Shown: piece after piece, positions 1 to 64,000 of the stretch
Numbering within the stretch: position 1 is the first letter of the stretch
Layout: each line of letters begins with the position of its first letter
Source of the DNA: Fodinicola acaciae
Lineage (GTDB): Bacteria > Actinomycetota > Actinomycetes > Mycobacteriales > HKI-0501
Reading direction: 5' to 3'
Length of the DNA: 64,000 bases
Assembly (NCBI RefSeq): GCF_010993745.1
Contig: NZ_WOTN01000001.1
Location: 499,235-563,234 of the forward strand
The notes under the pieces: model-generated
The model's input: the letters and a program-made list of their open reading frames with translations, nothing else
What the model was told of the DNA's origin: nothing
Database searches by the model: none
Made by a program: the position numbers and the translations under genes

Positions 1-348
1 ACTGCCGGCGCTCGGCAGCCAGGTGATGACGCCGTTGGCGGCGGCGGAGGCCAGCGGCGCGGCCGACCCGTAGCCGAGCTTGCCGTCGACCTGCTCGGTC
101 GCGGTCAGCGTCGACCTGGTGACCGTCGCGGTCGACGGTGGCGCAGCGTTTCCGGTCGGCGTGGCCGACGGTCGTCCCCCGATGCCGATCGAAGCGGCGA
201 CGACCGTCGCGCCGGTCACCACGACCGCGCCGGTGATGGCCGCGGCGCGTACGCGGCGACGGCGGCGGTGGCGCGCCATGCCGTCCGGCTCATCGGTCGC
301 CGGATCGGGCCAAGGACCCGCGGTGACCTGCGGTTCCAGCCGGCTCAC
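1..348 (-). CDS. Efflux periplasmic adaptor (HlyD/peptidoglycan-binding type), N-terminal part
   Basis: This is the N-terminal 116 codons of a gene that runs off the left edge. It has a GTG start whose GTGA overlaps the stop of the upstream lipoprotein gene. A cytoplasmic tail of about 30 residues ends in an arginine cluster (RHRRRRRVR). One membrane anchor of about 22 residues follows, then a Pro/Thr-rich linker, then the sequence VTRSTLTATEQVDGKLGYG. That last stretch resembles the start of the external part of actinobacterial RND/MacA-like adaptor subunits. Such adaptors usually precede an ABC ATPase and a MacB-type permease, which would lie to the left of this window. The family call is by pattern memory of the N-terminus only. 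Confidence 0.7.
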   Translation of the reverse strand, partial: MSRLEPQVTAGPWPDPATDEPDGMARHRRRRRVRAAAITGAVVVTGATVVAASIGIGGRPSATPTGNAAPPSTATVTRSTLTATEQVDGKLGYGSAAPLASAAANGVITWLPSAGS

Positions 349-884
349 GAGTCGCGGCCGATCGAGCGCTGCCTGCTGACGCCGCCCTTGCCGGCCAGCG
401 ACTGGCAGGCCTTCTGCGCCTGCTGGAACGTCGGCGAGTCCGGGTCGAGCCCACTGCCTTTGCCGGCCTCGATCTTGATGCCGCCGTTCTTGTCCGGGTC
501 GGGGAAGGCGCTGACGCCGTGGTCGCGCATGCACTTGGCGTACTTCAGGCCGTCCTGGTAAGCCTGCGCCTGCTCCGCGGCGGACGGCGGCGGCATGTAC
601 TTCTGGCAGGTCTTCTGCGCGTTCTTGAAGGTAGTCGAGTTGGGATCGACCCCCATGTCGGAGCTGATGCTGATGCCGCCGTCCTTGTCCGGGTCGGGGA
701 ACTTCGGGATGCCGTTGGCGCGCATGCACTTGGCGAAGGCGACCGGGTCGCGCTTGGCGGTGGTCGAGCTGCTCGCGCTCGCGCTCGCCGCCGGGTTGCC
801 GCGCGCGACGCCGGGCTCCGCCGGCTTGGCGCACGCGGTGGCCACGAGCAGCAACGCCAGCAGTGTCAACAGTTTGGTCTTCAT
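345..884 (-). CDS. Secreted lipoprotein with two FPDPD repeats
   Basis: Predicted lipoprotein of 179 residues. The signal peptide MKTKLLTLLALLLVATAC ends in a lipobox (VATAC), so Cys18 is the likely lipidation site. A Ser/Ala-rich linker follows. The mature part holds two similar units, each with a KCMR motif, then FPDPDK about 10 residues later, then a second Cys in a QKxCQ context. That gives four conserved cysteines, suggesting two disulfides. The long upstream reading frame to 1253 is ignored because the signal peptide fixes the start at 884. The gene is cotranscribed with the adaptor downstream (GTGA overlap) and divergent from the two-component system. Similar small proteins accompany adaptor/ABC loci in actinomycetes; the function is unknown. 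Confidence 0.75.
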   Translation of the reverse strand: MKTKLLTLLALLLVATACAKPAEPGVARGNPAASASASSSTTAKRDPVAFAKCMRANGIPKFPDPDKDGGISISSDMGVDPNSTTFKNAQKTCQKYMPPPSAAEQAQAYQDGLKYAKCMRDHGVSAFPDPDKNGGIKIEAGKGSGLDPDSPTFQQAQKACQSLAGKGGVSRQRSIGRDS

Positions 885-906
885 GCCGACAGTCGTACGC
901 GGCAAC

Positions 907-959
907 CGGTTGCACGGCGGTGACACCGAGCGGCGGCGGGTGTAACCGGCGTGCAACCG
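907..959. promoter_or_regulatory. Symmetric divergent operator, probable response-regulator sites
   Basis: The 118-bp divergent gap contains the 19-mer TGTNACCGNCGTGCAACCG twice. It reads forward at 941-959 and on the reverse strand at 925-907. Each copy is itself a direct repeat of TGNNACCG with an 11-bp period, the spacing used by OmpR/PhoB-family dimers. The two copies point outward, one toward each gene. Binding by the adjacent regulator is inferred. Confidence 0.6.
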
Positions 960-1002
960 AAATCCGGCGAAGATGGTGACAGCGAACAGCCGGGAGGACG
1001 AC

Positions 1003-1668
1003 ATGCGGGTGCTGGTGGTCGAGGACGACGCGGAGCTGGCCGAGGTGGTCGGTGCCGGCCTGCGGCGGCACGCGATGGCGGTGGACATCGCCATCGACGG
1101 ACCTTCCGGCCTGGAGCGTGCGCTGGTCAACGCGTACGACGTCGTCGTCCTTGACCGCGACCTGCCGGGCCTGCACGGTGACGACGTCTGCGAGCGGCTG
1201 GTGGCCGCGAAGCGGCCGTGCCGGGTCCTGATGCTGACCGCCGCGTCGACCATCGACGACCGGGTCGAGGGGCTGACCCTCGGCGCCGACGACTATCTGC
1301 CGAAGCCGTTCGCGTTCAAGGAGCTGGTGGCGCGGATCCAGGCCCTGGTGCGCCGTTCGCAGCCGGCCTTGCCGCCAGTGCTGAGCACTGGCAGCCTGTC
1401 GCTGGACCCGGCGCGGCGGCGGGTCGTACGCAGTGGCCGGACGCTCGACCTGGGGCCGAAGGAGTTCGCCGTACTGGAGCTGTTGATGGCCGCGCGCGGC
1501 CGGGTCGTGTCGGCTGAGGAGTTGCTGGAGCGCGTGTGGGACGAGGCCGCGGATCCGTTCACGACGGCCGTGAAGGTGACGGTCAGCCGGCTGCGCCGCA
1601 AGCTCGGTGAGCCGCCGGTGATCGAGACCGTCTCGCAGGCCGGCTATCGGATCGAGGAGTCCGCGTGA
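1003..1668 (+). CDS. OmpR/PhoB-family response regulator
   Basis: Response regulator of 221 residues. The receiver domain spans about 1-115, with the acidic pair ED at 7-8, phosphoacceptor Asp51 (VVVLDRDLPG), conserved Thr79 and Lys101 (YLPKPF). The C-terminal winged helix (about 125-220) has the family pattern LDLGPKEFAVLELL and ends in QAGYRIEE. The ATG at 1003 is chosen over an in-frame start at 973 because GGGAGG lies a few bases upstream and the receiver begins directly with MRVLVVEDD. Its stop overlaps the histidine kinase start by 4 bp (GTGA). The likely target is the divergent lipoprotein/adaptor operon, plus its own promoter. Confidence 0.93.
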   Translation: MRVLVVEDDAELAEVVGAGLRRHAMAVDIAIDGPSGLERALVNAYDVVVLDRDLPGLHGDDVCERLVAAKRPCRVLMLTAASTIDDRVEGLTLGADDYLPKPFAFKELVARIQALVRRSQPALPPVLSTGSLSLDPARRRVVRSGRTLDLGPKEFAVLELLMAARGRVVSAEELLERVWDEAADPFTTAVKVTVSRLRRKLGEPPVIETVSQAGYRIEESA

Positions 1669-2759
1669 AGGTGCCGCGGTGGACGGCGCGGTTGCGGCTG
1701 GCGCTGATGTATTGCGGGATGTCGGTCGCCTCCGGCGCCGTTCTGCTGCTCATCACCTACCTGCTGGTCGTCTATCTTCCGCCCAACGCCGTCTTTCTCA
1801 AGCAGGAGAACACCACCGACGGGCCGGTGCTCTCCGGAGGCGTCGCGGGGCCGCCGGTGAACGTCGGGGCGCTGCTCGGCGTGTCGGCCATTGCCCTGGT
1901 CATCGTCGCCTTCCTGGCGCTGGCGCTGGGCTGGGAGGTCGCCGGTGGGGTGCTGCGGCCGCTGCGGACGATCACCACGCGTACGCGCCGGATCTCGGCC
2001 ACCAACCTGCAGGAACGGCTCGCCCTGGACGGACCGGCCGACGAGCTGCACGAGCTGGCCGACACGATCGACGCGCTGCTTGGCCGGCTGGAGGCGGCCT
2101 TCGACGCGCAGCGGCAGTTCGTCGCCAATGCCTCGCACGAGCTGCGTACGCCGTTGACCCGCCAGCGGGCGTTGATCGAGGTGGCGTTGGACGATCCGGA
2201 GGCCACGATCTCGTCCATGCGTGCCGCCTGCCGGCGCGTACTCGCCGCCGGTGACCAGCAGGAACGCCTCATCGAGGGGCTGCTGACGCTGGCCAGCAGC
2301 CAGCGCGGACCGGGCCGCCGCGAGCGCCTTGACCTGGCCGTACTGGCGAGCGACACCGTCGACCGCGCCGGTGCCGAGGACCTCAAGGTCGAGGTCGAGC
2401 TGGCGCCGGCGCCGGCGTACGGCGATCCGCGGCTGGTCGAGCGGCTGGTCACCAACCTCGTCGACAACGCCGTGCGGCACAACGTGCTCGGCGGCTGGAT
2501 CAGGATCACGACTCGCCGCGAAGGCGACCGTTCCGTACTCACCGTCGCCAACGGCGGCCCGGTCCTGCCGCGGGCCGAGATCGCGCGACTTTTCCAACCG
2601 TTCCAACGCTTCGACGCCGAACGCACTGGCGTACGCGACGGCCACGGCCTCGGCCTGTCCATCGTCGCCGCCATCGCCGACGCCCACAACGCCGAACTCC
2701 GCGCCGACCCCGGCACAGACGGCGGCCTGACCGTCTGGGTCGCCTTCCCGGCGCGCTAA
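1665..2759 (+). CDS. Sensor histidine kinase, partner of the upstream regulator
   Basis: Membrane histidine kinase of 364 residues. Helices lie at about 14-38 and 70-90, flanking a short extracellular loop of about 30 residues, so the sensor domain is small. A HAMP segment runs about 92-145. The phosphoacceptor is His158 in NASHELRTPLTRQ. The ATPase domain shows the N box (LVTNLVDNAVRHN) and a G box (DGHGLGLSIV). The short sensor loop suggests sensing at or within the membrane, for example by antimicrobial stress through the efflux locus; that is inference. A strong hairpin follows the stop at 2809-2831. Confidence 0.92.
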   Translation: MKVPRWTARLRLALMYCGMSVASGAVLLLITYLLVVYLPPNAVFLKQENTTDGPVLSGGVAGPPVNVGALLGVSAIALVIVAFLALALGWEVAGGVLRPLRTITTRTRRISATNLQERLALDGPADELHELADTIDALLGRLEAAFDAQRQFVANASHELRTPLTRQRALIEVALDDPEATISSMRAACRRVLAAGDQQERLIEGLLTLASSQRGPGRRERLDLAVLASDTVDRAGAEDLKVEVELAPAPAYGDPRLVERLVTNLVDNAVRHNVLGGWIRITTRREGDRSVLTVANGGPVLPRAEIARLFQPFQRFDAERTGVRDGHGLGLSIVAAIADAHNAELRADPGTDGGLTVWVAFPAR

Positions 2760-2808
2760 CCAACTACCCGCTACAGGCCGAAACTGTCGTACCCACCTGC
2801 CAATCTGG

Positions 2809-2831
2809 CCCCCACCCAAAACGGGTGGGGG
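2809..2831 (+). terminator. GC-rich hairpin terminator after the histidine kinase
   Basis: Perfect 9-bp arms, CCCCCACCC and GGGTGGGGG, flank the loop AAAAC, 50 bp after the kinase stop. There is no T tract, as is usual for actinomycete hairpins. Confidence 0.65.
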
Positions 2832-2940
2832 GCGGGTTCGCGTGGAATGTTGGCAACTATTTGAAGTTGATCTTGGTCGCCGACGCGGTGTCCGAATGCC
2901 ACCTTGTTGACCGCCGGGATCGATTCAGCTGGTCAAGAAG

Positions 2941-2978
2941 GTGACAATCGGACTCCGATTCGCGTGTCCGATTGTCAC
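2941..2978. repeat. Nested inverted repeat with AATCGGA/TCCGATT core
   Basis: GTGACAATCGGA at 2941-2952 is exactly inverted at 2967-2978. Inside it, AATCGGA-C-TCCGATT forms a second palindrome at 2946-2960, so three TCCGATT half-sites share 38 bp. The same core recurs at 3021-3035 and 13440-13454. The rest of the 358-bp gap between the kinase and recQ holds no gene I can support. Confidence 0.7.
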
Positions 2979-3012
2979 CGGCGCCGGCATCACCGCAGGT
3001 CAGGCCACATCA

Positions 3013-3043
3013 GACGACGCAATCGGAATCCGATTGCGTCGTC
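3013..3043. repeat. 31-bp perfect palindrome with the same core
   Basis: Arms GACGACGCAATCGGA and its exact complement (15 bp each) flank a single A at 3028. It lies 75 bp upstream of the recQ-like gene. It could be an operator or the last of a series of terminator hairpins. Confidence 0.75.
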
Positions 3044-3117
3044 GGGTGGCTGGACGGGGGAAGACTGTCGGACCCCGCCTCCAGACTGGTCGGCGACGGC
3101 GTTGAGAGGATGGGGTT

Positions 3118-5184
3118 GTGACGAGCGACGATCTGCTGACGGCCGCGCAGGCGGAGCTGCGGAAGCTGGCCGGCCCGGAGGCCGTGCTGCGCGACGACCA
3201 GGCGGCGGCCATCGAGGCGCTCGTCGCTGGCAGGCGCCGGTGCGTGGTGGTGCAGCGTACGGGCTGGGGAAAGTCGGCGGTCTACTGGATCTCCACGGCG
3301 CTGCGCCGCGGCGAAGGGTACGGCCCGACGCTCGTCGTCTCGCCGTTGCTGGCGCTCATGCGCGACCAGGTCAACGCCGCGCAGCGCGCCGGCATCCACG
3401 CGGTCACGCTCAACTCGGCCAATTTCGACGAGTGGTCGACGATCGAGGCGGAGATCGCCGCCGACCGCGCCGACGTGCTGCTGATCTCGCCGGAGCGGCT
3501 CAACTCGGCCGGCTTCCGGTCGCGGGTGCTGCCGCGGCTGGCGCCGCGGCTCGGCATGCTGGTGGTGGACGAGGCGCACTGCATCTCCGACTGGGGTCAC
3601 GACTTCCGGCCGGACTACCGGCGGATCCGCCAGGTGCTGGCCGGCCTGCCGGCCGAGACGCCGGTGCTGGCCACCACGGCGACCGCCAACTCGCGCGTCA
3701 TCGACGACATCGCGAGCCAGTTGGGGGAGGAGACGCTGACGCTGCGCGGCACCCTCGACCGCGCGAGCCTGACCCTGTCTGTCGTCGACACGCCAAACGT
3801 CCCCACCGCATACGCCTGGATCGCCGACGCGCTGCACAAGATGCCCGGCTCCGGCATCGTCTACACGCTGACGGTCGCCGAGACCGAGCGGCTGGCGGCG
3901 TTCCTCGGCCAGCAGGGCCATCGCGCCGAGGCATATTCCGGCCGTACGGACCCCGAGGTCCGCGGCGCGCTGGAAAAGGCGTTGCTGGCCAACGATCTCA
4001 AGGCCCTGGTCGCCACCTCCAGCCTCGGCATGGGCCTGGACAAGCCGGATCTGGCGTTCGTCGTGCACCTCGGCGCGCCGAGCTCGCCGATCGCGTACTA
4101 CCAGCAGGTCGGCCGCGCCGGACGCGCACTCGACCAGGCGACCGCCGTGCTGCTGCCGACCACCGCCGACGCCAACATCTGGGCCTACTTCGACTCCACC
4201 GCCTTCCCGGCCGAGCGTACGGTCCGCCGCGTACTGGACATCCTGTCCACCTCGGACGGTCCGGTCACCGTGACCGAGCTGGAAAACCGCGGCGAGCTGG
4301 CCCGCGGACGGCTGGAGTCGCTGCTGAAGGTGCTCGATGTCGACGGCGCCGTGGAGCGTGCCGAAGGTGGCTGGATCGCGACCGGCCAGGAGTGGGTCTA
4401 CGACCGCGAGCGTTACGAGGCGATCGCCGCCGCGCGCAAGGCCGAGCAGGCCGTCATGCGCGACTACATGAGCGGCGCCACCTGCCTCATGCGCGCGTTG
4501 CGCGAGTCGTTGGACGATCCTGAGGTCACCGACTGCGGCCGCTGCTCGGTGTGTACGGGCCGGCAGCCGGCACCACCGGCACGTGAGGAGACCGTCGACG
4601 CCGCGGTCGACTTCCTCCGCTCGCAGATCATCACGATCGAACCGCGCAAGCGCTGGCCGTCCGGCGCGTCCCGCCGCGGCAGCATCCCGGCCGACCTGCG
4701 GCCGGAGGTTGGCCGCGCGCTGGCGCTCGGGGAGGACCCGGCCTGGGGCGACGCGATCACCGCCGCGCTCGACGCCGACCAGCCGGTGTCGCAGGAGGTG
4801 CTGGACGGCGTCGTACGCGTGCTGAGCCGCTGGGGCTGGCCGGAGGGCCGGCCCACCTGGGTCACCTGGATCCCGTCCCGGCGGCGGCCGCGCCTGCTGC
4901 CGGATCTCGCCGAGCGGGTGGCGCAGCTCGGCCGGATGCAGCTGGTCGAGGCGCTGCAGCCGCACGCGGGCAGCGCGCCGTGGCAGTCGGACGCGCCGAG
5001 CCAGGGAGCCGCCGGGGTGGCCGCCCTCCGCCGTTGGTCGGCGATGACGCCGGTCCAGTCAGGTCCGGTGTTGTTGCTCGACGACGAGTGCCGCTCGCGC
5101 TGGACCATCACCGTCTGCGCCGCCCTGCTGCGGGAGGCCGGCGCCGGCCCGGTCTACCCGCTGGTCCTGCACAAGCTCATCTGA
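3118..5184 (+). CDS. recQ: RecQ-family ATP-dependent DNA helicase with C-terminal phosphoribosyltransferase-like domain
   Basis: SF2 3'-5' DNA helicase of 688 residues with a GTG start. The Walker A variant QRTGWGKS sits at 46-53 and DEAH at 151-154, followed by CISDWGHDFRPDYRRI, the RecQ aromatic loop region. The second RecA domain carries TSSLGMGLDKPD and QQVGRAGR. Four cysteines near residues 463-483 (CLMRAL, CGRCSVC) form the zinc site. After a winged-helix-like middle, the C-terminus carries PVLLLDDECRSRWT and VYPLVLHK, which resembles a type I phosphoribosyltransferase PRPP loop (DD...S.WT). This tail is found in a subset of actinobacterial RecQ proteins and its role is unknown. The protein is expected to act in recombination or replication repair. 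Confidence 0.9.
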   Translation: MTSDDLLTAAQAELRKLAGPEAVLRDDQAAAIEALVAGRRRCVVVQRTGWGKSAVYWISTALRRGEGYGPTLVVSPLLALMRDQVNAAQRAGIHAVTLNSANFDEWSTIEAEIAADRADVLLISPERLNSAGFRSRVLPRLAPRLGMLVVDEAHCISDWGHDFRPDYRRIRQVLAGLPAETPVLATTATANSRVIDDIASQLGEETLTLRGTLDRASLTLSVVDTPNVPTAYAWIADALHKMPGSGIVYTLTVAETERLAAFLGQQGHRAEAYSGRTDPEVRGALEKALLANDLKALVATSSLGMGLDKPDLAFVVHLGAPSSPIAYYQQVGRAGRALDQATAVLLPTTADANIWAYFDSTAFPAERTVRRVLDILSTSDGPVTVTELENRGELARGRLESLLKVLDVDGAVERAEGGWIATGQEWVYDRERYEAIAAARKAEQAVMRDYMSGATCLMRALRESLDDPEVTDCGRCSVCTGRQPAPPAREETVDAAVDFLRSQIITIEPRKRWPSGASRRGSIPADLRPEVGRALALGEDPAWGDAITAALDADQPVSQEVLDGVVRVLSRWGWPEGRPTWVTWIPSRRRPRLLPDLAERVAQLGRMQLVEALQPHAGSAPWQSDAPSQGAAGVAALRRWSAMTPVQSGPVLLLDDECRSRWTITVCAALLREAGAGPVYPLVLHKLI

Positions 5185-5187
5185 CCG

Positions 5188-5945
5188 TCACACGCCGCGC
5201 AGGAGGCCGCGGCCCAGCGGCGTGGTCGCGTGCAGGACGGAGTTGCCGTTGCGGATGCTGGTCACCAGGCCGGCTTCGCGCAGCACCTTGGTGTGCTCGC
5301 TCGTCGACGCCGGTGACATGCCGGTCGAGCGCGCCAGCTCCGTGGTGGTCGTGCCGCCGCCGGCGCCGATGGCCCGCAGGACGGTGGCGCGGGTGGTGCC
5401 GATCAGGTTGCCCAGCGCGGCTTCCGGGGCCTCGGCGTCAGGCGGGTCGTAGGCGGCCGGATAGACGAGCACCGGCGGCAGGTCCGGGTCGGCGAGCGTC
5501 ACCGGCTTGTCCCAGCAGAAATAGGATGGCACCAGCACCAGGCCGCGACCGCGCAGGTGCAGATCCTGTTCCGAGGGGAAGCTCGCCTCCAGGACCGGCG
5601 AGTGCCACTGCATCGTCGGCCGCAGGCTGGACAACAGTGCGTCCACGCCGCCGTCCAACAACGCGCACGCCCGCAGGCCGCGGTCGCCGTCGAGCCGCGC
5701 CTGGATGTGGCTGGTGAAGGGGCGCACCAGCGCCTCGTACGACACCGTCAACGCCTCGCCAAGCTGCCGCAGCGTGTCCCGGTCGCCGTCGGCCAGCGAC
5801 CGGGCGGCCGGCGACAGCCGGTGCGAGGACGCCAGGACGGCGAACTCCTGTCGGATCCGCTCAGCACGACCTCCCACAGCGGGTCGGGCTTGCTGACCAG
5901 CCGGACGTGGGTGAGGTCGGCGGCGGAGAAATGGATTCTCAACAT
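5188..5945 (-). pseudogene. ArsR-family regulator with internal deletion and frameshift
   Basis: The first 30 or so codons from 5945 read MLRIHFSAADLTHVRLVSKP and then DPLWEVVL, the usual N-terminus of long (about 320-residue) actinobacterial ArsR-type regulators. Just after, near 5860-5870, this frame becomes nonsense. The remainder, beginning ERIRQEF and ending TPLGRGLLRGV, continues in another frame down to 5188, including the winged helix (TTTELARSTGMSPASTSEHT). Compared with the intact paralogue at 21111-22058, roughly 60-65 residues between the two parts are missing. So a deletion of a length not divisible by three best explains it. The C-terminal DNA-binding domain has no N-terminus in its own frame. 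Probably inactive, unless the deletion is an assembly error. Confidence 0.75.
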
Positions 5946-5970
5946 CGCTGTTGTCCATGGCGGACCGCTG

Positions 5971-6021
5971 TCGCATTGTCAAGCGTCGTCTCTCGCACTG
6001 TCGCCCCGTTCTCGCATTTTC
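5971..6021. repeat. Three imperfect direct repeats upstream of the ArsR remnant
   Basis: TCGCATTGTC (5971), TCGCACTGTC (5993) and TCGCATTTTC (6012) are spaced 22 and 19 bp, about two helical turns apart. They lie just upstream of the ArsR remnant start and could be its old operator. This is weak evidence by eye. Confidence 0.35.
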
Positions 6022-6087
6022 GATCGCTACGGCCGAGCGTAGCCAAGCCGGGCAAGCCGGCAGATTGACCACAAAACGAGAAATCGG

Positions 6088-6765
6088 TTACCTGTGCCGG
6101 TCGGTGAACACGCTGCGCCAGTGATCGGCCGCGGTGGCGAGATCACGGCCCACGTTGTCGAAATACTCGCCCATCTCACCCAGCCGGACGCCCGCCGCGG
6201 ACCCGGCGTACACCTGGGCGCCCTGCCGGGCCGAGGCCGCCCAGGCCTGGCAGACGCGGACCTGTTGCGACAACGCGCGATACCACACGTCGTCGTCCAT
6301 GACATACCGCTCGCGCCGGCCGTCGCGTTCGCGGCGGATCAGCCCGATCGCCTCCAGATAACCGACCGCCTTGGACACCGCCGCCGGACTGACCTGGAGC
6401 CGGTGGACCAGGTCGGCCGCGGACAGGCTGCCGTCCGGGCTGGTCAACAGGCACACGAGAACGCGGGCCGGCATGCGGGCGAGACCGGTCGCGACCATGG
6501 TCGCCGTGAAGCTGTCGAGAAACGTGCGTACGGCCTCGCCCTCGGTGTGCGGCGCCGGCCCAGACACGCGTCGCGCGCGTTGGCGAGTCGCGTGCTCGGC
6601 ATGATCGGCGCGGTAGCCGTCGCGGCCGCCATTGCGGCTGACCTCGCGACTGACCGTGGAGGTCGGCCGGCCGAGCTGGCGTGCGATGTCGGCATAGCCG
6701 AGGCCGGCCGCGAGATGCGTGGCGATCTGCTGGCGGTCGTGGTGGGTGAGTCGGTTTCCCGGCAT
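6088..6765 (-). CDS. MarR/GbsR-type regulator with N-terminal IS30-like HTH
   Basis: Transcriptional regulator of 225 residues with two DNA-binding modules. Residues about 5-50 (LTHHDRQQIATHLAAGLGYA, ARQLGRPTSTVSREVSRN) match the HTH_38 domain also found in IS30 transposases. Residues about 85-150 form a MarR/GbsR winged helix (SLSAADLVHRLQVSPAAVSK, YLEAIGLIRRERDGRRERY). The C-terminus is helical, as in GbsR-type effector or dimer regions. It is not a transposase because no DDE domain is present. The gene is divergent from the methyltransferase at 6913, and the gap contains a palindrome made of TTGCAA boxes. It most likely controls that gene and itself. Confidence 0.85.
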   Translation of the reverse strand: MPGNRLTHHDRQQIATHLAAGLGYADIARQLGRPTSTVSREVSRNGGRDGYRADHAEHATRQRARRVSGPAPHTEGEAVRTFLDSFTATMVATGLARMPARVLVCLLTSPDGSLSAADLVHRLQVSPAAVSKAVGYLEAIGLIRRERDGRRERYVMDDDVWYRALSQQVRVCQAWAASARQGAQVYAGSAAGVRLGEMGEYFDNVGRDLATAADHWRSVFTDRHR

Positions 6766-6792
6766 GCCCGACAGTTTGCGTACGCGACGACC

Positions 6793-6826
6793 TCATTGCA
6801 ATTGCAATTCCGCACAGTCATTGCAA
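6793..6826. promoter_or_regulatory. TTGCAA-box operator between regulator and methyltransferase
   Basis: A 14-bp palindrome ATTGCAATTGCAAT at 6795-6808 is two abutting TTGCAA boxes. A third copy, within TCATTGCAA, begins at 6818, exactly 25 bp from the first TCATTGCAA. The low GC in a high-GC intergenic region supports a binding site. Confidence 0.6.
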
Positions 6827-6912
6827 ACGTGACGCAGGTTCGTATGACAAACCCCTCCATATCAGGTCAGTAACTGTTGACCAAAGTGGAAACGCAACGT
6901 AGCTTTCTGGAC

Positions 6913-7734
6913 ATGGCAATCACGCTTCCGGCCTTCACGCCGGTGGAAAACAGCCTCTTCCTCACCCTGTACGGCCGAGCGCTCGACAGCCGCCAGCCGC
7001 ACTCGATCCTGCACGACACCGCCGCCGCCGAGGTCGTACGGAAGATCGGTCGGGACATGGACGACTTCCCGATGGCGCCGAGCAAGACCTTCGACATCGC
7101 CTTGCGGGCCAAGAAACTCGACGACATCACGCGCGACTTCATCGCTCGCCATCCGGACGCGGTGGCGCTGGATCTGGGCGCCGGACTGGACAACAGGTTC
7201 GCGCGGGTCACCCCACCGTCCACTGTGGACGCGTACGAGGTCGACTTCGCCGATGTCGTGGCGGTGCGCCGGCAGGTGGTCAGCCAGCCGGCGAACGTCC
7301 ATCAGATCGCCGCTGACCTGACCGACCCGCACTGGCTGGACGCGGTTCCGGCTGGCCGGCCGGCGGTGATCGTCGCGGACGGATTGACCGCGTTTCTCTC
7401 GCAGGACGACCTGGTCGCGTTGCTGCGCCGGCTCACCGGTCATTTTCCGTGCGGCGAGCTGGCTTTCAACCCGTACACGACGTTCCATGTGTGGGCCATC
7501 AAGCACTATCGCGGCACCGACTCGATCGCGGACGTGGTGAAAAACCCCGGCATGGACGACCCGCACGAACCGGAAAGCTGGGCGCCCAAACTGAAACTGG
7601 TGGAGGAGTATTTCACCACGCGCGATCCGGAGGTGGCCAACCAGCCGGTGTTCATCCGATTCGTCAGCCACCTGGCGGCACGCAGCACCGCCTGGTCGCG
7701 GCGCGGCACGTCGATCGCGCGCTATACGTTTTAG
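6913..7734 (+). CDS. SAM-dependent methyltransferase, leucine-carboxyl-methyltransferase-like (TcmP type)
   Basis: Predicted O-methyltransferase of 273 residues. The N-terminus (PVENSLFLTLYGRALDSRQP) and the motif I variant VALDLGAGLDNRFARV are typical of the LCM/PPM1 family, whose bacterial members methylate small molecules or polyketides. VDAYEVDFADVV supplies the acidic ribose-binding position, and PAVIVADGLTAFLSQDD is the family motif after strand 4. ATG 6913 is preferred because family members begin shortly before this region. In-frame TTG 6877 and GTG 6886 are alternatives. The stop overlaps the convergent yigZ stop by 4 bp. Regulation by the divergent MarR-like protein is inferred; the substrate is unknown. 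Confidence 0.8.
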   Translation: MAITLPAFTPVENSLFLTLYGRALDSRQPHSILHDTAAAEVVRKIGRDMDDFPMAPSKTFDIALRAKKLDDITRDFIARHPDAVALDLGAGLDNRFARVTPPSTVDAYEVDFADVVAVRRQVVSQPANVHQIAADLTDPHWLDAVPAGRPAVIVADGLTAFLSQDDLVALLRRLTGHFPCGELAFNPYTTFHVWAIKHYRGTDSIADVVKNPGMDDPHEPESWAPKLKLVEEYFTTRDPEVANQPVFIRFVSHLAARSTAWSRRGTSIARYTF

Positions 7735-8339
7735 ATGGCGCGAAAAGACATCTCGCCGACAGACATCGTCGCGGCCGGTGCGTGTTCGGCCAGCCAGGCG
7801 GTGAACACGTGAATATCTTCGGGCGCAACGAAAACCTCGATGCGTACGTCCGCGCCGTAGTCCACACCGTCCACTGTGTACGGTGAGGAGCGCAGATCGT
7901 TTTCCAGACGTCCAGCCCAAACGTGGTCGGTCGTGACCGTGACGGTGTGCATCGCGCGGCGTCGTACGACGGTGGCCGCGTCGACCGCGGCGGACACGGC
8001 GCCGCCGTACGCGCGGATCAATCCGCCGGTGCCCAGCAGCACGCCACCGAAATACCGGGTGACCACCGCGACCACGTCGGTCAGCTGCCGGCCGCGCAAC
8101 ACCTCCAACATGGGCGCGCCGGCCGTGCCGGCCGGCTCGCCGTCGTCGCTGGATCGCTGGACCGGACCGGCAATGAATGCCGAACAGTGGTGCCGGGCGG
8201 CGTGGTGTTCGCGGCGCCGCGCGGCGATCACCGCGCGCGCCGCCGGTTCATCGCCAACCGGCACCAAAAGGCACAGAAACCGGGACTTGCGGACCTCGGT
8301 CTCCACGTCGACCGCGGCGGAAACCGTCAGAATGTCCAC
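7731..8339 (-). CDS. yigZ: IMPACT/YigZ-family protein
   Basis: Protein of 202 residues in the UPF0029/IMPACT family. The N-terminal ribosomal-S5-like domain shows KSRFLCLLVPV, the conserved segment around HHCSAF, DDGEPAGTAGAPMLEVL, and VTRYFGGVLLGTGGLIRAYG, the last being the family signature. A ferredoxin-like C-terminal domain (about 135-200) follows. In eukaryotes IMPACT modulates Gcn2; the role of the bacterial proteins is not settled, possibly translation-linked. GTG start. It is a single gene, convergent with the methyltransferase. Confidence 0.9.
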   Translation of the reverse strand: MDILTVSAAVDVETEVRKSRFLCLLVPVGDEPAARAVIAARRREHHAARHHCSAFIAGPVQRSSDDGEPAGTAGAPMLEVLRGRQLTDVVAVVTRYFGGVLLGTGGLIRAYGGAVSAAVDAATVVRRRAMHTVTVTTDHVWAGRLENDLRSSPYTVDGVDYGADVRIEVFVAPEDIHVFTAWLAEHAPAATMSVGEMSFRAI

Positions 8340-8394
8340 AGAGTGACCCTAACGAAGGGTGCCGGCCACAGTGGCGTGGCATACGGTGGCCGGC

Positions 8395-9246
8395 ATGGAG
8401 ACCCGTATCGCGCGTGTCGCGGCCAGTGTGCTCGAGCCGGTCCACATCGTCTGCTATTTCCAGCCGGAGGTGGAGCGTTACCTGGCCGCGATTGGCCTGC
8501 GGCCGGGCCGGATGGTCTACTACGCCGCCCGCGCGGCGCCGATGGGGGCGGTTGGCGCAGGCGTCGTCGCCGCCACGTTCTACAACTTCAACCCGGAGAA
8601 GATCGCCCGCAACATCCCGCGCGCCTGGACGCTGGCGACGCCCTCGGACGTGATCGCCGCACGGCTGGCCGCTGTCGACGCGGCGATGGTCCGACTGCTC
8701 GGCGAGGACGGCTGCCAGAGCCAGGAAATCCTCGAGCTGAGCGAGTTGGCGCGGACGGCCGCGGAGGCCTGCGTGCCGGAGGGGCGACCGCTGTTCGCCG
8801 CGTACGCCGACCTGGAATGGCCGGAGAAACCGCACCTCGTGCTCTGGCACGCGTCCTCGCTGCTGCGCGAGTTTCGTGGTGACGGCCACATTTCCGCGTT
8901 GGTGCAGGCCGGTTTGCCAGGCCTGGCGGCGTTGCAGCTGCACGTGTCCACCGGACGCGGCTTCAACCGCGAGTTCGCGAAGGTCAGCCGCGGTTGGTCG
9001 GACGACCAGTGGAGGGCGTCGGCCGCCGCGCTCGCCAGCCGCGGCCTGATCGACGGCGAGGAGAAAATCACCGACGCCGGCCGGAAACTGCGCTCGGAGA
9101 TGGAGGCGGCCACCGACCGCGCCGCGATCGTGCCGTGGAAGGTGCTCGGCGAGCGCGACACCGCGCGGTTGATCGAGGTCGGTACGGTGGTCCGCGACCG
9201 GCTGGACGCGGCCGGCGCCAACCCGACTGGCGTGTTCGCGAAGTAA
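8395..9246 (+). CDS. SCO6745-family protein
   Basis: Conserved actinobacterial protein of 283 residues with no known reaction. Features are the N-terminal METRIARVAASVLEPVHIVCY, an aromatic/Asn cluster in TFYNFNPEKIAR, LEWPEKPHLVLWHASSLLRE in the middle, and a C-terminal helical region (RGWSDDQWRASAAALASRGL) that looks like a winged helix. ATG 8395 is chosen because the upstream in-frame sequence is not conserved-looking. It is preceded by the divergent yigZ and followed by two hairpins. Family assignment is from recognition of these conserved blocks. Confidence 0.75.
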   Translation: METRIARVAASVLEPVHIVCYFQPEVERYLAAIGLRPGRMVYYAARAAPMGAVGAGVVAATFYNFNPEKIARNIPRAWTLATPSDVIAARLAAVDAAMVRLLGEDGCQSQEILELSELARTAAEACVPEGRPLFAAYADLEWPEKPHLVLWHASSLLREFRGDGHISALVQAGLPGLAALQLHVSTGRGFNREFAKVSRGWSDDQWRASAAALASRGLIDGEEKITDAGRKLRSEMEAATDRAAIVPWKVLGERDTARLIEVGTVVRDRLDAAGANPTGVFAK

Positions 9247-9301
9247 CTCCTTGTCATTTAAGGAGGTTTTCAGGGCCATCCGTAGTTTTGCCACGGATGG
9301 C
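9247..9301 (+). terminator. Tandem hairpin terminators
   Basis: The first stem is CTCCTT/AAGGAG (9247-9265), followed by GTTTT. The second is GCCATCCGT/ACGGATGGC (9275-9301) with a 9-nt loop. Together they close the SCO6745-family gene. Confidence 0.65.
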
Positions 9302-9400
9302 ACGGAACGGGGATGCACGGCTGGCCGCCGGCGGCGAGGCTGTGCGTGAGGTCGGTGCCAGCGACAGGTGGTCGCCGACCGCCGCTTGGAGGTTTCACCG

Positions 9401-9646
9401 ATGATTTACGAGGTCGTCGAGGTGCTCTCGCAACGGCCGCAGGAGCCTGCGCCGATATTCGACGCCGTCGTCGAGACGCTCGGCTGGGATCCGCTGCCGC
9501 GCCGCGCCGCCGAGGACGACGCGACCGAGAAGCCGGCCAAGCCGGACCTGGTGAAGCGTACGCTGCCGGACACCAGCCAGCCGCGCCCGCGGATCCGCAA
9601 GCCACGGCCGCGCCAGGGCACCGAGTCGCTGGTCGTACGCACATAG
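9401..9646 (+). CDS. Small hypothetical protein
   Basis: Reading frame of 81 residues with ATG start and GGAGG about 10 nt upstream. The first 30 residues (MIYEVVEVLSQRPQEPAPIF, then DAVVETLGWDPL) look folded and helical. The rest is Pro/Arg/Lys-rich and basic. Third codon positions are almost all G or C, as in neighbouring genes, which supports real coding. It stands alone between the tandem terminators and a strong hairpin shared with lon. I do not recognise a family. Confidence 0.6.
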   Translation: MIYEVVEVLSQRPQEPAPIFDAVVETLGWDPLPRRAAEDDATEKPAKPDLVKRTLPDTSQPRPRIRKPRPRQGTESLVVRT

Positions 9647-9656
9647 AGATGCCACA

Positions 9657-9695
9657 GGGATTCCCCGCGTGCGCCAGGCGCACGCGGGGAGTCCC
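9657..9695. terminator. Long bidirectional hairpin between the small gene and lon
   Basis: A stem of 13 perfect base pairs (CCCCGCGTGCGCC and complement) around one A at 9676 extends to about 19 pairs with one G-U. It lies between convergent genes, so it probably terminates both. Confidence 0.8.
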
Positions 9696-9711
9696 TGCGG
9701 CCGTTCGTTTC

Positions 9712-12114
9712 CTATGCGACCAGGACCGCTGCCGACGTGAGCGCGGTGTCGAGCACCTCGCGTACGTCGCTGACCGGCAGCACGGTCAGGTCTTTGAGCA
9801 CGTCCTCCGGCACGTCGTCCAGGTCGGGCTCGTTGCGTTGCGGGATCAGCACCGTCGTGATGCCGGCGCGGTGAGCGGCGAGCAGTTTCTGTTTGACGCC
9901 ACCGATCGGCAGCACCCGGCCGGTCAGCGACACCTCGCCGGTCATCGCCACGTCCGACCGTACCGACCGGCCGGACAGCAGCGACGCCAGCGCGGTCGTC
10001 ATCGTGACACCGGCGGACGGACCGTCCTTCGGCACCGCACCGGCCGGCACGTGCAGATGTACGCCGCGGTGTGCCAGGTCGCCGACCGGCAGCTCCAGCT
10101 CGGCACCGTGCGAGCGCAGGTAGGACAACGCGATCTGCGCCGACTCCTTCATCACGTCACCCAGCTGGCCGGTCAGCGTGACGCCTTCCGAGCCGGTCTC
10201 CGGATCGGCCAGCGAGGCCTCCACGAAGAGCACGTCACCGCCGGTGCCGGTCACCGCCAGCCCGGTCGCGACGCCTGGCAGGGACGTACGCTCCGCTGAC
10301 TCCGGCAGGTGTCGCGGCCGGCCGACGTAGTCGCGCAGGTCCCCGGCGTCCACCGAGAGCGGCGTCCTGACCTCGTCGACGGCCAGCTTGGTCGTCACCT
10401 TCCGCAGTACGCGAGCGATCGCGCGCTCCAGGTTTCGTACGCCGGCCTCACGGGTGTATTCGGCGGCCAACTTGCCCAGCGCGTCGTCGGTGATCGCCAC
10501 GTCGTCGGCGGTCAGGCCGGCGCGGTCGAGCTGGCGCGGCAGCAGGTGGTCGCGAGCGATCACGACCTTCTCCGCCTCGGTGTAGCCGTCCAGCGTGACC
10601 AGCTCCATCCGGTCCAGCAGCGGAGCCGGGATCGACTCCAGCACGTTGGCGGTCGCCAGGAACATCACGTCCGACAGGTCGAGCTCGACCTCCAGGTAGT
10701 GGTCGCGGAACGTGTGGTTTTGCGCCGGGTCGAGCACCTCCAGCAGCGCCGCGGTCGGGTCGCCGCGGTAGTCCGCGCCGAGCTTGTCGACCTCGTCGAG
10801 CAGCACGACCGGGTTCATCGAGCCGGCCTCCTTGATGGCCCGTACGATCCGGCCGGGCAACGCGCCGACGTACGTCCGCCGGTGGCCGCGGACCTCCGCC
10901 TCGTCGCGTACGCCGCCGAGCGCCACCCGGACGAACGTGCGTCCCATCGCGCGTGCGACTGACTCGCCGAGCGAGGTCTTGCCGACCCCGGGCGGACCGA
11001 CCAGTGCCAGCACGGCACCGGACCGGCGGCCGCCGACGACTCCGAGCCCCTTCTCGGCGCGGCGCGCACGCACGGCCAGGTGCTCGATGATCCGGTCTTT
11101 CACGTCGTCCAGGCCGGCGTGGTCGGCGTCGAGTACGGCGCGCGCCGCCTTGATGTCGTAGCTGTCCTCGGTCCGCTCGTTCCACGGCATGTCCAGCACG
11201 GTGTCGAGCCAGGTGCGGATCCAGCCGCCTTCGGGGGACTGGTCGGACGTACGCTCCAGCTTGTCGACCTCGGCGAGCGCGGCCTCCTTGACCTTCTCCG
11301 GCAGGTCGGCCTCCTCGACCTTGGCGCGGTAGTCCTGCTCCTCGGTCGCCGGCTTGCCGGACAGCTCGCCGAGCTCCTTGCGGATCGCGGCCAGCTGCTG
11401 GCGCAGCAGAAACTCGCGCTGCTGCTTCTCCATGCCCTCCTGGACGTCCTTGCGGATGGTCTCGTTGACCTCCAGCTCGGCCAGGTGGTCACGGGCCCAC
11501 GCCAGTGCGGTGACCAGCCGCTCTGCCACGTCGACCTCCTCGAGCAGCTGCTTTTTCTGCTCGTTGGACAGGTAGGAGGCATAGCCGGAGAGGTCGGCCA
11601 GCGCGGACGGGTCGTCCAGCCGCTGCACCGAGTCGACCATCTGCCAGGCCTGGCGCTGCTGCAGGATCGAGGCGATGACCGCCTTGTAGTCGCGGATCGC
11701 CTCCTTGGTCAGCTTGTCCGCGCCGGTCTCCTCGACGATGTCCGCCTGGACCCACAGCGCCGCGCCGGGGCCGGTCGTGCCGGCGCCAATGCGGGCGCGG
11801 CTGGTCGTACGGATCACCGCGGCCCTGCCGCCACCTGGCAGCCGGCCGATCTGCTCGATCGTGCCAAGCGCGCCGATCGCGCCGTACTCTCCGTCCAGCC
11901 GCGGCACGAGCAGCACCTGCGCGTCACCGCCGTTGGACCGGATGCCTGGCCTATGGAAGTCATTCTGCCGGACGCCGTTCTCCCGTGCCCCGGCCTGCGC
12001 CGCCTCGATGGCGGTGCGCGTGTCGGCGTCGGCCAGGTCGAGAGGCACCACCATCTGCGGCAACACGACCTCGTCGTCCAGCGGCAACACCGGCACGATC
12101 ACTGTCTGGCTCAT
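9712..12114 (-). CDS. lon: ATP-dependent protease Lon
   Basis: Lon protease of 800 residues. The N-terminal LON substrate-recognition domain starts [21 protein letters not shown] coiled helical middle ([17 protein letters not shown]) is followed by the AAA+ module with Walker [13 protein letters not shown] near residue 370 and Walker [12 protein letters not shown]. The C-terminal S16 domain has the catalytic serine in [10 protein letters not shown] and the lysine in [17 protein letters not shown] 12114 is used rather than 12153 because [14 protein letters not shown] is the natural start. It degrades damaged and regulatory proteins in the cytoplasm. I looked for an HspR (HAIR) box in the divergent promoter and found none. 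Confidence 0.96.
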
Positions 12115-12313
12115 CTGTGTCAGCCCTTCATCTATGCACTCGCGACGCACCATAAATCTGAGTCGTACTGACGCAACTCTGCTGACGGTGGATCTGTTCC
12201 TCCAGCCTGTTCGCTCTGAGCGATCGGGTTAGAGTGGTGACCAGAACCGGGTGACGGACGCGCTAGGTGGCTGGGCAGGCGCGTCTCCTCGACGTGCTCG
12301 TGGAGACGCCCTC

Positions 12314-13414
12314 ATGTCCTATCTCGCCTTGCTGCGCGCGGTCAGTCCGTGGTTTTTCGTGCTGGGGTTCCTGGCGCGGCTGCCGTACGCGATGAGTCCG
12401 CTCGCGACGCTGGTGCTGTTCACCGCCGCCACCGGCAGCATCGCCTTCGCCGGTCTGGCGAGCGCCGTACAGAGCGTGGCGATCGCCCTCGCCGGACCGC
12501 TCGTCGGTTTCCTCGCCGACCGATGGCGGCTGACCGGCGCCGTGCTCCCGGTCGCGAATGCGTTTGCGCTGGTCGGGATGCTTGCCGTCACCGATGGCTG
12601 GCTGATGGTGGTGACCGCTGGCCTGGCCGGTCTGACACAGCCGCAGGTCGGCCCGCTGGTGCGCGTCTGGTGGGGGCGATCGCGGCGGTCGTTGTTGCCG
12701 ACGGCTCTGTCGTACGAGGCGGCCGCTGACGACACGGTCTTCGTCGTCGGTCCGGCGGTGGTCGGCCTGCTGGCCTTCCTCGGACCGGCTGTGCCGGTGT
12801 TGGCCAGCGTGGTGCTGTTGGTTGGTGCGGCGCTGCCGTTTGGCTGGATCTATGGCATGGAGCCAGCTTCGCGAGTGCGGGTTGGCTCGCTGCCGGTGGT
12901 GGCGATGGCGCGGCTGTTCGCCGGCATGGTGATGATCGGTGGCGTCTTCGGCGCGATCCAGGTCGGCGTCACGGCCGCCGACCCGCTCGCCGCCGGCCTG
13001 CTCTATGCCGAGCTCGGTGCCGGCAGTGCGCTCGCCGGCCTGGCCTGCGCCTGGCTGCCCGCTCGCTTTGGCCTGGTGTGGCGGCACCGCGTGTTCGCGG
13101 TCGCGCTGGCGGCCGGCTGTGTGGCGCTGGTGGTCGTACGTCCGCTGCCGCTGGCGATCGCGCTGGCGAGCGTGACGGTCGCGCCGTACATGATCACGCT
13201 CTACGCGCTGACGGACCGCCTCGCGCCGACATCCTTCGCCATGACGATCCTCTGCGCCGCCGGTCCGCTCGGCACGGCTGCCACTCGCGCACTCTCCGGA
13301 CCGCTGGCCGACGCGTACGGCCCGGTGGCCGCCTTCGCGGCGGCCCCGGCCGCCGCCGCGCTCGCCGTCCTCCTCGCGACTCTGCCGCAACGTCTCGTGC
13401 CCAGTACCGCCTGA
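12314..13414 (+). CDS. MFS transporter
   Basis: Hydrophobic protein of 366 residues with about 12 predicted membrane segments. The conserved loop 2-3 motif appears as GFLADRWRLTG. LTQPQVGPLVRVWWGR is typical of actinobacterial MFS proteins annotated as putative exporters. ATG 12314 is chosen; an upstream in-frame GTG at 12251 lies before an inverted repeat (GCGTCTCC 12281-12288, GGAGACGC 12302-12309) that abuts the start and may form a leader hairpin. It is divergent from lon with no linked regulator. The substrate cannot be inferred. Confidence 0.82.
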   Translation: MSYLALLRAVSPWFFVLGFLARLPYAMSPLATLVLFTAATGSIAFAGLASAVQSVAIALAGPLVGFLADRWRLTGAVLPVANAFALVGMLAVTDGWLMVVTAGLAGLTQPQVGPLVRVWWGRSRRSLLPTALSYEAAADDTVFVVGPAVVGLLAFLGPAVPVLASVVLLVGAALPFGWIYGMEPASRVRVGSLPVVAMARLFAGMVMIGGVFGAIQVGVTAADPLAAGLLYAELGAGSALAGLACAWLPARFGLVWRHRVFAVALAAGCVALVVVRPLPLAIALASVTVAPYMITLYALTDRLAPTSFAMTILCAAGPLGTAATRALSGPLADAYGPVAAFAAAPAAAALAVLLATLPQRLVPSTA

Positions 13415-13432
13415 CCTCCGCCCCGCCGCCGG

Positions 13433-13461
13433 AGGTTCCAATCGGAATCCGATTGGAACCT
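13433..13461. terminator. 29-bp palindrome between convergent genes, AATCGGANTCCGATT core
   Basis: Perfect 14-bp arms (AGGTTCCAATCGGA and complement) flank one A at 13447. It lies 18 bp after the MFS stop and 75 bp before the end of the convergent dehydrogenase gene. Position suggests a bidirectional terminator. The core is shared with the elements at 2946 and 3021. Confidence 0.65.
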
Positions 13462-13535
13462 GGGGACCGCTCTGACCTGCGGCGACGCCTCCGCCGCCTG
13501 TTAGCCCAGTTTCCGACCACGAGGGGCGAAGGTGG

Positions 13536-14396
13536 CTATGCGACGGCCTGGAACGCGCGGAGGACGGCAGCCATGTCGTCGTGTGGGTCGCCGGCGTCCA
13601 TCGCCTTGCGCATGAGGGTCGCGACGGCCGTGGCGAGCGTGGAGTCGGCGCCACACTCGTCGAGGGCGGCGGCGACCAGCGACGCGTCCTTGGCCGCGCC
13701 GTCCACGGCGAAGGACGGCGAGAAGTCGCCGGCGATCATCGCCTTGCCCTTGGCCTGCGCATAGCCGCTGTCCAGCGGACCGCCCGCGATCGCGTCCAGG
13801 AACCGTTGCGGATCGATCCCGGCGGCCTTGCAGAAAGCCACCGACTGCGCGGTCGCGGTGGTCAGCGAGACGACCCAGGCGTTCATCACCAGCTTGAACC
13901 GGCTCGCCGCGCCGACCTCGGTGCCCAGTCGCACGGTTTTCGCCCCGACAGCGTCGAAAACCGGCTCGGCCTTCGCGATGGTCTCGTCCGCGCCGGCGGC
14001 CAACACGGTCAGCTGGCCGCTCTCCGCCGGCTGCCGGGTGCCCATCACCGGCGCGTCCACGAAGCCGACGCCGCGCTTGGCCGCCATGTCGGCGAGCCGC
14101 GCGATGGCGTCGGTGCCGACGGTGGTGGTCTGCAACCAGATCGCGTCATCGCGCATCTCCGGGAGCGCGCGCTCCATCACCTCGGCCACCGAGTCGCCGT
14201 CGAAGAGCATCGTGACGACCAGGTCGGCGTCGCGTACGGCCTCCTCGGCGGTGTCGGCGACGGTGACGCCGCCGATCGCCTCGGCCTTGTCGCGGCTGCG
14301 GTTCCAGACCGTCGTCACCAGGCCGGCTTTGGCCAGGTTGGCGGCCATGCCGGCCCCCATGATGCCGGTCCCCAACAATGTCGCTCGCAAAGGCAT
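13536..14396 (-). CDS. 3-hydroxyisobutyrate-dehydrogenase-family NAD(P)-dependent oxidoreductase
   Basis: Beta-hydroxyacid dehydrogenase of 286 residues. The Rossmann motif LGTGIMGAGMAANLAKAG is at residues 8-25 with VWNRSRDKAEA following. The substrate loop FVDAPVMGTRQPAESGQLTV and the helix with catalytic Lys (SRFKLVMNAW) fit the family. It starts 15 bp after the sugar-binding protein gene and is last in the ROK/ABC operon. It may therefore oxidise a carbohydrate-derived hydroxyacid brought in by that transporter; that is inference. Confidence 0.88.
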   Translation of the reverse strand: MPLRATLLGTGIMGAGMAANLAKAGLVTTVWNRSRDKAEAIGGVTVADTAEEAVRDADLVVTMLFDGDSVAEVMERALPEMRDDAIWLQTTTVGTDAIARLADMAAKRGVGFVDAPVMGTRQPAESGQLTVLAAGADETIAKAEPVFDAVGAKTVRLGTEVGAASRFKLVMNAWVVSLTTATAQSVAFCKAAGIDPQRFLDAIAGGPLDSGYAQAKGKAMIAGDFSPSFAVDGAAKDASLVAAALDECGADSTLATAVATLMRKAMDAGDPHDDMAAVLRAFQAVA

Positions 14397-14411
14397 GATG
14401 CCGACACTACG

Positions 14412-15455
14412 TCAGGACTTGAAACCGAGCGCCAGATACTGGTCGACGTTCTCCTTGGTGATGGTGGCCGAGGCGAGCGTGATCCGCGCCGGCACCTCGT
14501 TTTCCACCAGGTCGCTCATGCCCTTCTTCTGGCCGATCAGCCGCGCCAGCGAGATCGCCGACGACGCCATGCTGGGGCTGTAGGTGACGGTCGCCTTCAA
14601 CGGTGTGTTGTCTGCCTTGATCACCTGCATCGCGTCGGTCGAGCCGGCGCCGCCGACCATCAGGAACTCGTTGCGGTTGGCCTGTTTGATGGCAGCGAGT
14701 ACGCCGACACCCTGGTCGTCGTCGTGGTTCCACAACGCGTCGATTTTCGGTGCGGCCTGAAGCAGGTTCGACGTGACCTGCTGGCCGCTGGACGAGGTGA
14801 ACTGCGCCGCGACCCGGTTGGTCACCTTGAGACCATAGCGGGACAACGCGTCTTTGAAGCCCTGGCTGCGTTCCTGCGTGAGCGGCAGGCTGTCGATGCC
14901 GGCGACCTCGGCGATCACGGCGTCCTTCTTGCCTTTCAGCTTCTCGCCGATGTACGTGCCGGCCGACACGCCCATGCCGTAGTTGTCGCCGCCGATCCAC
15001 GTGCGATATGCCAGCGGTGTGTCGAAAATCCGGTCCAGGTTGACCACCGGGATGCCGGCGTCCATCGCCTTGCGGCCGATCGCGGTGAGTTGCTTGCCGT
15101 CATTGGGAAGTACGACGAGCACGCTGACTTTCTTGTTGATCAGCGTCTCGATCGCGGCGATCTGCTTGGCCACGTCGTTGGTCGGCTCGACCGGTGAGAA
15201 CGTCACGTCGGAGTAGAGTTTCGCCTGTGCCGCGGCGTTTTTCGTGATCGCGGCGATCCAGCCGTGGTCGGCCTGCGGACACGAGAATCCGATCGTGATG
15301 TGCGCGCCGGGCTTGCCGTTGTCCCCGGCCGCGACCTTGGTGCCGGAGGTCTGCTGGCCGCCGGCCACCTCGTTGGACGTGCACGCGGCCAGTGCGCTGG
15401 CGCCGATCACGGCACCGCCGAGCAGGATGCCGCGGCGGCCAAGCTGTGCTGCCAT
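14412..15455 (-). CDS. Sugar ABC transporter substrate-binding lipoprotein (RbsB-like)
   Basis: Periplasmic-binding-protein-like lipoprotein of 347 residues. The signal has twin arginines and a lipobox (RRGILLGG then SALAAC, Cys25). The mature fold is the type I sugar-binding group (ribose/galactose family): ITIGFSCPQADHGWIAAITK at the start, VSVLVVLPNDGKQLTAIGRK, GIPVVNLDR, WIGGDNYGMG, and DALWNHDDDQGVGVLAAIKQ. The gene follows the permease by 12 bp. The exact sugar cannot be read from sequence. Confidence 0.9.
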   Translation of the reverse strand: MAAQLGRRGILLGGAVIGASALAACTSNEVAGGQQTSGTKVAAGDNGKPGAHITIGFSCPQADHGWIAAITKNAAAQAKLYSDVTFSPVEPTNDVAKQIAAIETLINKKVSVLVVLPNDGKQLTAIGRKAMDAGIPVVNLDRIFDTPLAYRTWIGGDNYGMGVSAGTYIGEKLKGKKDAVIAEVAGIDSLPLTQERSQGFKDALSRYGLKVTNRVAAQFTSSSGQQVTSNLLQAAPKIDALWNHDDDQGVGVLAAIKQANRNEFLMVGGAGSTDAMQVIKADNTPLKATVTYSPSMASSAISLARLIGQKKGMSDLVENEVPARITLASATITKENVDQYLALGFKS

Positions 15456-15467
15456 TTCGTGCTCCTT

Positions 15468-16496
15468 CTACGTCGTCGCCGCGGACTTGCCGCGGCGCTG
15501 CAGCAACACGGCGGCGATGATGATCGCGCCTTTGGTGATGTTCTGGATGGGGGTCGGCAGGTTGTTCAGGATGAAAAGATTGGTGATGACGGTGAAAACC
15601 ATGACGCCGAGGAAGGTGCCGACCAGCGTGCCGCGGCCGCCGGTGAGCAGCGTGCCGCCGATGATGACCGCGGCGATCGCGTCCAGCTCGTAGAACTCGC
15701 CGTTGGTGCTGGCGCCGGAGTTGGCCTGCGCGGTCAGCATCACCGCCGCGATTCCGCAGCACAGACCGGAAAGTCCATAGAGCAGCAGCGTGTGCAGCCG
15801 TACGTCGATGCCGGCCAGCCGGGCCGCCTCGGCGTTGCCGCCGACCGCGACGGTACGCCGGCCGAAGGTCGTCAGGTTCAACAAAACCCAGCCGGCCGCG
15901 AAGACCGCCAGCATGATCAGCACCAGCACCGGAATGCCGAGCACCGAGCTGGCCGCCAGGTCGTTGATCGCGTCGACCTTCACGACTTGCGTTTGCTGGT
16001 TGGAAATATACTGCGCCAGGCCACGCGCACCGACCAGCATCGCGAGCGTCACGATGAAGGCGACCAGCCGGCCGTACGCGATCAGAAAGCCGTTGATCAG
16101 ACCGGCGACCGTGCCCACCGTCAGGGCGCAGAACCAGACACCGCCGGCGCCGAAGGACTGCGTCGCGACCGTCGTGCTCCACACCGAGGCGAGCGCGATC
16201 AGCGAGCCGACCGACAGGTCGATGCCGCCACCCATGATCACGAACGTCATGCCGACCGTCACCACGCCGATCACCGACGCGTTTTTCAGTACGGTCAACA
16301 GATTCGACGTGGTGGCGAAGGTGTCGACGGTCAGCACGCCGACCAGCGAGAGGATCGCCAACGCCACCACCAGGCCGAGGTTGCGCGTCCAGCCGGCCTC
16401 GCCGAGCATCGCGACCGCGTGGCTCGGCCGGGCTGCGGCGACCGACTGGGCCTCCACCCGCCGCCGCTCGTCGGCTGGTGGCGCCTGGTCCGTCAC
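15468..16496 (-). CDS. Sugar ABC transporter permease (RbsC-like)
   Basis: Polytopic permease of 342 residues in the BPD_transp_2 family, with about 9-10 membrane segments. Family blocks are VGMTFVIMGGGIDLSVGSLI, FGRRTVAVGGNAEAARLAGI (the coupling loop that contacts the ATPase) and AVIIGGTLLTGGRGTLVGTF. A 35-residue hydrophilic N-terminus precedes the first helix. The start overlaps the ATPase stop by 4 bp, so translation is coupled. Confidence 0.92.
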   Translation of the reverse strand: MTDQAPPADERRRVEAQSVAAARPSHAVAMLGEAGWTRNLGLVVALAILSLVGVLTVDTFATTSNLLTVLKNASVIGVVTVGMTFVIMGGGIDLSVGSLIALASVWSTTVATQSFGAGGVWFCALTVGTVAGLINGFLIAYGRLVAFIVTLAMLVGARGLAQYISNQQTQVVKVDAINDLAASSVLGIPVLVLIMLAVFAAGWVLLNLTTFGRRTVAVGGNAEAARLAGIDVRLHTLLLYGLSGLCCGIAAVMLTAQANSGASTNGEFYELDAIAAVIIGGTLLTGGRGTLVGTFLGVMVFTVITNLFILNNLPTPIQNITKGAIIIAAVLLQRRGKSAATT

Positions 16497-18001
16497 GTGC
16501 GACTCCTTTCGCCGTCGATGAACATTTCCAACACTGCCGGCTCGTCCAGCTCGGTCGCCGGAGCCTCGCGTAGGACGACGCCGTCGCGCATCACCAGCAC
16601 GCGGTCGGCGAGTCCGAGCACTTCCGGAAGCTCGCTGGACACCAACAAAACTCCGACTCCGGTGCTCGCCAGCCGGCGTACGAGCGCGTAAAGCTCAGCG
16701 CGCGCACCGATGTCGACGCCACGGGTCGGTTCGTCCAGCAGCAACAGCCGGCTGCCGCCGAGCAACCACCGGCCGACCAGCGCCTTCTGCTGGTTGCCAC
16801 CGGAAAACGTGCGCATCTCGCGGCGCGGATCCGGCGGTCGTACGTCCAGCTGCTCGATCAGCGACCTGGTGGCCGCGCGCTCGGCGTTTCGCGCGATGAA
16901 GCCAAAACGGGAGAAGCGGCCGAGGCTGGCCAGCGAGATGTTGCGAGAGACCGGCTCACCGAGCAGCAGGCCCTGGCTCTTGCGTTCCTCCGGTGCCAGG
17001 CCGAGGCCGGCGCGTACGGCCGCGAAGACGCTGCCTTTACGCAGCGGGCGGCCGTCGACGAGCACCCGGCCGGCGGTCGGTTTTCGCGCACCGTAGATGG
17101 TTTCCAGCAGCTCCGACCGGCCGGCGCCGACCAGACCGGCGACGCCGACGATCTCGCCGGCGCGCACGGAGAAGGAGACATCGGCAAATTTTCCAGCCAG
17201 CGAGAGGTTTTCGACGCGCAGCAGCTCGCCGGATGGCTCACTGTCCGGCCGCGGTGGAAACGCGTACTCGATCGACCGGCCGGTCATCGACTGGACGAGC
17301 GTCGAGGTCGGCGTTCGCCCGGCCGGCAACGCGGACGCGACCGTACGGCCGTCCTTCAGGATCGTCACCCGGTCGCCGATCTCCCGGATTTCGGCCAGCC
17401 GGTGGGAAATGTAGATCACCGCGACGCCGTCGGCGGTGAGCTCGCGGACGATCCGGAACAGGTTGTCGACCTCGTCGTACGCGAGCACCGCGGACGGTTC
17501 GTCCATGATGATCAGCCGGGCCCGGTGGGAAAGCGCGCGAGCGATGCTGACCAGCTGCTTGCCGGCCGCGGTCAGCCGGCCGACCTCGCGGCCCGGCGAG
17601 ATCTCCGGATGACCGAGCCTTGTCAACAACTCGGCCGCCTTCGCGTGCATCGCCGACCGGCGGCTGAAGCCGAGCGCGCTGACCTCGTGGCCGAGAAAGA
17701 TGTTCTCCGCCACCGAAAGATCGTCGACCAGGTCGAGTTCCTGATAGATGGTGGCCAATCCGGCGCGCAGCGCGGCGATCGGATGTGCGAAGGCGACTTT
17801 GCGGCCCTGCCATTCGACGGTGCCGTCGTCGGGCTGATGCGCACCGGCCAGCACCTTGATCAGCGTCGACTTCCCGGCGCCGTTCTGGCCGAGCAGGCAA
17901 TGCACCTCGCCGGCCGCGATCTCCAGATCGACGCCGTCCAGTGCGCGTACGCCTGGAAACGTCTTGACGATGCCGGTCAGGCGCAGCAGGGGCTCAGGCA
18001 T
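16493..18001 (-). CDS. Sugar ABC transporter ATPase, duplicated (RbsA/MglA-like)
   Basis: ABC ATPase of 502 residues with two nucleotide-binding domains. The first has Walker A GQNGAGKST (38-46), Walker B LIIMDEPSAVL and a degenerate signature (LTAAGKQLVSIARAL in place of LSGGQ). The second lacks a canonical Walker A (GLVGAGRSE) but keeps FSGGNQQKALVGRWL and LLLLDEPTRGVD. This asymmetry is normal for sugar importers. ATG 18001 is chosen because MPEPLLRLTG begins the domain. The gene overlaps the ROK gene by 8 bp. Confidence 0.92.
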   Translation of the reverse strand: MPEPLLRLTGIVKTFPGVRALDGVDLEIAAGEVHCLLGQNGAGKSTLIKVLAGAHQPDDGTVEWQGRKVAFAHPIAALRAGLATIYQELDLVDDLSVAENIFLGHEVSALGFSRRSAMHAKAAELLTRLGHPEISPGREVGRLTAAGKQLVSIARALSHRARLIIMDEPSAVLAYDEVDNLFRIVRELTADGVAVIYISHRLAEIREIGDRVTILKDGRTVASALPAGRTPTSTLVQSMTGRSIEYAFPPRPDSEPSGELLRVENLSLAGKFADVSFSVRAGEIVGVAGLVGAGRSELLETIYGARKPTAGRVLVDGRPLRKGSVFAAVRAGLGLAPEERKSQGLLLGEPVSRNISLASLGRFSRFGFIARNAERAATRSLIEQLDVRPPDPRREMRTFSGGNQQKALVGRWLLGGSRLLLLDEPTRGVDIGARAELYALVRRLASTGVGVLLVSSELPEVLGLADRVLVMRDGVVLREAPATELDEPAVLEMFIDGERSRT

Positions 18002-19184
18002 GGCCGTATGCCAACTCGCTGGCCAGCAGAGCGGCACCGACGACACCGGCGCGTGGTCCGAGCTCGGACAGCACGACGGGCAGGTTTCCGGTCGCCAGCG
18101 GCAAAGAACGGCGATAGACGACGCTGCGCACCTCGGCGAGCAGCAGGTGGCCGAGGCCGGCCAGGCCGCCGCCGATCACGATCATCGACGGGTTCATGAA
18201 GCTGACCTGGCTGGCCAGTACGGACCCGAGCAGCCGGCCGCCGGCGCGGATCAGGCCGATGCAGGTCGGGTCGCCTTCCTCGGCGCCTTCTCCTACCTCG
18301 ACCGCGGTGATGTGCGCGCCATTCGCCAAACGTTCGGCCAGTGCCGGAGAAGTGCCGTTGCGAGCAGCCGCGAGCGCGTCCCTGGCCAGTGCCGCGCCGC
18401 CGAAAAGTGCCTCGAAGCAGCCGGTGTTTCCGCACGAACACACAGGTCCCTGGCCGTCGACCTGGATGTGGCCGATGTCGCCGGCACATCCGTCGCTGCC
18501 GCGATAGACCTCGCCGTGCACGACGATGCCACAGCCGACGCCGGTGCCGACCTTGACGAACAGCATGTTGTCGACCGACCGGCCGACACCGCCGTGCCGC
18601 TCGCCGATCGCCATGATGTTGACGTCGTTGTCGATCACCACCGGACAGCCGTGCCGGCCGGCCAGCCGGTCGCGTACCGGATAGCGATCCCAGCCCGGCA
18701 TGATCGGCGGCGAAACCGGCGTGCCGTCACGGAAACTCACCGGGCCCGGCACGCCGATGCCGAGGCCGGCCAGCTGACCGCAGTGGCCGTCGGCGGCGAG
18801 TTTTCCGAGTATTTCGCTGATCCTGGTGAGTACGGCGACCGGGCCCCGCCGCACGTCGATCGGTTCCTCGGCCGCGCACAACGGATTCAGCACGCCGTCG
18901 GTGACCTCGACGGTCACCGAGGTGGCGCCGAGGTCGACCGCGGCAAACCGTAGGTCAGGGTCGAGCTCCACCAAAGTGGACCTCCGACCGCCGCGCGAGG
19001 CGGCCGGACCGCCGTCGCGTACCAGCCGTAGCTCGGACAGCCGACTCACCTCGGCGACCAGCCGAGCGCGCGGCACCCGCAGCCGGTCGGCCAACTCCGC
19101 GCGCGAGGTCGGTCCTTCGTCGCGCAGCAGCCGCAGTAGCCGCGACTGCACGGGATTGTCCGGACCAGGCGAAAACTCTGTCAT
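17994..19184 (-). CDS. ROK-family transcriptional regulator
   Basis: Repressor of 396 residues. The N-terminal winged helix (about 10-65) shows LLRLLRDEGPTSRAELADRL. The ROK domain follows, with FAAVDLGATSVTVEV (phosphate loop remnant), LAGLGIGVPGPV, VVIDNDVNIMAIGE, GTGVGCGIVVHGEVYRG, and the zinc motif CSCGNTGCFE. It is the first gene of the operon and presumably senses the imported sugar. The start at 19184 is supported because the frame upstream is poor. Two AACTTTC boxes upstream are likely its operator. Confidence 0.9.
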   Translation of the reverse strand: MTEFSPGPDNPVQSRLLRLLRDEGPTSRAELADRLRVPRARLVAEVSRLSELRLVRDGGPAASRGGRRSTLVELDPDLRFAAVDLGATSVTVEVTDGVLNPLCAAEEPIDVRRGPVAVLTRISEILGKLAADGHCGQLAGLGIGVPGPVSFRDGTPVSPPIMPGWDRYPVRDRLAGRHGCPVVIDNDVNIMAIGERHGGVGRSVDNMLFVKVGTGVGCGIVVHGEVYRGSDGCAGDIGHIQVDGQGPVCSCGNTGCFEALFGGAALARDALAAARNGTSPALAERLANGAHITAVEVGEGAEEGDPTCIGLIRAGGRLLGSVLASQVSFMNPSMIVIGGGLAGLGHLLLAEVRSVVYRRSLPLATGNLPVVLSELGPRAGVVGAALLASELAYGHA

Positions 19185-19205
19185 CCGCGCGCTGCCCTTC
19201 CGCCA

Positions 19206-19243
19206 TGTCCGCGGCCTGAGAGGTGTGACCCAGGCCACGGACA
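19206..19243 (-). repeat. Inverted repeat in the ROK gene leader
   Basis: Arms of 13 bp (TGTCCGCGGCCTG at 19206-19218 and CAGGCCACGGACA at 19231-19243) match at 12 of 13 positions around a 12-nt loop. They would form a hairpin in the 5' leader of the sugar operon or an operator half-pair. Confidence 0.5.
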
Positions 19244-19270
19244 CTAGCGGCTATCGCACGCGCCGTCCAT

Positions 19271-19298
19271 AACTTTCTTTACTTCGATCCCAACTTTC
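19271..19298 (-). promoter_or_regulatory. Candidate ROK operator: two AACTTTC boxes
   Basis: AACTTTC occurs at 19271-19277 and 19292-19298, a 21-bp (two-turn) spacing, in an AT-richer patch upstream of the ROK gene. AACTTTC-type boxes are common at actinobacterial ROK targets as I recall them. Binding is inferred. Confidence 0.45.
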
Positions 19299-19330
19299 AG
19301 TTGCCGCGAGCAAAAGTCCGGATTGTACGG

Positions 19331-20230
19331 TCAGAACAGGTGCAGGACGGTCTTCACGATGTCCACGTAGAAGTTGCCGTCGATGGCCCTGAACAGCTCG
19401 AACTTCTCGTCCGGACTGCCGAAGAAGGGCCGCAGCGTCCAGCCGAGCTGGGTGCCGACGAAGCCGAACAGCAGGATCCACACGTAAAGCAGTGCGGTGC
19501 TTGACTGCTTTTCCTGCCGTATGGCCGGATACGCCGGATTGCGACCGCCGTCCGGCGGCCGGTGCGGCTCGACGCGGCCGTTGTCCGGCCAGATCTCACC
19601 GACCGGTTTGCGCCAGGCGACCTCGTCCGCGCCGGCGCCGACCATGACCGGCTCCGGTGCCTCGACCGCGAGCGGCTCGGTGGCGGGGGAGACCGGCGCC
19701 GCCGCCGGTTGCCACGGCGCCGCGAGGACCGGATTGGCCAGCCTGTTGAGGCCGCGCATGCCGGAGATCAGGAACCGCAGCCCGACCAGCGCGGTGAGCA
19801 CCAGGATGCTCACGTTGAGCAGCTTGAAAAACTCGTAGTTTGGCGCTGTCACGAGGAAAAACAGGCTAATCGGCGCGAACGTCAGGGACAGCACCGACGT
19901 CACGTTGACGGTGAGCATCACCAGCGACAGGGCCTGCAGGATCGACAGCCGCGCACCGAAAACCAGGTTGAACAGATAGAGCGTTGGCAGGCAGATGCCA
20001 ATGGTGACCAGGAAAAGCAGCGGCAGCTTGACCGCCGAGGAAACGGCCTGTGCGGCGCCGTTGGAAGCGCCCAACACGGCGCCATAGCAGGCCAGCGCGA
20101 TCACCGAGCTGGTCAACATCTGGACGATGAGCGTCTTCAGGTCGCGCTGCTCGTGGATCTGTCGCCAGACCCCGTCCCGGTCCCGAAGAATCCGCTCTAT
20201 CACGAGCAGATCTCGCAGAGTCCTCCGCAT
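19331..20230 (-). CDS. Integral membrane protein of unknown function (Yip1-like topology)
   Basis: Protein of 299 residues. About 30 basic/acidic N-terminal residues (MRRTLRDLLVIERILRDRDG) are followed by five or six hydrophobic segments, between about 35 and 165. A Pro/Ala-rich cytoplasmic linker of about 80 residues comes next, then one last membrane segment (LLYVWILLFGFVGTQLGW) before a short tail. The layout resembles Yip1-type bundles, but I see no diagnostic motif. The next gene upstream is also a membrane-associated hypothetical, 138 bp away. Confidence 0.65.
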   Translation of the reverse strand: MRRTLRDLLVIERILRDRDGVWRQIHEQRDLKTLIVQMLTSSVIALACYGAVLGASNGAAQAVSSAVKLPLLFLVTIGICLPTLYLFNLVFGARLSILQALSLVMLTVNVTSVLSLTFAPISLFFLVTAPNYEFFKLLNVSILVLTALVGLRFLISGMRGLNRLANPVLAAPWQPAAAPVSPATEPLAVEAPEPVMVGAGADEVAWRKPVGEIWPDNGRVEPHRPPDGGRNPAYPAIRQEKQSSTALLYVWILLFGFVGTQLGWTLRPFFGSPDEKFELFRAIDGNFYVDIVKTVLHLF

Positions 20231-20368
20231 GGTGGCTCCTTTGCCGCCGTAGACCAGCTGTTGGCTGGTGCCTTGGACGCATTCACCGAGATGCCCCGTC
20301 GCATCCCGGCCGAGTTGGGGAACACCGTAGCCCAGGTTGACCCGTTTTTGGCAGAGCGTTCTTCGCTT

Positions 20369-21091
20369 TTAGCCGTTACGGCGCAGAAAATGCGAAAGCT
20401 CGTCAACCGCCGCGAGCGCCGCCGGCCGGTCGTCTGGACGGTCGGTCAACGTACGCGCGAGCAGGTCTTTCGTCTGTTGCTCATCGATGTCATCGGCCAG
20501 TCGTCGGACGGCCGAACGCAGTTCGGAAAGCCGGTTCGCTTGACCGGTTAAGGACGCGGTCATCGCGCCAGCGCGATGCGCGCGTCGCGCTTCCACCGCA
20601 ATAGACCACTCCGCGCCGTCCAACGCCGCCGCATCGAGTACGGAATTTAGCCAACCATCCCGATATGGCCCGCTTTCGCGGATGTCGTCGATGGCCTGAA
20701 AAGCCTGCCGCAGAATCGCGCCTATTTCCGGAACGTCGGCCGCGATGGTGGCGAGTTCGCGCTCGGCGACGACCTGCTCGCTCCATTGCGCGTACGCCCG
20801 GCGGGTCGCCCGTTGCCCTGCCGCCGTGCGTACGCACGCTATGAGCGCTAAAACCGCGACGAGCAGCGATCCACCGCCGGCAACCGCCTGGAAAACAACA
20901 GGATCGGCGTCGCGAGGATGTCCGCCACTGACGATGACGGCGATGCCGGCCAGGCCAAACACGACGCCGACCAACGCGGCCAACACCACCGGCAGCGGGC
21001 TCGGATCCGGCTCGCCGGACAGGTCGCGACGGGCGTTTTCCGGCACCGCCGGCGCGAAAACGGGTCGCAGCCACCCCGATGTGTCTGCCAT
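20369..21091 (-). CDS. Hypothetical protein with two N-terminal membrane helices
   Basis: Protein of 240 residues. Two hydrophobic helices (about 34-56 and 70-88, VLAALVGVVFGLAGIAVIV then GGGSLLVAVLALIACVR) are followed by about 150 residues that look helical and charged, with heptad-like spacing (AERELATIAADVPEIGAILR, RLSELRSAVRRLADDIDEQQ). It may be a coiled-coil membrane protein. I do not recognise a family. It lies between the ArsR gene and the membrane protein above; cotranscription is possible. Confidence 0.6.
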   Translation of the reverse strand: MADTSGWLRPVFAPAVPENARRDLSGEPDPSPLPVVLAALVGVVFGLAGIAVIVSGGHPRDADPVVFQAVAGGGSLLVAVLALIACVRTAAGQRATRRAYAQWSEQVVAERELATIAADVPEIGAILRQAFQAIDDIRESGPYRDGWLNSVLDAAALDGAEWSIAVEARRAHRAGAMTASLTGQANRLSELRSAVRRLADDIDEQQTKDLLARTLTDRPDDRPAALAAVDELSHFLRRNG

Positions 21092-21110
21092 CGCCCGACT
21101 CTACCGGGAT

Positions 21111-22058
21111 TCACAGCTTGCCGGTGAGCAGCGCGTCGCCGAGCGTCGTACGGAAGTAGAGGACGCGATGGCGGTTGCGGCTGCAGGCCAACAGACCGGC
21201 GGCATGCAGCGCGGTCAGATTCGCCGACACCGTCGCCGGTGCGAGCTGCAGTTGGCCGGCGAGATCGGTCGTCGCCGCCGGCCGGTCCAGCATCGTGAGC
21301 AGCCGCGCACGAGTCCGGCCGACCACGCCGGCCAGCGCCTCGGACGCGGCCAACGGGGGAGCCCACAACGAGGCGATGCCACGAGCCGGATAGAGCAGCG
21401 TGGTCTGCCACGGTGGCACGGTCACCACCCCGACGCTCGGCCAGGCGAAGGCGGCCGGTACGAGCAGCAGTCCACGCGCGTCGATCTCCAGCCGCGCGCG
21501 TGACCGTACGTCCACCAGGACCGACGTCCCCGCCAGTCGTACGTTCGGATGCAGGCTGTCGAGGACGCGCGCCGCGCCGCTCTCGCCGAGCAGGCGGGTC
21601 CGGTGCGCGATGTCGGCGGCGAGCAGGCCGCGCAGAGCCGGCCAGTCGCGCGCGAGCAGCGCGTGCCAGACGGCTTCGAGCTGGTCGGCCAGCAGGTCGC
21701 GCGCGACGGCCGGGTCGTGCGGCAGGCCGCCGAGATCGGCGTCGACCATCGCCAGCTCCAGCGCGACCTGCTCAGACGGCGTCGCGCGTACGGCGCTCAG
21801 CTGGGCCTCCACGGTCGTCTCCGGACTTTCTGGAGGCGGACTCAGGAACTCAGTGGTGTAGTGCCGTGCACTCAGCACCGCGGTCAGCTCCGGAACGTCG
21901 AGCTCGCCGAGCGAGGGAGCGCCGGACAGCCACGGCAGGTGCACCGGATGACCGCGCAGGCCGAGCAGCGTCTGGACGGCGCCGACCGCCTCCTCCAGTG
22001 GCGAGATGGCGAACCGGATCCGCTGGCTGCCGGCCGCGGTCAGGGCCAGTTCGATCAC
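21111..22058 (-). CDS. ArsR-family transcriptional regulator (long actinobacterial type)
   Basis: Regulator of 315 residues with an N-terminal effector-like domain (MIELALTAAGSQRIRFAISP, then PLEEAVGAVQTL) and a C-terminal winged helix (LTMLDRPAATTDLAGQLQLA, SANLTALHAAGLL, RHRVLYFRT). It is the intact paralogue of the broken regulator at 5188-5945. It is divergent from an MFS-hydrolase operon with a 71-bp gap that contains an ATTCG/CGAAT inverted repeat. The likely role is local repression of the transporter pair. Confidence 0.85.
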   Translation of the reverse strand: MIELALTAAGSQRIRFAISPLEEAVGAVQTLLGLRGHPVHLPWLSGAPSLGELDVPELTAVLSARHYTTEFLSPPPESPETTVEAQLSAVRATPSEQVALELAMVDADLGGLPHDPAVARDLLADQLEAVWHALLARDWPALRGLLAADIAHRTRLLGESGAARVLDSLHPNVRLAGTSVLVDVRSRARLEIDARGLLLVPAAFAWPSVGVVTVPPWQTTLLYPARGIASLWAPPLAASEALAGVVGRTRARLLTMLDRPAATTDLAGQLQLAPATVSANLTALHAAGLLACSRNRHRVLYFRTTLGDALLTGKL

Positions 22059-22072
22059 CGCACGCTCCTGAC

Positions 22073-22090
22073 ATTCGGATATGTTCGAAT
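22073..22090. promoter_or_regulatory. ATTCG-N8-CGAAT operator
   Basis: The inverted repeat ATTCG (22073-22077) and CGAAT (22086-22090) sits in the divergent ArsR/MFS promoter, 15 bp from the ArsR start. It is AT-rich and symmetric, as expected for an ArsR dimer. Confidence 0.5.
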
Positions 22091-22129
22091 CAGTATGCCG
22101 TACGGCGTCGTCGCAGCAACCTGCTCCAC

Positions 22130-23263
22130 ATGTCGTTGATCCGGAATCGCGCGTATTGGCGCTGGTCGGCGGGTGTCCAGCTGGCCAGGCTGCCGGCGAG
22201 CATGGCGCCGCTCGCGTTCACTCTTCTCACCACCGCCACTACGGGGTCATATCGACTCGGCGGCGTGCTGATGGCGGTGTACGTCGTCGCCGAGACGGCC
22301 GGAGCGGTGCCGGTGGCACGGGTGCTGGACCGGGCCGGTGTGTCGCGCGGTCTAGCCATGTTGTTGTCGCTGAGCGCCGGCGGGTTCGTCGTGCTGGCCA
22401 CCACCGCGGCCGTGCACGCGCCGAGCGGCGTGCTGCTGGTGCTCGTCGTGCTGCCCGGTGCCGCGTCCGGCGCGTTGGCAGGCGGGTTTCGCGTGCTTCT
22501 GGCGGACACGGTGGATGACGCGCTGCTGCCGCGGGCCGTGTCGGTCGACGCGATGATCCTGGAGAGCGTCCTGGTCGGCGGGCCGGTGCTGGTGACGCTG
22601 CTCGCCGCGGCCGGACCGCTCGTGCCGCTGGCCGCGATGGCCGCCGTGTCCGCGCTGGCCGCCGTCCTGGTCCCGCGCCGTACGACCACGCGCGTACAAG
22701 TGGAGGTCTCGGCACCGTGCCACACCTCGTACGCGGCCTGGCTGTGCTGCGTGTTCACCGTCGGTCTGCTGCTCTCCACGATCGAGGTCGCGCCGTTGCC
22801 GCTGGTCGAGCGCCTTGGCGCCGGGGAGGCGGCCGCGCCGGTGGTGATCGTCGTCCTCAGCGCGGCCGGAATCGGCGGCAGCGCGCTTTACGCCTGGCGC
22901 GGCAAAACCGGTGACGCTCGTACGTTCCTCCTGGGGCTGATCGCCGGCGGGCTCCTGCTGGCCGCCGACCTCGGCTGGCCGGGCCTGCTGGTCGCGGTGG
23001 CGGTGATCGGCGGATGTACGGGGCCGTTGGTGGCCATGGTCTCGGTCAACCTGCAGCGACTGCTGCCGAGGAGCCGGCGCGCCGCCGGGTTTTCCTTGTC
23101 GTTCACCGTACAGGCGTGTGGATTCGGACTCGGTTCGTTGGCGGTCGGCGTGCTGCCCTTGTGGCTCGCTCCGTTGTTCGGTGTGTGCTCCGCACTGATC
23201 GCCGCGGTGAGCCTGAGTGGACGGCCGGTTCGCGTCGCGACGGAAGGTGTTGAGCACGGATGA
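22130..23263 (+). CDS. MFS transporter
   Basis: Protein of 377 residues with about 12 hydrophobic segments. It begins MSLIRNRAYWRWSAGVQLAR, typical of actinobacterial MFS proteins. A long in-frame extension back to 21413 is rejected because it is Arg/Ala-rich shadow sequence antisense to the ArsR gene. The stop overlaps the hydrolase start (ATGA), so the two are cotranslated. Control by the divergent ArsR protein is likely. An exporter of a compound that the hydrolase acts on is plausible but unproven. Confidence 0.85.
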   Translation: MSLIRNRAYWRWSAGVQLARLPASMAPLAFTLLTTATTGSYRLGGVLMAVYVVAETAGAVPVARVLDRAGVSRGLAMLLSLSAGGFVVLATTAAVHAPSGVLLVLVVLPGAASGALAGGFRVLLADTVDDALLPRAVSVDAMILESVLVGGPVLVTLLAAAGPLVPLAAMAAVSALAAVLVPRRTTTRVQVEVSAPCHTSYAAWLCCVFTVGLLLSTIEVAPLPLVERLGAGEAAAPVVIVVLSAAGIGGSALYAWRGKTGDARTFLLGLIAGGLLLAADLGWPGLLVAVAVIGGCTGPLVAMVSVNLQRLLPRSRRAAGFSLSFTVQACGFGLGSLAVGVLPLWLAPLFGVCSALIAAVSLSGRPVRVATEGVEHG

Positions 23264-24162
23264 GCGGGCCGATGGAGATGATCGCCTTGCGCAGGGGCCA
23301 CCGGCTGGCCGTCCGGCGGGCTGGGCACGGGGGCGTACCGCTGCTGCTGGTGCATGGTTTTCCGTGCACCAGCCTGATCTGGTCGCACAACATCGGACCG
23401 TTGGCCGCCGCCGGTTTCGACGTCGCCGCACCTGACCTGCGCGGCTATGGCGGCTCGGACTTCGCTCCGGACGGCTTCTATGACCTGGCCGCGTTCAGCA
23501 CCGACCTGGCCGAGTTGCTCGACGCGCTCGGCTGGAGCCGCGCGGTCGTGGTCGCCCACGATCTCGGCGCGGCCATCACCATGGACTTCGCCAACCGGTT
23601 CGCCGAGCGCGTGGACCGCGTCGTGCTGCTGGACGGCACCACACCTGACCTCGCCGATGCGTACGCGGCTGCCGGCATTCCGGCGTCGCCGCCGGTCTCG
23701 CCGGTCTTCGACTACCAGGTCAACCAGGGCCTGCATGCGGACGAGTTGCTCGACCAGCTCAACACGCCGCAACGCCGGCGCCGTTATGTCGGCGAGTTCT
23801 TCGGCCACCGGCTCTGGTCGCCGGCCGGCGCGTTCAGCGACGCCGACCGGGATCTGCTCACCGCCGCGTACGCGGACGCCGACCGGCTGCGAGTGGCGTT
23901 CGCCGACTACGAGGTGGTCATGGGCCAGCGCGCCGTGTCCGCGCCGGCGATCGAGGACCAGCCCGTACGGCAGCCGACGATGATGCTGGTCGGCGCCGAC
24001 GCGGTGACTCTCGGCAGCCACATCGAGCAGCGATGCGCGATCGCCTATCCGGACCTGGTCGGTCCGTTCTGGGTGAGCGGCGCCGGCCATTTCCTGAGCT
24101 GGGAGAAGCCGACGCTGGTCAACCGCGCGGTCCGGTTTTTCTGCGCCGACCTGCTCGGCTGA
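23260..24162 (+). CDS. Alpha/beta hydrolase with Asp nucleophile (epoxide hydrolase/dehalogenase-like)
   Basis: Hydrolase of 300 residues. The oxyanion motif is HGFP (32-35), followed by APDLRGYGGSD. The nucleophile elbow reads VVVAHDLGAA with Asp101, not Ser, as in epoxide hydrolases and haloalkane/haloacetate dehalogenases. The catalytic His is in GAGHFLSWEKP near the C-terminus. A cap domain of about 90 residues lies between. The start overlaps the MFS stop (ATGA). The reaction class follows from the Asp nucleophile; the substrate is unknown. Confidence 0.85.
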   Translation: MSGPMEMIALRRGHRLAVRRAGHGGVPLLLVHGFPCTSLIWSHNIGPLAAAGFDVAAPDLRGYGGSDFAPDGFYDLAAFSTDLAELLDALGWSRAVVVAHDLGAAITMDFANRFAERVDRVVLLDGTTPDLADAYAAAGIPASPPVSPVFDYQVNQGLHADELLDQLNTPQRRRRYVGEFFGHRLWSPAGAFSDADRDLLTAAYADADRLRVAFADYEVVMGQRAVSAPAIEDQPVRQPTMMLVGADAVTLGSHIEQRCAIAYPDLVGPFWVSGAGHFLSWEKPTLVNRAVRFFCADLLG

Positions 24163-24163
24163 C

Positions 24164-25543
24164 CTACAGCAGCTTTTTCTGCACTTTTCCCATGGCGTTG
24201 CGGGGAAGCGCGTCGAGCACACGCACTCGGCGCGGCCTTTTGTGTATGGACAAATGCGAGGCGACGAAATCGATCAGCGTACGTTCGTCGACGGACTCAC
24301 GTACGACGACGTACGCGACGATTTCCTCGCCGAGATCGTCGTGCGGCACACCGACGACCGCCGCCTCCGCCACCGCCGGATGCGCGAGCAACGCGTTTTC
24401 CACCTCTCCGGCGCCAACGCGATAGCCGCCGGTCTTGATCAGGTCGGTGGACGCACGTCCGACGATCTTGTGCCAGCCGTCCGGCTCGATGGTCGCGACG
24501 TCACCGGTGCGAAACCAGCCGTCTTCCGCGAAAGACTCGGCGGTCGCGTCCGGCCGGCCGAGATAACCACCGAAAAGCTGCGGACCGCGCACCTGCAGGT
24601 GACCGACCGTCGCGCCGTCGAACGGCCTGCCGGCGTCGTCGACGAGCCGCGTTTCCATGCCGTGCACCGGAAAGCCGACATATCCCGGCCGCCGTTCGCC
24701 GGACGCGCGAGCGCTCACCGTGATCAGCGTTTCGGTCATGCCGTACCGCTCGACCGGCGCCTGGCCGGCCAGCGCCGCCAGCCGTTCGAAGACCGGCACC
24801 GGAAGCGGAGCGCTGCCGGAGACCAGCAACCGCGCGCCAGACAGAGCGCGCGCCGACGACTCGTCGGCGCAGATCCGCGACCAGACGGTCGGCACGCCGA
24901 AATACATCGTGCCGCCGGCCGCCGCGTAGGCCTCCGGCTTCGGCCGTACGGTGTGCACGAGGTTGCCGCCGACCCGCAGCGGACCCAGCACACCGAGCAC
25001 CAGGCCGTGCACGTGGAACAGGGGCAGTCCGTGCGCCAACGTGTCCGCCGGCGTCCAGTCCCACGCGTCGGCCAGCGCGTCGAGACCGGCCGCCAGCGCG
25101 CGATGCGACAGCTGTACGCCCTTCGGCACGCCGGTCGTGCCGCTCGTGTAAAGGATCAGGCCGGTCCGCTCCTCGTCCACGGCCGGCAGTGAGCCGCCCG
25201 ACCGCGCGGACAGATCGACCGGCACGAGCGGCAGGTCGTCGGTCGTACGCTCCGGAGCCGCCAGCACGAGCGCGGCGCCGGAGTCGTTGAGGATGTGCGC
25301 GCGCTCCGCCTTGCCGGAGTCCGGCGGCACCGGCACGACCGGCACGCCGGCACGCAGGCCGGCGACGACGGCGACGATCGTGTGCACGCTCGCGGTGGCG
25401 TCGACCGCGACCGCCGGCGCGCCGACGATCCGCTCGGCCAGCGCGTCGGCGGCGGCGCCCAGATCACTGTGTGTCATGGAATCGGCGCCGACTCGTACCA
25501 CTGCGTCCGGAGCGGAGTAAAGCGACGTTAAGGGCATGCACAT
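24164..25543 (-). CDS. Acyl-CoA synthetase (AMP-forming; malonyl-CoA-synthetase-like)
   Basis: ANL-superfamily enzyme of 459 residues. The P-loop motif YTSGTTGVPKGVQLSHRAL, HGLPLFHVHGLVLG, the A5 motif ERYGMTETL, GWFRTGDVATIEPDGWHKIV (A7-A8) and the final Lys in PRNAMGKVQKKLL are all present. At this length it matches the MatB-like group rather than long-chain FadD. It would activate a carboxylate to adenylate and then CoA thioester. GTG/ATG choice: ATG 25543 has GGGA at good spacing; ATG 25537 is the alternative. It is convergent with the hydrolase, with one base between the stops. Confidence 0.9.
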   Translation of the reverse strand: MCMPLTSLYSAPDAVVRVGADSMTHSDLGAAADALAERIVGAPAVAVDATASVHTIVAVVAGLRAGVPVVPVPPDSGKAERAHILNDSGAALVLAAPERTTDDLPLVPVDLSARSGGSLPAVDEERTGLILYTSGTTGVPKGVQLSHRALAAGLDALADAWDWTPADTLAHGLPLFHVHGLVLGVLGPLRVGGNLVHTVRPKPEAYAAAGGTMYFGVPTVWSRICADESSARALSGARLLVSGSAPLPVPVFERLAALAGQAPVERYGMTETLITVSARASGERRPGYVGFPVHGMETRLVDDAGRPFDGATVGHLQVRGPQLFGGYLGRPDATAESFAEDGWFRTGDVATIEPDGWHKIVGRASTDLIKTGGYRVGAGEVENALLAHPAVAEAAVVGVPHDDLGEEIVAYVVVRESVDERTLIDFVASHLSIHKRPRRVRVLDALPRNAMGKVQKKLL

Positions 25544-25641
25544 CAACGTATCCCGGTCATTTGGTTGCCTGTCACCGTTATGAAATTCGCCTCTCGAGCG
25601 CGCTGTGAACCAGCTGAGAGCCACCGGTAGGGTTGGTCACC

Positions 25642-26517
25642 GTGGCTCGCGATAACGGATTGTACGGAGACGACAGACAGCGGCTCGCCAGGCGAGAAAT
25701 ACTGCGGCTGAGCGCTGCCGGCGCGGTCGCGCTCGGCGCCGCCGCGTGCTCTCCGAGCCAGCCGACCACGACGGCGAGCTCCGCGAAACCGCCAACCCAG
25801 GCGCCGAGTCCGACGCCGTCACCGACCCCGTCGCCGACGCCGTCGGACACCGGGCCGACGACGCTGCCGGTGCAGAAAAAGGCCATCCACACACTGAAGG
25901 AATACCAGCAGATCGTGCCGGGGACCGATCCGTTCCCGTCCAACGCCGTCGCGCTCACCATCGACGACGGCCCGCACGCGGTCTGGACGCCGAAGATCCT
26001 CCGGCTGCTGGAGCAATACGACGTGAAGGCGACCTTCTGTCAGATCGGCCAGAACGCGAAGGGCCACGCCGACCTCTCCAAGGCGATCGCCAGCGAGGGC
26101 CACCACATCGCCAACCACACGTACACACATCCGCAGCCGCTGTCGAAGAAGCCGCTCAAGACCATCCACAACGAGCTGGCCACGGCGCAGTCGTACATCG
26201 AGAACGCCTCCGGCTACGTGCCGCACCTGTTCCGCTCGCCGGGCGGTGACTGGTCGGCGGCGATCTTCAAGCAGGCCGCCGAGATGGGCCTGCTGTGCAT
26301 CGACTGGGAGGTCGACCCGAAGGACTGGACGCGGCCTGGTACGGACCTGATCCGGCTGCGGCTGCTCAAGGCCAAACCCGGCGACATCCTGCTCTGCCAC
26401 GACGGCGGCGGCGATCGGTCGCAGACGTACGCGGCGCTGAGCAAGGTGCTGCCGGTGCTCAAGTCGCGCGGCCTGCAGTTCGTACCGCTGCCCAACCCGA
26501 AGTCGGCGGCCGGCTAG
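25642..26517 (+). CDS. Lipoprotein polysaccharide deacetylase (NodB domain)
   Basis: Secreted CE4 deacetylase of 291 residues. The N-terminus has RR followed by a hydrophobic core and lipobox GAAAC (Cys36), suggesting Tat export and lipidation. A Pro/Ser/Thr linker (SPTPSPTPSPTPSDTG) follows. The catalytic domain shows motif 1 TIDDGPH, motif 2 NHTYTHP (metal His pair), motif 3 RSPGGD, motif 4 DWEVDPKDW and motif 5 LLCHDGGGD. It should remove acetyl groups from peptidoglycan or another surface N-acetyl glycan outside the membrane. GTG 25642 is preferred over TTG 25633 because of the GGTAGGG spacing. Confidence 0.92.
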   Translation: MARDNGLYGDDRQRLARREILRLSAAGAVALGAAACSPSQPTTTASSAKPPTQAPSPTPSPTPSPTPSDTGPTTLPVQKKAIHTLKEYQQIVPGTDPFPSNAVALTIDDGPHAVWTPKILRLLEQYDVKATFCQIGQNAKGHADLSKAIASEGHHIANHTYTHPQPLSKKPLKTIHNELATAQSYIENASGYVPHLFRSPGGDWSAAIFKQAAEMGLLCIDWEVDPKDWTRPGTDLIRLRLLKAKPGDILLCHDGGGDRSQTYAALSKVLPVLKSRGLQFVPLPNPKSAAG

Positions 26518-26518
26518 T

Positions 26519-26539
26519 GTCCCGAGTCTGACTCGGGAC
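26519..26539 (+). terminator. 21-bp perfect palindrome after the deacetylase gene
   Basis: GTCCCGAGTC and its exact complement flank one T at 26529, beginning 2 bp after the stop codon. It is the probable terminator of the deacetylase gene. Confidence 0.7.
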
Positions 26540-26540
26540 G

Positions 26541-26624
26541 CTAGGGGCCCGTCTCCATGTTCCGGGGGATGAGAGGCGTTTGGACTCGGCTATCGCCCCG
26601 CGGAATATGGAGACAGGCCCCTAG
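26541..26624. mobile_element. MITE-like element 1 between CTAG copies
   Basis: A 76-bp body (26545-26620) has 20-bp terminal inverted repeats matching at 18 positions (ends GGGCCCGTCTCC... and GGGCCTGTCTCC...). It is bounded by CTAG at 26541-26544 and 26621-26624. The right CTAG supplies the TAG stop of the leftward cysH gene. The interior shares GGATGAGAG and CTCGGCTATCGCC with the element at 59531-59641. There is no coding capacity. CTAG duplication is known for IS5-type elements, so a non-autonomous IS5-family relative is likely. Confidence 0.7.
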
Positions 26625-27349
26625 AGATGCAGGCCGCACTCGGTCTTCTCGCGGCCGGCCCACCGGCCGGAGCGTACGTCCTGGCCGCGCTCCACGCGTT
26701 GCGTACAAGGTGCGCAGCCAATGGACGGAAACCCCTGCGCCACCAGCGGATTCACGATCACGTCGCGCTCGGCGACGTACGCGGCCACGTCGTCGGCGGT
26801 CCAGCAGGCCAGCGGGTTGACCTTCACCTTGGCCCGCTTGGTGTCCCAGCCGACCACCGGCGAGAGCGCGCGAGACGGCGACTCGTCGCGGCGCAGACCC
26901 GCACCCCACGCCAGGTACGGGTCCAGCGCGCTGTTCAGCGGCGCGACCTTCCGCATCGCGCAGCACGCATCGGGATCGCGCGCGTAAAGGCTCTGGCCGT
27001 ACTTCTCGTTTTGGTCAGCCACCGACAAAGCCGGCTTCACCGTCACGACGTTCACGTTCAGTGTCCGCGCCACCCGGTCGCGGGTCTGCAGGGTTTGGAC
27101 GAAGTGATAGCCGGTGTCCAGGAACACCACGTCGATCGCGGCCGGAAGCACGTCCGATGCCAGCGTCGCCAGTACGGCGTCACCCATCGACGACGTCACA
27201 CAAAACTTGCTGCCGAAAGTGGCCCAGGCCCACCGCAACACGTCGTGGGGGAGCGCGCCTTCCAGGTCACGACCCGCGTCGAGCGCCAGCTCGCGCAGGT
27301 CATCGGTGCCCAACTCGGCCGTACGCGGCCGTGGCAGAGCGACAGTCAT
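26621..27349 (-). CDS. cysH: Phosphoadenylyl/adenylyl-sulfate reductase, iron-sulfur type
   Basis: Thioredoxin-dependent reductase of 242 residues. It converts activated sulfate (APS or PAPS) to sulfite. The PP-loop fold shows KFCVTSSMGDAVLA and DVVFLDTGYHFVQT. The cysteine pairs CCAMRK and CAPCTQRV are those that hold a 4Fe-4S cluster in APS-reducing enzymes, so APS is the more likely substrate. The C-terminus ends KTECGLHL with the catalytic Cys. ATG 27349 overlaps the stop of the zinc-ribbon gene and is preceded by GAGGAGATCTC. It is the last gene of the sulfite reductase operon; its TAG stop lies in MITE-like element 1. Confidence 0.93.
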   Translation of the reverse strand: MTVALPRPRTAELGTDDLRELALDAGRDLEGALPHDVLRWAWATFGSKFCVTSSMGDAVLATLASDVLPAAIDVVFLDTGYHFVQTLQTRDRVARTLNVNVVTVKPALSVADQNEKYGQSLYARDPDACCAMRKVAPLNSALDPYLAWGAGLRRDESPSRALSPVVGWDTKRAKVKVNPLACWTADDVAAYVAERDVIVNPLVAQGFPSIGCAPCTQRVERGQDVRSGRWAGREKTECGLHL

Positions 27350-27507
27350 GAGATCTCCTCGGTGGCGGGCCGGTTCGTACCGACGAACCGCAGCTGCCAC
27401 GTACGCAGGCAGGAATCACAGCGATAGACGTACGGTTGCTCACCTGCGGGCCGGATGTCCTCGTCCCCGCAGTAGGGGCAATAGAACGGCGTCGCGCGCT
27501 CGCTCAC
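27346..27507 (-). CDS. Small zinc-ribbon protein of the sulfur operon
   Basis: 53-residue protein with GTG start. Two CxxC pairs (FYCPYCGDED and YRCDSCLRTW, Cys10/13 and Cys30/33) make a one-zinc ribbon. The gene is squeezed between the sulfite reductase stop (27508) and cysH, with an ATGA overlap into cysH. The same tiny gene occurs between these genes in other actinomycetes, so it is likely an accessory for reductase or cluster assembly. The function is unknown. Confidence 0.85.
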   Translation of the reverse strand: MSERATPFYCPYCGDEDIRPAGEQPYVYRCDSCLRTWQLRFVGTNRPATEEIS

Positions 27508-29151
27508 CTAGACCAGCCAGGCCTCGTCGGCGCGCGCGATGTACGCCGCGAACGTCTCGTCCGGCTCCCGGCGGTCGAGATAGCCGCGCAGGATCCGCTC
27601 GCAGTAGTCGGGCAGCTCCTCTGCGGTCACCTTCAGGCCACGGAACTTACGGCCAAACCGCGGATCGGCGCCGAGCTGGCCGCCGAGATGCACCTGGAAA
27701 CCCTCGACGGATTCCTTCTTGTCGTTACGCACCATCGACCCCTTGAAGCCGATGTCGGCGGTCTGGAATCGCGCGCACGAGTTGGGGCAGCCGTTGACGT
27801 TGATGCTCAGCGGCGTGTCGAAGTCCGGCAGCCGGCGTTCCAGCTCCTGATAGAGCCATTCGCCGCGCAGCTTGGTCTCGACTATCGCCAGCTTGCAGAA
27901 CTCGATGCCGGTGCAGGCCATCGTGCCGCGCCGGAACACGCTCGGTTTCACCTGCAGGCCAAGCGAATCCAGCTCGGTGGTCAGGCCGTCGGTGTCGGTG
28001 ACGTCCAGGATGACCAGCTTCTGTTGCGCGGTCGCGCGGATCCGGCCGTCGCCGTACGTCTCCGCCAGAGTCGCGACCTTTTCCAGCAGTGTCCCGGAAA
28101 CCCGGCCGACGCTCGGCGCGAAGCCGACCGCAAACCTGCCGTCGCGTTGTTTGCTGAGGCCGACGTGGTCGCGCTGGGTGGCCGGCAGGTCGGGCTCCGC
28201 ACCATCCGGCAGGGCATAGCCGAGATATTCCTTCTCCAGCACCTCGCGGAACTTCTCCGCGCCCCAGTCCGAGACCAGAAACTTCAGCCGCGCGTGGTTG
28301 CGGGACCGCCGATAGCCGTAGTCGCGGAACACGCTGGTGACGCCGACCCACACCTCGGAAACCTGCTCCGGCCGTACGAAGGTCCCCAGCCGCTGCGCGA
28401 AATGCGGGTTGGTCGACAGGCCGCCGCCGACCCACAGGTCATAGCCCGGCTCGCCGTCTTCGTTGACGACGCCGACGAAAGCCACGTCGTTGATCTCGTG
28501 ATTGGTGCACTGCTCGGCACATCCGGAGATCGACGACTTGTATTTCCTCGGCAGGTTGGAAAACTCCGGGTCACCGATGTAGCGAGCGGACACCTCGCGC
28601 ACTGCCGGCGAGGCATCCAGCACCTCTTCCTCCAGGACACCGGCGAGCGGACAGCCGAGGATGACGCGCGGCGTGTCACCGCAGGCCTCGGTCGTGCTCA
28701 GGCCGACGGCTTCCAACCGGCGCCAGATCTCCGGTACGTTCTCGATCTGGATCCAGTGCAGCTGGATGTTCTGCCGGTCGGTGATGTCCGCGGTGTCCCG
28801 GCCAAACTCGGTCGAGATGCCGGCGATGACCCGCAGTTGCTCGCTGGTGAGCGCACCGCCGTCGATGCGTACGCGCAGCATGAAGTAGCGGTCGTCGAGC
28901 TCCTCCGGCTCCAGCAGCGCGGTCTTGCCGCCGGGGATGTCCGGCGCGCGCTGCGTGTAGAGGCCATACCAGCGGAAACGTCCCCGCAGGTCGGCCGGGT
29001 CGATGGAGTCGAAGCCGTTGCGCGCGTAGATCTTCTCGATCCGCTCGCGCACGTTGAGCGGGTTGTTGTCCCGCTTGCTGCGCTCGTTCGGGTTCAGCGG
29101 CTCGCGGTAACCCAGAGCCCACTGGCCCTGGCCGCGGGTGGTGCGGGCCAT
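27508..29151 (-). CDS. sir: Ferredoxin-dependent sulfite reductase (SirA/NirA family)
   Basis: Siroheme/4Fe-4S reductase of 547 residues with two nitrite/sulfite reductase half-repeats. Cluster-binding cysteines are in TMACTGIEFCKLA (C-x5-C) and NGCPNSCARFQ (C-x3-C). The siroheme contacts include TDRQNIQLHWI, and the first half has GCPLAGV and SGCAEQCTNHEINDVAF. The operon with cysH and the upstream cysteine-type leader peptide argue for assimilatory sulfite rather than nitrite reduction. It reduces sulfite to sulfide in the cytoplasm with six electrons from ferredoxin. Confidence 0.92.
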   Translation of the reverse strand: MARTTRGQGQWALGYREPLNPNERSKRDNNPLNVRERIEKIYARNGFDSIDPADLRGRFRWYGLYTQRAPDIPGGKTALLEPEELDDRYFMLRVRIDGGALTSEQLRVIAGISTEFGRDTADITDRQNIQLHWIQIENVPEIWRRLEAVGLSTTEACGDTPRVILGCPLAGVLEEEVLDASPAVREVSARYIGDPEFSNLPRKYKSSISGCAEQCTNHEINDVAFVGVVNEDGEPGYDLWVGGGLSTNPHFAQRLGTFVRPEQVSEVWVGVTSVFRDYGYRRSRNHARLKFLVSDWGAEKFREVLEKEYLGYALPDGAEPDLPATQRDHVGLSKQRDGRFAVGFAPSVGRVSGTLLEKVATLAETYGDGRIRATAQQKLVILDVTDTDGLTTELDSLGLQVKPSVFRRGTMACTGIEFCKLAIVETKLRGEWLYQELERRLPDFDTPLSINVNGCPNSCARFQTADIGFKGSMVRNDKKESVEGFQVHLGGQLGADPRFGRKFRGLKVTAEELPDYCERILRGYLDRREPDETFAAYIARADEAWLV

Positions 29152-29186
29152 GGAAGTCCCTCTTGGAGGTCGACGGCGTACGACAG

Positions 29187-29203
29187 GCGCGGGTCACCCG
29201 CGC
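29187..29203 (-). promoter_or_regulatory. Hairpin between leader peptide and sulfite reductase
   Basis: GCGCGGGT and ACCCGCGC (8-bp perfect arms, one-base centre) lie 38 nt after the leader peptide stop and about 36 nt before the reductase start. It could attenuate transcription or mask the ribosome site. Confidence 0.5.
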
Positions 29204-29240
29204 GAAAATGCGTCGGAAACTCAGCGTGCGAAGAAGCTGG

Positions 29241-29321
29241 TTACGCCGGACAGACCGCGCTGAGCACGCGCTGCAGGTCGATGTGCAGGCGTGCGGTCAG
29301 GAAGGCTCCTGGCGACGGCAT
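29241..29321 (-). CDS. Sulfur-operon leader peptide (RLHIDLQRV type)
   Basis: 26-codon reading frame: it starts MPSPGAF, contains LTARLHIDLQRV, and ends LSAVCPA followed by TAA. It matches the short actinobacterial leader peptides found upstream of sulfur-assimilation genes, which typically carry R(L/H)H(I/V)DL and end near a Cys. Here a single Cys codon is third from the end. Ribosome stalling at that Cys could couple cysteine supply to expression of the reductase; the mechanism is inferred. It lies 89 bp upstream of the reductase start. Confidence 0.75.
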   Translation of the reverse strand: MPSPGAFLTARLHIDLQRVLSAVCPA

Positions 29322-29398
29322 ACCCACCAGCATGCCACAGCTTGCTCGGTTACGGAGATAACTGTGGTGCGGCCCGCTCGGTTAGGGTCGCCTCAGTC

Positions 29399-30280
29399 TC
29401 AGTATCTGGTCTGCAGCCGGATGGTCAGCCAGCCGACCAACGCCGACACCAGTCCGCCGGCGACGATCATCAGACCGAGCGCCTGGATCAACCCGATCAG
29501 GTCCCAGGTCGGGATGACCCCGTTGATGCCGTTGACGCCGAACAGGTTGTCCACCAGGAAAAACTTCGAGCCGAGCAGCACCAGCCAGCCGAGCACCGCG
29601 CCGATCGTGCCGGCGACCGTCGCGAACAGCACAAACGGCAACTGCACGAAGAAATGCGATGCGCCGACCAGCCGCATGACGGCCACCTCGCGGCGGCGGC
29701 TGTACGCGGCGACCTGGATCATGTTGGTGATCAGCAGCACCGCGGCGATCGCCTCGACGATCGCGATCGCGGTCGCGCCGAGGCGCAACGTACCGAAAGT
29801 GTCGAAAATGTTCTGGATCAGCCGCCGCTGGTCGACGATCTGGTCGACGCCTGGCCGGCTCGCGTACGAGCCGAGCGCGGTCACGAACAACGTCGGGTCC
29901 TTCAGCTTCACCCGGAACGACGCCGGCAGCTGCGTGGGCGTGACCTGAGCCAGCAGGTCGGGGGAGTCCCTGAAGTTCTCCCGGAACTCGGCGTACGCCG
30001 CCTCCTTGCTCTGGTAGGCGACGCTGACCACCAACGGGTTGCCTTTCAGGCTCGCCTGCAGCTGGTTGCGCTGGTCGTCGGTGATGCCGTCCTTCAGGAA
30101 GATCGACACGCCGACCCGGCTGGCGTAGTAGTCCTGCATCTCGCCGACCTGGCGAAAGATCAGGAAGCTGGCGCCGAGCAGGGCCAGCGAGATCGCCGCG
30201 GTGAGGATCATCGCCATCGTCATCGCGATGTTGCGGCGCAGGTCGGCGGCGACCTCGGACAAGACGAACCTGGAGCGCAT
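29399..30280 (-). CDS. ftsX: Cell-division protein FtsX
   Basis: Permease-like division protein of 293 residues: a cytoplasmic N-terminus (MRSRFVLSEVAADLRRNIAM), TM1, a large extracellular domain (about 45-170, QDYYASRVGVSIFLKDGITD), then three more helices. The conserved segment SRRREVAVMRLVGAS precedes TM3. FtsX normally pairs with the ATPase FtsE to activate peptidoglycan hydrolases, and ftsE usually sits directly upstream with a coding overlap. Here the upstream gene is a carbonic anhydrase homologue, so ftsE must be elsewhere. Confidence 0.92.
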   Translation of the reverse strand: MRSRFVLSEVAADLRRNIAMTMAMILTAAISLALLGASFLIFRQVGEMQDYYASRVGVSIFLKDGITDDQRNQLQASLKGNPLVVSVAYQSKEAAYAEFRENFRDSPDLLAQVTPTQLPASFRVKLKDPTLFVTALGSYASRPGVDQIVDQRRLIQNIFDTFGTLRLGATAIAIVEAIAAVLLITNMIQVAAYSRRREVAVMRLVGASHFFVQLPFVLFATVAGTIGAVLGWLVLLGSKFFLVDNLFGVNGINGVIPTWDLIGLIQALGLMIVAGGLVSALVGWLTIRLQTRY

Positions 30281-30332
30281 GCCGGTAACCTATACCCGAC
30301 ACGGTACGTGTTCTCGCGCGCTGGTTTTATCG

Positions 30333-30851
30333 CTAAATAGGTCGAATGCTGGTGCGGTGGCGTTTCGCCAATGCCTGATATATGTCCGGATTCGTACGGA
30401 CCCATCCCTCGGCGCCTGGTGTGAGCGGACCGCGTTGCTGGCCAGCTGCGCCGACGAACATCGTCTCCGGCGCGACCATGGTGTTGGGCGGCACCAGTGT
30501 GCCGGCCGCGATCAGCGCCCGGTCGCCGATCCTGGCGCCGTCCTGCACGGTCGCGTTGTTACCGATCAACGCCTCGGCGCCGACCACGCAGCCGTGCAGC
30601 ACGCACATGTGGCCGACGGTCGCACCGGGGCCGACCTCGGTCGCCTCGAAGCCGCCGTGCAGCACCGAGTTGTCCTGTACGTTGGCGCCGGCTCTGATCA
30701 CGATCGGACCGAAGTCGGCGCGCAGCACCGCGCCGTACCAGACCGAGGCGTTGGCTTCCACGGTCACGTCGCCGACCAGGGTGGCGGTCGGTGCGATCCA
30801 GGCGTCGGCGTGCACCCTCGGCTCGGCGCCTTCGAACGAGTAGAGCGGCAT
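30333..30851 (-). CDS. Gamma-carbonic-anhydrase-family protein
   Basis: Left-handed beta-helix protein of 172 residues. Hexapeptide repeats run from about 20 to 145 (VGDVTVEANASVWYGAVLRA, IGDRALIAAGTLV). Three zinc-ligand-type histidines are visible in NSVLHGG and VGHMCVLHGC, and the Gln/Asn positions in VQDNSV fit the family. The trimer would bind zinc or iron; carbonic anhydrase activity is only shown for some members. Single gene. Confidence 0.88.
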   Translation of the reverse strand: MPLYSFEGAEPRVHADAWIAPTATLVGDVTVEANASVWYGAVLRADFGPIVIRAGANVQDNSVLHGGFEATEVGPGATVGHMCVLHGCVVGAEALIGNNATVQDGARIGDRALIAAGTLVPPNTMVAPETMFVGAAGQQRGPLTPGAEGWVRTNPDIYQALAKRHRTSIRPI

Positions 30852-30881
30852 GTCACGGCACTCTAGATCGTCCGTTTACGG

Positions 30882-32408
30882 TCAGCAGTGCGAGCCGGTC
30901 ACCGGGGTGAGAGCCACGTCGTCCAGTTGCAGCCAGGTGTCGCCGTTGGCCCACAGGCCGCCGTAGACCTGCAGCTGTGTCTGGCTGCCGGAGTTGACCG
31001 TCACCGACAGCTGCGTATATCCCGGCAGGTTGCCAAACTTCTTCTCGCTGACGACCGTGCCGCCGGTCGTACGCGCGCCGAAATAGCCGTCGGTGTTGTT
31101 GGCGGACGTGCGTATCCAGCCGGTCAGTTTGTACGTCGTGTTCGGCTTCACCGAGACCGTCTGCTCCAGGTTGTTCCAGCCGGAGCTGCTGCGGACGAAG
31201 CCGTTGTTGGCGCCGGAATGCGACAGTCCGGCGCCGCGGTCGACGCCGCCGCCCTTCCACGGAATGGCCGTCGTGTTGCTGGTCTGGCCTTCGAAACCCG
31301 GATCGGTGAGCAGGTTGGCCGGCGACTTGTCCGTGCTGAGCTTGGTGTGCATCAGGAAGACGTTGTACGGATTCCATTGCGACATCGTGAAATACAGGTC
31401 GGGGCCGGACGACCACGGATGCATGAAGCCGCCGTAGAGCGCCGGATAGTCCGACGATTTCACGATCGTACGCGCGCCGCTCCATGGACCGGTCGGTTCC
31501 GGAGCCTCGCGCAGGATGATCAGGCCGCGCGAGTCGATCAGGTACATCATCAGCCAGCTGTGGGTAAACGTGTTGTACTGCACCGAAAGCTCGCCGGCCG
31601 GTCCGGTGACGATCGGTGCGGCCTGTGTGTCCGAGCCGGTTTTCCAGGCGGTGCCGGTCCAGTACTGGTAGGCGGCCGGTGTCAGCACGCTGTTTTCCGG
31701 CACCCGCGCCAGATGGACGTCGCCGAGCCGGCCGCTCGGCGTGCCGAACATGTAGACGTAGCCGTCCTTGTGGACGTACGCGTTCATCTGGAAGGGGTCG
31801 GTGAAGTTGGCGTTGTTCGGCCAACGCGCGGTGGTCGGCTGAGTCCAGGTCTGGCCGTTGTCGTCGGAGTAGGCGACGCCGGCGTAATTGGTGTCCCAGC
31901 TGCCGGCCTGGCCCCAGTGGCGTACCGACATGTAGGAGATGTACGCGCGGTTTCCGACGCTGACGCCGGCGGTCGGGATGGTGGTGACCTCGCCGCCGGC
32001 GTCGTTGCCGTCCTTGCGGCAGGGGAGAAGTTGCTTGGCGTGTCCCGGACGGTCGGTGACCATGTCGGTGAACGTCATGCCGTCGGCGAGGTCGTGGTCG
32101 TTGCTGCGGGCCAGTGCGTTGCAGCGCCAGTCGAGCGTGGCCGGATCGCCGACACCCGCGCCGGGACCGGTCCAGCCGGGGCCGTAGCTGTCGCCGAAGG
32201 CGGTCAGCACCTGGCCGCGGTTGTTGTCCCAGACGATGCCGAGGTCGGTCGCCTTGAACTCATAGCGCGTGTCGGTCTGGTTGATCGAGCCGGGACCGGT
32301 GAGTTTCGCGACGAGAGTGGCCAAAGACGGATCGGTGGCGGCCTGCGCCGGTGCCGCCAGCGTGACGGTGAGTACGCCGGCGGCGGCCGCCGCGAGAATT
32401 CTCCGCAT
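30882..32408 (-). CDS. Secreted DUF4185 protein with C-terminal carbohydrate-binding-like module
   Basis: Exported protein of 508 residues. The signal peptide (MRRILAAAAAGVLTVTLAAP, then AQA) ends near residue 25. Residues about 40-355 form the DUF4185 five-bladed-propeller-like region, with DLGIVWDNNRGQVLTAFGDS, AYISYMSVRHWG, GVAYSDDNGQTWT and PYNVFLMHTKLS. Residues about 360-505 (NLLTDPGFEG, YKLTGWIRTSA, WLQLDDVALTP) resemble a CBM4/9 jelly roll. The combination suggests a glycan-active or glycan-binding extracellular protein. ATG 32408 is preferred over GTG 32414 because GGGG sits 6 nt upstream. Confidence 0.85.
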   Translation of the reverse strand: MRRILAAAAAGVLTVTLAAPAQAATDPSLATLVAKLTGPGSINQTDTRYEFKATDLGIVWDNNRGQVLTAFGDSYGPGWTGPGAGVGDPATLDWRCNALARSNDHDLADGMTFTDMVTDRPGHAKQLLPCRKDGNDAGGEVTTIPTAGVSVGNRAYISYMSVRHWGQAGSWDTNYAGVAYSDDNGQTWTQPTTARWPNNANFTDPFQMNAYVHKDGYVYMFGTPSGRLGDVHLARVPENSVLTPAAYQYWTGTAWKTGSDTQAAPIVTGPAGELSVQYNTFTHSWLMMYLIDSRGLIILREAPEPTGPWSGARTIVKSSDYPALYGGFMHPWSSGPDLYFTMSQWNPYNVFLMHTKLSTDKSPANLLTDPGFEGQTSNTTAIPWKGGGVDRGAGLSHSGANNGFVRSSSGWNNLEQTVSVKPNTTYKLTGWIRTSANNTDGYFGARTTGGTVVSEKKFGNLPGYTQLSVTVNSGSQTQLQVYGGLWANGDTWLQLDDVALTPVTGSHC

Positions 32409-32480
32409 CTGCACCCCATACCTGCCGGAAAACGATTTCCGCCACCGTAGGTGAGGTTTTGGCCGCTGTCAACGAAGGTT

Positions 32481-33356
32481 TTACAGATCGGCCACAACGG
32501 GAATGACGCGCTCGCCGATCCGCTCGACGATGTCGGTGCGGTGTGCCGGCGTGGTCGCCAGGTGGACGGCGTCGATGCCCAGCTTTGCGAATTCCGCAAA
32601 TGTTTCGGTGAGTTTGTCGAGAGCGGCGTCGTCCGGGTCGTCCGGCACTTGGAAGGCCGTCGTCTTCTGGATCTCGTCGTAGTCACGGCCGACCGCGTCG
32701 CAGTGACCGCGCAGCACGTCGAGCTTTCGCGCGAGGTCCGGTCCGGGGAAGATGTTGCAGGCGTCGCCGTACTGCGCGACCAACCGCAGTGTCTTTTTCT
32801 CACCAGAGCCGCCGATCAGGATTGGCGGATGCGGTTTTTGCAGCACTTGCGGCGAATTCATCGGCCGCTCGAGCTGGAAGTGCCCTCCGGCGTACGGTTT
32901 CTCGTCTCCGCGCCACATCTGCAGTGCGATCTGCAGGGTTTCCTCCAGTTGCTCGAACCGTTCCTTGGTGGTGGGAAACGGCACGCCCAGGCCGCGGCTC
33001 TCCTCCTCGTTCCAGCCGGCGCCAATGCCAAGCACCGCCCGGCCGCCGGACAGCACGTCCAGTGTCGTCACGATTTTCACCAGCAGGCCAGGATGGCGAT
33101 AGTGCACGCCGGTGACCAGGGTGCCAAGCTTGACGCGGTCGGTGACGCCGGCCAGATAGCCGAGGGTGGTGTATCCCTCCAGCATGTCGTTCTCGGCCGG
33201 GCCGTTGTAGCGGATCTGGAAGAAGTGGTCCATCACCCACAACGTGTCGAACCCGCCTCGGTCAGCCGCCTTCGCGACCGCCGCCAACTCGTCGCCAAGC
33301 TTGGCCGGGCCGGACGGCCAGGTGAAATCCGCGACGGACAGGCCAATCTTCATCAT
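32481..33356 (-). CDS. LLM-class F420-dependent oxidoreductase
   Basis: Luciferase-like monooxygenase fold protein of 291 residues. Family blocks are MKIGLSVADFTWP, FDTLWVMDHFFQ, DRVKLGTLVTGVHYRHP, GRAVLGIGAGWNEEE, PPILIGGSGEKKTLRLVAQY and NIFPGP. At this length and with the GAGWN segment it fits the F420-dependent group of actinobacteria. The substrate is unknown. It is divergent from a MarR regulator with an operator between, so it is probably inducible. Confidence 0.88.
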   Translation of the reverse strand: MMKIGLSVADFTWPSGPAKLGDELAAVAKAADRGGFDTLWVMDHFFQIRYNGPAENDMLEGYTTLGYLAGVTDRVKLGTLVTGVHYRHPGLLVKIVTTLDVLSGGRAVLGIGAGWNEEESRGLGVPFPTTKERFEQLEETLQIALQMWRGDEKPYAGGHFQLERPMNSPQVLQKPHPPILIGGSGEKKTLRLVAQYGDACNIFPGPDLARKLDVLRGHCDAVGRDYDEIQKTTAFQVPDDPDDAALDKLTETFAEFAKLGIDAVHLATTPAHRTDIVERIGERVIPVVADL

Positions 33357-33370
33357 GCTCCTTCGTGACC

Positions 33371-33397
33371 ATAATAGTTATGCCGTACCACTATTAT
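33371..33397. promoter_or_regulatory. MarR operator ATAATAGT-N11-ACTATTAT
   Basis: Perfect 8-bp AT-rich arms (33371-33378, 33390-33397) with an 11-bp spacer lie between the divergent oxidoreductase and MarR genes. The low GC stands out strongly here. Confidence 0.7.
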
Positions 33398-33449
33398 TAC
33401 GACGGAGTGCCGGGGAAGTCCAGTGCGGGTTTTGTCGTAAACTCTGGTC

Positions 33450-33857
33450 GTGGAAGCCGACTCCGAGATCGTGGCCCTGGCCACCGCGCTGACCGCGCGC
33501 GTCTGGGACCATTATTCGCGCGTGACCGCCAGCCTCGGCCTGTCCGGTCCGGAGTCCAAGGCGCTGAGCGCTCTGGTGCCAGGCAAACAAGTCCCCATGC
33601 GCGTCGTCGCCGACCGCATGCACGCCAACCCCTCCAACGTGTCCGTCGTCATCTCACGCTTGGAGAGCCGCGGATTGATCGTCCGCCAGGGTGGTGACGA
33701 CCGGCGGGTCAAGGGAGTGCAGTTGACGCCGGCAGGGGAGGAGCTGAAAGAGAAGCTGAATGCCGCGTACGCGGAGGGGCATCCGGCGCTTCGGGGGCTT
33801 TCCGACAATCAGAAGGTGCTGTTTTTGAAGGTGTTGCGGAGATTGGCTCAGGATTAG
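33450..33857 (+). CDS. MarR-family transcriptional regulator
   Basis: Winged-helix regulator of 135 residues with a GTG start. The wHTH runs from about 45 to 105 (KQVPMRVVADRMHANPSNVS, then VISRLESRGLIVRQGGDDRR), with the wing DDRRVKGVQLTPAGEE. Helices at each end give the dimer. It probably represses the divergent LLM oxidoreductase and itself through the inverted repeat at 33371. Repeat copy A begins immediately after its stop. Confidence 0.9.
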   Translation: MEADSEIVALATALTARVWDHYSRVTASLGLSGPESKALSALVPGKQVPMRVVADRMHANPSNVSVVISRLESRGLIVRQGGDDRRVKGVQLTPAGEELKEKLNAAYAEGHPALRGLSDNQKVLFLKVLRRLAQD

Positions 33858-34830
33858 TTGGTGGGGGTAGCGGTTTGGCGGGGATGTGGGTTCTGGTGCT
33901 GCGTTTGGGGTGGTGCGTTTTCCTGGTTGTCGCGTTTGGGGGTGGTGGCGCCTGCGCGGCGGGCGCTCCTGCGCGGAGGGCGACCTCAAGGGGAGGGGTT
34001 TCGCTGTTGGTCCGGTTGGGTGCGGCGGGTGCGGTTTCGTACGTGGTGTGGACGGGGAGTGTGGCTGGGTCGCCGGAGGTGCGGTGGCGTCCCGGTGGGT
34101 GGCGAGAAGGTCCACTATGTGGGATGCGCAGACGTGTGGAGCGCTAAATGTCCGGCTTGAGAGGTTCGTGGATGGTGTGAATGTCGAGTTACTAGCGTTG
34201 GACGCAAGTAACAAGGCTTTCACGGCTGCGCGACTGCCGGAGGCTGTGACGGGTGTGACTGCTGAGGCTGATAATGCTGCTGTGATCGCTCGGCTGCAAC
34301 AGATGTCCGTTTTGATGTCTTGTTAAACAAGTATTACGCAGTCAGTCGCCCCAGCACGATCGTTTGGCGTCCACGCCGACGGGTTGCTTCCCACACGTGA
34401 CCGAGCAAGCCCAGAAAACCCAGCCCCGCACGCAACCGCCACCCGCACCCCCAATGCACACCGATTGGCGTTCCCGCGCCCCCTCCCTTGAGGTCGCCCT
34501 CCGCGCAGGAGCGCCCGCCGCGCAGGCGAAAAACCCAACCACCCACCCAACGCAACAACCAGAAAACGCAACCACCTCCCCACCGCAACAAGCAGAGACG
34601 CAACCACCTCCTCACCGCAACAAACGGGAAGATGCAACCACCTCCTCAACGCAACAAACGGGCGAACCACCACCTCCCTGACGCACCAAACTGGCCACCC
34701 TCAACGCACCAAGCGGGAACCGCCACCTCCCTGACGCACCAAATGGGCCACCCTCAACGCACCAAACGGACGAACCCGCCACCTCCCCAAACGCGCCAAG
34801 CGGACGGACCTGTTTCATCTCCTCAACCAC
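33858..34830 (+). repeat. Intergenic repeat family, copy A (full)
   Basis: About 1 kb with no gene I support. The left arm (33858-33953) is G/T-rich with GCGTTTGGGG-like units and several runs of 3-5 G. A 44-bp module (33954-33998; GGGCGCTCCTGCGCGGAGGG and flanks) follows, then a variable part, then the conserved core (about 34108-34345, containing GAGTTACTAGCGTTGGACGC). A tail shared with copy C (to 34392) comes next, then the inverted 44-bp module at 34479-34523, then a C/A-rich arm of about nine degenerate units of the type ACGCAACCACCTCC. The arms are mutual inverted repeats. Core base composition differs from the genes. Confidence 0.85.
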
Positions 34831-34916
34831 CACACCTTCACCACCCACCGCAACCGACCCGTACGCCCCGCCCATCACCGACAAACTCGCTGGTCAGACA
34901 ACAGGCGGGGCCGGCG

Positions 34917-34973
34917 TTGACGTTCTGTCGTACCCGGGGTTTACTGTAATCAGGTGTTCGAACGAGTGTTCGA
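34917..34973 (+). promoter_or_regulatory. SOS promoter with perfect LexA box
   Basis: LexA box TCGAACGAGTGTTCGA at 34958-34973 fits the actinobacterial consensus TCGAACNNNNGTTCGA exactly. Upstream, TTGACG (34917-34922) and TACTGT (34942-34947) make a plausible -35/-10 with 19-bp spacing, so LexA would sit at about the transcription start. It controls the mutasome operon at 35122-41592. Confidence 0.85.
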
Positions 34974-35121
34974 AGAGTGGATCGCCGGAGCACGGCCGTG
35001 GGGAAGCGGCGGTGGTCCGGAGGTCGTGACCGCTGTGCCTTCCTCCGCAGCTGACCGGGACGGACGCGTCCGCTTGGGCGGGTCCGTGCGTTTGCCGTGC
35101 CGATGTGAGGAGGGGAGGACG

Positions 35122-35376
35122 GTGTCTCACACCGTTACTGCCATGCGCCATGAGCCGACTGAGTCCCAGGACACCCCGGAGCAGTTCGAATACCGGGGCC
35201 AACTGTACGTGGTCAGTGAGGTGCTGGAGCACGAGCAGTCCACCGGCGACCTCGGCCACATCGAGAGCTGGCGGGCCCGCGCGATCCCGATCCAGCTGTC
35301 CGCGGCGCGCGTGTTCCGGCTGCAGTTCAACTGGTGGGACGGCAGCTGGTCGATCGATCCGGAGGAGGAACGGTGA
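35122..35376 (+). CDS. DUF6504-family protein, first gene of the SOS operon
   Basis: 84-residue protein. GTG 35122 has GGGGAGG at good spacing. The core (FEYRGQLYVVSEVLEHEQST, then ESWRARAI and FRLQFNWWDGSWSIDPEEE) matches the small DUF6504 proteins commonly encoded ahead of imuA/imuB/dnaE2 in actinomycetes. The frame continues upstream to 34954 through the LexA box, which argues against the longer form. Its stop overlaps the next start (GTGA). Its role in SOS mutagenesis is unknown. Confidence 0.8.
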   Translation: MSHTVTAMRHEPTESQDTPEQFEYRGQLYVVSEVLEHEQSTGDLGHIESWRARAIPIQLSAARVFRLQFNWWDGSWSIDPEEER

Positions 35377-35837
35377 GCACCAACCGGTCCAACGGCATGC
35401 GGCCGCACCGCGAGCCGGCGCTGATCGCCAGCAGCCTGCTTCCGCAGCGGTCTCCGGAGGCCCTGCTGGCGTTGGCCAGGCGCGGCCTGGTGGAGGCGGC
35501 GGAGACGACCGCGCCGGGGTTGCGTTATGCAACCGCACATTTGGCGGCGCTGCGTGCGGCGGCCGCGGTGTTGGCGGCGAAGGCGCGGCCTGACCCGCGT
35601 AAGCACCGGGGCCGGCCGGCGACGGTGTGGACGCTGCTGTCGGTGGTGGCGCCGGAGCTCGGCGAGTGGGCCGCGTTCTTCGCCGCCGGCGCGGCCAAGC
35701 GGGCCGCCGCCGAGGCCGGCATCCCGCGGGTGGTGACCGTACGGGAGGCCGACGACCTGTTGCGCGACGCCGAGCGGTTCCTGGCCGTGGTCAGCACACT
35801 GCTCGGCTCCAGCCACCAGATGTTCCTGGCCGGCTGA
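35373..35837 (+). CDS. SAV_6107-type HEPN-domain protein
   Basis: Helical protein of 154 residues. The central region (RSPEALLALARRGLVEAAET, YATAHLAALRAAAAVLAAKA) and the C-terminal helices (ADDLLRDAERFLAVVSTLLG) resemble the HEPN four-helix fold seen in this actinobacterial family. No RxxxxH RNase motif is obvious, so catalysis is not claimed. It sits inside the LexA-controlled operon, overlapping both neighbours by 1-4 bp, which suggests a structural or regulatory part in the mutasome pathway. Confidence 0.7.
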   Translation: MSTNRSNGMRPHREPALIASSLLPQRSPEALLALARRGLVEAAETTAPGLRYATAHLAALRAAAAVLAAKARPDPRKHRGRPATVWTLLSVVAPELGEWAAFFAAGAAKRAAAEAGIPRVVTVREADDLLRDAERFLAVVSTLLGSSHQMFLAG

Positions 35838-36604
35838 TGACCGCGTCGGTACGCATTCCCGCGATCGAGCTGCCGGACGGGGTGACGCTCGGCGTCTCGG
35901 CAGCCGGCCGGCTGCATACCGAGACGGTTGACGACGACGACGCGCTGCCGGCGCCGGGGCCGCTCGGTCGGCTGCTGCCAGGCGGTGGCCTGCGCCGCGG
36001 CTGGACGGTGTCGGCGACCGGCACGGCGCTGGTCCTCGCGCTGGTCGCCGAGGCCACTCAGGCCGGCGCCTGGTGCGCGGCCGTCGGGCTGCCGGAGCTC
36101 GGCGTGCTGGCCGCCGCGGAGCTGGGGGTCGCGGTCGAGCGGCTCGCCGTGGTGCCGGAGCCCGGCGCCGACGCTCCGGCGGTGATCGCCGCGCTGATGG
36201 ACGGCTGCGACATCGTGCTGGTCGGTCCGGTCTGCCGGATCACTCCGTCGTACGCTCGCCGGCTGTCCGCGCGCGCCAGATCCCGCCGGTCGGTGCTGCT
36301 GTCCACTACCGACTGGCCGGCCGCGCAGGTGACGCTGACCTGCGACTCCGGTCAGTGGCGCGGCCTCGGCGACGGCCACGGCCGGCTGACCGAGCGCGAG
36401 GTGACCGTACGAGCAAACGGCCGTTCCGCCGCGGCACGGCCAAAGCAGACCCGCATGCTGTTGCCGGCCAAGTCCGGGGGAGTGGCACCGGCGATCGGCG
36501 ACGACACCGACCGCAAGGGCTGGCAAGAGCCGTCGCGTCACGAAGTGCCGCGCCCGGCCCCGCTCAGCCGCAACCTGCATCCGACCGCGGTCCGGGTGGG
36601 CTGA
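35837..36604 (+). CDS. imuA: ImuA-like mutasome accessory protein
   Basis: 255-residue protein, start overlapping the preceding stop (TGATG). The N-terminal region resembles the RecA-like core of ImuA/SulA-type proteins (LPAPGPLGRLLPGGGLRRGW, TALVLALVAEATQAGAWCAA), including a glycine-rich loop but no Walker A Lys. The C-terminal 60 residues are basic and disordered-looking. In mycobacteria ImuA' and ImuB recruit DnaE2 to lesions. The assignment rests on position between the HEPN gene and imuB plus this weak RecA-like pattern. Confidence 0.8.
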   Translation: MTASVRIPAIELPDGVTLGVSAAGRLHTETVDDDDALPAPGPLGRLLPGGGLRRGWTVSATGTALVLALVAEATQAGAWCAAVGLPELGVLAAAELGVAVERLAVVPEPGADAPAVIAALMDGCDIVLVGPVCRITPSYARRLSARARSRRSVLLSTTDWPAAQVTLTCDSGQWRGLGDGHGRLTEREVTVRANGRSAAARPKQTRMLLPAKSGGVAPAIGDDTDRKGWQEPSRHEVPRPAPLSRNLHPTAVRVG

Positions 36605-36607
36605 GCC

Positions 36608-38251
36608 ATGGCCGTGCGCACGTTGGTGCTGTGGTGTCCGGACTGGCCGGTCATCGCCGCGATGGCGGCCGACGGCGTGCCGACCCACCAGCCGGCCGCG
36701 GTGTTGGTCGGCAACCGGGTCGTCGCCTGCTCCGCGCCGGCGCGCGTCGACGGCGTACGCCGCGGCCTGCGCCGCCGCGAGGCGCAGGCACGCTGTCCAG
36801 AGCTGGCCGTGCTGGCCGCCGACCCGGAGCGCGACGCGCGTGAGTTCGAGCCGATCGTACGGGCCGCCGAGGAGCTGGCGCCAGGCGTCGAGGTGGTGCG
36901 TCCCGGCCTGGTCTCGGTGGCCGCCCGCGGTCCGTCCGGTTACTACGGCGGCGACCAGGTGGCCGCGCAGCGGCTGGTCGAGCAGGTGGCCGCGGAGACC
37001 GGCGTGGAGGCGCAGGCCGGCATCGCCGACGGCCTGTTCGCCGCGACCTTGGCGGCTCGGCGCGGCCTGGTGGTCGAGCCCGGCGAGTCGGCGGGTTTCC
37101 TTGCTCCGCTGGACATCGGCGAGCTGGCGGTCGGCTGGGACGCCGGCCCGGCCGGCCGGCAGGCGGCCGCGCGCAGCCATCGGGCGGTGGCCGAGTCGCT
37201 GGAGGAGTACGTGCAGCTGTTCCGCCGGCTCGGCCTGCGTACGCTCGGCGGCTTCGCCGCGCTGCCGGCAAGCGACGTGGCGTCTCGGTTTGGCGTCGAA
37301 GGCGAGCGGATGCACCGGCTGGCCCGCGGCGTCGACCCGTATCCACCGGCCGCGCGCCGGCCGCCGGCCGACCTGACCGTCACGCTGGAGCCGGAGGACC
37401 CGATCGAGCGGGTGGATGTCGCGGCGTTCGTGGCGCGGCAGCTGGCCGGCCGGTTCCACCGCGTGCTGGCGGCGCACGGCGTGGCGTGTACGCGGCTGGT
37501 CATCGAGGCGCACACCGAGCACGGCGAGCAGCTGTCCCGCACCTGGCGCCACGACGGCGTGTTGACCGTCGGCGACGTGGCCGACCGAGTCCGCTGGCAG
37601 CTCGACGGCTGGCTGACCGCGGTCGCGCGCGGCGGCGCGGTGGACACGCCGACCGCCGGCATCAGCATGCTCCGGCTGGTGCCGGACGAGGTGGTCGACC
37701 ACTCCGGCCTGCAGGCGGGGTTGTGGGGTGACGTCGGTGAGCGTGACGAGCGCGCGCACCGCGCGTTGACGCACGTACAAGGCATGCTCGGACCGGAGGC
37801 GGTGCTCACACCGGTGCTCGGCGGCGGCCGCGGGCCGGCCGACCGCGTACGGCTGGTGCCGTGGCGCGACGACCGCGAGCCGGCGCTGCCGGCCGAGCCG
37901 CCATGGCCAGGCCGGCTGCCGAGTCCGTCCCCGACGGTGCTGCCGGCCGAGCCGATGCCGGCGGCCGTACGCGACGCGGCCGGCAAACCGGTGACGCTGT
38001 CCGGCCGCCACGAGCTCAGCGCGCCGCCGCACTGGGTCACGATTGGCGACCGGCCACCGCGTGGCGTGCTCGCCTGGGCCGGTCCGTGGCCGGTCGACGA
38101 GCGCTGGTGGGACCAGGTGACCGCCAACCGCCGCGCGCGTTTCCAGATCGTCCTCGCCGACGACACCGCTCGTCGCGACCGGCTGGCCGCCACCGCTTTC
38201 CTGCTGTCGCTGGAAAACAGCACCTGGACCGTCGAAGGCATCTACGACTGA
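36608..38251 (+). CDS. imuB: ImuB, catalytically inactive Y-family polymerase homologue
   Basis: 547 residues with Y-family organisation. The metal-binding motif DMDAFF of active enzymes is replaced by LVLWCPDWP near residue 8. SVDEAFLD is replaced by VSVAARGPSGYYGG. So it lacks the catalytic acids, as in ImuB. A short QAGLWG at about residues 369-374 resembles the clamp-binding motif of mycobacterial ImuB. It is expected to act as the hub that links the beta clamp, ImuA and DnaE2. It starts 3 bp after imuA. Confidence 0.9.
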   Translation: MAVRTLVLWCPDWPVIAAMAADGVPTHQPAAVLVGNRVVACSAPARVDGVRRGLRRREAQARCPELAVLAADPERDAREFEPIVRAAEELAPGVEVVRPGLVSVAARGPSGYYGGDQVAAQRLVEQVAAETGVEAQAGIADGLFAATLAARRGLVVEPGESAGFLAPLDIGELAVGWDAGPAGRQAAARSHRAVAESLEEYVQLFRRLGLRTLGGFAALPASDVASRFGVEGERMHRLARGVDPYPPAARRPPADLTVTLEPEDPIERVDVAAFVARQLAGRFHRVLAAHGVACTRLVIEAHTEHGEQLSRTWRHDGVLTVGDVADRVRWQLDGWLTAVARGGAVDTPTAGISMLRLVPDEVVDHSGLQAGLWGDVGERDERAHRALTHVQGMLGPEAVLTPVLGGGRGPADRVRLVPWRDDREPALPAEPPWPGRLPSPSPTVLPAEPMPAAVRDAAGKPVTLSGRHELSAPPHWVTIGDRPPRGVLAWAGPWPVDERWWDQVTANRRARFQIVLADDTARRDRLAATAFLLSLENSTWTVEGIYD

Positions 38252-38265
38252 AGGACGTTCACACA

Positions 38266-41200
38266 ATGGGGTGGAACAACCCGGACGTGCCGTGGCAGCA
38301 GCTCAACCGCGCGCTGTCCTGGAAGTCGCCGGAGCAGGCCGGGCAGCACGGCGACGGCGGCGACGCGCCGGGCTGGAGCCGGCACCGCGAGCCGGAAAGG
38401 CCAGAGCGGCCGCCGGTGCCGGAACAGACCGGCGACCCCGTCCCGTACGCCGAGCTGCACTGCCACTCCAACTTCAGTTTCCTCGACGGCGCCAGCCAGC
38501 CGGAGCAGATCGTGGCCGCCGCGGCGGCGCTGCGGCTGTCCGCGGTGGCCATCACCGACCACGACGGCATGTACGGCGTCGTACGTTTTTCCCAGGCCGC
38601 CAAGGAAGTCAACGTGCCGACCATCTTCGGCTCGGAGCTCAGCCTCGGCCTGACCGAGCGGCAGAACGGCGTCGCCGATCCGGAAGGCAGCCACCTGCTG
38701 GTGATCGCGCGCAGCCCGGAAGGCTATCGCCGGCTGTCCCGGGGGATCAGCTCGGCATTGCTGGCCAGCGGCGAGAAAGGGCGGCCGGACTACCGGTTGG
38801 ACGCGCTCGCGGCGATGTCGCGCGACCACTGGCTGGTGCTGACCGGCTGCCGGAAGGGGACCGTACGGCAGGCCATCGCGGCGCAGAGCACGGCGGCCGG
38901 TGCCTGGGACGCCGGGTTGGCCGAGCTGACCAAGCTGGTCAAACTGTTCGGCCGTGGCAACGTCGCGGTCGAGCTGATCGACCACGGCAATCCGACCGAC
39001 AGCGAGACCAACGACCTGCTCGCCGAGCTGGCCGCGGCGGCGAAACTTCCCACCGTGGCAACGGGAAACGTGCATTACGCGATCCCGCAGCAGCGCCGGC
39101 TGGCGACCGCGCTCGCGGCCGTACGGGCCCGCCGGAGCCTGGACGAGATGGACGGCTGGCTGCCGGCCGCGGCGACCGCGCACCTGCGCTCCGGCGCCGA
39201 GATGGACAGGTTGTTCGCGCGCTATCCCGGCGCGGTGGCCAGAGCCGCCGAGTTTGGCATGGCGTGTGCCTTCGATCTTTCCCTGGTGGAGCCGGAGCTG
39301 CCGCCGCGGGAGGTGCCGGCCGGTCACACCGAGGCCAGCTATCTGCGCGAGCTGGCCTACGCCGGGTGGCGCGAGCGGTTCGGCGGCAAGCCGCATTTCG
39401 ACCGGGCGAAGGAAAAGATCGACTACGAGCTGGAGGTCATCGAAAGCCTCAACTTCCCCGGCTATTTCCTGATCGTCAAGGAGATCGTGGATTTCTGCGC
39501 CAAGGAAGGGATCCTGGTGCAGGGCCGCGGTTCGGCGGCCAACTCCGCGGTCTGCTTCGCGCTGGGGATCACCGCGGTCGACGCCGTACACCACCGCCTG
39601 CTGTTCGAGCGCTTCCTGGCGCCGGAGCGGGACGGCTATCCGGACATCGACCTGGACATCCAGTCCGACCGCCGCGAGGAGGTCATCCAGCACGTCTATC
39701 GCAAATACGGCCGGCAGCGCGCGGCGCAGGTGGCCAACGTCATCTCCTACCGGCCGAAAAACGCCGTACGCGACATCGCCAAGGCTTTTGGTTATTCGCC
39801 AGGACAACAGGACGCGTGGAGCAAGCAGATCGACCACTGGGGACCGCTGCCGGCCGACAGTGACATCCCCGCGCCGGTCATCGCCATGGCCAACGAGCTG
39901 CTGAAGTTTCCCCGCCATCTGGGCATCCATTCCGGCGGCATGGTGCTGTGCGACCGGCCGGTGAGCGAGGTGGTGCCGGTGGAGTGGGCCAGCATGGAAA
40001 ACCGCACCGTCGTGCAGTGGGACAAGGACGACTGCGCCGATGCGCGGCTGGTGAAGTTTGACCTGCTCGGACTCGGGATGCTGACCGCGCTGAGCGAGGT
40101 GATGCGGCTGGTACGGACCCATCACGGCGAGGACCACCCGATGCACACGCTGGACGAGACCGACCCGCGGGTCTACGACATGCTGTGCTCGGCAGACGCG
40201 GTCGGGGTTTTCCAGGTGGAGAGCCGCGCGCAGCTGGCCACGCTGCCCCGGCTGCGGCCACGCAACTTCTATGACCTGGTGGTCGAGGTCGCGCTGATCC
40301 GGCCGGGGCCGATCCAGGGTGGCTCGGTGCATCCGTATCTGCGCCGCCGCAGCGGCAAGGAGACAATCACCTACCCGCACAAGAAACTTCAGGCCGCGTT
40401 GGAGCGTACGCTCGGCGTGCCGCTCTTCCAGGAACAGCTGATGCAGATGGCGATCACCATCGGCAACTTCGACGGCGCCGACGCCGACCGGCTGCGCCGC
40501 GCGATGGGATCCAAGCGCTCCGAGGAGCGAATGCAAGAGCTCAAAGGAAAACTCTACGCGGGGATGGCCGACAACGGCATCACCGGCACCGCCGCCGACG
40601 ATATCTACCAGAAACTGGAGGCATTCTCGCACTTCGGCTTTCCGGAGAGCCACGCGTTCAGCTTCGCCAAGCTGGTCTATGCCAGCGCCTATTTCAAACT
40701 CTATTTTCCGGCGGCGTTCTGCGCCGCGCTGCTCAACGCGCAGCCGATGGGCTTCTACTCGCCGCAGTCGCTGATCGCCGACGCCCGCCGGCACAGCGTG
40801 ACGATCCGCGGCGTGGACATCAACGCCTCACTGGCCAAGGCGAAACTCGAGCCGGTCGACCCGACCAGATACGCCGACGGCGTCGGCCCGGTGCAGGCCG
40901 TCCGGCTCGGCATCGAGTCGGTGCGCACGGTCGGCAAGGAGCTGGCACAGCGGATCGAGGACGAGCGGCTGAAGAACGGACCGTACGCGGACATGCCGGA
41001 CGTGGCCCGCCGGGTCGGCCTGACCGTACGACAGGCCGAGGCACTGGCCACCGCCGGCGCCTTCGGCTGTTTCGGCCTGACCAAACGAGAAGCGCTGTGG
41101 GTCGCCGGCGCCGCCGCGCAGGAACGCGCCGACCGGCTGCCGATCGCGGTCGGCGCCAGGCCGCCGATGCTGCCGGGCATGGCCGACGTGGAGGAGGCGA

Positions 41201-41592
41201 TGGCCGAGGTGTGGGCCACCGGCATGTCCGCCGGCAGCTATCCGACCGAGTTCGCCAGGGAATACCTTGACTCCCTCGGCGTACTGGCGGTCGACCGACT
41301 GTCCACAGTGGACAACGGTCGGCGCGTACGAGTCGCCGGCGTGGTGACCCACCGGCAACGACCGGCCACTGCCGGCGGCATCACCTTCATGAACCTGGAG
41401 GACGAGACCGGCATGGTCAACGTGGTGTGCTCACCGGGCCTGTGGGCCGCCTACCGGCGGGTTGCACACGTGAGCCCCGCGCTGCTGGTCTTCGGCAAGT
41501 TGGAGAGGGTGGACGCGGTGGTCAACGTGGTCGCCTACCGACTGGAACGTTTGCAGCTGCGGATCGCGACCACCTCTCGGAACTTCCGTTAA
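38266..41592 (+). CDS. dnaE2: Error-prone DNA polymerase III alpha homologue
   Basis: C-family polymerase of 1108 residues. The PHP domain starts YAELHCHSNFSFLDGASQPE (about 60-80), with TDHDGMYGV. The palm carries the catalytic pair in YPDIDLDIQSDRREEV, and GRGSAANSAVCFALGIT is conserved. The helix-hairpin-helix and OB-fold region is C-terminal (RVAGVVTHRQRPATAGGITF, NLEDETGMVNVV). It lacks the tau-binding C-terminus of replicative DnaE1. The N-terminal 60 residues are a Pro/Arg/Glu-rich extension. It performs translesion synthesis under SOS with ImuA/ImuB. Last gene of the operon. Confidence 0.95.
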   Translation: MGWNNPDVPWQQLNRALSWKSPEQAGQHGDGGDAPGWSRHREPERPERPPVPEQTGDPVPYAELHCHSNFSFLDGASQPEQIVAAAAALRLSAVAITDHDGMYGVVRFSQAAKEVNVPTIFGSELSLGLTERQNGVADPEGSHLLVIARSPEGYRRLSRGISSALLASGEKGRPDYRLDALAAMSRDHWLVLTGCRKGTVRQAIAAQSTAAGAWDAGLAELTKLVKLFGRGNVAVELIDHGNPTDSETNDLLAELAAAAKLPTVATGNVHYAIPQQRRLATALAAVRARRSLDEMDGWLPAAATAHLRSGAEMDRLFARYPGAVARAAEFGMACAFDLSLVEPELPPREVPAGHTEASYLRELAYAGWRERFGGKPHFDRAKEKIDYELEVIESLNFPGYFLIVKEIVDFCAKEGILVQGRGSAANSAVCFALGITAVDAVHHRLLFERFLAPERDGYPDIDLDIQSDRREEVIQHVYRKYGRQRAAQVANVISYRPKNAVRDIAKAFGYSPGQQDAWSKQIDHWGPLPADSDIPAPVIAMANELLKFPRHLGIHSGGMVLCDRPVSEVVPVEWASMENRTVVQWDKDDCADARLVKFDLLGLGMLTALSEVMRLVRTHHGEDHPMHTLDETDPRVYDMLCSADAVGVFQVESRAQLATLPRLRPRNFYDLVVEVALIRPGPIQGGSVHPYLRRRSGKETITYPHKKLQAALERTLGVPLFQEQLMQMAITIGNFDGADADRLRRAMGSKRSEERMQELKGKLYAGMADNGITGTAADDIYQKLEAFSHFGFPESHAFSFAKLVYASAYFKLYFPAAFCAALLNAQPMGFYSPQSLIADARRHSVTIRGVDINASLAKAKLEPVDPTRYADGVGPVQAVRLGIESVRTVGKELAQRIEDERLKNGPYADMPDVARRVGLTVRQAEALATAGAFGCFGLTKREALWVAGAAAQERADRLPIAVGARPPMLPGMADVEEAMAEVWATGMSAGSYPTEFAREYLDSLGVLAVDRLSTVDNGRRVRVAGVVTHRQRPATAGGITFMNLEDETGMVNVVCSPGLWAAYRRVAHVSPALLVFGKLERVDAVVNVVAYRLERLQLRIATTSRNFR

Positions 41593-41642
41593 CGTTGCCG
41601 TACGGATAAAATCCGGCTTCTCATCCGTTGAACCTCGTACGA

Positions 41643-41714
41643 GAGCCGGCGCTGGTGCGGTGGGCTGCGTGGTCTTGCAGCAGTCCACCGGGGGTTCGAA
41701 TCCCCTCCGGCTCG
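41643..41714 (+). other. tRNA-like sequence with non-canonical middle
   Basis: A perfect 7-bp acceptor-type stem pairs GAGCCGG (41643-41649) with CCGGCTC (41707-41713). A consensus T arm occupies 41690-41706 (stem GGGGG/CCCCT, loop TTCGAAT). The 40 nt between has the right length but no proper D arm. Its best anticodon-like stem (GCTGC/GCAGC) leaves an 8-nt loop, or 6 nt if paired one step over. No CCA is encoded. TAAAAT at 41607-41612 could be a -10. It may be a decayed tRNA, an integration-site remnant, or a small RNA; it is not called as a functional tRNA. Confidence 0.45.
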
Positions 41715-41726
41715 CTCGTCCAATTG

Positions 41727-41747
41727 GTGCTGCCTGGTCGGCAGCAC
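41727..41747 (+). terminator. Hairpin after the tRNA-like sequence
   Basis: GTGCTGCC and GGCAGCAC (8-bp perfect arms) around TGGTC lie 13 bp after the tRNA-like 3' end. Probable terminator. Confidence 0.6.
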
Positions 41748-41769
41748 GCCTCCAGGGTGGTTCTCAGCT

Positions 41770-42180
41770 GCGTAATACTTGGTTAACAAGACATCAAAAC
41801 GGACATTTTCTGCGCCGCCAGCGATCACAGCAGCATTATCAGCCTCAATAGTCACACCCGTCACAGCCTCTGGTGATCACTGTGGTGTGAAAGCCTTGTT
41901 TCTTGCGTCCAGCGCAAGTAACTCGACATTCATGCCATCCGCGAACCCCTCAAGGCAGACATTTAGCGCTCCACACGCCTTCGCGTCCCACATACTGGAC
42001 CCTCACGCCACCCACCGAGACGCCACCGCAGCACCGGACCACACCACGTACGAAACCGCACACGCCGCACTCAACCGGACCAACAGCGACACCCCGCGCG
42101 CCCCTCCCCTTGAGGTCGCCCTCCGTACAGGAGCGCCCGCCGCGCAGGCGAAACCCAACCACCCCCAAACGCAACAATCA
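41770..42180 (-). repeat. Intergenic repeat family, copy B (partial, inverted)
   Basis: The conserved core is present on the reverse strand (41770-42003), followed by the 44-bp module (42100-42144) and a short C/A-rich arm. The second module and outer arm seen in copies A and C are absent; the core instead ends near the tRNA-like sequence. Orientation is opposite to copy A, so A and B bracket the mutasome operon as inverted repeats. The surrounding 667-bp gap between dnaE2 and the phosphotransferase has no other supported gene. Confidence 0.8.
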
Positions 42181-42259
42181 TGAAACCCAACCCCGACAAC
42201 ACAACCAGAACCGAGGCCCGCCCCGAGCCGGTGAGGTCGCCTCGCCACGCGAGTGGCTG

Positions 42260-43219
42260 TCAGGACAGGGTGGTGGCGATCTCCAAGGCGTTGCTGAAAA
42301 ACTCCGGGTCCTGGTCGTTGTACGCCCACAGGACGTTGTCGACGGCGCGTGCCTGCGACCACAGTCGCGCGCGTTCGCCGTCGAGCTCACCGGCCTCGAC
42401 GATGATGGCCAGCCGCCGCAGCAGAGCGCGCCGCAGGTCACCGGTCTCCACCAGAGCGTCCCAGCAGTTGCGCAGCGCCGGCTCGACGTCGAACTCCGGC
42501 TCGCCGGCGACGCCTTTCGGGTCGATCGCGAGCCACGGCTCACGAGAGCTGGCCAGTACGTTCATCTGGTGCAGGTCACCGTGTACGACGACCGGCTCGG
42601 TCACGGTGAGCTGCTGGCAGGTGTCGACGGCCAGATCGAGCAGCCGGCGGTCGAAGGGCCGGCCGAGCCGGTCCCAGCGCTCGGGCAGCTCGGTCGTCCA
42701 GCGAGCCGCGGTGTCGTTCTGCCGCACCAGCACGACCGAGTCCTCGACGCGTACGGCCAGCCGCCGCAGCAACCGGCCGATGATCGCCGCGCCGGTCTCG
42801 TGCTCGACATCCTCCAGCATCCGCGAGTTGTCCAGCCGCTCCAACAAAAGCGCGTTGGTGCCAAACCAGTCACCGTTGTGGTCGACACCGCGTTTGCCGT
42901 CGACCAGCGGATCGGTCCGCAGCAGCCGTACGGCGCCGCGTCCGTCCCATAGCCGCAGCGCCTCGGCCTCTGGCAGGTTGTCCGGCCCGGTGATGCCGAC
43001 CTTCAGCACCGCCTCGGCGCCGTCGGTGGTCGTCACCGGCAGCACGATCGCGCACATGCCGTGCATCACGCCGGTCGCCGGTGTCAGCTGCCATTCGTCC
43101 ACGAACCGCTTGATCTGGCCGGGCAACTCGGCGAGCCAGCCGTCCGCCTGGTCGCGCAGCAGCACGCGTACGCCGTCAACGTAGTCGTCCGGCAGATCGA
43201 TCACGCGAGGCAGTATCAC
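42260..43219 (-). CDS. Aminoglycoside/hydroxyurea-type phosphotransferase family protein (APH_6_hur)
   Basis: Kinase-like protein of 319 residues. The catalytic loop reads VVHGDLHQMNVLA and the metal-binding motif AIDPKGVAGEPEFD, the pattern of streptomycin-6-kinase and hydroxyurea phosphotransferase relatives. VLKVGITGPD supplies the ATP-binding Lys, and EAEALRLWDGRGAVRLL the following helix. Many chromosomal members have no proven resistance role, so no drug is assigned. The GTG start at 43219 is used; GTG 43204 (MIDLPDDYV) is an alternative. It is divergent from the methyltransferase. Confidence 0.8.
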   Translation of the reverse strand: MILPRVIDLPDDYVDGVRVLLRDQADGWLAELPGQIKRFVDEWQLTPATGVMHGMCAIVLPVTTTDGAEAVLKVGITGPDNLPEAEALRLWDGRGAVRLLRTDPLVDGKRGVDHNGDWFGTNALLLERLDNSRMLEDVEHETGAAIIGRLLRRLAVRVEDSVVLVRQNDTAARWTTELPERWDRLGRPFDRRLLDLAVDTCQQLTVTEPVVVHGDLHQMNVLASSREPWLAIDPKGVAGEPEFDVEPALRNCWDALVETGDLRRALLRRLAIIVEAGELDGERARLWSQARAVDNVLWAYNDQDPEFFSNALEIATTLS

Positions 43220-43284
43220 CTATGCGTACGCCACGCGGACAACGCAATAAACGGATGTCGGACCTCACCAGTAGGGTCATCTGC

Positions 43285-44010
43285 GTGACCTCGGTACGCA
43301 CCGCCGCGATCTGGCGCGGCCTGCAGGCGGAGCTCGACCGCCGAGCCGCCGACGGACCGCTGCGGATCGTCGACGCCGGCGGCGGCAGCGGCGGGTTCGC
43401 GGTGCCGTTGGCCTGCCAGGGCCACCTGGTGAGCGTGGTCGACCCGAGCCCCAACGCGCTGGCCACGCTGAGCCGGCGCGCTGCCGACGCCGAGGTGGCC
43501 GACCGGATCACCGCGGTGCAGGGCGACGCCGCCACGCTGGCCGCGGTGGTCGGCGACGAGGTGGCCGACATCGTGCTGTGCCACAGCGTGCTGGAACACG
43601 TCGACGACCCGGCCGGCTCGGTCGCCGCGATCCGCGCAGTGCTGCGAAAAGGCGGCCTGGCCAGCGTGGTGGTGGCCAACCGGGCGGCGGCCGTGCTGGC
43701 CAAGGCGATCGCCGGTCACCTCGACCTGGCGGCCGCGGCGCTGGCGGATCCGGACGGCCGGTTTCCCGGCGGCGACACGGCTTTGCGGCGATACGACCCG
43801 GCCGGTGTCGTCGCGCTGCTCACCGGCTCCGGCCTGACCGTCGAGCAGGTGCACGGCGTACGCGTGCTGGCCGACCTGCTGGACGGCACCGGCCAGTCAA
43901 CCGACGCCGAGCATCCCTCCGACGATCTGCTCAGCCTGGAGCTGACGCTCTCCGACCGGCTGCCCTATCGCGATTTCGCGACGCAGCTCCACCTGCTGGC
44001 CAGGAGGTAA
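43285..44010 (+). CDS. Class I SAM-dependent methyltransferase
   Basis: 241-residue methyltransferase. Motif I is LRIVDAGGGSGGFAVPLA, motif II VVDPSPNALATL, then GDAATL and the post-II motif DIVLCHSVLEHVDD. The C-terminal half resembles the SmtA/CmoM-like proteins that precede the phosphodiesterase and dinB in other actinomycetes. GTG 43285 is chosen because AGTAGGG lies about 9 nt upstream; ATG 43255 is possible. Its stop lies inside the ribosome site (GGAGGTAA) of the next gene, so the pair is coupled. Confidence 0.82.
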   Translation: MTSVRTAAIWRGLQAELDRRAADGPLRIVDAGGGSGGFAVPLACQGHLVSVVDPSPNALATLSRRAADAEVADRITAVQGDAATLAAVVGDEVADIVLCHSVLEHVDDPAGSVAAIRAVLRKGGLASVVVANRAAAVLAKAIAGHLDLAAAALADPDGRFPGGDTALRRYDPAGVVALLTGSGLTVEQVHGVRVLADLLDGTGQSTDAEHPSDDLLSLELTLSDRLPYRDFATQLHLLARR

Positions 44011-44011
44011 C

Positions 44012-45139
44012 GTGCATCTTCCTGCGTACGGTCGCGGGTCGCTCGCCGTGGTGCTGCCGTCGGTCGCGGCTGCGCTCGGCATCCCCGGCTTCACCGACAC
44101 GCTCGGCGTGGCCGCCACCACCGGTCCGTTGCGCCGCGCCTGCGTGCTGCTGGTGGACGGCCTCGGCTGGCAGCTGCTGACGGCGCATCCGGACGTCGCG
44201 CCGACCATGAACGCGATGGTCAAGCGGTCGATCACCACGGCCTTTCCGGCCACCACCGCGACCAGCGTGACCACTGTCGGCACCGGCGTGCCGCCGGGCC
44301 TGCACGGCGTGGTCGGCTACAAGGTGGCGATCCCGGGCAAGGGTCGGATCATGAACTCGCTGCGCTGGGACAACGAGGTCGACCCGCTGGTCTGGCAGCC
44401 GCACGAGCCGGTGCTGGCCAGGGCCGCCGGCGCTGGTCTGGCGGTGCACCACGTGGGGCCGAAGTTCCACGACGGCGGCGGCCTGACCAGGGCCTCGACC
44501 CGCGGTGCGCGGTTCCGCCCAGCGTACGGCCTCGGCGACCTCGCCGCCGGCGCGGCCGCGGTCACCGCCTCGGCGGAGTGGGCCCTGACGTACGCGTATT
44601 TCGCCGATCTCGACACGGTCGGTCACGTGCGCGGATCGCGGTCGGACGCGTGGCGCGCCGAGCTCGCCCACGTCGACCTGATGGTCGGGGCGCTGCGCGA
44701 CATGCTGCCGCCTGACGCCGCGCTGGTCGTCATCGCCGACCACGGCATGATCGACGTGCCGACGGAGCAGCGCGTCGACTGCGACACGACGCCGGAGCTG
44801 CGCGACGGGGTGGTGCTGCTCGGCGGCGAGGGCCGCGCTCGGCACCTCTACACGCGTCCCGGCGCCGCCGACGACGTACGCGAGACGTGGTCCGGGTTTC
44901 TCGGCGACCGCGCGACCGCGGTGACGCGCGAGCAGGCGATCGCCGACGGCTGGTTCGGTCCGCGCGTCGACGACGGCGTACGCGACCGGATCGGCGACGT
45001 GGTGGTGTCGGCCGGCCCGGACCTGGCGCTGATCGCCTCCGAACGCGAGCCGATGGAGTCCAACCTGGTCGGCCTGCACGGCGGCATGGAGCCGGCCGAG
45101 CAGCTGGTACCGCTGCTGGTGTCACCGGGGACGACGTAG
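44012..45139 (+). CDS. Alkaline-phosphatase-superfamily phosphodiesterase/nucleotide pyrophosphatase
   Basis: 375-residue metalloenzyme with GTG start and an ideal GGAGG. The metal site is visible in order: VLLVDGLGW (Asp), FPATTATSVTTVGTG (nucleophile Thr region), ADLDTVGH (Asp/His) and VIADHGMIDV (Asp-His), ending GLHGG. This is the type I phosphodiesterase/NPP pattern. No signal peptide is seen, so it is probably cytoplasmic. Its stop overlaps the dinB start by one base (TAGTG). The substrate is unknown. Confidence 0.88.
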   Translation: MHLPAYGRGSLAVVLPSVAAALGIPGFTDTLGVAATTGPLRRACVLLVDGLGWQLLTAHPDVAPTMNAMVKRSITTAFPATTATSVTTVGTGVPPGLHGVVGYKVAIPGKGRIMNSLRWDNEVDPLVWQPHEPVLARAAGAGLAVHHVGPKFHDGGGLTRASTRGARFRPAYGLGDLAAGAAAVTASAEWALTYAYFADLDTVGHVRGSRSDAWRAELAHVDLMVGALRDMLPPDAALVVIADHGMIDVPTEQRVDCDTTPELRDGVVLLGGEGRARHLYTRPGAADDVRETWSGFLGDRATAVTREQAIADGWFGPRVDDGVRDRIGDVVVSAGPDLALIASEREPMESNLVGLHGGMEPAEQLVPLLVSPGTT

Positions 45140-46380
45140 TGGGCCGCAGCCAGCACCTGCCGCGGCTGGCCAACCGGCCAGGGGAGCCGGCCGACGACTC
45201 CGGATGCACCATCCTGCACGTCGACATGGACGCGTTCTTCGTCTCCGTCGAGCTGCGTACGCGGCCGGAGCTGCGCGGCAAGCCGGTGGTCGTCGGCGGT
45301 GTCGGTGGCCGCGGCGTGGTGTCGTCGGCCAGCTACGAGGCACGCAAGTTCGGCGTACGCAGCGCGATGCCGACCGCGGTCGCGCGCCGGCTCTGTCCGG
45401 AGGCGGTGTTCCTGCCGACCAGCCACGGCCTCTACGGCGAGGTGTCGCGGGACGTGATGGCGATCTTCGCCGACTTCACGCCGCAGGTGGAGCAGCTGAG
45501 CGTCGACGAGGCCTTCCTGGACGTGGCCGGCGCTGTCAAGCTGCTCGGCTCGCCGGCCGCCATCGCGCAACAGATCCGCGCGCGCGTGCAGGCCGAGCAC
45601 GACATCACCTGCTCGGTCGGCGTCGCCTCCAGCAAGTTCATCGCCAAGCTGGCCTCCTCGCTGTGCAAACCGGACGGCCTGCTGGTGGTGCCCAAGGACG
45701 AGACGCTGCGTTTCCTGCATCCGCTGCCGGTCGGCGCGCTGTGGGGCGTCGGCCAGCGTACGGAGGAGGTGCTGGTCCGGCTCGGCTGCAAGACCGTCGG
45801 CGACGTGGCCGCGATGCCGTTGCGTGGCCTGCAGAAGGCCGTCGGAGCGGCGGTCGGCGCGCATCTTTTCGAGCTGGCCAACGGCCGCGACCCGCGCCGC
45901 GTCCAGGTCGAGGAGCACGACAAGTCGATCGGCTCCGAGGAGACCTTCGACGTGGACGTGACCGACCACCGCCGGATGCACAAGGAGATCCTGCACCTGG
46001 CCACCAAGGTGGGGGAGAGGCTGCGGACCGCCGGCTACACCGGTCGTACGGTCAGCATCAAGGTGCGCTTCGCCGACTTCAAGACCATCACGCGGTCGCG
46101 TACGTTGCCGCAGAGCACCGACAGCAGCCACGAGATCTACGCGACCGCGCGCGGGTTGTACGACGCGCTGCGGCTGGACCGGCCGCGGATCCGGCTGATC
46201 GGCGTGCGGGTGGAGCAGATCGGCTCCGCCGACGGGATGACCGAGCAGCTGATGCTCGGCGAGCCGGACCACGGCTGGCGCGACGCCGAGCAGGCCGTCG
46301 ACGCCGCCGCCAAGCGGTTCGGCAGCGGCGTCATCCGGCCGGCGACGCTGGTAAGGAAGCCGGCTACTTCAGCGGAATGA
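45139..46380 (+). CDS. dinB: DNA polymerase IV (Y family)
   Basis: 413-residue translesion polymerase. Catalytic residues are intact: ILHVDMDAFFVSVE near residues 25-38 and QLSVDEAFLDVAG. It also has KPVVVGG, SASYEARKFGVRSAMP, and the thumb helix-hairpin-helix (LWGVGQRTEEVLVRLG, KTVGDVA). The C-terminal little finger runs from about 245 (SIGSEETFDVDV). GTG 45139 overlaps the previous stop. It is in an operon with the methyltransferase and phosphodiesterase, and no LexA box is seen nearby. The C-terminus overlaps the convergent membrane gene by 17 bp. Confidence 0.95.
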   Translation: MGRSQHLPRLANRPGEPADDSGCTILHVDMDAFFVSVELRTRPELRGKPVVVGGVGGRGVVSSASYEARKFGVRSAMPTAVARRLCPEAVFLPTSHGLYGEVSRDVMAIFADFTPQVEQLSVDEAFLDVAGAVKLLGSPAAIAQQIRARVQAEHDITCSVGVASSKFIAKLASSLCKPDGLLVVPKDETLRFLHPLPVGALWGVGQRTEEVLVRLGCKTVGDVAAMPLRGLQKAVGAAVGAHLFELANGRDPRRVQVEEHDKSIGSEETFDVDVTDHRRMHKEILHLATKVGERLRTAGYTGRTVSIKVRFADFKTITRSRTLPQSTDSSHEIYATARGLYDALRLDRPRIRLIGVRVEQIGSADGMTEQLMLGEPDHGWRDAEQAVDAAAKRFGSGVIRPATLVRKPATSAE

Positions 46381-48124
46381 CGCTCAGGCAGGCGAACTTC
46401 GGGTTGGGTGGTACGGTCACCGGCTGCTTGGCTGGGCCGGCCTTCAGATCGAGAAGCGTCCAGCCAGGCAGGATGAGCGTGGCGCGCGGCGGTCCGAAGC
46501 TCTTCGAGGTGACGACGGTGCCCGACTTGGTGAGCACCGCGAGTACGCGCTCGTGGTAGTCGTTTGGATGTGTCGAGAGCCGCGCGCCGTGCACGTACCA
46601 GACGCGTGAGGCACCGGTCAGCGACTTCGCCACCGTGTCCGGCTTGCAGCTGGCGTCCTGCGGCCCCATCTGGGCGAGCCCGACGATCGGCATCTTCAGC
46701 TGCCGGCCATACCAGGCGGCCAGCGGCTTGCTGAACTGGTAGAAGAGCACCACGTCGCCCGGCTTCAGGCGGCCGGCAACGTCGCGCACCACGTCACGAC
46801 CCCTGTCGCGATAGAACGGTTGGACGACCTCGCCGACGCCGCTCACGGCGGCCGGTGCGGCGGCCACCGCCGTGCCACCGACAGAAACCACAGCGGCGAC
46901 CGCCAGCACCACAGCGATCGTGGCGGCGACCGGCCGCGTACGCGACCACCAGCGGTCCGGCAGCTCGCCACCTTTGAGTGCGCGGAAAACGTACGCGGCG
47001 CCGCGTATCGTGCCGTCCACGCAAGCCGCGATCAGGATCGCGATCGGCGCCAGCAGATAGAGCGCCACCCGGCCTTCGACCGGAAAGCCGTGCACGGCGG
47101 CGGCGCCGATCGCGGCCAGCGGCACCAGCGCCAGCATCGCGGCCCACAGCAGCCGGCCACGCAGCACCAGCGCAACCAGACCACCGACGACCAGCAGCAA
47201 CACCAGTGGAGCGAGCGTCCAACCGAGCGTGGCCTGGCCGATGAAGCCGCCCCACATCCGCGGCAACCAGCCGATGATCTGCGGTACGCCGGAATGTGCC
47301 GGCGGCACGCCGGTCTGGAAGAAGCTGAACTGGTTGGACAGCTGCGGCAGCAGCAGCCGGCGTACGACCAGCGTGATGCACACCGCCAGCACCGGCACGC
47401 TGGCCAGCAGGAAGACCCACAGCTCCGGCCGCCGGCGGCGGATCAGCAGAAAGCCGACGACGCTGACGACCAGGCCGGTGACCACCAACAACGCCGTGTA
47501 GCTGAGCAGCCCGCCGACCACACCGACGACCATCCAGCCGACCGCGCGCCGCCACCGGGGGATGCCGGCCCGATCGTCGGAGGCGTACGTGTCAGCGGCC
47601 AGGATCAGCGCCAGCGCGACGGCCGCCTCGATCGAATACTGCTTGAGCTCACCGGCGTAGGTCATCGTGAGCGGCGAGAAGACGACCAGCGCCGCGGTCA
47701 CCAGCGTGGCCCACGGACCGGCCGCGCGGCGAGCGGCCACCACGGCGAGCACGATCGCGGCGACCGTACCGATCAAGGCCGGCAGCCGCAGCGCCTGCTC
47801 GCTGTCACCGAGGACCCTGAGAAAGGCCTTCTCGCCGACCAGCCAGCCAGGCGGCGCGATCTGGTAGTACTGCAGCGGCCCGAACAGGCCGCGGATCGAC
47901 AGGTCACGCACGTTGATGGCGATGTAGAGCTCGTCGTTCCACAGTCCGCGGTCGCTCAGCCAGACCCGGACGGCGCCGCAGATGCCCGCCAACACCACCA
48001 AAGCGACCAGGATGTTGTGGATCCGGCCACTCCAGATGCGTGTCGCCGGCGACGGTCCGGTGGTGTCGCCGGTGGCCTCGGTCTGGTCGGTCAGAGCGGT
48101 CTCCTCGTCGAGCGCGCGTGACAT
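46364..48124 (-). CDS. Polytopic membrane protein, GT-C glycosyltransferase-like
   Basis: 586-residue protein with about 10-12 membrane helices. The first extracellular loop contains WNDELYIAINVRDLSI, the acidic (DE) signature of GT39-like lipid-linked glycosyltransferases, followed by QYYQIAPPGWLVGEKAFLRV. The C-terminal 150 residues are soluble (RLKPGDVVLFYQFSKPLAAW). A polyprenyl-sugar donor enzyme acting at the membrane on cell-wall glycans or proteins is the best guess. The loop residues are visible; the rest is family inference. It is divergent from the DUF3040 gene. Confidence 0.75.
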   Translation of the reverse strand: MSRALDEETALTDQTEATGDTTGPSPATRIWSGRIHNILVALVVLAGICGAVRVWLSDRGLWNDELYIAINVRDLSIRGLFGPLQYYQIAPPGWLVGEKAFLRVLGDSEQALRLPALIGTVAAIVLAVVAARRAAGPWATLVTAALVVFSPLTMTYAGELKQYSIEAAVALALILAADTYASDDRAGIPRWRRAVGWMVVGVVGGLLSYTALLVVTGLVVSVVGFLLIRRRRPELWVFLLASVPVLAVCITLVVRRLLLPQLSNQFSFFQTGVPPAHSGVPQIIGWLPRMWGGFIGQATLGWTLAPLVLLLVVGGLVALVLRGRLLWAAMLALVPLAAIGAAAVHGFPVEGRVALYLLAPIAILIAACVDGTIRGAAYVFRALKGGELPDRWWSRTRPVAATIAVVLAVAAVVSVGGTAVAAAPAAVSGVGEVVQPFYRDRGRDVVRDVAGRLKPGDVVLFYQFSKPLAAWYGRQLKMPIVGLAQMGPQDASCKPDTVAKSLTGASRVWYVHGARLSTHPNDYHERVLAVLTKSGTVVTSKSFGPPRATLILPGWTLLDLKAGPAKQPVTVPPNPKFACLSVIPLK

Positions 48125-48358
48125 AGCGCGGATCTTTCCAGGCGAACCGGCGGTGAGCCGATGCGGCCCGGCTGTGGCCGTTCTGTGATCGTTTGCTCAC
48201 CGAGAAGACCGGGTCGAGCGTAGTGTCTGTCTTTCCGGACGAGCCCCGTGCTCGTAGACTGTTGTTACTACGCCGTCAGTAGTCAGAACGACCGTCACCG
48301 GCGGGACGTGCACGTCGTCCCGCCACGGCGGCTGTGGCCGAGTCGCAGGAGGAGTGCC

Positions 48359-48769
48359 GTGCCGCTCTCCGAGCATGAACAGCATCTGCTCGAGCAGATC
48401 GAGCGTGCGCTGGTTGCTGAAGACCCCAAGTTCGCCTCGACCGTACGCGCCGCCGATCCGCGCCATCACGTCCGCCGCCGCGTCGTACTGGCGAGCATCG
48501 TCGCCGTCGTCGGACTGGCGCTGGTGTGCGTCGGCGTCGTCTTCGGCAAGCCCGACGTCCTCGGCGTGCCGGTGATCGCCGCGGTCGGTTTCTTCGCCAT
48601 GTTCGGTGGCCTGGTGTTCGGCCTCAGCGCCTACCGGCACCGCCAACTGGAGGCCGTCCCGAGCGGCGAGTCCGGTGAGGGCGGCGCCACCACCCGCCGC
48701 CGCTCCTCGATCGTGGACCGGCTGGAGGACCGCTTCCGCCGCCGCTCGAACCGCTGGAGCGGCGAGTAG
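48359..48769 (+). CDS. DUF3040 membrane protein
   Basis: 136-residue protein with GTG 48359 and AGGAGG at ideal spacing. The conserved N-terminus PLSEHEQHLLEQIERALVAE, then DPKFAS, is followed by two helices (VVLASIVAVVGLALVCVGVV and PVIAAVGFFAMFGGLVFGLS) and a basic tail. This is the typical DUF3040 layout, a small actinobacterial protein often encoded between dinB and mraZ. Function is unknown. Here about 14 kb of other genes lie before mraZ. A frame extending to 48248 is rejected. Confidence 0.88.
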   Translation: MPLSEHEQHLLEQIERALVAEDPKFASTVRAADPRHHVRRRVVLASIVAVVGLALVCVGVVFGKPDVLGVPVIAAVGFFAMFGGLVFGLSAYRHRQLEAVPSGESGEGGATTRRRSSIVDRLEDRFRRRSNRWSGE

Positions 48770-48777
48770 CAGGCCAG

Positions 48778-50193
48778 GTGTCCGACCCGGACGAGATCTG
48801 TTGTCTGACCGTACGGTCGCTGACCGCTGCACTGCGTGCGCGCGAGCTGTCCGCTCGTGAGGTGCTGGACGCGCACCTGGCGCGGATCGAGCGGGTCAAC
48901 CCGACGGTCAACGCGATCGTCACGCTCGTCGCCGACCAAGCGATGGCGAAGGCCGCGGAGGCCGACAAGCTGGCCGCGAGCGGTGAGTTCCTCGGACCGC
49001 TGCACGGCGTGCCGGTGGCGCACAAGGACACCAACTCGACCGCCGGCATCCGGTCGACCTTCGGATCGCCGATCTTCGCCGACTTCGTGCCGGAGATCGA
49101 CGACCTGGTGGTGGCGCGGCTGCGCGCGGCCGGCGTCGTGAGCATCGGTAAGACCAACGTGCCGGAGTTCGGCGCCGGCGCGCACACCTTCAACCAGGTC
49201 TTCGGCGCGACGCGCAACCCGTACGCGCTGGACCGGTCGGCCGGTGGCAGCAGCGGTGGAGCGGCGGCCGCGGTGGCCACCGGCATGCAGCCGATCGCCG
49301 ACGGCAGCGACTTCGGTGGCTCGCTGCGGTTTCCGGCAGCTTTCTGCAATGTCGTCGGCTTCCGGCCGTCTGCCGGCCGCGTGCCGGCGTATCCGTCGGC
49401 GCTGGGCTGGAAGTGGCTGCCGGTCGACGGCCCGATCGCGCGTACGGTCGCCGACGCCGCTTTCACGCTGTCGGTGATGGCCGGTCCGGACGTACGCTCG
49501 CCGCTGTCGCTGCCAGAGCCGGGCTCGGTCTTCGCCGGTCCGCTGGACCGTGACGTCACCGGCCTGAGAGTCGCGTTTTCCACTGACCTCGGCCAAAACC
49601 TGCCGGTCGATCCGGCCGTACGCGCCGTGGTCACCGACGCGGCCGCGGTCTTCGAACGCCTCGGCGCGACCGTGATGGAGGACTGCGTCGACCTGTCCGG
49701 CGCCAACGAGAGTTTCCGTGCGCTGCGAGCCGCCGCCTTCGCCTACGACCTCGGACCGAACGTCGACGCGCATCCGGAGCTGGTCAAGCGGACCGTACGT
49801 GAAAACGTCGCCGACGGCCGGCGATTGTCGGCTCTGGACATCATGGCCGCGGAGGAGCAGCGCACCGTGCTCTATCGCCGCGTACGTGAGTTTTTCGCGC
49901 GTTACGACGTGCTCCTGCTGCCGGTCAGCCAGCTGCCGCCGTTTGATGTCGACCTGGAATATCCGACCGAGATCGACGGCGTGCAAACTCCGCATTACCT
50001 GGACTGGATGCGGTCCTGCACCGACATCTCCGCGACCGGCCTGCCGGCGCTGTCCGTCCCCGGCGGCTTCACCGCGGACGGACTGCCGGTCGGCGTACAG
50101 CTGGTCGGCGGCTGGCGCGGCGACCTCGAGCTCCTCAAGGTCGGCCACGCCTTCGAGCAGGCGACCGGACACGGCCGCCGCCGGCCCGGTTAG
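48778..50193 (+). CDS. Amidase-signature-family hydrolase
   Basis: 471-residue amidase, GTG start 8 bp after DUF3040. The Ser-cisSer-Lys triad is recognisable: Lys in GVPVAHKDTN, the first Ser in SAGGSSGGAAAAVATG, and the nucleophile Ser in GSDFGGSLRFPA. The N-terminal pattern RELSAREVLDAHLARIERVN is that of the GatA/amidase family. There is no GatB/GatC nearby, so it is a stand-alone amidase of unknown substrate. Its stop overlaps that of the convergent transglutaminase gene by 4 bp. Confidence 0.88.
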   Translation: MSDPDEICCLTVRSLTAALRARELSAREVLDAHLARIERVNPTVNAIVTLVADQAMAKAAEADKLAASGEFLGPLHGVPVAHKDTNSTAGIRSTFGSPIFADFVPEIDDLVVARLRAAGVVSIGKTNVPEFGAGAHTFNQVFGATRNPYALDRSAGGSSGGAAAAVATGMQPIADGSDFGGSLRFPAAFCNVVGFRPSAGRVPAYPSALGWKWLPVDGPIARTVADAAFTLSVMAGPDVRSPLSLPEPGSVFAGPLDRDVTGLRVAFSTDLGQNLPVDPAVRAVVTDAAAVFERLGATVMEDCVDLSGANESFRALRAAAFAYDLGPNVDAHPELVKRTVRENVADGRRLSALDIMAAEEQRTVLYRRVREFFARYDVLLLPVSQLPPFDVDLEYPTEIDGVQTPHYLDWMRSCTDISATGLPALSVPGGFTADGLPVGVQLVGGWRGDLELLKVGHAFEQATGHGRRRPG

Positions 50194-52625
50194 CCGCGTC
50201 CCGGCAGGACGTGACCGAACGCGCGCCTGATCCGCCACACTCGCTCCGCCATCGCCTCGCTCCAGCGCGAGCTGCGCTCCGACATCCGCGCGATCGCGGA
50301 CGAGGGGAGGAGCGTGGCGCGCCAGCGGCGGCGCTTGGAAACCGCGCGCCGGAGTTGGCGGCCGACCGTGGCGGCGGCCGTGTCGACCCCGGCCGGCGCA
50401 TCGGCCGCGGCAGCATAGCGAGCGCGTTCCTCAGCGCTGGCCAGCAGGTCGATCGCCGCCACACCGGCGTCGTCGAAGCCCGCCTCCGAGCTCAGCCGCT
50501 CCGCCGTACCACGTGGAGTTTCCGTGACGTCCAACGGATATTGCAGGTCGGTCGCGGTGTCCAGGATCTCGTCCCAGCCGGCGTGCGCCGCCTCCACGGG
50601 CGTGCCGCCGCGAGCTCGTGCCATCCGCCGCCGGCGCGTACGCGCGCGTACGACCGCCGGCAGCAGCATGACCAGCAGGATCGCGACCGCGACGCCGAGC
50701 AGCCACCAGACGTACGCCGGTGGTCCAGTGTCCAGCGAACCGCCGGCGCCGTCCTGGTCGTACGGGTCCTCCAGCGCGTGGCCCTGGCTGTTGGCCGGAC
50801 CGGCCGCCGACGCGCTCGGGGTGGGCTGCGCGTCGGGCGTGGTGCCGCCGGTCGGCGAATTGTCCGGGTCCGGCTGCGTCCACGGCAGCGCCAGCCGGTT
50901 GGTGTTGGCGTCCGGCGGGGTCGGGTCGAAGGTCACCCAGCCGACGCCGCTGAAGTAGACCTCCACCCAGGCGTGGGCGTCGTGCGCGCGGATCGAGTAC
51001 GTGTGCTGGCCAAGCGAGGTGCCGATGGTGAAGCCGATGGCGACCCGGGACGGCAGGCCGGCCAGCCGCGCCATGTAGGCCATCGCGGCCGCGTACTGGA
51101 CGCAGAAGCCTTCCTTGTTGTTGAGGAAGTTGACCAGGTCGTCGCCGGAGTTGCCGTCCTTGGTCTGCGTGCTGTACTTGAAGCCGTTCTCCGGGCCGAA
51201 GTACTTCTGCAGCGCGTACGCCTTGTCGTACCAGGTCTTCTTGCCCTTGATCGTCTGGTTCACGATCTGCTGGACCATCGGGATCGGCTTCACGTGTCCG
51301 GTGTAGGCACGCATGACCGGACTGGTGCTCGGCAGCTCCGGAGCGTTGCGCAGCGCCGCCTTGACGTCGGCGATCGAGTCCGAGGAGAGCACGTCCGGGA
51401 CGATGTTGGTCAGCTTGTAGTCGCGGTCGTCGCCGGTGTGACCACCGGACGGGTTGACCACCGAGCCGGCCTCGGCGTCATAGCGCCAGTCACCGTCGAC
51501 GTCGATCGACCTGGGGTTGGGATAGATCGGCAGATACGGCGAGTCGGTCAGGTCCACGATCTGGACCGTGCTGGTCACCGTGTGCTTGGGGAGGTCCGGA
51601 CCGAGGTCGCGCACCGGCATGTCGCTGTTGACCCTGCTCGAGGCGTTGACCGTACGCTTGCTGGACTGCCAGCCGGTGCGGTCGCTGAACACGTCGAGCG
51701 TGGTCAGCCGCAGCGACTGGTGCGGCTGGTTCTCGGTCGTGGTGACCTTCAGCAGCTCGTTGTTGTTGGTCTGGTTGAGCCGGCCTTTCAGGTCCGCGAT
51801 CGGGTTGATCAGCGTGGCGTTGGTGGTGCCGGGGCCGTTCCAGCCGGCTCCGCCGAGCAGCGCCGGCAGGTTGGCGCCGGGCAGCGTCGGCAGGACGAGC
51901 GGGATCAGCACCGCGACCGCGATGCCGATCAGGCCGATACGCCGGCCGGCGGCGCCGATCGGCGTACTGGACACCTCGTCGGAGCGGCCGTCCAGGCTCG
52001 ACTGGCGGGCCGGCCGCATCATCCGTCCCCAGCCGCGGATCCGGTCGCGGTGGTCGGTCGAGATGAGCCACAGATAGCCGGCCGCGCCGATCACGAACAG
52101 CGGCCACGGCAGGCCGGAGCCGGTGACCGAGACCGGGATGGCGTAGAGCGCCAGCATCGGCAGGCCGGCCAGCGCCGGCTTGCGCATCGTCACGGCGGCG
52201 ACATCGGCCACCATCGCGACGACCCCGACGCCGATCGCCGTCAGCAGCACCAGGCCAGCCGTGGTCTGCGCCGGCGTGGTCTGCGCGACGATGTCGCTGA
52301 CGCCGTTGCTGGCGTGGTACGCGAGCATCTTCAGCGACTCGAGGGTCGGGATGACGCCGAACCAGTTGCCGTCGCGGACCAGCGCGATCAGCGCGTACAG
52401 CAGCAGGCCGACGAGCACGAACACCGGCTGCAGCCACACCGGTATGCGGATCGACCGGGACAGCGCGGCGAAGGCGGCGACGACCGCGACCGCGCCGAGC
52501 ACCGGCAGCAACCAACCCCACAGCGAGGCGAAGATCGGACCGAGCGCGAGCGCTGAGAGCATCACCGCGACGGCGACCACGACCGTACGGCGCAGCTGCC
52601 AGGACAGCGCGGACATGCCGGGCAT
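50190..52625 (-). CDS. TgpA-type transglutaminase-like membrane protein
   Basis: 811-residue protein. Six or so N-terminal helices (to about 225) are followed by a large extracellular domain with the transglutaminase-like core: Cys in NKEGFCVQYAAAMAYMARLA, His in HDAHAWVEVYF and Asp in TFDPTPPD. A Pro/Ser linker, a single helix (VWWLLGVAVAILLVMLLPAV) and a cytoplasmic DUF4129-like tail complete it. This is the TgpA layout. Members sit with MoxR and DUF58 proteins, as here, and may process or cross-link envelope proteins. The start at 52625 overlaps the DUF58 stop by one base. Confidence 0.9.
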   Translation of the reverse strand: MPGMSALSWQLRRTVVVAVAVMLSALALGPIFASLWGWLLPVLGAVAVVAAFAALSRSIRIPVWLQPVFVLVGLLLYALIALVRDGNWFGVIPTLESLKMLAYHASNGVSDIVAQTTPAQTTAGLVLLTAIGVGVVAMVADVAAVTMRKPALAGLPMLALYAIPVSVTGSGLPWPLFVIGAAGYLWLISTDHRDRIRGWGRMMRPARQSSLDGRSDEVSSTPIGAAGRRIGLIGIAVAVLIPLVLPTLPGANLPALLGGAGWNGPGTTNATLINPIADLKGRLNQTNNNELLKVTTTENQPHQSLRLTTLDVFSDRTGWQSSKRTVNASSRVNSDMPVRDLGPDLPKHTVTSTVQIVDLTDSPYLPIYPNPRSIDVDGDWRYDAEAGSVVNPSGGHTGDDRDYKLTNIVPDVLSSDSIADVKAALRNAPELPSTSPVMRAYTGHVKPIPMVQQIVNQTIKGKKTWYDKAYALQKYFGPENGFKYSTQTKDGNSGDDLVNFLNNKEGFCVQYAAAMAYMARLAGLPSRVAIGFTIGTSLGQHTYSIRAHDAHAWVEVYFSGVGWVTFDPTPPDANTNRLALPWTQPDPDNSPTGGTTPDAQPTPSASAAGPANSQGHALEDPYDQDGAGGSLDTGPPAYVWWLLGVAVAILLVMLLPAVVRARTRRRRMARARGGTPVEAAHAGWDEILDTATDLQYPLDVTETPRGTAERLSSEAGFDDAGVAAIDLLASAEERARYAAAADAPAGVDTAAATVGRQLRRAVSKRRRWRATLLPSSAIARMSERSSRWSEAMAERVWRIRRAFGHVLPGRG

Positions 52626-53929
52626 CAGCGGGGTCCTCCGATCCCGGTGGCCGACGGCACGTCCAGCAGCCCGCCGACCTGGTTGTAGCGTCCGGTCGCC
52701 TGTCGCCAGAGCTTGTCCAGTGGCTCGCCGTGCCGCGTCTCCACGACGCGCCAGCCGGCGCCGCGCAGCGTGTGCGCGGACTGTTCGTACGTCTTGCGGG
52801 TCGCCATGGCCTCGGCCTCGCCGGCCTGCCTGGTCCAGGTGGTGGCGTCCATCAGCAGCGCGACGCACGGCCGGCCGCCGGCCGGCAGCGCGGCCAGCTC
52901 ACCGGCCGCCTCGTCGTCGAGCAGGCCGAGCACGGCGATCAGGAAGCCGTCGCCGCCGTGCTTGCGCAGGTGCGTGATGCCGTCGGTGAAGTGGCGCTGG
53001 TGCGACAGCCGTACGCCGGCGAGCAGGTCCATCAGCGGACCGTCGGTGGTGTGCCGGGTCGTCTCCACGTCCGCGCCGACGTCGGTGACCGTACGCAGTG
53101 TGTAGCCGCGCCGGTAGAGATGCACGGCCATGCTCGCGATCGCCGAGATCGACCACTCGAAGCTGGAGCCGGGGCCGTCGCCGCGGTGGCCGTTGGCGCG
53201 CGTGTCCAGCAGCAGGCTGGCGCGGCTGTGCCACGGCTGCTCCTCGCGGCGGACCATCAGCGAGCCGACTCGCGCGGTCGAGCGCCAGTGCACCTTGCGC
53301 AGGTCGTCGCCGATCCGGTATTCGCGGGTCGCCGCGTCGTCCTCGCCGTGCACGGCGGCCGTACGACCCCGGTTGTCGCCGGTGCCCTGCCGTTGGCCGT
53401 TCAGCTGTACGGCCGGCAGCGGCTTGGCGGCCGGGATGACCGACAGCCGCTCGGTGCCAGTGAACGACTTGTTCAGCGCGCACAGGCCGAACGGGTCCGT
53501 GACCCGCACCTGCAGCGGGCCGAGCTGGTAGTGGCCGCGCACGTCGGCGCGCGCCTGGTAGCTCACCCGGGCCGACTGCCGCGACCAGAGCCGATCGAGC
53601 ACGAACCGCGGCCGACTGCCGAGCGCGTACGGCAGCTGCTCCTCGAGCAGCAGCACGCCGGTCGGCAGCCGCGAGGTGTTCTCCACCGTCAGCGTGACCT
53701 TGACCGGTTTGCCGGCCGGCACCCGGTCCGGCGCCAGGGTGCGGCGGCAGGACATCAGATAGCGCGTACGCGCCACCGCGACCGTCGACAGCAGCGGCAG
53801 CGCGATCAGCAGGATCGCCACCCGCAGCAGGTCGTTCTCACCGAGCACCAGCGCGCACCCCAGGCTCGCCAGCCCGGCGGCCAGGAAGCTGCGGCCACGC
53901 AACGTGAGTCCACGCAGCGCGCCGAACAT
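52625..53929 (-). CDS. DUF58 (vWA-like) protein
   Basis: 434-residue protein. Two N-terminal helices (about 10-50) precede a beta-rich region (KVTLTVENTSRLPTGVLLLE, then VRVTDPFGL). The conserved DUF58 motif is EYRIGDDLRKVHWRSTARVG, followed by LMVRREEQ. The C-terminal part is von Willebrand A-like (ASLLLDTRANG). It couples to MoxR-type AAA+ ATPases. Start and stop each overlap neighbours by one base, so MoxR, DUF58 and TgpA are one translationally coupled operon. Confidence 0.92.
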   Translation of the reverse strand: MFGALRGLTLRGRSFLAAGLASLGCALVLGENDLLRVAILLIALPLLSTVAVARTRYLMSCRRTLAPDRVPAGKPVKVTLTVENTSRLPTGVLLLEEQLPYALGSRPRFVLDRLWSRQSARVSYQARADVRGHYQLGPLQVRVTDPFGLCALNKSFTGTERLSVIPAAKPLPAVQLNGQRQGTGDNRGRTAAVHGEDDAATREYRIGDDLRKVHWRSTARVGSLMVRREEQPWHSRASLLLDTRANGHRGDGPGSSFEWSISAIASMAVHLYRRGYTLRTVTDVGADVETTRHTTDGPLMDLLAGVRLSHQRHFTDGITHLRKHGGDGFLIAVLGLLDDEAAGELAALPAGGRPCVALLMDATTWTRQAGEAEAMATRKTYEQSAHTLRGAGWRVVETRHGEPLDKLWRQATGRYNQVGGLLDVPSATGIGGPR

Positions 53930-55008
53930 CAGTGCGCTCGGGCCGTGGGCACCGGGACGCGGCGGAGGAGGTCGTGCACGATCTGCTCGGCCGTCCGGCG
54001 GTGCGACTGGGCCTCCGAGCTGGGCAGCAACCGGTGCGCCAGGACCGGTGTGGCTAGTGTCTGTACGTCGTCGGGCAGCACGTACTCGCGGCCGACCAGC
54101 GCGGCGGCCGCGCGGGCCGTGCGCAGCAGGTGCAGCGTCGCGCGCGGGCTCGCGCCGAGCCGCAGGTCGGGATGCTGACGGGTGGAGGCGACCAGCTCGA
54201 CCGCGTACTGCTTCACCGGGTCGGACACGTGCGTGCGGCGTACGACGTCGATCATCGCCCGGATCTGCGCCGCGTCGGACACCGCGCCGAGGGTGGCCAG
54301 CGGGTCGGTCGTGCCGTGCTGGTCGAGCATCGCCATCTCGGCGTCCGGCGCCGGATAGCCCATCGCGATCCGCGCGGTGAACCGGTCGCGCTGCGCCTCC
54401 GGAAGGGGATAGGTGCCTTCCATCTCGATCGGGTTCTGTGTCGCGACCACCATGAAGGGGCTCTGCAGCTGGTAGGTCGTGGAGTCGACGGTGACCTGGT
54501 GCTCCTCCATGCACTCCAGCAGCGCCGACTGCGTCTTGGGCGAGGCACGGTTGATCTCGTCGCCGACGACCAGGTTGGCGAACACCGCGCCGGGCCGGAA
54601 CTCGAAGTCGTGCGTCTCCTGGTTGTAGACGTTCACGCCGGTCACGTCGGTCGGCAGCAGGTCGGGGGTGAACTGGATGCGGCGTACCGAGCAGTCGATC
54701 GACCGCGCCATCGCCTTGGCCAGCATCGTCTTGCCGACGCCGGGCACGTCCTCGATGAGCAGGTGGCCTTCGGCGAGCAGCACGGCCAGCGCCAGCCGGA
54801 CCGTCGAGGTCTTGCCGGAGATGACCTTCTCGATGTTGCGTACGATCCGCTGCGCCGCCTCGGCGAGGTCGTTGTGCGTCGCCACGACCGCGCCGGCCGA
54901 GTGGCCGAGATTGGCGTGTCCGACCGCCGCGTGGCCGACCGGGTGACCGTTCTGTGCGGCTGTCTGGCCCAGCCGGGGCTCGAACTCGTCGAGCATGCCG
55001 TGAGTCAC
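53929..55008 (-). CDS. MoxR-family AAA+ ATPase
   Basis: 359-residue ATPase. Walker A is EDVPGVGKTMLAKAMA, Walker B NLVVGDEINRASPKTQSALL, with sensor 1 FMVVATQNPIE and QRDRFTARIAMGYP. GASPRATLHLLRTARAAAAL is the sensor 2 region. The N-terminal 40 residues are a variable extension rich in His/Gly/Ala, so a later start is possible. It acts as a chaperone-like partner of the DUF58 vWA protein encoded next. First gene of the operon. Confidence 0.92.
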   Translation of the reverse strand: MTHGMLDEFEPRLGQTAAQNGHPVGHAAVGHANLGHSAGAVVATHNDLAEAAQRIVRNIEKVISGKTSTVRLALAVLLAEGHLLIEDVPGVGKTMLAKAMARSIDCSVRRIQFTPDLLPTDVTGVNVYNQETHDFEFRPGAVFANLVVGDEINRASPKTQSALLECMEEHQVTVDSTTYQLQSPFMVVATQNPIEMEGTYPLPEAQRDRFTARIAMGYPAPDAEMAMLDQHGTTDPLATLGAVSDAAQIRAMIDVVRRTHVSDPVKQYAVELVASTRQHPDLRLGASPRATLHLLRTARAAAALVGREYVLPDDVQTLATPVLAHRLLPSSEAQSHRRTAEQIVHDLLRRVPVPTARAH

Positions 55009-55178
55009 CGTCTAACTCCTCCCGCTGGCCGCGCCGTGTCGGCCCCCTTCCGGCCGGTTGGGCCGGACTCCTTTATGTGAAAACGTGCTGTGTCTTACCT
55101 GTGAGCGGTGCGCGTCAATCCTTGCAGGTGTACGTGTGAGGTGGCAGCGCAGTTCCGTATTCTGTTTGCTGTTCGTGA

Positions 55179-55457
55179 TCAGCCCTGGTCAGCGGCCGTA
55201 CGCTTCCGCTCGAACCAACCGGCGTCGACGTTGAGCCGCCAGCTCAGCAACCCGGCCACCAGCACCGGTGGTCCGAGGTATACCCCGACCGCCACCACCC
55301 AAGCAGGCGCCCCAACCAGCCGCGTCGCCGCAACCACGAGCAGCGCGAGCCCGGCCAACTTCAGCCAGCTCCACCAGCGGCGTTGGCGCAGCGCGATCAC
55401 CACCACCGGCACCGCCAACGCGATACCGAGGCCGTAGCCGAGCCAGTTCGCCACCAT
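55179..55457 (-). CDS. Small membrane protein
   Basis: 92-residue protein. ATG 55457 is chosen because upstream in-frame sequence belongs to repeat copy C. Predicted topology is two or three helices (WLGYGLGIALAVPVVVIAL, LAGLALLVVAATRLVGAPAW, VVAVGVYLGPPVLVAGLLSW) and a short basic tail. Codon usage matches neighbouring genes. No family is recognised. It ends 170 bp before the MoxR gene and may be separate. Confidence 0.6.
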   Translation of the reverse strand: MVANWLGYGLGIALAVPVVVIALRQRRWWSWLKLAGLALLVVAATRLVGAPAWVVAVGVYLGPPVLVAGLLSWRLNVDAGWFERKRTAADQG

Positions 55458-55499
55458 CGCCTGATTGTCCCACTCTGCTGGTGGTCCATCGTGCTTACG

Positions 55500-56380
55500 C
55501 GGTGATATGGGGTTGGGTTTCATGTTTGGTGCGTTGGGAAGTTGCTGGGTTTTCCTGGTTGTCGCGTTTGGGGTGGTTGGGTTTTCATGATTGTTGCGTT
55601 TGGAGGGTTGGGTTCTCATTTTTGTTGCGTTTGGGGGTGGTGGCGCCTTCGCGGCGGGCGCTCCTGCGCGGAGGGCGACCTCAAGGGGAGGGGCGCGCGG
55701 GGTTTCGCTGTTGGTTGGGTTGGGTGCCGCGGGTGCGGTTGTGTTTGTGGTGTGGTCCGGTTTGTCCGTTCTCCCCCGCCGGCGTCCGGAGGATGAGCAC
55801 ATGTGCTCAAGCAAAGCTCGCCGACGGGGGAGAACGGATAAACCGGACCAGGAGTGTGGCTAGGGCGCCGGAGGTGCCATGGCGTCCCGGTCTGTGGCAG
55901 CAAGGTCCACTATGTGGGATTCGAGAGTATGTGTAACGCTAAATGCCTGGATTGCGAGGATCGCGGATGGCATGAATGTCGAGTTACTAGCGTTGGACGC
56001 AAGAAACAAGGCCTTCACACCGCAGCGATCACCAGAAGCTGTGGCGGGTGTGACTACTGAGGCTGGTAATGCTGCTGTGATCGCTTGGCTGTAACAGATG
56101 TCCGTTTTGATGTCTTGTTAAACAAGTATTACGCAGTCAGCCGCTACAGCACGATCGTTTGGCGTGCATGCCGACGGGTTGCTGCCCCCTATGCACACCG
56201 ATTGGCGTCCATGCGCCCCTCCCTTGAGGTCGCTCGCCGCGTAGGTGCGCCCGCCGCGCAGGCGAAAAACCCAACCACCCACCCAACGCACCAAACAGGC
56301 GAACCCGCCACCCACCCAACGCAACAATCAGAAAACGCAACCACCTCCCACCGCAACAAACAGGAGACGCACCTCCCCGC
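55500..56380 (+). repeat. Intergenic repeat family, copy C (full, with nested element)
   Basis: Same order as copy A: a G/T-rich left arm with at least four units like TTGCGTTTGGGGTGGTTGGG (55500-55645), the 44-bp module (55650-55693), a variable part interrupted by a nested hairpin element (55754-55849), the conserved core (about 55902-56142), and the shared tail through GCCGACGGGTTGC. The inverted module (56216-56260) and a C/A-rich arm follow. It fills the gap between the small membrane gene and the leuS leader; no other gene is supported there. Confidence 0.85.
55754..55849. mobile_element. Nested MITE-like hairpin inside copy C
   Basis: 31-bp terminal inverted repeats match at 29 positions (left begins GGTCCGGTTTGTCCG at 55754; right ends CGGATAAACCGGACC at 55849). 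Between them is a 16-bp palindrome TGAGCACATGTGCTCA. Copy A has only a few bases at the same point, so this is an insertion into copy C. Confidence 0.6.
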
Positions 56381-56500
56381 CGCGACTCGCGGCACCCCGC
56401 AACCCCTGCCCACCGCAAACTCACAGCCTCAACAACCTCCCCTCTACACCACACCACTCCCGCCCCTTGACCTCACCGAAAACTCACTGGAACAGGGGAG

Positions 56501-56506
56501 TACAGT
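56501..56506 (+). promoter_or_regulatory. Likely -10 of the leuS operon (TACAGT)
   Basis: TACAGT fits the TANNNT -10 of actinobacteria. Seven bases after its last T is the A of the leader-peptide ATG (56513), so the transcript could be leaderless. No good -35 is seen at 16-18 bp; TTGACC at 56467 is too far. Confidence 0.5.
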
Positions 56507-56512
56507 GGCTAT

Positions 56513-56542
56513 ATGGCGGCATACGGACTGCTCCTTACCTAG
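56513..56542 (+). CDS. leuS leader peptide with three consecutive Leu codons
   Basis: Nine-residue frame MAAYGLLLT then TAG. The Leu codons are CTG CTC CTT in a row, all read by leucine tRNAs. It is followed directly by a hairpin and an intrinsic terminator upstream of leuS, the classical arrangement for attenuation by charged tRNA-Leu levels. No Shine-Dalgarno is present, consistent with leaderless translation from 56513. Confidence 0.75.
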   Translation: MAAYGLLLT

Positions 56543-56592
56543 CCGCGCCGGCAGACCCGGTGCGGCGACCCCTCATGCGTGAGGGGTTTTTT
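56543..56592 (+). terminator. Attenuator of leuS: pause/anti-terminator hairpin and intrinsic terminator
   Basis: Stem CCGCGCCGG/CCGGTGCGG (56543-56551 with 56557-56565, one G-U) starts one base after the leader stop codon. Stem CCCCTCA/TGAGGGG (56569-56586) with loop TGCG and six T (56587-56592) is a textbook intrinsic terminator 48 bp before leuS. Confidence 0.8.
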
Positions 56593-56639
56593 CGTGTCTG
56601 GAGTGTTCCCCCTAACGAGCAAGAGGAACGAGCGTAGAG

Positions 56640-59534
56640 ATGAGCACCGAACCCGCTGTCGAGCCAGCCGAGACGGCTGAGCAGGACGTGCCGCCGTTCA
56701 GGTACACCGCCGCGCTGGCCAGTGAGATCGAGAGCCGTTGGCAGGATCGCTGGCAGTCAGAAGGCACCTTCCACGCGCCTAACCCGACCGGGCCGATGGC
56801 CGAGCCGACGGTGGGACCCGGCGGGGTCGACCTGGTCGGCCGGCCGAAGATGTACGTGCTGGACATGTTTCCGTACCCGTCCGGCGCCGGCCTGCATGTG
56901 GGCCATCCGCTGGGTTACATCGCGACCGACGTGCTGACCCGCTTCCAGCGGATGAACGGCCACAACGTGTTGTACACGATGGGCTTCGACGCCTTCGGCC
57001 TGCCGGCGGAGCAGTACGCGGTGCAGACCGGCACGCATCCGCGCAAGACCACCGAGGACAACGTGATGGCGTTCCGCCGGCAGCTGCGCCGGCTGGGGCT
57101 GGGTCACGACGACCGCCGGTCGGTGGCGACCACCGACGTCGAGTTCTATCGCTGGACGCAGTGGATTTTCGTCCAGATTTTCAACTCCTGGTTCGACAAG
57201 AAGCAAAACAAGGCACGTCCGATCGCCGAGCTGGTCGCCGAGTTCGAGGCCGGTGAGCGGTTGGTGCCGGACGGCCGGGCCTGGTCGGCGCTGACCGAGG
57301 TCGAGCGGCGCGAGATCGTCGACGGCTATCGGCTGGCCTACCGGTCGGACGCGCCGGTCAACTGGTGTCCTGGCCTGGGTACGGTGCTGGCCAACGAGGA
57401 GGTCACCGCCGACGGCCGCAGCGAGCGCGGCAACTTCCCGGTCTTCAAGCGCAACCTGACGCAGTGGATGATGCGCATCACCGCGTACGCGGACCGGCTG
57501 ATCGACGACCTGGACCGGATGGACTGGCCGGAGCCGGTCAAGATCATGCAGCGTAACTGGATCGGCCGCTCGACCGGCGCCTCGGTCCATTTCGCTGTTG
57601 CCGATCGGGATGACGCGGGTCCGCTGACCGTTTTCACGACGCGGCCCGACACGCTGTTCGGCGCCACCTACATGGTGGTCTCGCCGGAGCATCCGATCCT
57701 GGAGACGCTGGTGCCGGCGGCCTGGCCGGACGGCACGAAGGAGTCGTGGACCGGCGGCCACGCGACGCCACGCGACGCGGTCACCTCCTACCAGTCGGAG
57801 GCCTCGCGCAAGACCGAGCTGGACCGCACCGAGGCCAAGGTCAAGACCGGTGTCTTCACCGGCGCGTACGCGGTCAACCCGGTCAACGACACGCGGATCC
57901 CGATCTTCACCTCCGACTATGTCCTGATGGGCTACGGCACCGGCGCGATCATGGCGGTGCCGGGCCAGGACCAGCGCGACTGGGACTTCACCAAGGTCTT
58001 CGACCTGCCGATCATCCGCACGGTCCAGCCGCCGGCCGGCTTCGACGGCGAGGCGTACGTCGGCGAGGGCGCGGCGATCAACTCGGCCAACGACAGCATC
58101 TCGCTGAACGGCCTGGGGGTCACCGAGGCCAAGGCGGCGATCATCGAGTGGCTGGAGCAGCGCGGCGCCGGCGAGGGCACGGTCCAGTACAAGCTGCGCG
58201 ACTGGCTGTTCAGCCGCCAGCGTTACTGGGGCGAGCCGTTCCCGATCGTGTACGACGAGACCGGTCTGCCGATCGCGCTGCCGGCCTCGATGCTGCCGGT
58301 CGAGCTGCCGGAGGTCGACGACTACTCGCCGCGCACATACGCCGACGACGACGCCAACTCGATGCCGGAACCACCGCTGGGCAAGGCGACCGACTGGGTC
58401 GAGGTCGAGCTGGATCTGGGCGACGGTCCGCGCAAATACCGGCGCGAGACCAACGTGATGCCGCAGTGGGCCGGCTCCTGCTGGTATGAGCTGCGCTATC
58501 TGGACCCGACCAACGACGACGCGATGGTCGATCCGGAGGTCGAAAAGTATTGGATGGGGCCGCGCCACGACGGTGACGTCGGCGGTGCCGACCTGTATGT
58601 CGGCGGTGTCGAGCACGCCGTGCTGCACCTGCTGTACTCGCGGTTCTGGCACAAGGTGCTGTTCGACCTGGGCCACGTCTCCAGCGCCGAGCCGTTCCAC
58701 CGGCTGGTCAACCAGGGCTACATCCAGGCGTACGCGTTCAAGGACAGCCGCGGCCAGTACGTGCCGGCCGCCGAGGTCGAGGAACGGGACGGAAAGTTCT
58801 TCTACGCCGGCGAGGAAGTGGCGCGCGAGTACGGAAAGATCGGCAAGAGCCTGAAGAACGTCGTCACGCCGGACGAGATCTGCCAGGCCTACGGTGCCGA
58901 CACGTTCCGCGTGTACGAGATGAGCACCGGTCCGCTGGAGACCTCGCGTCCGTGGGAGACCCGCGCGGTGGTCGGCGCGTATCGGTTCCTGCAGCGGGTC
59001 TGGCGGCTGCTGGTGGACGAGCAGACCGGTGGGCTGAAGATCAGCGACGCCGCGGTCGACGACGAGACGCAGCGGTTGCTGCACCGCACGATCGACGGCG
59101 TACGCAAGGATTACGCCGGCCTGAAGGCCAACACCGCGACCGCCAAGCTGATCGAGCTGACCAACCGGCTGACCGCGGTGGCGGCCAGGGAAGGCGCGGC
59201 GCCGCGCGCGGCCGTCGAGCCGCTGGTGCTGATGACCGCGCCGCTGGCGCCGCACATCGCCGAGGAGCTGTGGTCGCGGCTGGGTCACGCCCAGACGCTG
59301 ACCTTCGTCGACTTTCCCGTCGCGGACGAGAAATGGCTGGTCGCCGACGAGGTCACCTATCCGGTGCAGGTCAACGGAAAGGTGCGCGGCCGGGTGAAGG
59401 TGGCGGCAGACGCCGACTCCGACGCGGTTTTGGCCGCGGCGCTGGCCGACCCGGCCGTTTCGTCCTATGTGGACGGTCGTCAGTTGCGTAAGTCGATCGT
59501 CGTGCCGGGCCGGATCGTCACCCTGGTCGTCTAG
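56640..59534 (+). CDS. leuS: Leucyl-tRNA synthetase
   Basis: 964-residue class I synthetase. The HIGH motif appears as [16 protein letters not shown], the CP1 editing domain as [20 protein letters not shown] and [19 protein letters not shown], and KMSKS as [10 protein letters not shown]. The anticodon-binding and C-terminal tRNA domains follow, ending [11 protein letters not shown]. It charges tRNA-Leu with leucine and edits mischarged residues. Expression is probably controlled by the leader-peptide attenuator. The TAG stop lies in the left CTAG of MITE-like element 2. Confidence 0.97.
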
Positions 59535-59641
59535 GGTCTGTTTCGAAGTCCCACGTGGATGAGAGTCGAGATCCAGGCGGTCCGAGAAAGATGTGACAGC
59601 GGCTCGGCTATCGCCGCGTGGGACTTCGATACAGCCCCTAG
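59531..59641. mobile_element. MITE-like element 2 between CTAG copies
   Basis: A 103-bp body (59535-59637) has 21-bp terminal inverted repeats matching at 19 positions (GGTCTGTTTCGAAGTCCCACG and GGGCTGTATCGAAGTCCCACG on the other end). It is bounded by CTAG at 59531-59534 and 59638-59641. The left CTAG is the leuS stop; the right CTAG is the stop of the convergent GNAT gene. Removing one CTAG plus the body would leave both genes sharing one CTAG. The interior shares GGATGAGAG and CTCGGCTATCGCC with element 1. Confidence 0.75.
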
Positions 59642-60195
59642 ACCCCCAGGTCCTGTGGCCGGTCGATCCGATAGACCACGTGGTCGCGGTTGTCGATCGG
59701 GTTGTCCGGCTCCAGCTCGCCTTCCGCGACCCGGCGCAGGCCGGCCTTCTCCAGCGCTCGCCAGGATGCGCGGTTGGCCGCCGACACCGGTACGAGCACG
59801 CAGCTCGTGTCCGGATGACTCGACCAGGTGTCGTCGACGATCGCGCGGATCATCCGCGGTCCGATGCCGACGCCGGTGCGGCTCAGGTCGCCGATCAGAT
59901 AGTCGATCGAGACCGCACCGGCCGGCACCTCGGTGATGGCGCCGAGTTCGGCCAGATACGCCGGATAGTCGGCATAGCGCGAGCGCTGCACCAAGCCGAG
60001 CGGCTCGCCGTCGAGGAACACCAGCAGGTCCTCGGACGGCTCCGCGCCGCGCGCGGCAGGACCGAAGTCGCGAGCGACCGCCTCGGCCGAGGTCTCGTGA
60101 TGCCACCAGCGCGCGACGTGCGGTTGCTCCAGCCAGGCCGCCAAAAGCGGAAAGTCCGCCTCGGTCAGCCGGCGCCAGCGCCAGGTGAACTCCAT
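59638..60195 (-). CDS. GNAT acetyltransferase (aminoglycoside 6'-N-acetyltransferase-like fold)
   Basis: 185-residue protein. The pattern WRRLTEADFPLLAAWLEQPH with VARWWHH near residue 30, then VSIDYLIGDLSRTGVGIGPR and ANRASWRALEKAGLRRV, is that of the Acetyltransf_8 group, which includes AAC(6') and siderophore acylases. GVGIGPRMI is the acetyl-CoA P-loop. There is no resistance context, so no drug is assigned. Its stop codon lies in MITE-like element 2. It starts 1 bp after the next GNAT gene ends. Confidence 0.82.
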   Translation of the reverse strand: MEFTWRWRRLTEADFPLLAAWLEQPHVARWWHHETSAEAVARDFGPAARGAEPSEDLLVFLDGEPLGLVQRSRYADYPAYLAELGAITEVPAGAVSIDYLIGDLSRTGVGIGPRMIRAIVDDTWSSHPDTSCVLVPVSAANRASWRALEKAGLRRVAEGELEPDNPIDNRDHVVYRIDRPQDLGV

Positions 60196-60699
60196 TCACA
60201 ACCGCCGAAATGGCTCTGCGTAACGAAACTCGCCGCGTATCGACGGGTCGTACGCGCTGAGCGTGCGGGCCTGGAACGCCGGCAGCCAGTCCGGATCCGG
60301 TGGGGTGATGCCAAGCTCCGCCGCCGGACGGAAGCCGAACCGCGGATAGTAGTCCGGATGGCCGAGCAACACGATGACCGGCTCGTCGAGCGCGTCGGCC
60401 GCGCCGATCACCGCGTGCATCAACGCCGATCCGACGCCGGCCTGCTGCCGGTCCGGCCGTACGCCGAGCGGTCCGAGGCCGAGCGCGCGATGCGGACTCA
60501 CCCGGCCGCGAGTGCAGACGACATGACCGACGACCTCGTCGTTTTCGATCGCCACCAACGAAAGCGCCGGGATCCAGCCGGTGTCCAGGCGCAGCTCGTC
60601 GACGAGCCGCGCCTCGACCGGCGGATCGTTCTGGAAGGCCGCTGTGTGGACGGCCCGCACGGCCTCCGCGTCAGCCGGCGTCTCGCGTCTGATCAGCAC
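60196..60699 (-). CDS. GNAT acetyltransferase (YhbS-like)
   Basis: About 167 residues from GTG 60699 ([20 protein letters not shown]). A TTG at 60717 would add six residues. The acetyl-CoA loop is [14 protein letters not shown], and the C-terminal motif [19 protein letters not shown] is typical of the YhbS group, which acts on small molecules or proteins. It overlaps the end of the CAAX-protease gene by a few tens of bases and is followed immediately by the second GNAT gene. Both may belong to the GntR-led operon. Confidence 0.82.
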
Positions 60700-61618
60700 G
60701 CGCCGAGTCTGCGCCAACCGGTGCGGCCGGGCAATCGGAATTCGTCGCCGGCCACCGCCAGAACAGCACGACCGCCAGCAGTGCCAACAAAATCCAGCCG
60801 ACCGGTCCGGTCACACCGGCGACTTCCGGGCGCGGCGGATGCGCCGCGTCGCCGGCCAGGATGATCAGGCCCGCGGTGGCGTTGAACGAGCCGTGCGCGA
60901 TGACCGACGGCCACACGCTGCCGGATCGCAGCCGCAGCCAACCGATCACGAATCCGAGGCAGACGCAGGCGATGATGAAGTACGGCGCGGCCCAGCCGCC
61001 GAAATCGGGGTAGTTGTAGCCGAGCAGCGTCACCGGGAAATGCCACAAGCCCCAGATCACCCCGCTGAGCAGCAAACCGCGGAAGGTGCCGTAGGTGGTC
61101 AGCCGGGGGAGCAGCCAGCCACGCCAGCCCCATTCCTCGCCGAGTGCCGGGATCGCGTTGAGCAGCGGTGCCAGCACGACGGCGAAGGCGAGCTGGATGC
61201 TGAAGACCGTCTGCACCGGCGGCAGCTGCCGGCCGGTCCTGGCGAGTTCTTTGGCGTACAGGCTCAGATGCGCGAGATCCAACGACACCAGGCCGAGCGC
61301 GGCGCTGATCGCGATCGCCACCCCCACCACGACCGGCGTGCCGACCCAGGCGGCCAGCACCAGCCAGAGCGTACGGCCCTTTCGCGGGCCGAGCGTCAGA
61401 CCCGTCCGCCGAGCCCAGTCGCGGAAACGCACCTCGCGGTTTTTCAGCCGCCACACGACAAGTACGGCGATCGACGGCGTGGCCATCATGCAGGCCGCGA
61501 CCACCACGAACACCGGTGACCGCAGTCCACCGGTGAACCACGCCGGTGCGGCGATCAGCCAGGACAGGCCAAACGCGACGACGAGATAGACGACGAGGTC
61601 GTTCGTACGCCGGATCAT
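60671..61618 (-). CDS. CPBP/CAAX-type intramembrane metalloprotease
   Basis: 315-residue polytopic protein with about 8 helices. The family motifs are intact: [15 protein letters not shown] (EExxxR), then [17 protein letters not shown] (second-motif His), and [12 protein letters not shown] (third-motif His). Bacterial CPBP proteases are often linked to self-immunity or regulated proteolysis; no bacteriocin gene is visible here. The start overlaps the DUF1648 stop (ATGA). Confidence 0.88.
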
Positions 61619-62595
61619 GACGCGTGCGTCCGGTTCGCCAGGGCGGTGAGCAGCGCGGCGCCGCGCTCGGCGTCGTCCACGCTGATGCCCAGCTCACCGC
61701 CGGACCGATAGCGGACGACCAGGCAGTCGCCGCCGCGGATCATGATCGTGCTGCCGCCCGGCAACCCCCGCCAGCCCCAGCCGCCGACCTCCACCGGCTG
61801 TCGCGGCTCACTCCATGCGCGGTCGATCCGGTCCAGGCCGATGTGGCGCACCGGCCAGCCAAACGGACCGAAACCGACGGCCAGCCCGCTGTCGTTGACC
61901 CGTACGCGCAAGGACGAGCAGGCGGTGAGCGCGAGGCCGATGACCGCGGCGACCAGCGGGGCGTGCCAGGTCAGGCCGGCCGCGCCGATCGCGGCGGCCA
62001 CCGCGAAAACCACTGCCAGGCCCAGAGCCACCGAGCCGGGCACGCCGAGCAGCGGGTTGGTCGCCGACGAGACCCAGGCGGCGCGTACGTTCGCGTCGAG
62101 CCGCATGGCCTTCGGATGTGCGGTCGCCAGGTCGGCCGGCGTGTCGGGGCCGAGTCGACCGAGCCGATAGCCGGCGAAACCGGCCGCGACGGCGATCACC
62201 AGCACGGCCGCCATCGCCGGCCAGGCCAGTGGCTGCGCGTGCCGCCAGTCGGTCACGTCCAGGTTTGCCGTGGTCGTCACGTACGCGAGGCCGACGCTGA
62301 GCACACCGGCGGCGCCGTAGACGGCAGAGACGGTCGCGCGTCGTCGCCGCCGTTCGATCCGGCCGCGTACGGCACCGAGCGCCAGCAGGCCGGCGATCAC
62401 GACCCAGGCGCCGGCCATCAACGCGAGCTCGCCGGCCAGCGGCATCGCGCGGTTTGGCTCGCCGAGCAGGCTCCAGTGGGTCGCCATCGGCTCCGGCAGC
62501 CGGTCGCGTACGGACAATGGAATCGCCGCCTGTGCGATGGCGACGACCACGGCCCAACTCGTCGCATACAGCAGAAACCTGCCGCGTACGGTCAT
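61615..62595 (-). CDS. DUF1648-domain membrane protein
   Basis: 326-residue protein. The N-terminal DUF1648 signature is visible in IPLSVRDRLPEPMATHWSLL, then GEPNRAMP, after the first helix. Four or more further helices lie between 55 and 240. A soluble PH-like C-terminus (LRVRVNDSGLAVGFGPFGWP) follows. In Bacillus, SdpI-type DUF1648 proteins work with GntR/YtrA-type regulators and immunity functions. Here the gene overlaps the GntR gene (ATGA), so it is part of that module. Confidence 0.82.
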   Translation of the reverse strand: MTVRGRFLLYATSWAVVVAIAQAAIPLSVRDRLPEPMATHWSLLGEPNRAMPLAGELALMAGAWVVIAGLLALGAVRGRIERRRRRATVSAVYGAAGVLSVGLAYVTTTANLDVTDWRHAQPLAWPAMAAVLVIAVAAGFAGYRLGRLGPDTPADLATAHPKAMRLDANVRAAWVSSATNPLLGVPGSVALGLAVVFAVAAAIGAAGLTWHAPLVAAVIGLALTACSSLRVRVNDSGLAVGFGPFGWPVRHIGLDRIDRAWSEPRQPVEVGGWGWRGLPGGSTIMIRGGDCLVVRYRSGGELGISVDDAERGAALLTALANRTHAS

Positions 62596-62939
62596 GACAG
62601 CTCCTCTATCAAGGCGATGACCTCCGGCCGGTCGACCCCGTAGCGGTCGGCTTCGGCCAGCAGCTCGCGCGCTTTCTCCACCAGCACGCTGCGGCCCTCT
62701 GGCGGACGCAGCACGGACACGCCGCGACCGCGGCGAAACTCCAGGACGCCTTCGTCGCGCAGGTCGCGCAGCGCGCGCAGGACGGTGTTGGCGTTGATCC
62801 CCAGCGCTGCCGCCAGCTCACGCGCCGGAGGCAGCCGCTCGCCGACCGCCAGCTCGCCGTCGGCGATCGCCCGCCGGATCGCCGAGCCGACCTGCTCGTG
62901 CAGCGGCCGCGGATCATGCAGGTCCAGTGTCAACAACAT
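62592..62939 (-). CDS. GntR-family regulator, YtrA type
   Basis: 115-residue regulator. The wHTH (about 8-75) reads RPLHEQVGSAIRRAIADGEL, RLPPARELAAALGINANTVL and EGVLEFRRGRGVSV, and only a short helical tail (about 40 residues) follows, as in the YtrA subfamily. ATG 62939 is chosen because an upstream extension to 63263 is not protein-like. First gene of a four- or five-gene operon of membrane proteins and acetyltransferases, and probably self-repressing through the adjacent inverted repeat. Confidence 0.9.
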   Translation of the reverse strand: MLLTLDLHDPRPLHEQVGSAIRRAIADGELAVGERLPPARELAAALGINANTVLRALRDLRDEGVLEFRRGRGVSVLRPPEGRSVLVEKARELLAEADRYGVDRPEVIALIEELS

Positions 62940-62940
62940 G

Positions 62941-62959
62941 GTGCTAATGACACTAGCAC
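62941..62959 (-). promoter_or_regulatory. GntR/YtrA operator GTGCTA-N7-TAGCAC
   Basis: A perfect 6-bp inverted repeat lies directly upstream of the GntR start. On the minus strand TATAGT overlaps its outer edge as a -10, so binding would block transcription. Confidence 0.65.
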
Positions 62960-63162
62960 TATAACGGTCGCGACGCTCCTCCACTTCACTCCACCTCGAC
63001 CCCCGGCCTGGCCACCCCAGCCATCTAATCGGGCAAAACGGACACAAAATGTGTCGGCAGTTCGCTTGGTCGCGCGCGCCCGAGAAACCTCCTCCACTTG
63101 GCTCTGTGTGCTCTGAGCTGCGCATATGACCATCGGTGGAGTATCGTCGGCACGCCGACGCG

Positions 63163-63204
63163 TTGTGCGTGGGGATTTGTGGGGTACAGTGGAGCGCAGT
63201 GGAG
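63163..63204 (+). promoter_or_regulatory. mraZ promoter with four MraZ boxes
   Basis: GTGGGG (63169), GTGGGG (63179), GTGGAG (63189) and GTGGAG (63199) repeat at exactly 10-bp steps, the known MraZ operator layout. TTGTGC (63163) and TACAGT (63185) give a promoter with 16-bp spacing overlapped by the boxes, consistent with autorepression. The rest of the 306-bp gap up to the GntR gene shows nothing further. Confidence 0.8.
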
Positions 63205-63245
63205 GATCCGGAACCACGGAGCTCCGCTCGGGGAGGGAGGCCGGC

Positions 63246-63677
63246 ATGTTTCTCGGCACTCATTCCCCGCGGCTGGACGACAAGGGTCGGCTGTTCCTGC
63301 CGGCGAAGTTCCGGGACGAACTGGCGGAGGGGCTCGTGATCACGAAGGGGCAGGAGCGCTGCCTGTTCGTGTTTCCGATGGCCGAGTTCACCCGGCTCGC
63401 CGAGCAGCTGCAGGCGGCTCCGGTCACCAACAAGACCGCTCGGGCCTACACCCGGGTGTTCTTCGCCAGCGCGTACGACGAGGTGCCCGACAAGCAGGGC
63501 CGGGTCACGATTCCGGCCAGCCTTCGTGAGTACGCGGGCCTGTCGAAGGACTGCGTGGTGATCGGCGCGTCGACCCGGGTGGAGATCTGGGACCAGCAGG
63601 CCTGGGACGACTATCTCACCGAGTCCGAGCCGGGATTCGCGGACGTGGAGGAGGAGGTCCTGCCAGGGGTGTTCTGA
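63246..63677 (+). CDS. mraZ: Transcriptional regulator MraZ
   Basis: 143-residue DNA-binding protein with two AbrB/SpoVT-like motifs, [13 protein letters not shown] (about 10-22) and [13 protein letters not shown] (about 81-93). ATG 63246 follows GGGAGGGAGG. The frame upstream to 63126 crosses the operator and is rejected. It is the first gene of the division and cell-wall cluster and represses it through the four boxes upstream. Confidence 0.95.
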
Positions 63678-63858
63678 GCACCCCGTTGATCGAGGCGATC
63701 GAGGCCGTTCCGCCAGGCCTCCAGCCGCTCCATCACCTGGCGCACCTTCCCCGGTGCCAGGCGTGCGAGCGGATGGGGACCTGACGGAACGTCACTGATC
63801 CAGCTGTGTCACGCAAACACGGCGCGCCAAGCGAAACTCGGGGGGAGGGTCGACGCGC

Positions 63859-64000
63859 GTGGACAACACCATCGAGCCAGAGCACACACCGGTGCTCGCG
63901 GAGCGGGTGGCCGAGCTGCTCGCGCCGGCCCTTCGCCAGACTGGCACCGCTCGCCAGGCGGTCCTGGTCGACGCCACTCTCGGGCTGGGCGGGCATGCCG
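63859..64000 (+). CDS. rsmH: 16S rRNA m4C1402 methyltransferase RsmH, N-terminal part
   Basis: The first 47 codons, truncated by the window edge. GTG 63859 has GGGGGAGGG upstream. [18 protein letters not shown] and [14 protein letters not shown] are the N-terminal signature of RsmH (MraW), including the SAM-binding glycine motif. It methylates N4 of C1402 in 16S rRNA. It follows mraZ after a 181-bp gap in which I see no gene. Confidence 0.93.

What the first reader, a model, noticed from the sequence alone, without database searches (positions are those of the whole stretch)
59531..59641. MITE-like elements that insert at CTAG stop codons of convergent genes
Element 2 (59531-59641) lies between two CTAG copies that are the stop codons of leuS and of the convergent GNAT gene. 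Element 1 (26541-26624) has the same design and its right CTAG is the stop of cysH. CTAG is rare in high-GC genomes and occurs often at stops, where TAG can serve both strands. An element that duplicates CTAG can therefore insert between convergent genes without damage and add a hairpin terminator. The two share TIR-like ends and internal GGATGAGAG and CTCGGCTATCGCC.
Basis: partly seen in the sequence, partly recalled or inferred. Interest (0 to 1): 0.7.

Follow-up and report, generated by a model that had tools for sequence, protein, structure and literature searches.

The report
Hairpin transposons docked on stop codons
A plant-root actinobacterium carries dozens of small hairpin-shaped jumping DNA pieces, many of which sit exactly on the stop codons of genes, rebuilding the stop as they land, and a sister species carries the same hairpin core inside different outer arms.

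Summary
Confirmed. Elements 1 and 2 are two of 93 merged element loci in the window's genome, taken to be Fodinicola acaciae. The full form is a 181-182-bp end-to-end hairpin; both window copies lost the centre. They are best read as MITEs with IS5-type ends: E-type arms in F. feengrottensis match IS5-family ends there at 15-16 of 17 bases, but no partner for window arm types A and B was found. Outer bases fit a YTAR target in 44 of 47 copies; the duplication is probably TA, which with the element's terminal G rebuilds TAG on both strands. One filled/empty pair shows a TAA stop turned into TAG. A gene stops exactly at an element end in 30 of 47 copies, against 81 of 262 ordinary CTAGs; 23 of 47 lie between convergent genes, against 186 of 1036 gene pairs. 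Beyond the finding: a nearly invariant hairpin core sits inside at least five arm types in two species, both arms change together, and stem mismatches are mostly G.T on one strand (307 against 26 A.C), so one strand's fold may matter for spreading. Terminator action is untested. New variant of a known kind.

The parts
59531..59641 (+). Element 2: type-B hairpin MITE, 111 bp, centre of the 182-bp form deleted
   Evidence: RNA MFE -65.9 kcal/mol, z -8.1 on this strand
59531..59534 (+). left CTAG, contains the leuS TAG stop
   Evidence: the same leuS stop CTAG is present in F. feengrottensis (case 5)
59535..59556 (+). left arm (terminal inverted repeat), type B
59557..59574 (+). left core GGATGAGAGTCGAGATCC
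   Evidence: 16 of its 18 columns are identical in 29 of 29 aligned full-length elements; rows were found through this motif, so this is biased
59601..59615 (+). right core GGCTCGGCTATCGCC
59616..59637 (+). right arm, type B
59638..59641 (-). right CTAG, contains the TAG stop of the GNAT gene
26541..26624 (+). Element 1: type-A hairpin MITE, 84 bp, centre deleted
26621..26624 (-). right CTAG of element 1, TAG stop of cysH
26514..26544 (.). collapsed CTAG-bounded hairpin of a second family (F); its left CTAG holds the stop of the plus-strand polysaccharide deacetylase gene and it shares CTAG 26541 with element 1
56640..59534 (+). leuS
59638..60195 (-). GNAT acetyltransferase gene
26621..27349 (-). 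cysH

Best explanation
The elements are non-autonomous, palindromic MITEs with IS5-type ends. Inferred: an IS5-family DDE transposase moves them into YTAR, mostly CTAG, duplicating TA (perhaps more). Shown: the element ends in G...C, so TA plus G gives TAG on both strands; 57 of 137 arm ends are in-frame stops, and in one filled/empty pair a TAA stop has become TAG in the same codon. Inferred: insertion into a stop codon therefore leaves the gene unharmed, so copies pile up at the ends of genes, especially convergent ones, mainly because those insertions survive. Shown: the full-length element is a hairpin with a nearly invariant core, and the outer arms differ between subfamilies but match each other within an element. 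Inferred: short copies arise when replication skips part of the hairpin at short direct repeats.
For: 93 merged element loci in the genome. Full-length hairpins. Catalogue of 47 copies: 20 have CTAG/CTAG ends; outer bases read as a TA duplication give 30 CTAG, 8 TTAG, 6 CTAA and 3 other targets, close to the IS5 targets tabulated in PMC5493358 (CTAG 15, CTAA 3, TTAG 3 of 24; passages seen). Filled/empty pair: F. feengrottensis has GGGGTTAGAAGGG, F. acaciae GGGGTTGG, element, CTAGAAGGG, and the minus-strand gene ends RQRPF in both, with TAA there and TAG here. Stops at ends: 30 of 47 any and 9 of 47 both, against 81 of 262 and 6 of 262 unmasked CTAGs (one search gives 82 and 6); without a CTAG requirement 57 of 137 arm ends against 87 of 524 CTAG sides. 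Convergent genes 23 of 47 against 186 of 1036 gene pairs (Fisher p 2.5e-6). E-type arms match ends of F. feengrottensis IS5-family elements at 15 of 17 (complete copy L156, both ends) and 16 of 17 (fragment L158) bases. At one stop codon F. acaciae carries a 28-bp copy and F. feengrottensis an IS5 fragment. All ten catalogued 28-bp copies are type B, whose two arms each carry TTCGAA.
Against: For arm types A and B no autonomous element with matching ends was found: ends were examined at 15 of the 20 PF01609 matches in this genome, and the other 5 have no listed A or B arm site within 2 kb. The nearest IS5-family end agrees with B at 11 of 14 bases. Arm type C matches no IS end found. The complete IS5 copy with E-like ends (L156) is flanked by TAGT on both sides, which speaks for a four-base duplication. 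The sister species is only about 68-83% identical at the compared flanks, one empty site lacks CTAG altogether (case 2), and 4 of 10 alignments say nothing (cases 3, 4b, 6, 9). 17 of 47 copies have no stop at either end. In F. feengrottensis only 4 of 25 copies lie between convergent genes.
Confidence: 0.8

Rival explanations
1. The hairpins are host elements, bidirectional terminators or 3'-end RNA structures, kept by host selection between convergent genes; mobility is secondary.
For: Position between convergent genes in F. acaciae, strong folding, G.T-biased stems, right-core constraint in F. feengrottensis (1 variant over 48 sites against 19 over 64 in the right arms).
Against: In F. acaciae the right core varies as much as the right arms (6 over 30 sites against 9 over 44), recent changes are symmetric (19 G.T against 23 A.C), no T run flanks element 2, orientation towards a single abutting gene is not significantly biased (17 against 9; significance judged by me, no test run), and only 4 of 25 F. 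feengrottensis copies are convergent. The two species carry different elements at the same gene ends.
Confidence: 0.13
2. REP-like single-strand hairpins moved by a Y1 (RAYT) transposase.
For: Strand-biased hairpin with a conserved imperfect stem; GTAG REPs also often supply TAG stops and lie mostly between unidirectional and convergent genes (PMC3733652, passages seen).
Against: No Y1_Tnp (PF01797) match in either Fodinicola genome, while 6 of 14 control genomes ring. The tag is at both ends, not one.
Confidence: 0.03
3. The stop-codon bias is only what the scarcity of CTAG inside genes produces; nothing else favours gene ends.
For: CTAG is rare (289 in 1.2 Mb, 44 inside coding sequence), and 81 of 262 unmasked CTAGs are stops anyway.
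Against: Elements exceed the CTAG baseline (30 of 47 against 81 of 262) and also the non-coding CTAG baseline (p 0.00095; both ends p 0.00016). Copies were treated as independent.
Confidence: 0.2

Closest known systems
IS5 family, NF033580 IS5_3 group with DUF4096
   Same: YTAR/CTAG target preference; E-type arms match ends of IS5_3-family elements in F. feengrottensis at 15-16 of 17 bases
   Different: No transposase inside; whole-length hairpin; exact partner for types A and B not found; duplication probably TA rather than the tetranucleotide reported for E. coli IS5 in PMC5493358
ERIC/IRU and Correia/NEMIS palindromic MITEs (Delihas review PMC2229807, passages seen; CREE abstract PMC2649163, start seen in the listing)
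   Same: Short mobile repeats with inverted repeats, TA at the termini and long stem-loops in RNA
   Different: No sequence relation tested; here the arms change around a fixed core, and the ends make stop codons on both strands
GTAG-tagged REPs (PMC3733652, passages seen)
   Same: Termini often provide the TAG stop to flanking genes; mostly between unidirectional and convergent genes; GT pairs in stems taken there as a hint of RNA function
   Different: REPs are 20-40 bp, tagged at one end and associated with RAYTs; the full form here is 182 bp with CTAG at both ends, and no Y1 transposase was found

Membership tests
MITE | short, multi-copy, terminal inverted repeats | tested here: met
   93 merged loci; 47 catalogued copies of 28-182 bp with matching arms
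MITE | no transposase inside | tested here: met
   catalogued copies are at most 182 bp and full ones hairpin throughout
MITE | target-site duplication | tested here: inconclusive
   CTAG/CTAG in 20 of 47; outer-base pattern and one filled/empty pair favour TA; stop-codon constraint on TAG could also explain the pattern, and IS5 copy L156 shows TAGT on both sides
MITE | autonomous relative with the same ends in the genome | tested here: inconclusive
   near match for type E in F. feengrottensis (15-16 of 17 bases), not for A, B, C
MITE | empty sites in relatives | tested here: inconclusive
   one good filled/empty pair, one partly clear (4a), one empty site without CTAG; flanks about 68-83% identical
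REP/RAYT | Y1 transposase in the genome | tested here: not met
   0 of 2 genomes
REP/RAYT | 20-40 bp with a tetranucleotide tag at one end | tested here: not met
   full form 182 bp, CTAG at both ends; only collapsed copies are 28 bp
ERIC / Correia elements | sequence homology to those families | not tested
   only structure compared, through passages
intrinsic terminator | G+C hairpin followed by a run of T | tested here: not met
   element 2 only: one search gives one match, interior and on the minus strand; no T run follows either end
Rfam RNA family | match above a gathering score | tested here: not met
   only mraW elsewhere in the window; four matches for one full copy, best 26.8 bits against a gathering score of 90

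The most novel reading that the evidence does not exclude
The core hairpin of one strand, as RNA or single-stranded DNA, is itself needed for the element to spread, and the core can change its outer arms to follow different transposases. Because the element is palindromic, capture of one new end by recombination at the core (an E-left/D-right chimera, L145, exists), followed by hairpin-templated copying, would give two matching new arms. This would explain a nearly invariant core inside at least five arm types, mismatches that are mostly G.T in every subfamily consensus, and symmetric decay of individual F. acaciae copies.
Probability: 0.3. Interest if true: 0.75.

Novelty: new variant of a known kind. 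Interest (0 to 1): 0.55.

Why it matters
It gives a clear natural case of a transposon whose ends rebuild the stop codon it lands in, on both strands, so a rare tetranucleotide becomes a safe harbour in a high-GC genome; elements of several other IS families in this genus are also flanked by CTAG. The fixed core inside changing arms, with a strong one-strand folding bias, offers a testable way in which a parasite without its own enzyme could outlive its transposase by changing ends.

Tried and rejected
Search for autonomous partners of types A and B through PF01609 and PF13359: found IS5, IS1380, IS701, IS982-like and IS1634 elements flanked by CTAG, none with A or B ends; 15 of 20 F. acaciae and 15 of 15 F. 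feengrottensis PF01609 matches were looked at as loci.

IS1380 as mobiliser: 6 of 8 copies have MITE arms directly beside them, but their ends (CCTCGGGCTTTC) do not resemble the MITE arms; read as use of the same target.

Y1/REP origin: rejected. Known RNA family: none. Relatives outside the genus: 0 of 59 other genomes (1 of the same family, 58 of the same order), one F. feengrottensis contig in genome contigs for one exact 22-mer (records near the window may be left out), no plasmid or phage match for one full copy.

Core constraint measured on both core halves was set aside because rows were found through the left core; one search repeats it on the right half only. Recent-change asymmetry summed over both species is not significant (38 G.T against 26 A.C, p 0.17); splitting by species (19 against 23 in F. 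acaciae, 19 against 3 in F. feengrottensis; p values) was done after seeing the numbers.

Orientation towards one abutting gene: 17 against 9, not convincing. Rows dropped: one search lists 47 candidates; A1 holds 29 chosen by me as representatives; one search uses 44 (dropping L041, L324, L145); one search uses 56 of 58. The catalogue of 47 demands one exact CTAG end and at most 4 arm mismatches, so it cannot contain TTAA targets and may favour stops; one search drops that demand. The gene-pair baseline counts all adjacent pairs, the elements only genes within 400 bases, so the two are not fully alike.

Full report
1. The observation. leuS and a GNAT gene stop in the two CTAGs of element 2, cysH in the right CTAG of element 1. 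The left CTAG of element 1 is not a called stop: a 31-bp CTAG-bounded hairpin of another family lies between it and the stop of a polysaccharide deacetylase gene at 26514.

2. Genome-wide. The window is G000:C1:499235-563234. The genome has 4 contigs and 8.86 Mb, as reported for F. acaciae GKU 173 in PMC7232338 (one passage seen); the sister genome G001 has a contig of 199274 bases, the length of F. feengrottensis HKI 0501 record NZ_WOTO01000008.1. The naming of both is inferred from these. The two internal motifs occur together 15 times in G000, the reversed control 0 times. Two arm types enclose them: A (41 sites with at most 2 mismatches) and B (61 sites). Listed sites merge into 93 loci: 25 with A-arm sites, 40 with B-arm sites, 25 seen only by the short end pattern, 3 by the core only (100 of 102 short-end sites were listed).

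3. Anatomy. The full form is 181-182 bp in types A and B and folds end to end. Shorter copies lack the hairpin centre: among 47 catalogued copies lengths run from 28 to 182; all ten 28-bp copies are type B, whose two arms each hold TTCGAA, so that one deletion between them gives the near-perfect palindrome. Element 2 folds at -65.9 kcal/mol on the core strand (z -8.1) and -54.5 on the other (z -6.4).

4. Target. CTAG/CTAG ends occur in 20 of 47; other frequent pairs are TTAG/CTAG (6), CCAG/CTAG (4) and CTAG/CTAA (4). Reading only the outer bases, with a TA duplication and a G...C element, gives targets CTAG 30, TTAG 8, CTAA 6, other 3. Variant bases lie at the outermost position 17 times and at the next three 7, 5 and 2 times, as TA duplication predicts; stop-codon constraint on TAG could add to this. 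Against it, the complete IS5 copy L156 has TAGT on both sides. PMC5493358 tabulates IS5 targets as CTAG 15, CTAA 3, TTAG 3 of 24 and describes a tetranucleotide duplication.

5. Stops. With the same 1500-base reach and score threshold, a gene stops exactly at an end in 30 of 47 elements (9 at both) against 81 of 262 ordinary CTAGs (6 both): p 2.7e-5 and 5.2e-5; against non-coding CTAGs p 0.00095 and 0.00016; thresholds 15 and 40 agree. Without the CTAG demand 57 of 137 arm ends are stops against 87 of 524 CTAG sides (p 2.5e-9). 23 of 47 lie between convergent genes against 186 of 1036 adjacent gene pairs. In F. feengrottensis 10 of 25 oriented copies have a stop at an end, and only 4 of 25 have genes reading in from both sides within 400 bases, weaker than in F. 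acaciae. Gene calls are my own codon-usage caller (1037 genes, 89% coding). Copies were treated as independent in all tests.

6. Does the stop predate the insertion? Ten junction alignments between the species were made (cases 1, 2, 5, cases 3, 4a, 4b, 6-9). Case 7 is the clearest: F. feengrottensis has GGGGTTAGAAGGG, F. acaciae has GGGGTTGG, a 28-bp element, then CTAGAAGGG; the minus-strand gene ends RQRPF in both, with TAA in the empty site and TAG in the filled one, as insertion into TA with an element that begins with G predicts (the left copy reads TTGG, one base off TTAG). Case 4a: the empty site reads AATAG, the filled one ATAG, element, CTAG. Case 5: leuS ends in the same CTAG in F. 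feengrottensis, where a different CTAG-bounded hairpin follows. Case 1: at one convergent pair the species carry different elements, type A at one gene's stop and a D-like element at the other's. Case 8: F. acaciae has a 28-bp copy and F. feengrottensis an IS5 fragment (97-99% identical to L156 and L158) at the stop of the same gene. Case 2 goes against a simple CTAG target: the empty site has no CTAG. Cases 3, 4b, 6 and 9 say nothing. Flanks are about 68-83% identical.

7. The core and the arms. In F. feengrottensis the same core occurs inside other arms: C, D, a D variant, and E with a small core change. Clearly distinct arm sets are A, B, C, D and E, with minor variants; A, B, D and E resemble each other (GG..TGTYTS..), C does not. 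Alignment A1 (29 of the 47 candidates) has 67 consensus pairs, 36 with changes on both sides that keep the pair; 97.6% of cells pair, against a mean of 82.5% when partners are shuffled and at most 47.2% when slid. L145 is a chimera with an E left half and a D right half.

8. Strand bias. Aligning each half to the reverse complement of the other with DNA scoring gives 307 G.T against 26 A.C mismatches over 29 elements, with 100 others. In the outer arms of 56 elements the count is 42 against 9, or 21 against 9 distinct events (p 0.04). The core strand folds better in 44 of 44 elements. Subfamily consensus pairs hold 6 to 14 G.T and 0 to 2 A.C each. Among recent changes within subfamilies, F. 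acaciae is symmetric (19 against 23), F. feengrottensis is not (19 against 3, p 0.0009); the sum is not significant (p 0.17) and the split was made afterwards. The right core varies like the right arms in F. acaciae (0.20 and 0.20 distinct changes a site) and hardly at all in F. feengrottensis (1 over 48 sites). I read this as selection on source elements more than on each copy; shared ancestry makes the consensus-level counts non-independent, and strand-biased deamination is not excluded.

9. Mobiliser. F. feengrottensis has IS5-family (NF033580) elements: L156, complete with two reading frames over the cut-off, agrees with E arms at 15 of 17 bases at either end; L158, a fragment whose frame scores 102 against a cut-off of 110, at 16 of 17 (bases counted by eye). 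F. acaciae has IS5-family elements (L154 and others; L154 has CTAG on both sides) whose left end agrees with B at 11 of 14. IS1380, IS701, IS982-like and IS1634 elements are also flanked by CTAG (the IS982 label is below cut-off for L181 and just at it for L172). Six of eight IS1380 copies have MITE arms directly beside them.

10. Range. 0 of 59 other genomes of the family and order carry the motif pair; in genome contigs one exact 22-mer hit, F. feengrottensis; no plasmid or phage match. It appears limited to the genus, within these searches.

11. Literature. In the listings of ten searches I saw no paper on Fodinicola repeats or on a MITE with this stop-rebuilding arrangement; lists were capped (for Fodinicola 15 of 35 papers shown) and subscription journals are mostly absent. 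Precedents: GTAG REPs supplying TAG stops (PMC3733652, passages), ERIC and Correia elements with TA termini (PMC2229807, passages), and the MITE review PMC10969869, whose main text has no 'stop codon', 'CTAG' or 'convergent'.

Noticed in passing
window 26514-26544; G000:C1:696937, 993218; L051 about 1720-1890; L245 about 2097-2265; L165 about 2288: A second hairpin family (F, CTAGTGTCCYGMGTC...), about 169 bp when full and 25-31 bp when collapsed, in both species, also CTAG-bounded.
   Followed up: partly
L160, L162, L166, L168, L169, L171: Six of eight copies of an IS1380-family element have MITE arms directly beside them at a CTAG or TTAG.
   Followed up: partly
L159, L161, L163, L165, L167, L170, L172, L180, L181, L182: IS701, IS982-like and IS1634 elements in Fodinicola are also flanked by CTAG (CTAA in L161), so several different transposases share this target.
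   Followed up: partly
L041 about 1628-1700; G001 stretches: Another repeat of about 70 bp (GGCGCGAAACTGTCGTACCCCTCCGGCA...) in several copies in F. feengrottensis and some in F. acaciae.
   Followed up: no
L312 about 2330-2375, minus strand: Downstream of leuS in F. feengrottensis lies a different CTAG-bounded hairpin (CTAGAGGGCTT...AAGCCCTCTAG).
   Followed up: no
L321: An E-type element is followed directly by a collapsed 26-bp palindrome of type C.
   Followed up: no
window 63699-63802: mraW RNA (RF01746), 66.5 bits.
   Followed up: no
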